DNA of 24,732 bases from a virus, in the IMG/VR virus record IMGVR_UViG_3300048921_000596, positions 1 to 24,732 of that record; one strand, 5' to 3'. The position numbers and the translations under genes were made by a program. This document shows positions 1 to 24,732 of this stretch, in pieces (positions within the stretch are counted from its first letter, which is position 1; each line of letters opens with the position of its first letter). The notes beneath the pieces are model-generated. The model saw nothing but the letters and a program-made list of their open reading frames with translations, did not search any database and was not told where the DNA came from.

Positions 1-540
1 ATGGCTATCCAATATGCAGTGATCGCAGGCGGCTGTTTCTGGTGTACAGAAGCGGTCTTTAAAGATGTGATCGGCGTTGAGTCAGTGGAAAGTGGTTATA
101 CCGGCGGTGCGCGCCCTAATCCCACCTACGAGCAGGTGTGCAGCGGCGCAACCGGTCATGCCGAAGCCATTCGTATTGGTTTTGATGCTGAAAAGATCAG
201 CTATGGCGATTTGCTGGACATCAGCTTTGCGACCCACGATCCGACCCAGCTCAATCGTCAGGGCAATGACATCGGTACACAGTATCGTTCCGCGATTTTT
301 GTTGAGACGCCGGAGCAGGAAGCCGAAGCCAAAGCGGCCATCGCGCGTGCCCAACAGGATCATGCTGAGCCTGTTGTGACCACCATTGAACCGTTAAAAG
401 CCTGGTATCCCGCTGAAGGTTATCATCAGGATTACTGGGAAGGCGCCGGTCAGCGCAACGGTTACTGCATGGCGGTGATTCCCCCCAAACTGCAAAAGCT
501 GCGCAAGAGTTTTGCCAACCGCGTAAAAAGCGCGCCGTAA
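1..540 (+). CDS. msrA: Peptide-methionine (S)-S-oxide reductase MsrA
   Basis: Reduces the S-epimer of methionine sulfoxide, free or in proteins, back to methionine in the cytoplasm, repairing oxidative damage with thioredoxin as usual electron donor. The 179-residue protein has the family signature GCFWC at residues 11-15 with the nucleophile Cys12, the GHAE motif at 52-55 whose Glu55 is the expected proton donor, and a YHQDYW block at 141-146. Other cysteines at 15, 47 and 156 could act as resolving residues. It lacks the long N-terminal extension of the E. coli K-12 enzyme, so it belongs to the short MsrA class. The ATG at base 1 fits the family's usual N-terminus; the ribosome-binding site lies outside the window. 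It is host DNA, upstream of tRNA-Ser, and not part of the phage. Confidence 0.95.
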   Translation: MAIQYAVIAGGCFWCTEAVFKDVIGVESVESGYTGGARPNPTYEQVCSGATGHAEAIRIGFDAEKISYGDLLDISFATHDPTQLNRQGNDIGTQYRSAIFVETPEQEAEAKAAIARAQQDHAEPVVTTIEPLKAWYPAEGYHQDYWEGAGQRNGYCMAVIPPKLQKLRKSFANRVKSAP

Positions 541-581
541 GCTCAGGCAACCCAGCGAATCTCCCCCTTCTGTTACGCTGT

Positions 582-620
582 GCAATATCGCGTTTTTGGC
601 GCCAAAAAACCGCGATTTGC
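582..620. repeat. Long imperfect palindrome downstream of msrA
   Basis: Arms GCAA-T-ATCGCG and CGCGAT-TTGC flank an inner TTTTTGGC/GCCAAAAAA pair, so almost all 39 bases can fold into one hairpin with one bulged T at 586. It lies about 40 bases after the msrA stop. There is no clean T-run on the 3' side, so it is not a textbook intrinsic terminator, but it could end or stabilise the msrA transcript. Confidence 0.5.
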
Positions 621-680
621 GCAGCCTTAACGCGATTCGTTCAGAGCTTAAGCGAATAGAAAAAAAGAGAAAAATAGTGC

Positions 681-709
681 TTGACCGTTTCAGGCCGACT
701 CCCTATAGT
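681..709 (+). promoter_or_regulatory. Sigma-70 promoter of tRNA-Ser with GC-rich discriminator
   Basis: TTGACC at 681-686 and TATAGT at 704-709 are separated by exactly 17 bases. A GC-rich discriminator (GCGCCCCG, 711-718) follows, as in stable-RNA promoters under stringent control. The tRNA starts 39 bases after the -10 box. An AT-rich stretch (659-677) upstream could act as an UP element. Stringent control is inferred from promoter type. Confidence 0.8.
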
Positions 710-747
710 AGCGCCCCGTTGACCCAGCGCGGTCAGCAACAATTTGC

Positions 748-835
748 GGTGAGGTGTCCGAGTGGCTGAAGGAGCACGCCTGGAAAGTGTGTATACGGCA
801 ACGTATCGGGGGTTCGAATCCCCCTCTCACCGCCA
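748..835 (+). tRNA. tRNA-Ser (anticodon GGA)
   Basis: An 88-nt class II tRNA with encoded CCA end. The acceptor stem GGTGAGG pairs with TCTCACC with one G-T pair. Anticodon GGA is at 782-784 in loop CTGGAAA and reads UCC/UCU. A long variable arm (about 791-808) is present, as expected for serine tRNAs, and the T arm has the GGTTCGAATC loop. It follows a strong promoter and precedes phage genes directly, so it is the likely integration target. The 3' half is intact, as expected when the phage restores the tRNA end. Confidence 0.97.
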
Positions 836-1076
836 CACATAGTAGGACGTTACAGGGACAAAGCCCCGTGTAGACTGGCTTCCGAGACTACACATAGACA
901 ACGGCACTACAAAGAAAGCACAAAATAATGCACGTGAAATGCACGCGCAGTTTGGGCTCAAAGAAAAAGCCTCTGATTAACGTCAGAGGCTTTTCTGTTT
1001 GTGTCTAATTGAAACATAAAATTTCACACCTCAATTAGCGGTTCTTTCTTCACTGGCCTGCTTAGTGATGACCTAA
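836..1076. other. Gene-free prophage junction, candidate attachment region
   Basis: No convincing gene is visible in these 241 bases between tRNA-Ser and the leftmost phage gene. They hold an 8-bp direct repeat ACACATAG at 835-842 and 890-897, tandem AATGCACG copies at 927-934 and 938-945 (11 bp apart), a dyad GTGTAG/CTACAC at 868-873 and 888-893, a strong terminator at 964-994, and a perfect 8-bp dyad CTAATTGA/TCAATTAG at 1005-1012 and 1031-1038. A tRNA followed by phage DNA is the classic setting of a tRNA attachment site. The core repeat cannot be fixed because the other prophage end is outside the window. Confidence 0.45.
964..994. terminator. Bidirectional intrinsic terminator
   Basis: Stem GCCTCTGA (969-976) and TCAGAGGC (983-990) with loop TTAACG is flanked by an A-run on the left and TTTT on the right, so it works on both strands. 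It ends the tRNA-Ser transcript on plus and the phage tail-fibre operon on minus. Confidence 0.88.
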
Positions 1077-1406
1077 TCATGAAGAAGGCGGAGACGGAAG
1101 GCCCATTTCCGGATCGCCCTGATCGGCATCCAGTATTGCCCTTAACTTCCCCCTGTACTCCGCCCAGTCACTCGTCGGCTGCTTACCCTGTGAGAAGAAA
1201 TTCATCAACACAGTGTCTGAATCTCTTAAGGCTGTCGAAGCCCTGCCCTGAAGCGCGTTCCATTTGGGCAACTGCAGGTAAGCTAAATATCTCTTGTCTG
1301 TTTCTTCCACTTCCCCGTAGTTTTCATAAACGCCTTCATCCTGGGGGGAGGCAAAAGTAGATATGATTTTGGCTTTTGAACTATCTGAAAACTGCACGTA
1401 GGCCAT
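1077..1406 (-). CDS. Tail fibre assembly chaperone
   Basis: A 109-residue protein at the end of the late operon. The C-terminal motif DWAEYRGKLRAI (about 79-90) is the W-x-x-Y-R-x-x-L-R signature of Caudovirales tail fibre assembly proteins, which help fold or trimerise the fibre encoded just upstream and are not part of the virion. A GGGGA ribosome-binding site precedes the ATG, which lies 13 bases after the fibre stop. Position directly behind the fibre gene supports the call strongly; the N-terminal half is not diagnostic. Confidence 0.8.
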   Translation of the reverse strand: MAYVQFSDSSKAKIISTFASPQDEGVYENYGEVEETDKRYLAYLQLPKWNALQGRASTALRDSDTVLMNFFSQGKQPTSDWAEYRGKLRAILDADQGDPEMGLPSPPSS

Positions 1407-1419
1407 TTCTTTTCCCCTG

Positions 1420-2463
1420 TCAGAATGTGTAAGAGGTTAAATATGCATAGGCTGACGCTAAAGTGTCTCCTGAATCACCTTTCGTCACTGACCAGTAAAG
1501 TGTTTGCGGGGTAACCACTACTAAATTAGAAAATGGTGCCTGCAGGCTGTTATAACTGGAATTTGCACCTGAAACGATTTGCTTCATACCGTTATCAGCG
1601 CTTGCTAAAGACTGCAAACGAAGCGTTGGGCGGATAGAGTTTCCTGATGTGACAAACAATATTCCGTCAATGGTTTTGCAGTTCTTCGGAACGATAGAGC
1701 TTAGACTGACCGCTGTTGGCGTCGTAATAAAGGAGGTTGTTGATGCTATCTGAGTTGTGGACAGCAACACATTCCTACCCTGCTGATAGAGGGCAATGAT
1801 TTTCCCGCTGGAATCAGTCGGTACGACACTAAGCAGCGCTGAGGCTGTATAGCCTGCAGGTATGTTCGCGCCAGAATAAACCTCTGGTAAAACCGCTGCG
1901 GTTGCGTTAACAGCCAAAAGCGCAGATGCGCCGGAAGAAGGGTTGAGAATTGCGTAGATACCCACATAGCCACTGACTGGAGGTGCTCCGGTATCCATAC
2001 CTCCCGCCCCGATAGTGGACAGATTAACGGTTTTGTTAAAAGAACCGATACGATACTGGTTCCCGCCTAATGCCGTATCAACGATAATCTCATCCGCCGT
2101 AATATTAACTGTCGAGGATGCTGCGGCCACATTCATAACAAGGTTTCTCGCCATCCCGACCACACCCGTCATTAGCGGGATGCTGGTGTTTTTCGCAGTC
2201 AGTTGAACGGCGGCAAGAAGGTTGTTTAACAGAGTGCCGGTGTCGCCATTGTCCAGAACATCCTGACCAGAGACATTAGCGACGAACTGCGCTATTACTG
2301 ATGACATAACGGTAGACTGACGAAGCGCTTTGTTGATTTGGGCTGATGAAGCTTTACCGCTCTGAAAACCTGAAAGTAATGCTGCCAGCGCCTCATAGTC
2401 AGCCTGGCTTAAGACATTTGCACCGTTGCCAATGGCAAACGGTTTGAAGTTATTTTGTGCCAT
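1420..2463 (-). CDS. Tail fibre, probable receptor-binding protein
   Basis: The 347-residue protein is read from the ATG at 2463, which overlaps the TAA of the previous gene (TAATG). An in-frame upstream ATG would add six residues but has poorer context. Its position between the DUF2612 baseplate gene and the fibre chaperone marks it as the adhesin. The N-terminal 90 residues are helical and should attach to the baseplate. The rest is rich in Ser, Thr, Ala and Val with short beta-prone segments, as in trimeric fibres. No carbohydrate-cleaving motif is evident. The C-terminal part is the likely host-range determinant. Receptor and fold are unknown. Confidence 0.78.
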   Translation of the reverse strand: MAQNNFKPFAIGNGANVLSQADYEALAALLSGFQSGKASSAQINKALRQSTVMSSVIAQFVANVSGQDVLDNGDTGTLLNNLLAAVQLTAKNTSIPLMTGVVGMARNLVMNVAAASSTVNITADEIIVDTALGGNQYRIGSFNKTVNLSTIGAGGMDTGAPPVSGYVGIYAILNPSSGASALLAVNATAAVLPEVYSGANIPAGYTASALLSVVPTDSSGKIIALYQQGRNVLLSTTQIASTTSFITTPTAVSLSSIVPKNCKTIDGILFVTSGNSIRPTLRLQSLASADNGMKQIVSGANSSYNSLQAPFSNLVVVTPQTLYWSVTKGDSGDTLASAYAYLTSYTF

Positions 2464-3143
2464 TACAGTTTTTTCTCCCATGCGCCTTCATCAAATCCGG
2501 CTATGTATTCGTTTTCCAGATCGAACCCAAAAAACTGGTTTCCGACCGATGGAGTGAGTATTGAAGGGGTTTGAATATCACCTGCCCAGACGCCTGCAGC
2601 TTTGACCGTCAAATAACCTTGTCGGATAGCAGCAATGAGTTCCAGTGAGACTCTGCTGATGTCGATTTCGGGAAATACCCAGACAGATATCGTCATGTCC
2701 TGGTTATCGACGATTTGCATTTTTAGTCCAGAACCGGCCAGCGCAGTATTAAGGATGGGGGGCAGTGTGTCGTTCTGGCCATTCCAGTTATTGATAGCAA
2801 TTTTGGCTTTCAGAATAACGCGGTATACATCGTCACTAAGGCTTGTAAAACCGGCGTCCGGGTCATAGGGTCCCTGCCATCCCCCCTGATCCCACCCGAG
2901 CCCGTCTGTATCGAATGAAAAGTAAATACCGGAAATAGGCTGACTTACGATGCGAGACCGGCCAATCCATTCGCCGAGGATATCCAGCTGCTTGCCTACA
3001 GCTGTGTCGATATCGAAAGCTGTAAGCAATCCGTTCAGGGCTTTAGATACATCGGTAAATGGACGTGTAGAAAGGTCTACATGGGCAACAAACTTAGGCT
3101 TTCCGGCGTGATAGTTGGTAATCAGATCGGTGTACTTACTCAT
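2463..3143 (-). CDS. DUF2612 baseplate protein
   Basis: A 226-residue protein resembling the DUF2612 family, found in contractile-tail phages between baseplate J and the tail fibre. It probably caps the wedge and carries the fibre. The N-terminal region (residues 1-60) resembles Mu gp48/P2 gpI-type wedge caps: a helix followed by a D-L-S-T-R-PF segment and a LDILGEWIGR block typical of the family. The C-terminus has two F-G-F-D / G-F-D-E motifs of beta-rich character. The start at 3143 was chosen because its ATG overlaps the TGA of baseplate J (ATGA); the longer in-frame start would run 37 bases into that gene. Confidence 0.8.
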   Translation of the reverse strand: MSKYTDLITNYHAGKPKFVAHVDLSTRPFTDVSKALNGLLTAFDIDTAVGKQLDILGEWIGRSRIVSQPISGIYFSFDTDGLGWDQGGWQGPYDPDAGFTSLSDDVYRVILKAKIAINNWNGQNDTLPPILNTALAGSGLKMQIVDNQDMTISVWVFPEIDISRVSLELIAAIRQGYLTVKAAGVWAGDIQTPSILTPSVGNQFFGFDLENEYIAGFDEGAWEKKL

Positions 3144-4339
3144 GACGTCACCGTAATCGCGATGTTGTCCACTGAGCACGTTACGGCCTCGTTATAGGCA
3201 GTGATGATGTTGGCGGCAGTCACGCCACCAGCAGTCCGCCCAATCTGTAGACTGTTGATGTCGTAATACCGGCTCTCACCGCCGCTCATCACACCCAGGT
3301 TAGCAGGGGAATACACACGTGAAAGCAGGACATCATCACCAATCGAAAGCGAGTTTATATAAGCCGCTATCGCCGTTTTTATGTCGTTCCCTACCTGAGT
3401 TGTGTAGCCCATGAAAACCTTGAGTGTGATTGCCACGAATACAGGCACCGGCGAAGGTCTGGAAAAATAAATCGTGTGTGGATTTCCCCAAAAGTCCGGT
3501 ACCAGAACGGATGTGCTACCGAACGTAGAAACCCCCTGTCCTTTTTTTCCGATGATAGTCTGGGCGATTGCGGTGATGTCCCCACCATCGACAATGGCCG
3601 CGACCGAATGCGCCGGAAGTCCGTTGGCGTCAGGACTACCCGTATCATTCTCGTAAAGCTTGTGACGTGTCACACCTGCCACGTTTGCTATTGCCCCGTC
3701 CAGCGCCGCTAAAGGGGTGAGAGATGGCAGCGCAACGCTCTGAGTCTGACGGATCCGCAGTGCTGAATCCTGCTCTACAGCCGTCCCTACCGTAGCCGCT
3801 GACGGGTTAGTAACTGATATCCAGCCGCGCGTCGGCGTGTTTATCTGGTCAATGGTCCCCGGCATCGCAGCCACTGCGCCAGGTGTCGCGCATGTCGCTG
3901 TGGCGATCACCTGACCACCTGGCTGTATGGTTACGGATGCTGGCAAATTCCAGATTATGTTATTCGCGTCCCTCACAGAGCCATTGGTGATGGTCTGACC
4001 GGCTGTGCCAGCACAAAGCAAATCCGCCACAGAACGCGTCTCACCGTTGCGACTAATACCGTTTATTTTTACGTTACGCGACAGTGCGTCACTCATTGCG
4101 GTTGTCGGAGAAAACGAGTTGTAAACCTGAATCGCGGTATTGTTGGCGTCATGAATGGCCAGCGCCACCAGCGCAACCATTTGTCCATCCTTGCTGTCTG
4201 GATCGAGATAAGAATCCGCACCATATATCTGCAGAAAATAGCCGGTAATTGAGGACAGGATTGTCTGGTAATCAGGCGAGCTGATCCCCTTGGCGTTTAC
4301 CGTTGCCGATAAACCCAGCGTGTCTAAATTGAGAGCCAT
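3140..4339 (-). CDS. Baseplate J-like wedge protein
   Basis: A 399-residue homologue of Mu gp47/P2 gpJ (T4 gp6-like), the main wedge subunit that forms the ring around the central hub and transmits the contraction signal. The N-terminal segment with SSITGYFLQIYG and the following DSKDGQMVALVALAIHDANN stretch are typical, as are the central A-D-L-L-C-A-G-T-A-G beta domain and the VAGVTRHKLYEND motif (about 217-229). It overlaps the wedge gene upstream and DUF2612 downstream by a few bases, so the baseplate genes are translationally coupled. No oddity was seen. Confidence 0.9.
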   Translation of the reverse strand: MALNLDTLGLSATVNAKGISSPDYQTILSSITGYFLQIYGADSYLDPDSKDGQMVALVALAIHDANNTAIQVYNSFSPTTAMSDALSRNVKINGISRNGETRSVADLLCAGTAGQTITNGSVRDANNIIWNLPASVTIQPGGQVIATATCATPGAVAAMPGTIDQINTPTRGWISVTNPSAATVGTAVEQDSALRIRQTQSVALPSLTPLAALDGAIANVAGVTRHKLYENDTGSPDANGLPAHSVAAIVDGGDITAIAQTIIGKKGQGVSTFGSTSVLVPDFWGNPHTIYFSRPSPVPVFVAITLKVFMGYTTQVGNDIKTAIAAYINSLSIGDDVLLSRVYSPANLGVMSGGESRYYDINSLQIGRTAGGVTAANIITAYNEAVTCSVDNIAITVTS

Positions 4340-4692
4340 TACGCCTCGCTGTTAACGGTCGTTTTCCCGTAGATGGTGTCGATCGTCGCCGTGAACGTCA
4401 CCCGGCGCGTTGTGGTGTTGAGGTCAGTGTTGAAGGAGATAATTGATTTAACGCCCTGCGTCTCAAGGATGCGCTGGCGTATAGCAAGGTTGTAGGTTTC
4501 AGGCTTCTGCTTTCCGAGCACCGACTGAACCCATGGCGTTCCAGCTGTTGTATCGAGGAACCACTGCCCATACCAGAGCAGAAACCTTGTTTTAATTGAT
4601 TGGGCAACCGCTTCGGGCGAGTTTATCAACCAGGTATCATCACCCTGGCCGAACGTGTAATCCCCGTCATCATCTTCGCGCCGGTATCGCAT
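4339..4692 (-). CDS. Baseplate wedge protein, Mu gp46/T4 gp25-like
   Basis: A 117-residue protein with the G-D-D-T-W-L-I-N-S-PEAV start and SIKTRFLLWYGQWFLDTTAG block typical of gp46/gp25-like wedge subunits, which dock on the sheath and start sheath polymerisation. An N-R-I-x-E-T-Q-G-V-like segment (RILETQGVKSI, about 72-82) is also present. It lies between spike and baseplate J, the usual order, with a one-base overlap on each side. Family assignment is strong; the role is from homology. Confidence 0.87.
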   Translation of the reverse strand: MRYRREDDDGDYTFGQGDDTWLINSPEAVAQSIKTRFLLWYGQWFLDTTAGTPWVQSVLGKQKPETYNLAIRQRILETQGVKSIISFNTDLNTTTRRVTFTATIDTIYGKTTVNSEA

Positions 4693-5444
4693 CAGTTTAC
4701 CCCGCCTGAACTGTCATTGCCCTGTTGAACGCCCTTATGCGTGTGACCATCGCTGATGTCTTTGCCGTTCGAAGAGAGCGTTCCGAAAAACTGAATAGCC
4801 CCCGTAATTTTCGCCGCCGTGCCAGATACAATACTGCCTACCATGCCGCCAGCCCACGTTAACAGGCCCGCGATTGTTACTGCCTGGCTGAATGTGGCCA
4901 GCGGCGTCGTAACGTTGAAGCCGCCCGGAGCCACGACATTGACGCCCTTGCTGTTTGGGTCAAGTTCGATATAAGCAGAACCATCGTCAGTGCGCATCTG
5001 TAAGGTTGTGGTGCTGATGCTGGATATTTTCTGGGCCTGTGACTGTGGGCCAACTAAAGCAAACGCATCTGATAAATCATGCTGACGGGGATCGACAGGC
5101 TCCTGAACTCCTCCGTTCTGCCACCAAAAATCGATGCAGCGATCAGAAAAAATCACCAGACACTCATCGCCAGCTTTCACCGGAAAAGTGATTGTGCAAC
5201 CGCCGCCGCGCGGGAAAATCACAGGAACATCCACCAGCACTGGCAACAGTGCCGATTTGAAGTTGCCCAGCGCATCAGCCTCCTGACCTTTCAGCGCTGG
5301 CTGTACGCTGCACGTGCACGCAATCGGGTCGAATGATTCAATGATTCCAGGCATGGAGACGCGAAGCACTGAAAAGATGGTGTCAGACAGAACTTTCATT
5401 GCCTGCTCTTCGCCACCGGCTAGAGACTGAGGGGTTACCGACAT
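4692..5444 (-). CDS. Gp138-type membrane-puncturing spike
   Basis: A 250-residue central spike protein. The N-terminal 100 residues resemble the OB-fold domain of phage phi92 Gp138 (motifs MPGIIESFDP, VPVIFPRGGG, VKAGDECLVIFSDR), which binds the hub. The middle repeats short beta strands as in triple-stranded spike helices. The C-terminus ends in DGHTHKGVQQG (about 232-242), the metal-binding tip with paired histidines common in such spikes. Trimeric assembly and outer-membrane piercing follow from the family. A GGAG ribosome-binding site lies 8 bases before ATG. Unusually, a minus-strand terminator lies 19 bases upstream and the hub gene is 2 kb away, because accessory genes were inserted between them. 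Confidence 0.88.
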   Translation of the reverse strand: MSVTPQSLAGGEEQAMKVLSDTIFSVLRVSMPGIIESFDPIACTCSVQPALKGQEADALGNFKSALLPVLVDVPVIFPRGGGCTITFPVKAGDECLVIFSDRCIDFWWQNGGVQEPVDPRQHDLSDAFALVGPQSQAQKISSISTTTLQMRTDDGSAYIELDPNSKGVNVVAPGGFNVTTPLATFSQAVTIAGLLTWAGGMVGSIVSGTAAKITGAIQFFGTLSSNGKDISDGHTHKGVQQGNDSSGGVN

Positions 5445-5462
5445 TTACTTTTCTCCGGGCAT

Positions 5463-5484
5463 AAAAAAACCCGCCGAAGCGGGT
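5463..5484 (-). terminator. Intrinsic terminator before the spike gene
   Basis: Read on minus: ACCCGC, loop TTCG, GCGGGT, then six Ts. The UUCG loop and T-run make a textbook terminator. It lies between the accessory cassette and the spike gene, so normal polymerase arriving from the cassette would stop before the spike. Confidence 0.88.
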
Positions 5485-5601
5485 ACTGATCAAATGTCAG
5501 GGTTATATTTAAAAGGGTTTGGTGTTACACCTTATCAATCGAACTTCTCAAATCAACACTTTCAAAAGTAATCGTTGCCTGTCGACAAAAGATAAGCGCG
5601 C

Positions 5602-5626
5602 ATATGGTGCCGGATAAAGACCATAT
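5602..5626. promoter_or_regulatory. 7-bp dyad, possible operator upstream of the plus-strand accessory gene
   Basis: A perfect inverted repeat ATATGGT (5602-5608) / ACCATAT (5620-5626) with an 11-base spacer. It begins 62 bases before the start of the plus-strand gene, where a promoter or repressor site would be expected. No convincing -35/-10 pair could be fixed around it. Confidence 0.35.
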
Positions 5627-5663
5627 TGCCTTAATCCTCTTATGGAAGGAGCCTCCAAAAGTT

Positions 5664-6020
5664 ATGACTAAATCAGTTTTCACTGTTCACCTCTCTAAAT
5701 CAGCTGGCAACGAAATGAAGCCATTCATTGAGAAAATCATCGATCAGGATGATCGAAAGATGCGTATTAAGGCATTGGCTTTTGATTCAGCGACTGGGTC
5801 ATCGGGGGATAACCTGATAGGGTATGTCTTTGAATTTATTCAAAATAAAGATGTATGCTATTCGTTCGCTGCAATAGTAATTGCCTGGATACGCTCTCGA
5901 AGTGGTAGATCGATAATCATACGTAAAGGCAACACTGTAATCGAGGCTAAAGGTTTAACAGAAAAAGAACTTAAAGATATCTTGTCCCAAACTGATTCAA
6001 CCATTCATATTGATGGTTAG
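5664..6020 (+). CDS. Unknown accessory protein, C-terminal half resembles EACC1 family
   Basis: A 118-residue protein on the strand opposite to the late operon. AAGGAG at 5646-5651 precedes the ATG by 12 bases; an upstream in-frame ATG at 5604 has no such site and overlaps the dyad. Residues 1-40 are a beta-helix-beta type segment. Residues 47-112 show a hydrophobic helix, then an AWIRSRSGR-type basic turn (74-82), a short strand pair, and a GLTEKELKDIL helix (97-107). That order recalls the effector-associated constant component 1 (EACC1) proteins of bacterial conflict systems. The likeness is from pattern only and could be chance. There is no signal peptide. It converges on the three-TM gene across a shared terminator. 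It could be a lysogeny-expressed gene. Confidence 0.6.
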   Translation: MTKSVFTVHLSKSAGNEMKPFIEKIIDQDDRKMRIKALAFDSATGSSGDNLIGYVFEFIQNKDVCYSFAAIVIAWIRSRSGRSIIIRKGNTVIEAKGLTEKELKDILSQTDSTIHIDG

Positions 6021-6029
6021 AATAAGTAA

Positions 6030-6057
6030 AACCCGCGTTAGCGGGTTCATCATTTTT
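6030..6057. terminator. Bidirectional terminator between convergent accessory genes
   Basis: Stem AACCCGC (6030-6036) and GCGGGTT (6041-6047) with loop GTTA. On plus it is followed by CATCA and then T-rich sequence; on minus by TTAC. It separates the plus-strand gene from the two minus-strand genes that end near 6050 and 6118. Confidence 0.75.
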
Positions 6058-6235
6058 GTTTTTTTTCAATATCTTGAGGAATGTACCCTTCAGTCACTTT
6101 TTTACCAGGGGGAATATCTAATCCTGGGTTGAAGTCGGCTTTATCTGCGTTGTTAAATCTGCCAGGAGCTTGCTTATTACCTTGTCTTGTTGCATCTCTA
6201 TCTCTACCTGTTTGGTGTTTTGGTTCTTTAGCCAT
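6050..6235 (-). CDS. Small basic hydrophilic protein, overlapping gene
   Basis: A 61-residue ORF starting inside the 3' end of the three-TM gene and overlapping it by 118 bases in another frame. A GAGGGGG ribosome-binding site sits just before its ATG, stronger than expected by chance, which is the main reason to call it. The product is rich in Lys, Gln, Asp, Gly and Pro with no hydrophobic core, no cysteine and no recognisable domain, so it is probably disordered or a partner-binding peptide. Its stop lies in the edge of the shared terminator. It could be a translationally coupled partner of the three-TM protein, or a random open frame. Confidence 0.5.
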   Translation of the reverse strand: MAKEPKHQTGRDRDATRQGNKQAPGRFNNADKADFNPGLDIPPGKKVTEGYIPQDIEKKQK

Positions 6236-6786
6236 CCATCCCCCTCAAATTGAATTTTAATTGCTATAAAAGATATCAAAAAAGCAACAAAAGCCCATGC
6301 AGCAAATAGCATTGCCTGTGAACAGTTGTTCATTATTTTAACTTTTTCAGCATGTAACACATCAATCACATCTGTCAAACGTGAATATTCATGAGCAAAT
6401 GATGAAAGAACGTCTTTTCTGGGATTGAGCATAAACAAATCAGTCAGCTTGTTCGACGAGTTAGGTCGCTCTAACACCCTTGTTTGCATGCCGCTGAATG
6501 TAAATCCCCATGCTATTAGTACAAACACTGTGAAAAGAATCAAAAACAACCAACAAAATGCATGGAATGGTTCATAAACGCCTGGGAATAAATCCCTGTA
6601 CCAATACCGCACTATAAGGACTGTAGTTGTAATGATAATACTTGTAGCACCGAATAACTTTTGGAGCTTATCTTCCAACCTCCGATAACCATCTATAGCT
6701 ATCTCGTATTGCTCTTTTTGATGTTCGAAAAGTAAACTTGCTCTTTCTATAAGTTCTTTCTCGTAATCCTTTTGTTCATCTTTCAT
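6118..6786 (-). CDS. Three-TM membrane protein of unknown function
   Basis: A 222-residue protein. The start at 6786 has GAAGG 8 bases upstream; a TTG 18 bases earlier has no such support. Residues 1-45 are charged and helical (likely coiled coil). Hydrophobic spans lie at about 46-62, 74-95 and 157-178. Between TM2 and TM3 is a 60-residue helical soluble part, and a 45-residue polar tail follows TM3. No signal peptide or enzyme motif was seen. Two close membrane helices after an amphipathic helix loosely recall SLATT-type effector membrane modules, but this is weak. It lies in the cassette between hub and spike and is not a known tail part. Superinfection exclusion or abortive infection is a reasonable guess only. 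Confidence 0.72.
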   Translation of the reverse strand: MKDEQKDYEKELIERASLLFEHQKEQYEIAIDGYRRLEDKLQKLFGATSIIITTTVLIVRYWYRDLFPGVYEPFHAFCWLFLILFTVFVLIAWGFTFSGMQTRVLERPNSSNKLTDLFMLNPRKDVLSSFAHEYSRLTDVIDVLHAEKVKIMNNCSQAMLFAAWAFVAFLISFIAIKIQFEGDGWLKNQNTKQVEIEMQQDKVISKLLADLTTQIKPTSTQD

Positions 6787-6866
6787 TATCTTACCTTCAC
6801 ACAATCATATGTCCCAAAGACTCTAGGCTGGTCCATGTTGCTGCGAAAGTGATACAAAGCTCATGC

Positions 6867-7418
6867 TTACATACCATGACTCTGAGCAACACGAATGAAA
6901 CCATTCCACGCATTAAAATTCCATGCATCCCCTGCCATCAGCGGGCGTGCACCAGAACCTGACTGGCTTTCACCATACTCCCATGCTGCTCTGGACACAC
7001 TCTTATCTTTTGAATACTCGATCCACTGCTTAAAGCCTTGATATACATACTTTTTGCAATCATCAGTGGTACCACGGAATTCAGTGAAAGCATCCAGGTC
7101 ATTGCAGAGTGCAAAGCGGTTCCTTACTACAGCCGTCAATGCTCCTGGTGAGATACCCAAATCTCTTCTGTTAATGAAAATTCCAACTTCCTTGGAACAA
7201 GTTGAACTCCCGGTACATAAAAAAAAGGCTCTGATTTCCTGACGGAAAGCTAAGTCCAAAGCCATTTTTTCATAATGACCAAAGCTCTCAGGCATTTTCG
7301 GAAAAGAAGATGGTGCCAACACGGGTAACTTTGAAATAGCATCTTCATATTCGTCAGCTAAGGCGTGATGTGATAGCAAAACGAACGCTAACAATGCACT
7401 AAAGAATTTTTTTTTCAT
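6867..7418 (-). CDS. Secreted four-cysteine protein of unknown function
   Basis: A 183-residue protein with a clear Sec signal peptide: KKK n-region, hydrophobic core at residues 5-16, and an ALA cleavage site after residue 21. The mature part has Cys68, Cys74, Cys105 and Cys121, which could form two periplasmic disulfides, and a Trp-rich C-terminus. The ATG overlaps the hub gene's TGA (ATGA), so it is translationally coupled to a virion gene even though it looks like an exported host-modifying protein. Codons 2-4 form a run of nine A's. No lysozyme, lipobox or other domain was recognised. It could be a conversion factor acting in the periplasm or a superinfection-exclusion protein; neither is shown. 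Confidence 0.75.
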   Translation of the reverse strand: MKKKFFSALLAFVLLSHHALADEYEDAISKLPVLAPSSFPKMPESFGHYEKMALDLAFRQEIRAFFLCTGSSTCSKEVGIFINRRDLGISPGALTAVVRNRFALCNDLDAFTEFRGTTDDCKKYVYQGFKQWIEYSKDKSVSRAAWEYGESQSGSGARPLMAGDAWNFNAWNGFIRVAQSHGM

Positions 7419-8485
7419 CCTGCCCCTGCTGTTCTCAATATAGATGTTTGAGTTTGCAAATCAGCCGCGCCGCGCGCAAAGCACATCAAGTCCATATACC
7501 ACGGCTGGCCTCTGGTATCACCAGTATAATCGATAGCCTTAACGATATACACGCCATCAGCCGCAATACTTGCGGGTTGTTGCAGTGTTCCGTTCACCGA
7601 CAGGTTGCCGTTCGTATTCACTTCATCGGCACGGATGGGCAGTGCTTTAACCTCGTCCGCCGACAGACTCGCCCGGTAAACCGACGCCTGATCAATTTCC
7701 ACCAGCCCATTAAGCCTGATGTTTGGATTGATGAGACAGCGAACGTTGACGCCAGCACCCATAGTCTGCTGCGGCATCCCGATCAGGCCCGTATCGCTGT
7801 TTAACACAACCGCTTCATGAATATATTTATTGGTTGGCACCATCTGCGCCTGTCCATCTACCAGCTGCCAGGTCGCGCCGCTTTGCGCGGCCACGTTGTC
7901 CATAATATCGCGTGTGGACTGATAAATTACACGCCCGCGTGGGAATACGGTTGGCGGCATATCGCCGGTAATCCCCTGACTGACGCCGAACGGACTAAAG
8001 CTGTCCATGGCAGCAGCATGCACATCCGCGACCGTATAACCGGCTGCGAGGGTTTTAGACACAGTGGCATTCATAAATGCCTGATGTCCGTCGATTGCCT
8101 GAATCAGTACCCACGTATCTGTCGGGTTGTCGCGGCCGGTAATTGTAAAGCGGATGTCGCCACTGAAAATTTCGCCGAAGTTGGTGCCGCCCGTCTGGCC
8201 GACCTGATCGGCTGATAACTGGGTGACATTGCCCACCTGGCTGGCATCAACCGCCTGCGCCATACCGTCATAGCCTGCGATGATTTTTATCTTTGCAAAC
8301 TCCTTGCCCAGTATGCGCGAACTGGTGTCTTTAGACAGGTTATAGATCCTCACCATTGCCACGCGCGGCCAGCGCGTGTCTGTCCAGGTGATATTAAATA
8401 CGACCTTAAAATCACTGAGGCTGATGCCCTGCCCGTTTTCAGACAGGATCTGCAACTCGAAATGACGCATCCAGTTTTGTGACAT
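7415..8485 (-). CDS. Baseplate hub protein
   Basis: A 356-residue protein in the hub position (after Dit-like and plug genes), comparable to gp27-like hubs of small myoviruses. The start resembles this hub group: MRHFELQI, then SLSDFKVVFNITW and VRIYNLSKDT (about 47-56). The C-terminal part has GDTRGQPWYMDLMC, a typical end of the hub's last beta domain. It should sit at the end of the tail tube as a trimer and bind the spike. The usual next gene, the spike, is separated from it here by the accessory genes. No peptidoglycan hydrolase motif was seen; that activity sits in the tape measure. Confidence 0.82.
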   Translation of the reverse strand: MSQNWMRHFELQILSENGQGISLSDFKVVFNITWTDTRWPRVAMVRIYNLSKDTSSRILGKEFAKIKIIAGYDGMAQAVDASQVGNVTQLSADQVGQTGGTNFGEIFSGDIRFTITGRDNPTDTWVLIQAIDGHQAFMNATVSKTLAAGYTVADVHAAAMDSFSPFGVSQGITGDMPPTVFPRGRVIYQSTRDIMDNVAAQSGATWQLVDGQAQMVPTNKYIHEAVVLNSDTGLIGMPQQTMGAGVNVRCLINPNIRLNGLVEIDQASVYRASLSADEVKALPIRADEVNTNGNLSVNGTLQQPASIAADGVYIVKAIDYTGDTRGQPWYMDLMCFARGAADLQTQTSILRTAGAG

Positions 8486-8487
8486 GG

Positions 8488-8793
8488 TTACTCCGTGACG
8501 ACCAGTAAATGGCTTTTTATGCCCAGGTCGGTTTTGGATGGATAGTCCTGGCCCGGATCATCACAGACCACAACCAGGCCAAAGCCGAGATTAAGATAAG
8601 CGTATTGCGAAAGAAGGTTGGCCCCTGTCACCAGCGGAATATCTAAAACGACTGGCGAGCCGCTGGCGTCCATCAAATCGACAACCCATCCAGCGCTGTC
8701 GCGCCATAGAGAGCGGATTTGATAGCTCACCCCATTAATATCGGTGGTGAACTGCTGATTATCCGGAGAGAGCGGGATTTCGTTAGCCTGCAT
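8488..8793 (-). CDS. Baseplate plug protein, DUF6983-like
   Basis: A 101-residue beta-rich protein between Dit-like protein and hub. Features of the plug family are visible: the N-terminal NEIPLSPDNQQF segment, G-V-S-Y-Q-I-R-S-L-W, DLMDASG, and the end GFGLVVVCDD. In small cyanophage-type baseplates such a protein plugs the tube-hub channel. A one- to three-base spacing to the hub suggests co-translation. The family name is from memory of similar operons; the structural role is by analogy. Confidence 0.75.
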   Translation of the reverse strand: MQANEIPLSPDNQQFTTDINGVSYQIRSLWRDSAGWVVDLMDASGSPVVLDIPLVTGANLLSQYAYLNLGFGLVVVCDDPGQDYPSKTDLGIKSHLLVVTE

Positions 8794-8801
8794 TGCTCCC
8801 C

Positions 8802-9368
8802 CTAAAAGAGACCGGCTATAGAAGAAAGAAGCGACTGATTAACCGGCTTCGACGATTTAACACCAGAGTTCTGGACAGCGGACGTGCTGACGCCCTGACT
8901 CATATCAGCTTTGTCGGCCACTGAAATGGTTTTAGTGGACGTGATCAACACCTCACGCAACGTCAGCGTCGCTGATAAGACGTTTTCGGTCTGTTTATCA
9001 GTGATGACCTCCAGCACCTTGATCAGCATGTTGTTATAAATGCGCTTGCCTGTTGTGACGCTGAACGGCACCCGGCTGCGCTGCAGCGTCAGCAACTCGG
9101 CGTAAACCTCTTTGGGGCTCAGGCCAATACTGAGGCCAGTGGGCGACAGGTTGACCAAATCCAGCAGAGAACCGCCCCCGGCAAACCCCACCTCCATGAC
9201 AACCTCAGAAGGCCGGCGAAAAGCATGATCGGCTACCGGGGCTTTATCCTCGACCGGATGTTCAGTAATTTCCAGCGTGTCGCTGTGCTTTTCACTGACC
9301 ACCACGTCGGGGATCATCATCCCTATTTTGCGACTCTGCAGAGAAAACAGCGTTGATAAAATATCCAT
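8802..9368 (-). CDS. Dit-like baseplate protein
   Basis: A 188-residue protein just after the tape measure, sharing one base with it. Its pattern (SEKHSDTLEITEHPVEDKAPVADH at about 26-49, with RRPSEVVMEVGF following) is typical of Dit-like/LysM-like tail proteins that join the tube end to the hub. A TGKRIYNNMLIKVLEV segment (about 105-120) also matches this group. The C-terminal 45 residues are Ser- and Lys-rich and probably flexible. Position fits the order tape measure, Dit-like, plug, hub. No enzyme motif is visible. Confidence 0.8.
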   Translation of the reverse strand: MDILSTLFSLQSRKIGMMIPDVVVSEKHSDTLEITEHPVEDKAPVADHAFRRPSEVVMEVGFAGGGSLLDLVNLSPTGLSIGLSPKEVYAELLTLQRSRVPFSVTTGKRIYNNMLIKVLEVITDKQTENVLSATLTLREVLITSTKTISVADKADMSQGVSTSAVQNSGVKSSKPVNQSLLSSIAGLF

Positions 9369-11425
9369 TAACGCGGCCCCGTTGATAATGTCTGGCTTAA
9401 CCGTGAATTGACGGACGTCTGCTGATCAGCAACGGCTTTACCTGCCAGCGCCGGATCGGTAACACCATGGATATAAATGTTTGTTTCCTGGCTGACCTGG
9501 GCGCCGCCAGACGGCATGTTGCTCATCACGCGTGGAATGTAGTTGCGGGTTTCCTCCGGTAACAGTGCCATACCGTGCTTCTGCACGTTGCCGATCCCCC
9601 AGTTATAAGACGCCAGAGCTTTGCTGAGGTCGCCACCGTTGGATTTGAGCAACTGCGAAAGGTATTTAGCCGCGGCCTGTGCTGACTTCATCGGGTCGAA
9701 CGCTTCACCGTTCCGCAAACCCAAATCTCTGGCAGTACCGGGCATCAACTGGAAAAGCCCCTCTGCGCCAGCGCCAGACATAGCCATTGGGTCGCCAGAC
9801 GACTCCGCGATTGCCACGCTGCGCAGCAAACCTTCGGGCAGTCGGTATAGCTGCTCAAGGCGCTGTAAGGCCGGTTGCATCCAGCCGAGCAAAGCCGCGC
9901 CCGCTTTCGTAGGCTTTGGTCTGTTCATCAAGGGAAACTGGGCAGAACGGATTGAATCCATCGCAGCTTGCTGCATTGGTGTCATTGCCATTCCCGAGAA
10001 TGAATTACCTGAAACACCAGCCCACCAGGAATAAGCCTGATTCAGAAGGCCGTCAGCTTTCCCAAGCAGACCGCCAGTGCTACCCTGATTCTGATTCATA
10101 CGGTCAACAAGATATTGCCCGACGCTTTTACCCTGGCTTTTTGCTTCTTCCTGCGTTTTCCCGATTTTGTCCCAGGCGCTGACTGCCGCTATGGCTGCAA
10201 GTAAGGGTGAAAATCCTTTGCTGACCCGGGCAATTCCGGTGAGCATCCGCAAAGCCCAGCTACCGGCAACAAACACCGCCAGCACCTCGAAAGCATTTTG
10301 CAGGCCACCCACGCCGCCCGTCATATCCAGCAAAGTTTCTTTTATCCATTTCATCGCTGAAATGGCTTTATTAATCGATGGCTCCCACTGGCTCCAGTCG
10401 ATAAGGCTTTTGCCGCCTTCCTTCCAGACTTTGTAATCGTCATACAGCGCAAAGATAGCCAGGCCCAGCGCGGTGACAATCCCGACTGGCGACGTCAGAA
10501 AGGCGGTGTTCAGCAGTCGCCAGGCAACCATCAGCGCACCGAATATCTCAATGAGCTGGCGCGTGCTCTTGTCCAGCGTGTTCCACCAGTCCCGGATGTC
10601 GCCCGCCGCCTCGATGAGCCGGAATACGACCTTCCCGACAGAATCAGCCAGCCAGAGGATGATTTTTATCCCGCCTGTTAGTGCAGCCTCGATTTTGGGG
10701 AAGTTATCGATGATCTGTTTGCGAAGATTATCAATGGAGCCGGCCAGGCCCTCACTTAAGCTGGAACCGATTTTATCCCGGGCCATCGATGCCATCTGAC
10801 CGAACGAACGCAGTGACGTCATGAAGCGGTTAGAACTGACAGCAGCCTGATCCGCATTGAAGCCGATCGCCTTCGCCATCTGTGCATACTGCGCACTGAA
10901 CTGGCCCACGCCACGGCGCATGGCCAGCAACGTATTTTCATCAATGCCCAGCATCTGGGCATACTGGTTCGCCCGGTAATAAGGCATGTTGCGTAGCTTG
11001 TCGCCCACGCCCGTGAAAATGCTGGCCATATCGCGCATATTGCCGCTGGCATCGCGGGTCTGCACGCCGAGACGATTGAGAAACCCCTCAGCGCCAGGGC
11101 TGTTACGCATGAAGCGCGCCAGGCTCTCCAGCGATGACCGGGCACCCTCTGCGGTACCGCCCAGCTGTGAAACGGCATAGCCAATCTGCTGTATACCGGC
11201 GACCGTTGCGCCTGTGCGTTGCGAGGACCAGTAAAGCTGATCGAGGCCGCTGGCAATCTTAGCTGTATAGGCGAGAATGGAGAGCGCCGCCCCTTCTACG
11301 GCCGCGCCCATTTTTACAACCTGCAGCGTGGTACCGGCCACAACGGCATTAAATTTACGTGAACCTGCCTCATCGACCTGAAAGCCCAGGCTGACCAGGA
11401 AATCCTTAATGGTTTCGGCATTCAT
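9368..11425 (-). CDS. Tape measure protein with lytic transglycosylase domain
   Basis: A 685-residue protein that sets tail length and is injected with DNA. Residues 1-300 are helical with low-complexity tail-tape character, and hydrophobic spans lie near 290-335 and 385-410. Residues 523-632 form an SLT (soluble lytic transglycosylase) domain: AIAESSGDP with catalytic Glu541, then GLFQLMPGTARDLGL and ASYNWGIGNVQKHG. Such domains cut peptidoglycan locally during DNA entry. At about 1.5 angstrom per residue the tail would be near 100 nm, if the fused domain counts. The ATG overlaps the TGA of the short upstream frame (ATGA). The family call is firm. Confidence 0.93.
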   Translation of the reverse strand: MNAETIKDFLVSLGFQVDEAGSRKFNAVVAGTTLQVVKMGAAVEGAALSILAYTAKIASGLDQLYWSSQRTGATVAGIQQIGYAVSQLGGTAEGARSSLESLARFMRNSPGAEGFLNRLGVQTRDASGNMRDMASIFTGVGDKLRNMPYYRANQYAQMLGIDENTLLAMRRGVGQFSAQYAQMAKAIGFNADQAAVSSNRFMTSLRSFGQMASMARDKIGSSLSEGLAGSIDNLRKQIIDNFPKIEAALTGGIKIILWLADSVGKVVFRLIEAAGDIRDWWNTLDKSTRQLIEIFGALMVAWRLLNTAFLTSPVGIVTALGLAIFALYDDYKVWKEGGKSLIDWSQWEPSINKAISAMKWIKETLLDMTGGVGGLQNAFEVLAVFVAGSWALRMLTGIARVSKGFSPLLAAIAAVSAWDKIGKTQEEAKSQGKSVGQYLVDRMNQNQGSTGGLLGKADGLLNQAYSWWAGVSGNSFSGMAMTPMQQAAMDSIRSAQFPLMNRPKPTKAGAALLGWMQPALQRLEQLYRLPEGLLRSVAIAESSGDPMAMSGAGAEGLFQLMPGTARDLGLRNGEAFDPMKSAQAAAKYLSQLLKSNGGDLSKALASYNWGIGNVQKHGMALLPEETRNYIPRVMSNMPSGGAQVSQETNIYIHGVTDPALAGKAVADQQTSVNSRLSQTLSTGPR

Positions 11426-11571
11426 TGGTTTTGTAGCTCCCAGCGGCGGATCCGCGCGTTGTTATCGGCTTTGAGGTCCAGCCAGTCATTCATGCGGGCA
11501 ATGTCGGCCAGATCCACAGCGCCGTTTTTAAGGTCCGAATAACTGATGTACCCGGCATCAACCGGGCGCAT
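11422..11571 (-). CDS. Short tail-assembly frame, DUF6889-like, possibly read by -1 frameshift
   Basis: A 49-residue frame begins with MRPVDAGYISYSDL and continues with VDLADIARMNDWLDL, a pattern I associate with the DUF6889 family of short phage proteins in this position. It fills the gap between the tail chaperone and the tape measure and ends in an ATGA overlap with the latter. The frame stays open upstream of its ATG through the chaperone's 3' end (TLDTLPDGEDYL precedes the ATG), lying -1 to the chaperone frame. It may therefore be the T part of a G/GT-type fusion as well as, or instead of, a separate gene. No strong ribosome-binding site precedes the ATG. Confidence 0.65.
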   Translation of the reverse strand: MRPVDAGYISYSDLKNGAVDLADIARMNDWLDLKADNNARIRRWELQNQ

Positions 11572-11606
11572 CAGGTAATCTTCACCATCAGGAAGCGTGT
11601 CGAGCG

Positions 11607-12059
11607 TCAGACCGCTGGCGGGGGCGGCGTCTCTTTGTCGGGGAGTGCGGGCAAAAAATTTCCCAGGCTGTCGCCCACCACGCGACCAACCATCTGCAGC
11701 ATGCTCAGCAAATCGATGTCGTCGAACATCAGTTCATTCTGGCGCGCGACCGGCACCCATGAATTTTTGTCCTGACGGCGTGAGACGACTGCCAGACACG
11801 GAAAAATAATCGCGTTGGTGTCTTCTTCGCTGAGTGATGCCAGTTGGTCGGCTACTTTGGGGAGAACTTTTTCAAAAATCGCGCTGTAAGATTCAGGATC
11901 GGCGGCGGTACCGCCCTTCTTAGGAATCATGTCGCGAATACTGCCATATTCAGCCAGGAGCCCCGCCAGCACAGGAAGCAATTTTCGGGATACTTTCAGC
12001 TGATCGAAAACGCTGAGTTTCGAGGTACGGTAGTCGATGCCTTTGATCTGAAATTCCAT
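11607..12059 (-). CDS. Tail assembly chaperone
   Basis: A 150-residue, mostly helical protein between tube and tape measure, where tail assembly chaperones lie. The start (MEFQIKGIDYRTSKLSVFDQL) followed by helices with RKLLPVLAGLL is typical of the tail-chaperone family of DUF3383/DUF3277 phages. The C-terminus ends in a Pro run (TPPPPAV) encoded by a C-rich stretch. It should coat the tape measure during tube assembly and not be in the virion. A downstream -1 frame with family-like sequence begins at the same place, so an extended form is possible. Confidence 0.82.
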   Translation of the reverse strand: MEFQIKGIDYRTSKLSVFDQLKVSRKLLPVLAGLLAEYGSIRDMIPKKGGTAADPESYSAIFEKVLPKVADQLASLSEEDTNAIIFPCLAVVSRRQDKNSWVPVARQNELMFDDIDLLSMLQMVGRVVGDSLGNFLPALPDKETPPPPAV

Positions 12060-12062
12060 CTG

Positions 12063-12503
12063 TTAATACTCCCCGAGCAGTTCATCAATTTTGATGCAGT
12101 CAAATACCCAGGCGACAATGCCCGCTACTTTCGGATTGCTGAAATCCGGCTGTTTCTGGAATGCACACCCGCGTGCAGTTACCAGGTCACCCGATGCTGT
12201 GTTACGCACCACAATTACGTTGTTGCCCCAGAGCGTTGAGGAAAGGCTCTGGGCGTTGTACATGATTGACAGCTTTTTATTGAGCGGGGATGTTTTCAGC
12301 AGGTTAACGGTGACGGTACCGGCTTTGCCTGCATGCAGGCTGTGCATGCCTTCACCGTCCGCACCTGTTGTCATGGTGTTTTTTGCCTCTGACATGGCGA
12401 CTACAATCCCCTCATCGGAGTTCGCAGAGCCATAACCCAGGTCAAGCGCGCCGGATGGCCCGGTAAGGGACGCCGTGACGTCCATAAATGAATAAGTAGG
12501 CAT
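12063..12503 (-). CDS. Tail tube protein, DUF3277
   Basis: A 146-residue protein directly after the sheath gene, matching the DUF3277 tail tube family: the N-terminal TYSFMDVTASLTGPSG, then G-S-A-N-S-D-E-G-I, and a DGEGMHSLHAGKAGTVTVNL block (about 49-68). It should stack as hexamer rings forming the inner tube through which DNA passes. Size and position are as expected. It ends three bases before the chaperone ATG. Confidence 0.9.
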   Translation of the reverse strand: MPTYSFMDVTASLTGPSGALDLGYGSANSDEGIVVAMSEAKNTMTTGADGEGMHSLHAGKAGTVTVNLLKTSPLNKKLSIMYNAQSLSSTLWGNNVIVVRNTASGDLVTARGCAFQKQPDFSNPKVAGIVAWVFDCIKIDELLGEY

Positions 12504-12513
12504 CAGTTTCCCC

Positions 12514-13659
12514 TTAGCGCACTACGTTGATCATGACGTCGCCATAATGAATGGCACCGGCCAGCTTACAGGCCACCTGAACAGGCGGCGCTTTTCGCTT
12601 CTGACGGTCTGCCTGTGCCTGCTGGGCCATTGGCTGAATGTAGGCGTAATAGCCTTTAGTCAGCGTATCGCCGGACGACAGTTCGCCCAGCGGGCCACCC
12701 GTCCAGACACCGGGCGCAATCAGGCCATTGGTTACCGCCTGGTCCATCGAATCCTCCACGTTTGCGAGCAAGCGGGTACCGCCAGCGTCGGTCTGTGGGA
12801 TTTTGTTCAGGGAGGTATAGAGCAGGTTGAAATAGTTGGTCTGAACATAGTTCTGCAGCCAGTCCAGGCCGTGGCGCTCGTCGAAGAAATCGCCGTTTGC
12901 CATTACACCCTGCTGCAGAATCGCAGTGTCGTTGGCGTAATACACAAACACGTTACCGTTACTGGCATCGATGGCGGCGGCTTGCGGGCTGGTCAGCACC
13001 TCATAGGTGATGCCAGGCTCCTGTTTGAATTTCAGCGTAATGGCGGTATTAAAGCCGTTAAAATTGACGGTAAAGCCCCGGCCAAACGCAGATATCGCCG
13101 CATATTTGCTGGTTGAACTGTACTGCCAGAACGTGCGGCCAAAGCTGCCCGCCTTCAGTTTGTAGCCGATATGCGACGTATCGCCCGTAATGAGCACTTT
13201 CGGATCGGACGTGGACACCGCCAGGATGCGGCTGACGCTGGCACCCTGAACCGCTGCGGCCACACTCAGTAAATCAGAATCCTGCAAATTCGCGCTGTCA
13301 GCAATTGCCAGACCATACCAACTGTTAAACTGCAGGGCGGCGTTTACGGCCTGCAGCATGGTTTCGGCTGGTCCCGCCTCAGAAGATTTGAGCGTTTTAG
13401 CCCAGCGACCGATATAAACCTGCGTTGGCGCGGGCGACTGTGAGAAATAGACCAGCGCCGCCTGATACTCCGGGCTGTCAGTACCGAAATCGCTACCGAT
13501 ATCAGAGGATGAAGTGTAAAGGCGGATTCGCTCGGACACAGGGATAACCGTTGATGTGCCGAGAATGAGCAGCGATCCAAAGTTGCGCCCCGTTGCCGCC
13601 GTTGGCGACAGCAGCACATCAACGTTGACCACGTTGGATACAGGTAATCCCTGTGACAT
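12514..13659 (-). CDS. Contractile tail sheath, DUF3383
   Basis: A 381-residue protein of the DUF3383 family, the sheath of a group of small myoviruses. Features: the start LPVSNVVNVDVLLSPTAA, the GSLLILGTS strand, Y-F-S-Q-S-PAPTQVYIGRW (about 69-84), and a late D-G-L-D-W-L-Q-N-Y-V like segment (HGLDWLQNYVQTNYFN, about 262-277). Subunits assemble around the tube and contract to drive it through the envelope. Its presence is the main evidence that the phage is a myovirus, not a siphovirus. It lies between tail terminator and tube, the normal order. Confidence 0.92.
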   Translation of the reverse strand: MSQGLPVSNVVNVDVLLSPTAATGRNFGSLLILGTSTVIPVSERIRLYTSSSDIGSDFGTDSPEYQAALVYFSQSPAPTQVYIGRWAKTLKSSEAGPAETMLQAVNAALQFNSWYGLAIADSANLQDSDLLSVAAAVQGASVSRILAVSTSDPKVLITGDTSHIGYKLKAGSFGRTFWQYSSTSKYAAISAFGRGFTVNFNGFNTAITLKFKQEPGITYEVLTSPQAAAIDASNGNVFVYYANDTAILQQGVMANGDFFDERHGLDWLQNYVQTNYFNLLYTSLNKIPQTDAGGTRLLANVEDSMDQAVTNGLIAPGVWTGGPLGELSSGDTLTKGYYAYIQPMAQQAQADRQKRKAPPVQVACKLAGAIHYGDVMINVVR

Positions 13660-13662
13660 AGG

Positions 13663-14208
13663 TTACTCTCCGAAGATTGAAATTTGTCCGTTGATGAGGC
13701 TTTTAACACCATAATCGCGGATCACTTTACGGCGCATGCGCACGGTGACGTCGTAGCGACGCACCCACTGTTTGTTGATGAGTTCGGGGAATGATGAAAC
13801 GGGACTGGCATCAAAAAATGACAATCCGATGCTGTTTAGCTCTGCGTTGTTCTGGGGGATCTGCATGCCATCGCGAAACAGGGTGGCAATTTGCTGGCTC
13901 GACGGACCATAAAAAGAAGCCATACATTCGACAATTTCATGGCGCCACATCTGGGCATCGTCTTCCGACTGCTGCACAAACGCCGGTGAATCATCCCCGG
14001 TAAAGCCGGTGATCCCGAATCCGCACCAGTTGACCTCCTGTGCAGGCATTGCCGCCTGAACTGGCGTCCAGCGCGGTCGCACCATCCCGTCAGGAAGGCT
14101 ACAAAGCGCTTTAACCCATCGGCTGAGCAGACGTTCAAGCGTTTCATCGTAAGCCTGTGGCGCGCTGACAGGCATCAGATACCCCGCCTGCGTGCTGTCA
14201 TTACTCAT
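13663..14208 (-). CDS. Neck/tail terminator protein (LIC12616-like)
   Basis: A 181-residue protein. The start at 14208 (MSNDST) was chosen because it overlaps the upstream stop by 8 bases; the open frame runs further but only as shadow. Position just before the sheath suits a tail terminator, and the segments RWVKALCSLPDGMVRPRW, VNWCGFGI and RYDVTVRMRRKVIRDYG (C-terminal) resemble the LIC12616 group of neck terminators. It would cap the completed tube/sheath and join it to the head. Family assignment is from memory of pattern and gene order. Confidence 0.72.
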   Translation of the reverse strand: MSNDSTQAGYLMPVSAPQAYDETLERLLSRWVKALCSLPDGMVRPRWTPVQAAMPAQEVNWCGFGITGFTGDDSPAFVQQSEDDAQMWRHEIVECMASFYGPSSQQIATLFRDGMQIPQNNAELNSIGLSFFDASPVSSFPELINKQWVRRYDVTVRMRRKVIRDYGVKSLINGQISIFGE

Positions 14209-14584
14209 TTGCGCCACCGTCAAACGGCTGTAGCTCACAGTGAGCCTGAACAAAACCGGCGCCATAGCGCGGATACGGATCCACGAAGGTGACACGATAA
14301 TCTGCGCCAGCGTATTCAACGATATCCGCATCCAGCGCAGTTTTACCGCTGATTAACCGGGTCGGGGTGATGACAAGAATTGCACCGGCAATAACCTGGC
14401 CAGCTTCCATTCGCCTGGCCTCCAGGGAACGGTCAACCGTCACCACGCCAGCAAACTGCTGTCGTGTGACCTCATTTGACGCCATCCCGTCCGCATCGAC
14501 CGTCTGGGCGTTACGGCGGTACCATAATTCTGTGTCGCAAAACTCCGGCGACATCAGCACATCGGAAACATCAAGAGTTGGCAT
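14201..14584 (-). CDS. Probable head-closure (stopper) protein
   Basis: A 127-residue beta-rich protein between adaptor/tail-completion and tail terminator. The pattern TELWYRR, F-A-G-V-V-T-V-D-R, G-A-I-L-V-I-T-P-T-R-L-I and DIVEYAGADYRVTFVDPYPRYGAG (about 87-110) resembles small SPP1 gp16-type stoppers that close the portal channel and hold DNA. Start 14584 gives a 14-base overlap with the upstream gene. The fold is inferred from strand pattern and location, not from a clear family motif. Confidence 0.65.
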   Translation of the reverse strand: MPTLDVSDVLMSPEFCDTELWYRRNAQTVDADGMASNEVTRQQFAGVVTVDRSLEARRMEAGQVIAGAILVITPTRLISGKTALDADIVEYAGADYRVTFVDPYPRYGAGFVQAHCELQPFDGGANE

Positions 14585-15119
14585 TTTTAGCCCTCACGAC
14601 TGAGGTAATGGCGCGCCGGTACTGGCCAGTATCAATAAGCGGTCGAGCATTGGCATTATCCGGCGCAGCCCCGGCAGCACGGCGTTCCAGTTCGAGCGCT
14701 GCACCTTTACGCCCGCGACTCGCCCTGGCGGCAAGCGTGGATTCCGCCAGCGGCGTGAAGTTGGTGATTGTGATGTAGCGCTTTACACCGTTTGCAGCTA
14801 AAATCCCGGCACGGTTCAGGGCCAGATCAGCAGCCGCTGCGTTACCGCTGAGCGCAGCCTGTGCCGCTGCGCGCAGTTCCGGAGTAGTCTGGTCCTGAAC
14901 AGAGCGCGCGCCCGGCACAAGATGAGGGCGCGCCGGTATGTTTTGCTTAGGCGAACCGTTTTCGTTGATGTAGCCGATCCCGGCATTGCCGAATGACACA
15001 TCATCACGCTCGCTTTTTTCTTCCGGAATGCCCACCAGCACATCTTTATCAGCGATGGACTTAAGCGCGGCAAGAATGGCAGCAGCGTTATCGCTGCGAA
15101 TGGTGAGCCCCGATTTCAT
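14571..15119 (-). CDS. Probable tail-completion protein
   Basis: A 182-residue protein; the ATG at 15119 forms an ATGA overlap with the DUF4054 stop. A longer start 42 bases upstream is not needed. It has the virion-morphogenesis look: an N-terminal strand/helix segment, [14 protein letters not shown], an [10 protein letters not shown] motif and PARPHLVPG (about 63-71). The region with G[12 protein letters not shown] is shared by phage neck/tail-completion proteins (HK97 gp10-like group). The C-terminus has [17 protein letters not shown], also typical. It should link the neck to the tail. Confidence 0.75.
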
Positions 15120-15523
15120 AGCTGACGACCTCCGGCCCCAAACATGATGATCAGCTGCCAAAACTCAGCGCCATAGCGCGTATTGTTCCAGAATCCCGCG
15201 TCAGGATTCAGCGTAGAGCCGGTGTCATAGCTCACGCTGACCTTATCGACCGATTTCGACGCCTGCACGCCGTTGGTTGATCCTCCCGCGCCGCCCACCA
15301 TTGCCGCCTTAGAGTCAGCCAGCCAGAGCGTCATGTAATGAGCAACAAACAGGCCCGCCAGGTAAGGAAACATCTGTTTACCCGTGGTGTTTTCACTCAA
15401 CATGATGTCGGCAAGGTTCAGGCGAAAAGTGATAGGAATGTCGGGAAACTTGTCCGGATCGGCGAACTGAGGAAAAGCGACGCGAAACTGTTCTACCGTG
15501 GGTAGCGTTTCATTCTTCGCCAT
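15116..15523 (-). CDS. Head-tail adaptor, DUF4054
   Basis: A 135-residue protein matching DUF4054. It opens with [14 protein letters not shown], a characteristic start, and carries [20 protein letters not shown] (helix pair) and the end [15 protein letters not shown] (about 110-124). It should bind the portal as a ring and be the first neck component. Position after the major capsid and STY1053-like genes is normal for this phage group. It shares ATGA with the next gene. Confidence 0.88.
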
Positions 15524-15524
15524 A

Positions 15525-15851
15525 TTATTTTTCCTTAGCGGCTTTCAGTGTTTCCAGCTCTTTCGTCAGAACTTCCAGCGCTTTATCTTTCGCTGCAATC
15601 TGCTCATTGAGTTCGCCGATGTTTTTTACCTTATCTTCCAACTGTGATTTCAGGCTGTCGATCTCCGCCTGAAGTTCAGTGTCACCGCCAGATTCAACGC
15701 CCCCGGTCTGGTCTGAATGAGCCACTACAAACCAGTGTTTGGCAATATCCGGATCCACCTTGTGGCGCCCTTTCAAAAAAGCGATTTCGCCTTTGGCAGT
15801 GTTCAGGGTAAAGGGCGTATGTACCAGAATTTCTACTTTTTCTTTAGCCAT
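15525..15851 (-). CDS. STY1053-like phage protein with coiled coil
   Basis: A 108-residue protein. Residues 1-50 form a short globular region ([34 protein letters not shown]), and 60-105 a charged coiled coil of Glu, Lys and Leu. It resembles the STY1053 family, which sits after the capsid gene in similar enterobacterial prophages. The role is unknown; a minor head protein is possible. It is expressed with the DUF4054 gene one base away. Confidence 0.75.
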
Positions 15852-15866
15852 GATCGGCTCCTGTAA

Positions 15867-15882
15867 AGCCCCTTTCGGGGCT
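15867..15882 (-). terminator. GNRA-loop hairpin after the major capsid gene
   Basis: On minus: AGCCCC, loop GAAA, GGGGCT, followed by TTAC. The stem is strong but only two extra Ts follow, so it is at best a partial terminator or an mRNA-stabilising stem for the highly expressed capsid transcript. Confidence 0.5.
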
Positions 15883-15895
15883 CATTGAGTGGGGA

Positions 15896-16843
15896 TCAGA
15901 TGCCGTCCATATAGGCAAGTGTTTTGCGGTAAACCGGCTCAACAGCACCGAGTTTTCCGTAATAGGTGGTGATCTGGTACAGGCCACGATACTGAATTGG
16001 AATGCTGCGCAATGGCACCATCGGGAAACGAACATATTTCTTGTCGTTGGTGTAAGCCACCATGCGATCAGTTCCACCGACGCCACGACCTTTCAACCAT
16101 TTCACCGCGCGGATGTTCAGCGGCACACCATTTTGGTGATAGGCGATTGTGTTCGTTGTCAGGTAAGTGAGTAATGACTGATTACCCGCAGACGATACGA
16201 TGATTGTTGAAAGGTAGGCATATTGCTCTGGTGGCAAAAGCAGGTCGGTTGGTACTACCGAGTAACCCGAATTACGCCAGGCGTTGGTCAAAAGCGTGTT
16301 GATTGAATCACGGATTTTGTCCGGTGAAGAAGTTGACGCATTCCATGGTTCAACAGCATTGCTGACACTCACGCCATTCAGGTTAGCCAGGCCTTTCACA
16401 TTCAGGCTCTGGTCACCGATGTAGACCTGTTCATCAGCATCCATGTTCCATTTCAGCTGCATGCCTTCATATTTCTGGGTATCAATTGGACGCCCAACCT
16501 GTTCAGCTGCCTGAAGCTCAATAACGGTCCAGCCAAGTTCCATACCCCACAAAGAAAGCGGGTTGCCTTCTTTATTGATATCAACGTTGACGCCAGCGAT
16601 CGCAGTGGAATCTTTGCCTACCCAGTTTTTCCCGTTAGGGTTTGCGCCGGTACCAGCTGCCCCGAAACTGGTATTCGTCCAGCTCGAGATATCATCAGCA
16701 ATAGACACGTCTTCACGCAATTGAATGTCACGGGTCCAGGTGTAACCAACCAGCGGGAGATTAAGAGTCTGATCAAGACGCTCAAGCTCACCAACCAGAA
16801 AGACACCCGTACCATCAATGGTGCGTTGGTCAAAAGTCTGCAT
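15896..16843 (-). CDS. Major capsid protein, DUF2184
   Basis: A 315-residue protein of the DUF2184 capsid family. Diagnostic parts: QTFDQRTIDGTGVFLVGELERLD at the N-terminus (an HK97-like N-arm), WTRDIQLREDVSIADDISSW, WGMELGWTVIELQAAEQVGRPID (about 117-139), and the C-terminal IPIQYRGLYQITTYYGKLGAVEPVYRKT. It should form the HK97-fold shell. No delta domain is visible; scaffolding may come from the DUF2213 protein. An AAGGA site precedes ATG. It is followed by a strong hairpin, as expected for the most expressed gene. Confidence 0.92.
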   Translation of the reverse strand: MQTFDQRTIDGTGVFLVGELERLDQTLNLPLVGYTWTRDIQLREDVSIADDISSWTNTSFGAAGTGANPNGKNWVGKDSTAIAGVNVDINKEGNPLSLWGMELGWTVIELQAAEQVGRPIDTQKYEGMQLKWNMDADEQVYIGDQSLNVKGLANLNGVSVSNAVEPWNASTSSPDKIRDSINTLLTNAWRNSGYSVVPTDLLLPPEQYAYLSTIIVSSAGNQSLLTYLTTNTIAYHQNGVPLNIRAVKWLKGRGVGGTDRMVAYTNDKKYVRFPMVPLRSIPIQYRGLYQITTYYGKLGAVEPVYRKTLAYMDGI

Positions 16844-16852
16844 TTTCGTTCC

Positions 16853-17350
16853 TTAAATCTTATAGGAAATTTCAGCGTTGCCATCGGCATCGCCCGCACC
16901 AGTAAACTGCGCGTTAGGCAGTGCTACCGTCTTGCCGTTGATCGAAGTGGCTGAGAAACCACCCAGCGGCACGTTGATTGATGAGTCCAGGCTCACTACC
17001 ACGTAAACCGTTCCACCTTTGGTGATGGACGTGGCATCTGCGCCGACATTCACGGTCATATAGCCGCGCTTGAGTGCATCGCCGGGAAAGTTTTTATCTG
17101 CGCCAACCTGGCGAACCATGTCAGGCGTAGACGTTGTGGGATACGGACGGACATAAATGCCCTGGAACACAGAGGCCGTATCGCCGTCGCTGAGTGGAAC
17201 AAACAGGCCGTTGACGAACTTGCCCACCAGCCCATAAACGGTGAAAGGATTGGCCGAATTCAAAATTACAGGCTCTACCGTTAAGTCCTGCGGACGTGAG
17301 ATTGAACCGGCGATGCCAACGGGCATCCGGTACAGGTAAGACGTATCCAT
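16853..17350 (-). CDS. Capsid cement/decoration protein
   Basis: A 165-residue beta-rich protein between protease/scaffold and major capsid. It has the N-terminal MPVGIAGSISRPQDLTVEP and a repeated pattern of GDAL-K-RGYMTV and TKGGTVYVVVS, typical of structural cement proteins (Gp24/DUF2190-like). It should bind the shell's outside and stabilise it. Not essential in some phages. The family call is good; exact family name is less certain. Confidence 0.75.
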   Translation of the reverse strand: MDTSYLYRMPVGIAGSISRPQDLTVEPVILNSANPFTVYGLVGKFVNGLFVPLSDGDTASVFQGIYVRPYPTTSTPDMVRQVGADKNFPGDALKRGYMTVNVGADATSITKGGTVYVVVSLDSSINVPLGGFSATSINGKTVALPNAQFTGAGDADGNAEISYKI

Positions 17351-17359
17351 TGGGTTTCC

Positions 17360-18589
17360 TTAGCGCTTAGACCAGAATGCCTGGTTGATTTTGTTCAAAT
17401 CAGCAGGAGAATTAGACGCCTGCTGGCGTGAGTGGTCCGCAGTTCGTGAGGACTGGGTGTTACGATTTTTCGCCAGCTCTGAAACGGCATTGAATGCCAT
17501 TTCAACCTGTGCTTTTGGTAGCTGTTTAATTGCGGCATCACCCACAATCTGACGCACCAGGCCCTGATCGGCTGAGGCCAGCACATGACGTTTAAACGCC
17601 GTGGGCTTCATTGATTGAGTGAGGTCGATACCGGGCATGATGAGCTCTGCACGATAAGCAGAGTCGCCCGTGGCGGTCACTGGCTTCTCTTTATCTTCAT
17701 CGTCTGAGTCACCCGTTTTGCGCTTATCTTCTTCGTCATCGCTGCTGTCGGTGGTTTTACCCTCCAGCTTATCGAGACGCGCAATCAACGCAGCTGCCCA
17801 CGCAGGCACCTGTTCTTCATTGTCACCAGTACGCAATCCGCCCATTTCCGGATCTTTGTCCGGTAGCGGCTTCTGAGGGCTGGTGAAGATATTGAGATTA
17901 ACGCCCTGCGGTAAATCGCCACCTTCATCGCCCGTCATGTTCGACGGCGGCGACTCCAGAAGCTCATTCATGGTGTCTGCATCGCCTGTTTTCACAGCGC
18001 GTTTTAAGCGAGTGAACCAGTTTTGTTTAGTTGCCATCGTGTTTCTGTCTCCAATTGCGCAACGTGATCCGGCCCTGCCATTTGGGACGAGAGCCACATG
18101 GTTTCCGGTGATTTGGTACTGCTTTGCCTTGCCGATGGCAGTTTGCTGATACTCGGCGTCGTAACCGCACGAAACTTCGCGCAGCCCGTTTTCGATGTAG
18201 TCGATCGCCTCTTCGTCCTTAATGATGAGGTCTGCAATCATCAGGTCTGACTGTGAACCTGTACCCCGGCACACGTTTTGAAGGTGACCAACGGCTAACT
18301 CCCGCCAGTTCTCCGGATCGACAAATTTGATATTCCCTTCTTCATCCTCGGGGTGAAGGATGGTTACAGTCATACCCTCGAAGGATGCGAGCGTTTCCGG
18401 GCTGAAAACCTCATCAGCTGTACGCTCTACGACAATTTCCCCGTCTGAATCCGGCTCAAGCTTTGGCAGATCCAGCGCGCTGTAAAGCTGTGAGCCTGTG
18501 CGACCGATCGGGACGTCTTTGCACAGCAACGAACCGTCAGCCAGCCGGTAACGGGTTTCACCCAGGCGGGTATTAAAGAGATATTTCAT
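17360..18589 (-). CDS. DUF2213 prohead protease/scaffold protein
   Basis: A 409-residue protein of the DUF2213 family. Residues 1-170 form the protease-like domain, with TVTILHPEDEEGNI (about 75-88), the LREVSCGYDAEYQ motif (about 136-148) holding Ser and Cys, and a GNHVALVPNGRAGSR end with His163 as candidate catalytic residue. Residues 230-320 are acidic and low-complexity; the last 85 are helical and resemble scaffold. Such proteins cut themselves and scaffold during capsid maturation. It is preceded by an accessory gene and its terminator. The triad cannot be fixed without an alignment. Confidence 0.85.
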   Translation of the reverse strand: MKYLFNTRLGETRYRLADGSLLCKDVPIGRTGSQLYSALDLPKLEPDSDGEIVVERTADEVFSPETLASFEGMTVTILHPEDEEGNIKFVDPENWRELAVGHLQNVCRGTGSQSDLMIADLIIKDEEAIDYIENGLREVSCGYDAEYQQTAIGKAKQYQITGNHVALVPNGRAGSRCAIGDRNTMATKQNWFTRLKRAVKTGDADTMNELLESPPSNMTGDEGGDLPQGVNLNIFTSPQKPLPDKDPEMGGLRTGDNEEQVPAWAAALIARLDKLEGKTTDSSDDEEDKRKTGDSDDEDKEKPVTATGDSAYRAELIMPGIDLTQSMKPTAFKRHVLASADQGLVRQIVGDAAIKQLPKAQVEMAFNAVSELAKNRNTQSSRTADHSRQQASNSPADLNKINQAFWSKR

Positions 18590-18613
18590 TGGTCACCTGC
18601 TGATTTCAGGCAT

Positions 18614-18634
18614 AAAAAAAGCCGCGTTAGCGGC
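18614..18634 (-). terminator. Intrinsic terminator of the accessory gene upstream of DUF2213
   Basis: On minus: GCCGC, loop TAAC, GCGGC, then seven Ts. It follows the unknown gene's stop by 19 bases and lies 25 bases before the DUF2213 start, so it cuts the late operon unless bypassed. Confidence 0.85.
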
Positions 18635-18652
18635 CTTTTCTTCTGAAGTTAT

Positions 18653-19063
18653 TTAAATCGAAGCATTCAATTGTTCCGCATGTTTAAGTGCTCTTATGCA
18701 AGCTTCTACGTTTTCCCTAGCATCGCGCACTATACGGACATCTTTATTAGGGTTATTTCCTCTCCCCCCCCAATCGGGATGCGTAACTTTATCGAGACGC
18801 TTTTCAGCTTGTTCTAAATTCTTTCTTGCGAGCTCTACATCACTCACTCTCTTGAACCAATCAGAATAATGTTCAAGTGCATTAATGGGATCATCCAAAA
18901 AAATCTCTACATCGATTTTCTTAGTTTTAGTGGTGGGTACTTCATAACTCATCCAGTGGACAGAACTCTTCGGCTTTAACTTCCAATGAACAATCCAGTT
19001 TCCAAAAATATTAAATTTTTCGTGGGTGTACTCAAATCCATTTTTTTCATGCACTTTTGCCAT
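18653..19063 (-). CDS. Unknown accessory (moron) protein with C-terminal coiled coil
   Basis: A 136-residue protein, more AT-rich than its neighbours, between head morphogenesis and protease genes. Residues 10-55 have aromatic-rich beta segments (FNIFGNWIVHWKLK, SVHWMSYEVP); 75-100 and 112-134 are charged helices (ELARKNLEQAEKRLDKV, ARENVEACIRALKHAEQ) that could pair as a coiled coil. There is one cysteine and no signal peptide or TM span. No family was recognised. The ribosome-binding site is weak. It has its own terminator and an upstream dyad, so it is probably transcribed on its own from the prophage. Not a known head part. Confidence 0.65.
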   Translation of the reverse strand: MAKVHEKNGFEYTHEKFNIFGNWIVHWKLKPKSSVHWMSYEVPTTKTKKIDVEIFLDDPINALEHYSDWFKRVSDVELARKNLEQAEKRLDKVTHPDWGGRGNNPNKDVRIVRDARENVEACIRALKHAEQLNASI

Positions 19064-19068
19064 TGAAT

Positions 19069-19098
19069 CATGTCCGTCATATCAAATTGGATGACATG
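19069..19098. promoter_or_regulatory. Dyad-rich AT-rich region upstream of the accessory gene
   Basis: CATGTC at 19069-19074 and GACATG at 19093-19098 form an inverted repeat, with GTCAT/ATGAC partly nested inside. AT-rich sequence lies to its right up to the previous gene's stop. It could be an operator with a weak promoter for the 136-residue gene; no good -35/-10 pair was found. Confidence 0.3.
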
Positions 19099-19102
19099 AT
19101 AA

Positions 19103-19864
19103 TTAAATTTTATTTGATAAAACAACCTCACAGTAACAACGACAGTTAGGCAGTGCGCCAGCATGGCCTGTTAAACCGTCCAGCGTTGGCGGTCTATCCC
19201 AGCTGACAAACTTGCCTTCCATCTCAGCATGTGAATGACGCACATCGCCATCTTCGGCGGTGCGCCAAATGTAGCCGGTAGAGCCCAGAGCAAGAGAGCG
19301 AGCCTGTGTCAGCGCTGTGGATGCACGGCCAATCTCGGTACGCGCAATCAGTCGCGCGCGCGATGCTGCGACATCTCCTGATGCTGCTATTTCCTTCGCA
19401 AAGGGCTCAGCACGCCCACCAGCTACAACCGCCTCAATCGCCTTGTTCTGGATGTCATAGATGCGGTCTGCTGCTTCGAGCGGTAGCGATTTGATGTACT
19501 TTACCTGCTCGGCGACGATGCTTTGCATCACCTGGCCGATCGGCGTGTTCTGGACGATATGGCGCAACTCAGCGCTGATGTACTGGCTGTGTTGACGCCA
19601 CTCCTTATCGTTCTGGCGGGCGACTTCCAGCGCAAAGTCTTTGGCTACGCGGTTCGCCCAGCCGTCGATGATATCGCTGTATTTTTCCAGCGCATCGATG
19701 ATTTCCAGAACACTGTCATTTGAACCATCGTAGCGGCCATTTACTATGTCGCCCACGGCTCGCGCTATCTTGCGTAGGCTCGTTTGATACCGGGTCTCCG
19801 CCGCCTTTGAGCGGTTTCGTGTCGTCAATCTCTCCGATGCCTGGCGGGTCTTCTTCTTCGGCAT
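19103..19864 (-). CDS. Head morphogenesis protein, Mu F/SPP1 gp7-like
   Basis: A 253-residue minor head protein from the ATG at 19864 (GAGG upstream); an earlier in-frame ATG lacks such a site. The C-terminal half is the Mu F/SPP1 gp7 domain: LIARTEIGRASTALTQARSLA, then IWRTAEDGDVRHSHAEMEGK with the D-x-x-V-R-x-x-H motif, and a NCRCYCEVV end. It is thought to help DNA ejection and join the portal interior. The first 50 residues are read from bases that also encode the end of portal in another frame (149-base overlap), which is long for such a pair. Confidence 0.87.
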   Translation of the reverse strand: MPKKKTRQASERLTTRNRSKAAETRYQTSLRKIARAVGDIVNGRYDGSNDSVLEIIDALEKYSDIIDGWANRVAKDFALEVARQNDKEWRQHSQYISAELRHIVQNTPIGQVMQSIVAEQVKYIKSLPLEAADRIYDIQNKAIEAVVAGGRAEPFAKEIAASGDVAASRARLIARTEIGRASTALTQARSLALGSTGYIWRTAEDGDVRHSHAEMEGKFVSWDRPPTLDGLTGHAGALPNCRCYCEVVLSNKI

Positions 19865-21185
19865 CAGCAATATCCTCGTCGGTAATTGATGCACCAATGC
19901 CGGTGACATCAGATGCTTCGCGCAGGTCGGTCATTGCCGCCCTTTTGGTCATCAGGCCATCGTTATATGCCGTACTGATAGCATTCACGGTATTCACCGC
20001 CACCGTCGAGCGGTCAACGTCCGACATCTGCCAGAGCGGGTTAAACTCAAACGTAAAGTCATCAGGCAACGGCTTGCCCAACTCAGAGCGATACATAACG
20101 TCGAACAGCTTACGCAGCGGCTGACGCAACCGGCGTTCCTGCTGGGTACCGATGGTGTCGTAATAGTTTGACAGGTCAGCATCGCCGGTAGAGAACCCCT
20201 TAGGCGACTGACCAAAGAGACGCACCAGCGGGATCCCCGTCGCGCCGCTTATCTGTTCAGCGAACTGGCTGATCACGTCATCGAGGCCAGCAAAAGAATA
20301 CTGGTGAGTCTCGAAGACATCTTTACCATCCATGAGGGTCATGCCCTCATTGCTCTGATACATGCGTATGAGATCCAAATTTTTCAGCAGATTTTCGTAC
20401 GCCTTACCACCCAACCCAATAATTTCTCTAAGTTTATCAACCTTATATGTCCTTAAATGGGCTTTATAGACAAGCTGCGCCGCGCCCATGGTTGCACTAT
20501 CAAATGCTGTCAGGCGGTCCCAGATGCGTTCGATGATGGACATGCCCCACTCGTTTTCGGTCTGGGCCTGCTGATAAGGCAGTGTTACGCCATCGAAGCG
20601 GATAAGGCGGCTGTGATGAATGCTCCAGGCGGGGATGCCTGTTGCCGTAGTCACTACGTCGTATCGCTCAGGCTTCCCGAGATTCGGCCCCATATCCCTG
20701 ATACGACGCTGCAGGTTGGGGTTAATCATCCAGCGGTCGAGCGGCAGAATCCCTTTGAACTTGCCTTCACCGATGGTCTCCAGACGAAGAGGGGTAAACG
20801 GTGCCTGCCCCTCGATCATGATGAAACCGACCGCACCGCCATAGAGGCGCGACCACTTGATCGTGTCGTTGAGGCGGTCCCACAGTTCCAGCTCATCAAA
20901 CAGTGACTCGATTACGCCGCGATCATTCGGGTCAATCTCTGAGGTGATGCGGATGCCCTTGCGGGTCATGTCGTCCGCCACGGCATCCACGGCAGAGCCA
21001 ATGATGGCCGATGAGCGGTAGGCCCATTCAATCTGTAGTCGGTTGCGGCTGGTGAAATTTGCCCGGTATGACGATGCTGCGTGCTGGTTCTGCTGCTGCA
21101 TACCAACGCGAGCCATAAAGTTGTCGTAACTGTCCGCCGTAGCCTGGGGAGTACGCGCGGCGCTGCTGTTTTGTTTACGTGCCAT
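19716..21185 (-). CDS. Portal protein, DUF1073
   Basis: A 489-residue portal of the DUF1073 type. Diagnostic parts: Y-R-x-N-F-T-S-R-N-R-L-Q-I-E-W-A-Y-R-S-S-A-I at about 42-63, VDAVADDMTRKGIRI, WSRLYGGAVGFIMIEGQ (about 109-125) and LVRLFGQSPKGFSTGDADLSNYYD (about 318-341). It forms the dodecameric ring at one capsid vertex for packaging and exit of DNA. The C-terminal 50 residues are acidic and then basic, probably flexible, and overlap the next gene. Homologues are often named after Acb1, an anti-CBASS protein, but this is a full portal. Confidence 0.9.
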   Translation of the reverse strand: MARKQNSSAARTPQATADSYDNFMARVGMQQQNQHAASSYRANFTSRNRLQIEWAYRSSAIIGSAVDAVADDMTRKGIRITSEIDPNDRGVIESLFDELELWDRLNDTIKWSRLYGGAVGFIMIEGQAPFTPLRLETIGEGKFKGILPLDRWMINPNLQRRIRDMGPNLGKPERYDVVTTATGIPAWSIHHSRLIRFDGVTLPYQQAQTENEWGMSIIERIWDRLTAFDSATMGAAQLVYKAHLRTYKVDKLREIIGLGGKAYENLLKNLDLIRMYQSNEGMTLMDGKDVFETHQYSFAGLDDVISQFAEQISGATGIPLVRLFGQSPKGFSTGDADLSNYYDTIGTQQERRLRQPLRKLFDVMYRSELGKPLPDDFTFEFNPLWQMSDVDRSTVAVNTVNAISTAYNDGLMTKRAAMTDLREASDVTGIGASITDEDIADAEEEDPPGIGEIDDTKPLKGGGDPVSNEPTQDSASRGRHSKWPLRWFK

Positions 21186-21195
21186 CGTTTCCTCG

Positions 21196-22806
21196 TTACA
21201 GGCGCATCCAGATGTCCAGATCGCTGTTCATTGGCGCATAGTTGATCATCGCTGAGTCAGCCAGGTTAGGCGATTTGGTACCGTCAGGCTGTTTGTCCAC
21301 GACGATTTTTCCCACGCCGTTTATTGAGTAGGTCGGCTGAGATAATTCGATTACCAGTTTGTCTTTGTTCGGCATGGCGCTACTGATCGATATGATTTCA
21401 TCGGGGTTATAGGCCATTCCCTCTTTAACGGCGCGGTATGTGTTCTGAAAGAGTTTGCGTAGATACCACCAGCTCTGGGCTTTGGCGTTGGCAAAGAAAT
21501 CCTTATTCAGTCTGGCCTGTTGGCCGTTGTCGCCGCGCACCGCCTCATCATCCGGATCGAACACGCCACCGCTGCCACGAAACGGCGTGGCCAGTATCAT
21601 CGGCCGGCGAGCCACTTTGCGCAGTTCGTTGATGGCACGCGCATCACCGCGCACGCCCGCGCCTAAACCGTCCTCGTCAAACCGGAACTCCTCGAGCCGA
21701 TCCTCTTCGCAGTAACCAAAGACTTTCTCTACCGATCCGTAAATGTCGCTGCCTACGCCAGACCACTCACGAATGTTCTCTAACAGGAAACCATGGCGCG
21801 AAGAGAAGGCGTTTTTATCCCGGCCCTCGTCAGCCACATCCATGGCGCCCAGGCGCTTGCCTGTGGGCTGGATGCCCAGATGGATATGCGCATCGATAGC
21901 AGCCTGCACCCATTCGCTCGGGATCAGCACGCCTTCAGCCGATGCGGCATAGTTGAGGTCCAGTTCCTGAGCAACGACAACCGGGTTATCGATCTTCTCG
22001 CACTCCTTGCGGTACCACTCGTCATCTTTGCGCGGGTCGCTGCGCCAGTGAAAGGTGAAGACAGGAATGCGCCCGCCGTGACGCTTTTGCGCGAACGGGT
22101 TAGCCATGCCGTTAACCGATGAGAGGTCGATACGGCAACGTGTGGTTTGTGACAGAGAGGCTTCAATCAGCATGGGACGCATCAGGAACGCAGCTTCATC
22201 CACGAAATAAAGCGTGGTACGGTCACCACGTCCGATGTTGTCGCCCGCCTCGCCCTTGAGCACTGCGCCGGTAGTCGGGAACTCAACACGCATATAGGGC
22301 GCGTGCTTCTTCGCGCTCCAGTCGCCGCGAAACTCAACGGGCAGCATTTCGACAAACTTACGGGCCTTCCAGAAAAGCGCCTTTGGGTCGCCGGTACTGT
22401 CCACGTATTCCTCTTTGCGCGAACCGAAGCCGATCACCATTTCTTTATTGAAGAGGCACATGGAGCAGGCAAGGCCGATTGAGGTCCAGCTCAGGCCCAT
22501 TTCGCGGCTTTTCTCGGTGATGCCGTTTTCGTGTTTGCCGCGGCGGTCCATAATCCAGTGAATCCACTCTTCCTGTTTGGGGAACAGCAGGAACGGGATG
22601 GACACAGGTAGTCCGTAATCAAGATTTCGCGGGTCTGTAGTAATGCCCCAGTCGATAATGAACTGGGCAGGATTATCGCGGTAGAACGCTTTCAGCGCTG
22701 GCAGCACCTCTGGATTAGCTCGGATCCGCTGTAGCCTTTCCATCCGCCATTCAAACACCTGCGTATAATCAGGGTTCTTGAAATCGAACGGGAATGGGAT
22801 TGGCAT
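21196..22806 (-). CDS. Terminase large subunit
   Basis: A 536-residue DNA-packaging motor. The start at 22806 (MPIPF) has AGGA 7 bases upstream; a longer frame exists but lacks this site. ATPase: Walker A-like KSREMGLSW at about 99-107 and Walker B YFVDEAAF at about 200-207. Nuclease: [10 protein letters not shown] (about 321-330) and the FDEDGLGAG motif (about 376-384), the RNase H-like acidic centre. It works with the small subunit (23323-23796), from which it is separated by a HEAT-repeat gene on the other strand and a gene-free spacer. That split is unusual. Confidence 0.95.
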
Positions 22807-22853
22807 AAATAATCCTGATATAACTAATAGGCTCAAACATCTGGAGAGGTAAA

Positions 22854-23057
22854 ATGGAAAAAAGAATTGAGAACAGGTTAATGCAAATGACCTATGATAG
22901 TTCTGCTCAGGTTAGGGCCGCTGCCGCAACTGCTTTTGGTGAAGGTGGTTATAAAACATATGAAATAACTGACAGACTCCTTCAATTGTCCGATGATAGC
23001 TCAGCCGAAGTAAGATCAGCAGCAGCTATAGCTTTAGCCCGCATAGGTAAAAAATGA
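22854..23057 (+). CDS. Small two-HEAT-repeat protein
   Basis: A 67-residue protein on the strand opposite to the terminase genes. GGAGAGG precedes its ATG at good spacing. Two 33-residue repeats are plain: [22 protein letters not shown] (about 8-29) and [25 protein letters not shown] (about 41-65), with the D-S-S-A-x-V-R-x-AAA pattern of PBS-lyase-type HEAT repeats. Such repeats make helical hairpins that bind proteins or nucleic acid; two are few for a stable solenoid, so it may oligomerise or act as an adaptor. Its own terminator follows. No similar role in packaging is known to me. Probably a lysogeny-expressed moron. Confidence 0.75.
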
Positions 23058-23064
23058 TTTAAGT

Positions 23065-23088
23065 AAGCTGGCTTTCGAGCCAGCTTTT
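23065..23088 (+). terminator. UUCG-loop terminator of the HEAT-repeat gene
   Basis: AAGCTGGCT, loop TTCG, AGCCAGCTT: a 9-bp perfect stem with a UUCG tetraloop and a TT after it, 8 bases beyond the stop. It works on plus; on minus there is no T-run, so late transcription is less affected. Confidence 0.85.
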
Positions 23089-23322
23089 AATCCTCAACGC
23101 AATAATCTACAAATCTCAATTAATTTCCCAGAATCCCCCCTATTTAACATAAGAGATCTTACCCGCCCTGGCGAAACAGCACTCACGCGCATTTTTCTGC
23201 CAAAGGCGTATTTCATGATGAATTCATTAGGGAAAAGCTGAAAACGGACTGCATAAACGATGCATAAAAGCGCCCCGAAAATGCATAGCCCGAAAAGGTA
23301 ATGAAACTACTATTTCCAGCAG
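23089..23322. other. Repeat-bearing spacer between terminase small and HEAT genes
   Basis: No convincing gene is seen. A 40-codon minus-strand frame at 23094-23216 has no ribosome-binding site. The part next to terminase small (23251-23296) holds GCATAAA at 23251-23257 and 23262-23268 (11 bp apart), ATGCATA at 23260-23266 and 23281-23287 (21 bp apart), and CCCGAAAA at about 23274-23281 and 23289-23296. Repeats in helical phase beside the small terminase gene suit a packaging-initiation (pac/cos) or regulatory site, not proven. Confidence 0.4.
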
Positions 23323-23796
23323 TTATCCCATCATTTTTTTATACAGCTCCGTAGCCTCGTCAGAGGTAAGAGAAACGCTCTCGGTTTTGATAGGTCCACC
23401 GTTCGCCCCGGTGCTCTCAACCTTCAGCTTGTTGGTATAGGCGTCGCCAACCTCTTTCGCCGCCTGCTCAATCAACTGGGCCGTAAGCGCAAAGTTCTTC
23501 ATGGTTTCGGTGCGCGTCGCCATGCGGTCAAGCGTCCGAAGTCGGTATGCCTTATTGGCGATCGGGATGTCAGCTATATGCGTCTGAAACCTGCTGCGAG
23601 TGTCGTTGAACATGTCCACCCATTTCTTTGCCAGCTTCTTGCCGCTGGCCTTCGTTGGGTCGTGTTGCTCAACCTGCTGGCGGTTAATCTTCACGCCAAA
23701 TTCTTTCAGGACGGACTCGGCCACCTGCGATGGCGTATCAAAGCAAGCAACGGATTGAACTATAAAGGCTTTAATTTCCGGTTTAAGCGCCGCCAT
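23323..23796 (-). CDS. Terminase small subunit, DUF2280
   Basis: A 157-residue protein of the DUF2280 family, which serves as small terminase in many enterobacterial phages. The N-terminus has LKPEIKAFIVQSVACFDTPS followed by a helix-turn-helix type segment VLKEFGVKINRQQVEQHDP (about 29-47) for DNA recognition. The centre, FNDTRSRFQTHIADIPIANKAYRLRTLDRM, is the helical oligomerisation part. It marks viral DNA for cutting and presents it to the large subunit. It would normally abut the large subunit; here a spacer and the HEAT gene intervene. Confidence 0.85.
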   Translation of the reverse strand: MAALKPEIKAFIVQSVACFDTPSQVAESVLKEFGVKINRQQVEQHDPTKASGKKLAKKWVDMFNDTRSRFQTHIADIPIANKAYRLRTLDRMATRTETMKNFALTAQLIEQAAKEVGDAYTNKLKVESTGANGGPIKTESVSLTSDEATELYKKMMG

Positions 23797-23826
23797 TGTT
23801 TACCATCCGTCCTGCTCTGTCCTGGT

Positions 23827-24462
23827 TTATGCGAGCCTCAGCATGCACGTGCCGCACGCTCTGGCTATGTCTATGTTTGCCACCTCTGCTGGTTGGCTCG
23901 CAGCGTCGATCAGCTGCTTAACTTCTTCGCTGGCGCCGTAGCGGCGAACAACGCCCGTAAACTCTTCGACGTCATGGCCGCGCATGCAAAGCTTGGGTTG
24001 TCCGTCTCGCGTAAACTCAGGAGCGCCAAATTCGTCTGTTTTTTGCGCAATATGGTAAAGCTCATGCTCAACCAACGCACAGAACTCCAGATCGCTACAG
24101 TTCATGCAGAAATCAGCCGCTAGGGTGATAATGAAATCAGGTTTACGGCCAAACCATTCATACAACTGCTGTTCTATGCGGGCCTTTTGCCAGCCCCCGG
24201 CACGAAGCATCACCTCTTCAGCCTGACCGAGTACGGTCCTCCCCTGCTTGGTGAATGCAGTTGCTGCCCAGAGGAATGCTATGTCAGCATCAATCAGGTG
24301 ATAATGATCCGGGTTGCAAAGGCTTCCGTCGCCATCAAGGATTTTTTCTGTGACCCACTCATGAATGCCTGTGGCAGGAATGATCTTGATATACGGAGCG
24401 AATTCCTCTACTAATTCAGATGGAGGATAAGGCCTGCTTAGACTTTTTTCTTGGATTGCCAT
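23827..24462 (-). CDS. Phage metallopeptidase-like protein
   Basis: A 211-residue protein of the phage putative metallopeptidase family. The motif EHELYHIAQ (about 131-139) is the HExxH zinc site, with DF-C-x-N-C upstream. Its substrate is unknown; the gene is common just before the small terminase in related prophages. Start 24462 (MAIQEK) has GGAG 6 bases upstream. The frame also stays open to an ATG at 24519 with AAGGAG ahead, which would add 19 residues and translate through a terminator hairpin. The family suits the shorter form, but the upstream start may be real as a leader. Confidence 0.82.
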   Translation of the reverse strand: MAIQEKSLSRPYPPSELVEEFAPYIKIIPATGIHEWVTEKILDGDGSLCNPDHYHLIDADIAFLWAATAFTKQGRTVLGQAEEVMLRAGGWQKARIEQQLYEWFGRKPDFIITLAADFCMNCSDLEFCALVEHELYHIAQKTDEFGAPEFTRDGQPKLCMRGHDVEEFTGVVRRYGASEEVKQLIDAASQPAEVANIDIARACGTCMLRLA

Positions 24463-24474
24463 ATACACTCCAAT

Positions 24475-24500
24475 AAAAAACCGCCTGAAGGCGGTTTTTG
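24475..24500. terminator. Bidirectional terminator inside the metallopeptidase leader
   Basis: CCGCC, loop TGAA, GGCGG at 24481-24494, with A-run on the left and TTTTT on the right, so it ends transcripts on both strands. On minus it follows the unknown gene at the window edge and precedes the metallopeptidase ATG by 13 bases. Confidence 0.85.
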
Positions 24501-24523
24501 TGTTTTCTATTTTTCGCATTCAA

Positions 24524-24536
24524 CTCCTTTCAGGAG
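24524..24536 (-). promoter_or_regulatory. Hairpin sequestering a Shine-Dalgarno sequence
   Basis: On minus, CTCCT and AGGAG with a 3-base loop put the AAGGAG of the upstream metallopeptidase start (24519) in a stem. Its partner reads ACCTCCT, like the 16S rRNA 3' end. The stem lies right after the stop codon of the gene before, so ribosomes finishing there could open it. Confidence 0.45.
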
Positions 24537-24537
24537 G

Positions 24538-24732
24538 TTAAATTTTATTAAATGCTACGAATATAATTTTATCAAAATCAGCATCTAATGACTCATCCTG
24601 GACTATTTGTTTTTTTAAATATCTTATCAGTTGAGATGGATTATCAGGCTCTTCGCCAGTAAAAACAAAATCGCCCTTATATACATTACCGTTGTCATGC
24701 CGAAATTCCCAACTAGCAAACCAGCTACTCAT
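24538..24732 (-). CDS. Unknown small protein at window edge
   Basis: A 64-residue frame whose ATG occupies the last three bases, so the true start and ribosome-binding site may lie outside. It is AT-rich and acidic, with aromatic residues near the start (SSWFASWEFRHDNG) and a helix-like middle (SQLIRYLKKQIVQ, about 33-45), then DFDKIIFVAFNKI. The pattern may be a small alpha/beta protein. No family was recognised. A terminator follows it, so it is probably another moron transcribed by itself. Confidence 0.6.
   Translation of the reverse strand: MSSWFASWEFRHDNGNVYKGDFVFTGEEPDNPSQLIRYLKKQIVQDESLDADFDKIIFVAFNKI

Follow-up and report, generated by a model that had tools for sequence, protein, structure and literature searches.

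A short cassette inserted, antisense, between the terminase genes of a phage encodes a 67-residue protein that consists of two HEAT repeats, and relatives of the gene recur in other phages and on conjugative plasmids. The window referred to throughout is the whole 24,732-nucleotide stretch of DNA that was analyzed, positions 1 to 24,732 of IMG/VR record IMGVR_UViG_3300048921_000596. That the gene is a moron is well supported. We propose tentatively, with confidence a little short of even, that the cassette is an autonomous moron encoding a minimal HEAT adaptor whose most likely use is to exclude competing elements or to protect against them. The region has the following features.

21196 to 22806, minus strand: terminase large subunit (TerL; phrog_2, 4.1e-27; start taken from comparison with relatives)
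22810 to 23121, plus strand: inserted cassette, 312 bp (absent from relative L077, flanks 97% identical)
22816 to 22824, plus strand: candidate extended −10 promoter element, TGATATAAC (matched to the consensus by eye only)
22843 to 22849, plus strand: ribosome-binding site GGAGAGG, 4 bases ahead of the ATG (from sequence)
22854 to 23057, plus strand: two-HEAT-repeat protein gene, 67 amino acids, antisense to the packaging genes
23065 to 23088, plus strand: intrinsic-terminator-like hairpin with a TTCG loop and a short T-run (from folding)
23140 to 23322, no strand assigned: conserved non-coding sequence, about 180 bases long, that separates terS from the cassette (also found in cassette-less L077)
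23323 to 23796, minus strand: DUF2280 protein, terminase small subunit (TerS; PF10045, 1.3e-48)

The DUF2280 gene lies to the right of the HEAT gene and converges with it, and at the same place in five E. coli RefSeq records its counterpart is annotated as terminase small subunit in three and as DUF2280 in two. The gene for TerL lies to the left and diverges. Its start was set at 22806 from relatives, versus a mechanical open reading frame (ORF) start at 22836, and the divergent TerL and HEAT starts are 47 bases apart. Relative L077 contains what the region looks like when empty: from the end of terS to about 23140 it agrees with the window at 272 of 280 aligned letters (97%), from about 23140 to 23122 at 11 of 19 letters, positions 22810 to 23121 are missing, and the match resumes at the start of terL, with the first 149 residues (N-terminal) of TerL identical. 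Positions 22810 to 23121 are also missing from L079. Moreover, the terS stop and terL start of Citrobacter phage Omnitron are separated by two bases, and a prophage of E. coli AR_0118 (L006), with a DUF2280 TerS that is Omnitron-like by eye, has a HEAT gene between TerS and TerL. An extra gene between genes that adjoin in relatives is a hallmark of morons, as is deviant base composition, which the HEAT gene also displays (GC 41.7% and GC3 28%, versus 55.6% and 67% for terL). We conclude that the HEAT cassette is a genuine insertion, AT-rich relative to its neighbors, and that the initial annotation was right to place it antisense between the terminase subunits.

The non-coding stretch at 23140 to 23322 is nearly identical in L077, which has no HEAT gene, and is partly common to Hafnia phage yong1 and L023. 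Its sequence on the reverse strand is TTTTATGCATCGTTTATGCAGTCCG, and it is a candidate terminase recognition or regulatory site.

The HEAT ORF runs from an ATG to a TGA, and both repeats recognized by the initial annotation were recovered by profile search. The protein matched Pfam HEAT (PF02985) over two stretches (3.7e-11; 42.6 bits against a curated cut-off of 23.5) and HEAT_2 (PF13646) at 1.7e-10 (41.5 bits against 27.7). Repeat 1 aligned to repeat 2 with a BLOSUM62 local score of 70, a score reached by none of 10,000 shuffles of repeat 1 and none of 5,000 shuffles of the whole protein. Consistent with this pattern, an AlphaFold2 model built from a 15-sequence alignment of the family (mean pLDDT, 94.5; pTM, 0.81) placed helices at residues 3 to 12, 18 to 31, 36 to 45, and 51 to 66, that is, four paired helices in tandem. 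The repeat pattern thus survives the structure prediction by which the initial annotation allowed it to be refuted. The nearest solved structures found by Foldseek were designed alphaRep proteins (A3, 4jw2; TM 0.85, 36% identity, E only 4.5e-3), and against viral models the best Foldseek E value was 0.22. We conclude that the protein is predicted to consist of two HEAT repeats with no other domain. HEAT stacks bind proteins, and most HEAT proteins have many more repeats. The window protein thus resembles the PF02985 and PF13646 proteins and alphaRep in fold and repeat consensus but differs from most HEAT proteins in having two repeats and nothing further, and two bare repeats would hardly be capable of more than to bind, cap, or pair. 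A contig search with the window protein also returned two long multi-HEAT proteins, L003 (at least 557 amino acids, uncultured bacterium) and L004 (887 amino acids, labeled Nitrospira), which were set aside as generic.

Signals on either side of the ORF suggest that the cassette is self-contained. The ribosome-binding site, judged good in the initial annotation, is indeed present as GGAGAGG, and the UUCG terminator claimed there corresponds to a hairpin at 23065 to 23086, 3′ of the HEAT stop, with nine pairs and a UUCG loop. Folding of 23052 to 23100 gave −15.1 kcal/mol (z −3.3; 1 of 200 shuffles equally good), in keeping with the terminator of its own that a moron often carries, and L023 retains the seven inner stem pairs with a different loop. 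A simple terminator scan of the window did not list the TTCG-loop hairpin, probably because its T-run is short. The evidence for a promoter is more tentative. In five of eight aligned loci, a TTGA box precedes a (C/G)A(T/A)ATT element by exactly 17 bases, and the element ends 24 to 30 bases ahead of the HEAT ATG; this count carries no significance since the pattern was chosen after looking and counted afterwards. The window and L023 have in common, instead, the letters of TGATATAAC in alignment. A promoter scan of the window listed no site where the HEAT gene would need one. We conclude that the promoter is a candidate, weak by consensus.

To place the gene in context, 17 distinct phage contexts, the window among them, were compared. 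The survey leaves aside L054 and copies sharing a protein with a surveyed locus (e.g., L014 to L017, L030 to L033, L051, and L056); for L094 and L127 it covers the junction surroundings, with terS recognized by eye, and throughout, neighbor functions outside the window were assigned by resemblance rather than by family searches. The HEAT gene lies between terS and terL in the window, L006/L013, L018, L019, L024, L025, L042, L094, and L127; between terL and the portal gene in L023; and directly 5′ of terS in L020, L050, and L053. It is also 5′ of terS in L029 and L068, with one extra plus-strand ORF between, and in L069, with a plus-strand ORF and an HNH-like ORF between. In 16 of the 17 contexts, the gene was thus among the terminase genes or close to them, the exception being L055, in which the contig stops short of the terminase side and the neighbors are a PIN/ImmA-like pair and lysis genes on the opposite strand. 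In all 17, the HEAT gene opposes the adjacent terminase or late genes. The position between the terminase subunits, initially described as uncommon, is therefore one of several junctions used, and the terminase boundary seems to collect cargo genes.

Other ORFs are also of note. Additional plus-strand ORFs separate the HEAT gene from terS or its neighbor in L068 (3447 to 3713, without a Pfam match), L029 (3401 to 3880), and L069 (3444 to 3665), and the PIN-like and ImmA-like genes beside the HEAT gene of L055 (756 to 2398) are by eye a possible toxin-antitoxin pair. Within the window, a 119-residue ORF at 5661 to 6017 (plus strand) opposes the tail genes and is a second candidate antisense cargo gene; it reached the cut-off of no Pfam family.

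Proximity to terminase in 16 contexts might indicate that the protein aids DNA packaging as a terminase partner. The terminases themselves, however, are of several unrelated-looking types, a distinction drawn by eye from protein length and N terminus rather than from a tree: the TerS proteins are DUF2280, 318 to 351 residues (several starting MAKPDWG), 164 to 192 residues (several starting MALTDKQ), or 165 residues in L069, and the TerL proteins have 421, 490, 494, 523, or about 540 residues. Moreover, the gene is carried by conjugative plasmids as well as beside terminase, and among the 80 nearest TerL relatives (drawn from 481 confirmed ones and including some short fragments) only four were found to carry it, one of which duplicates the window exactly. 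Nor did tblastn with four family members match any of 50,697 phage records (three runs at E up to 1, one at E up to 0.1). We consider a packaging role very unlikely, and we conclude that the HEAT gene is accessory, not core.

The uniform antisense orientation, together with a HEAT start that is close to the terL or terS start in many contexts, raises the alternative that the transcript rather than the protein is functional, as an antisense RNA tuning terminase expression. To assess selection on the protein, dN/dS was calculated for ten pairs by the Nei-Gojobori method. Seven pairs gave ratios, namely window-L023 (0.17), L068-L029 (0.12), L068-L069 (0.17), L053-L055 (0.11), and three phage-plasmid pairs (0.05 to 0.08); dS exceeded 1.9 in four of the seven and was saturated in the three further pairs, and the ratios are therefore rough. 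We conclude that the HEAT protein is under purifying selection in pairs with measurable dS, which argues against a purely RNA-based function and indicates that the product does something useful. In addition, the terminator-like hairpin of the window would stop the transcript before terS, and the plasmid regions examined contain no terminase to regulate. Antisense control is the explanation to which we give the least credence of all.

The homologue search proposed at the outset located the family in both phages and plasmids, with eight residues invariant across 15 aligned members (M1, A27, G29, E30, L42, A56, A60, and R63). Besides the record of the window, 29 IMG/VR records contain a member, and one of these 29 is identical to 9,733 bases of the window. 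The initial view that such a protein is unusual in a phage is borne out by the 50,697 phage records but does not extend to uniqueness, as the family recurs in IMG/VR, a few E. coli prophages, and conjugative plasmids. It is rare in E. coli chromosomes: the AR_0118 subtype occurs in 5 and the L025 subtype in 2 of 5,426 E. coli genomes. A 701-base query spanning the junction matched 335 of the 5,426, and the 20 matches listed were to the start of terL. L002, the record identical to the window, runs beyond the right end of the window into a transposase-like ORF (7024 to 7308, minus strand) and then stops, so that it probably ends at an insertion sequence. At the left end of the window, an MsrA-like ORF and a gene for tRNA-Ser (gga) lie within positions 1 to 835 and may represent host flank and attachment site.

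Plasmids are where the family is abundant. The DNA of the L068 cassette matched 745 of 5,426 E. coli genomes at 60 to 80% identity, 744 of the 760 places being on plasmids, and among the matches listed (20 of 755 records) all were annotated as HEAT repeat domain-containing protein. By tblastn against PLSDB, the plasmid protein was found on 1,215 of 72,556 plasmids, of which 1,201 are predicted to be conjugative, with hosts mostly Escherichia (799) and Salmonella (340). In all eight regions examined (seven plasmids and one chromosomal copy, with the HEAT gene partial in one and excA partial in another), the HEAT gene adjoins excA and is antisense to it. Three of the examined plasmids were typed in PLSDB, as IncI1/B/O, IncK2/Z, and IncI-gamma/K1, and it is to those three rather than to the remainder of the 1,215 that the typing applies. 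Plasmids of this group, the I-complex, are known carriers of beta-lactam resistance. ColIb-P9 carries WP_000062603.1, the accession of the plasmid protein used as the query. That protein is like the window protein in its near-equal length, its YALGEG and AIKALGRI motifs, and its position antisense to a DNA-transfer operon, but its gene adjoins excA-traY rather than terminase. It is homologous to the L029/L068 branch of the phage family, with 74 to 77% DNA identity across the matched part, and the window protein shares 27 to 33% identity with the phage members of that branch. Only one terminator-like hairpin follows the plasmid HEAT gene, and it is oriented for excA. Type I toxin genes (DinQ-like and Hok/Gef) lie near the plasmid HEAT gene at 9322 to 9417 and 8346 to 8498 of L071. 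The phrase "HEAT repeat" does not occur in the text of two papers on IncI1 plasmids (PMC8004404 and PMC7602700), and in a figure of the former the excA-HEAT region is labeled with R64 gene names.

How the family might have reached plasmids is suggested by the sequence upstream of the gene. L053 and L020 have an intact terS, starting MALTDKQEMFCREYLID, that adjoins the HEAT gene back to back. The roughly 150 bases upstream of the HEAT gene in L029, L069, L055, and L068 match the antisense terS start of L053 and L020 (0 of 2,000 shuffles for both references), with reading frames that are truncated or decayed by eye. The upstream region of L050, which served as a negative control, did not match the terS start (830 and 1,045 of 2,000 shuffles reached the score). 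Behind the first remnant in L068 lies a second; judged by eye from translations, it resembles the N terminus of the other type of TerS (MAKPDW), which would fit an exchange of terminase modules beside a HEAT gene that remained in place. Likewise, the HEAT upstream region of L023 matches the antisense start of a window-type terL at 40 of 47 letters tested (0 of 5,000 shuffles), and L023 now has a different TerL of 421 residues. Finally, the region upstream of the plasmid copy matches the terS start of L053 (0 of 2,000 shuffles) and more weakly that of L020 (4 of 2,000). These similarities suggest that the HEAT cassette moves together with its upstream flank, and the apparently decayed phage terS start upstream of the plasmid copy suggests transfer in the direction of phage to plasmid. 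The flank may, by a further step of reasoning, have been kept because of a promoter within it.

Presence in both prophages and conjugative plasmids is also what might be expected of an anti-defense or host physiology factor, an adaptor that, by binding a host defense or regulatory protein, would make the cell tolerate the prophage or plasmid. Inhibitors of this sort are typically small binders with a single domain. Plasmid anti-defense genes cluster in the leading region, however, and on the plasmids examined the HEAT gene is beside excA in the tra region, apparently outside that leading region. Moreover, libraries of known systems offered little: PADLOC gave weak generic HEAT matches rather than a strong match to a defense model (best 3.4e-5, to part of HEAT-ARM_XIII), NCBIfam likewise gave weak generic HEAT matches with no family reaching its cut-off, and PHROGs contained no family for the window protein and gave weak matches for other members (best 1.1e-3). 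We regard the anti-defense alternative as unlikely though by no means negligible.

The second of the two chief rivals to exclusion is that the protein is an orphan immunity protein, guarding the host cell from a toxin in the manner of YibA. Five of nine members matched NCBIfam PRK09687 "putative lyase" (best 3.2e-6), which we take to be YibA, and the YibA structure 1oyz was matched with an E value of 0.0058. Imm-HEAT is among the immunity domains listed in the consulted part of PMC3482391, and PMC3150448, likewise in part, cites work in which yibA neutralized the C-terminal region of RhsA. YibA, an E. coli protein encoded after RhsA, resembles the window protein in its HEAT repeats but is 280 residues long (1oyz) and paired with a toxin, and its scores do not stand out: the match shown reaches 20.7 bits where PRK09687 requires 275, and generic HEAT proteins score equal to or above YibA. 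Furthermore, no polymorphic toxin gene was adjacent, by eye, in the ORF lists of the examined contexts; type I toxins lie near the plasmid copy, and L055 has the PIN/ImmA-like pair. An orphan immunity function is, in our estimation, improbable.

The reading that we prefer, a moron serving exclusion or protection, would operate as follows. The cassette would bring its own ribosome-binding site, its own hairpin terminator, and perhaps its own promoter, and because it is turned against the late operon it could be expressed in a dormant prophage. Its product, a putative minimal adaptor of two HEAT repeats, would bind one protein partner and act inside the cell that hosts the resident element. With a piece of terS still attached, the family would have been carried to I-complex conjugative plasmids, to oppose the tra operon beside excA, and the most likely benefit would be to exclude competing phages and plasmids or to protect against them. 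Its own signals, its opposition to the late operon, its absence from most relatives, and its place beside a plasmid exclusion gene together point to cargo of benefit to the resident element or its host. Exclusion in particular has a single pointer, the position beside excA on plasmids, and we hold that role, read from genomic context, with modest confidence. The plasmid copies, 986 of 1,215 at 99% identity or more, are not as expected of a fast arms race; recent plasmid spread may be the source of the high identity.

Phage morons include lambda bor, and Bor is a lipoprotein. Like bor-type morons, the HEAT cassette is a single late-region gene with deviant composition and apparent signals of its own that is missing from close relatives; unlike Bor, it encodes a two-HEAT protein, of a family found also on I-complex plasmids. 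Both morons and HEAT proteins are known kinds. We found no published description of this HEAT family in the open-license literature, and the small family itself, its antisense placement at terminase junctions, and its occurrence on I-complex plasmids together with a terS remnant appear to be new.

Small antisense cargo genes of prophages have often proved to act in exclusion, defense, or anti-defense, and the short ones among them readily escape notice. The HEAT gene, short as it is, connects two kinds of mobile element, through the terminase boundary of prophages and the exclusion gene neighborhood of plasmids. It is conceivable, though on balance we would not expect it, that prophages and I-complex plasmids share one exclusion or anti-defense family, with a terS fragment co-moved from phage, on more than 1,200 sequenced plasmids. 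The role is directly testable, as the 69-residue protein of the classic plasmid ColIb-P9 is simple to express, delete, and pull down. If the proposal is true, the HEAT protein would rank with the smallest HEAT adaptors and would serve mobile elements in competing with one another.
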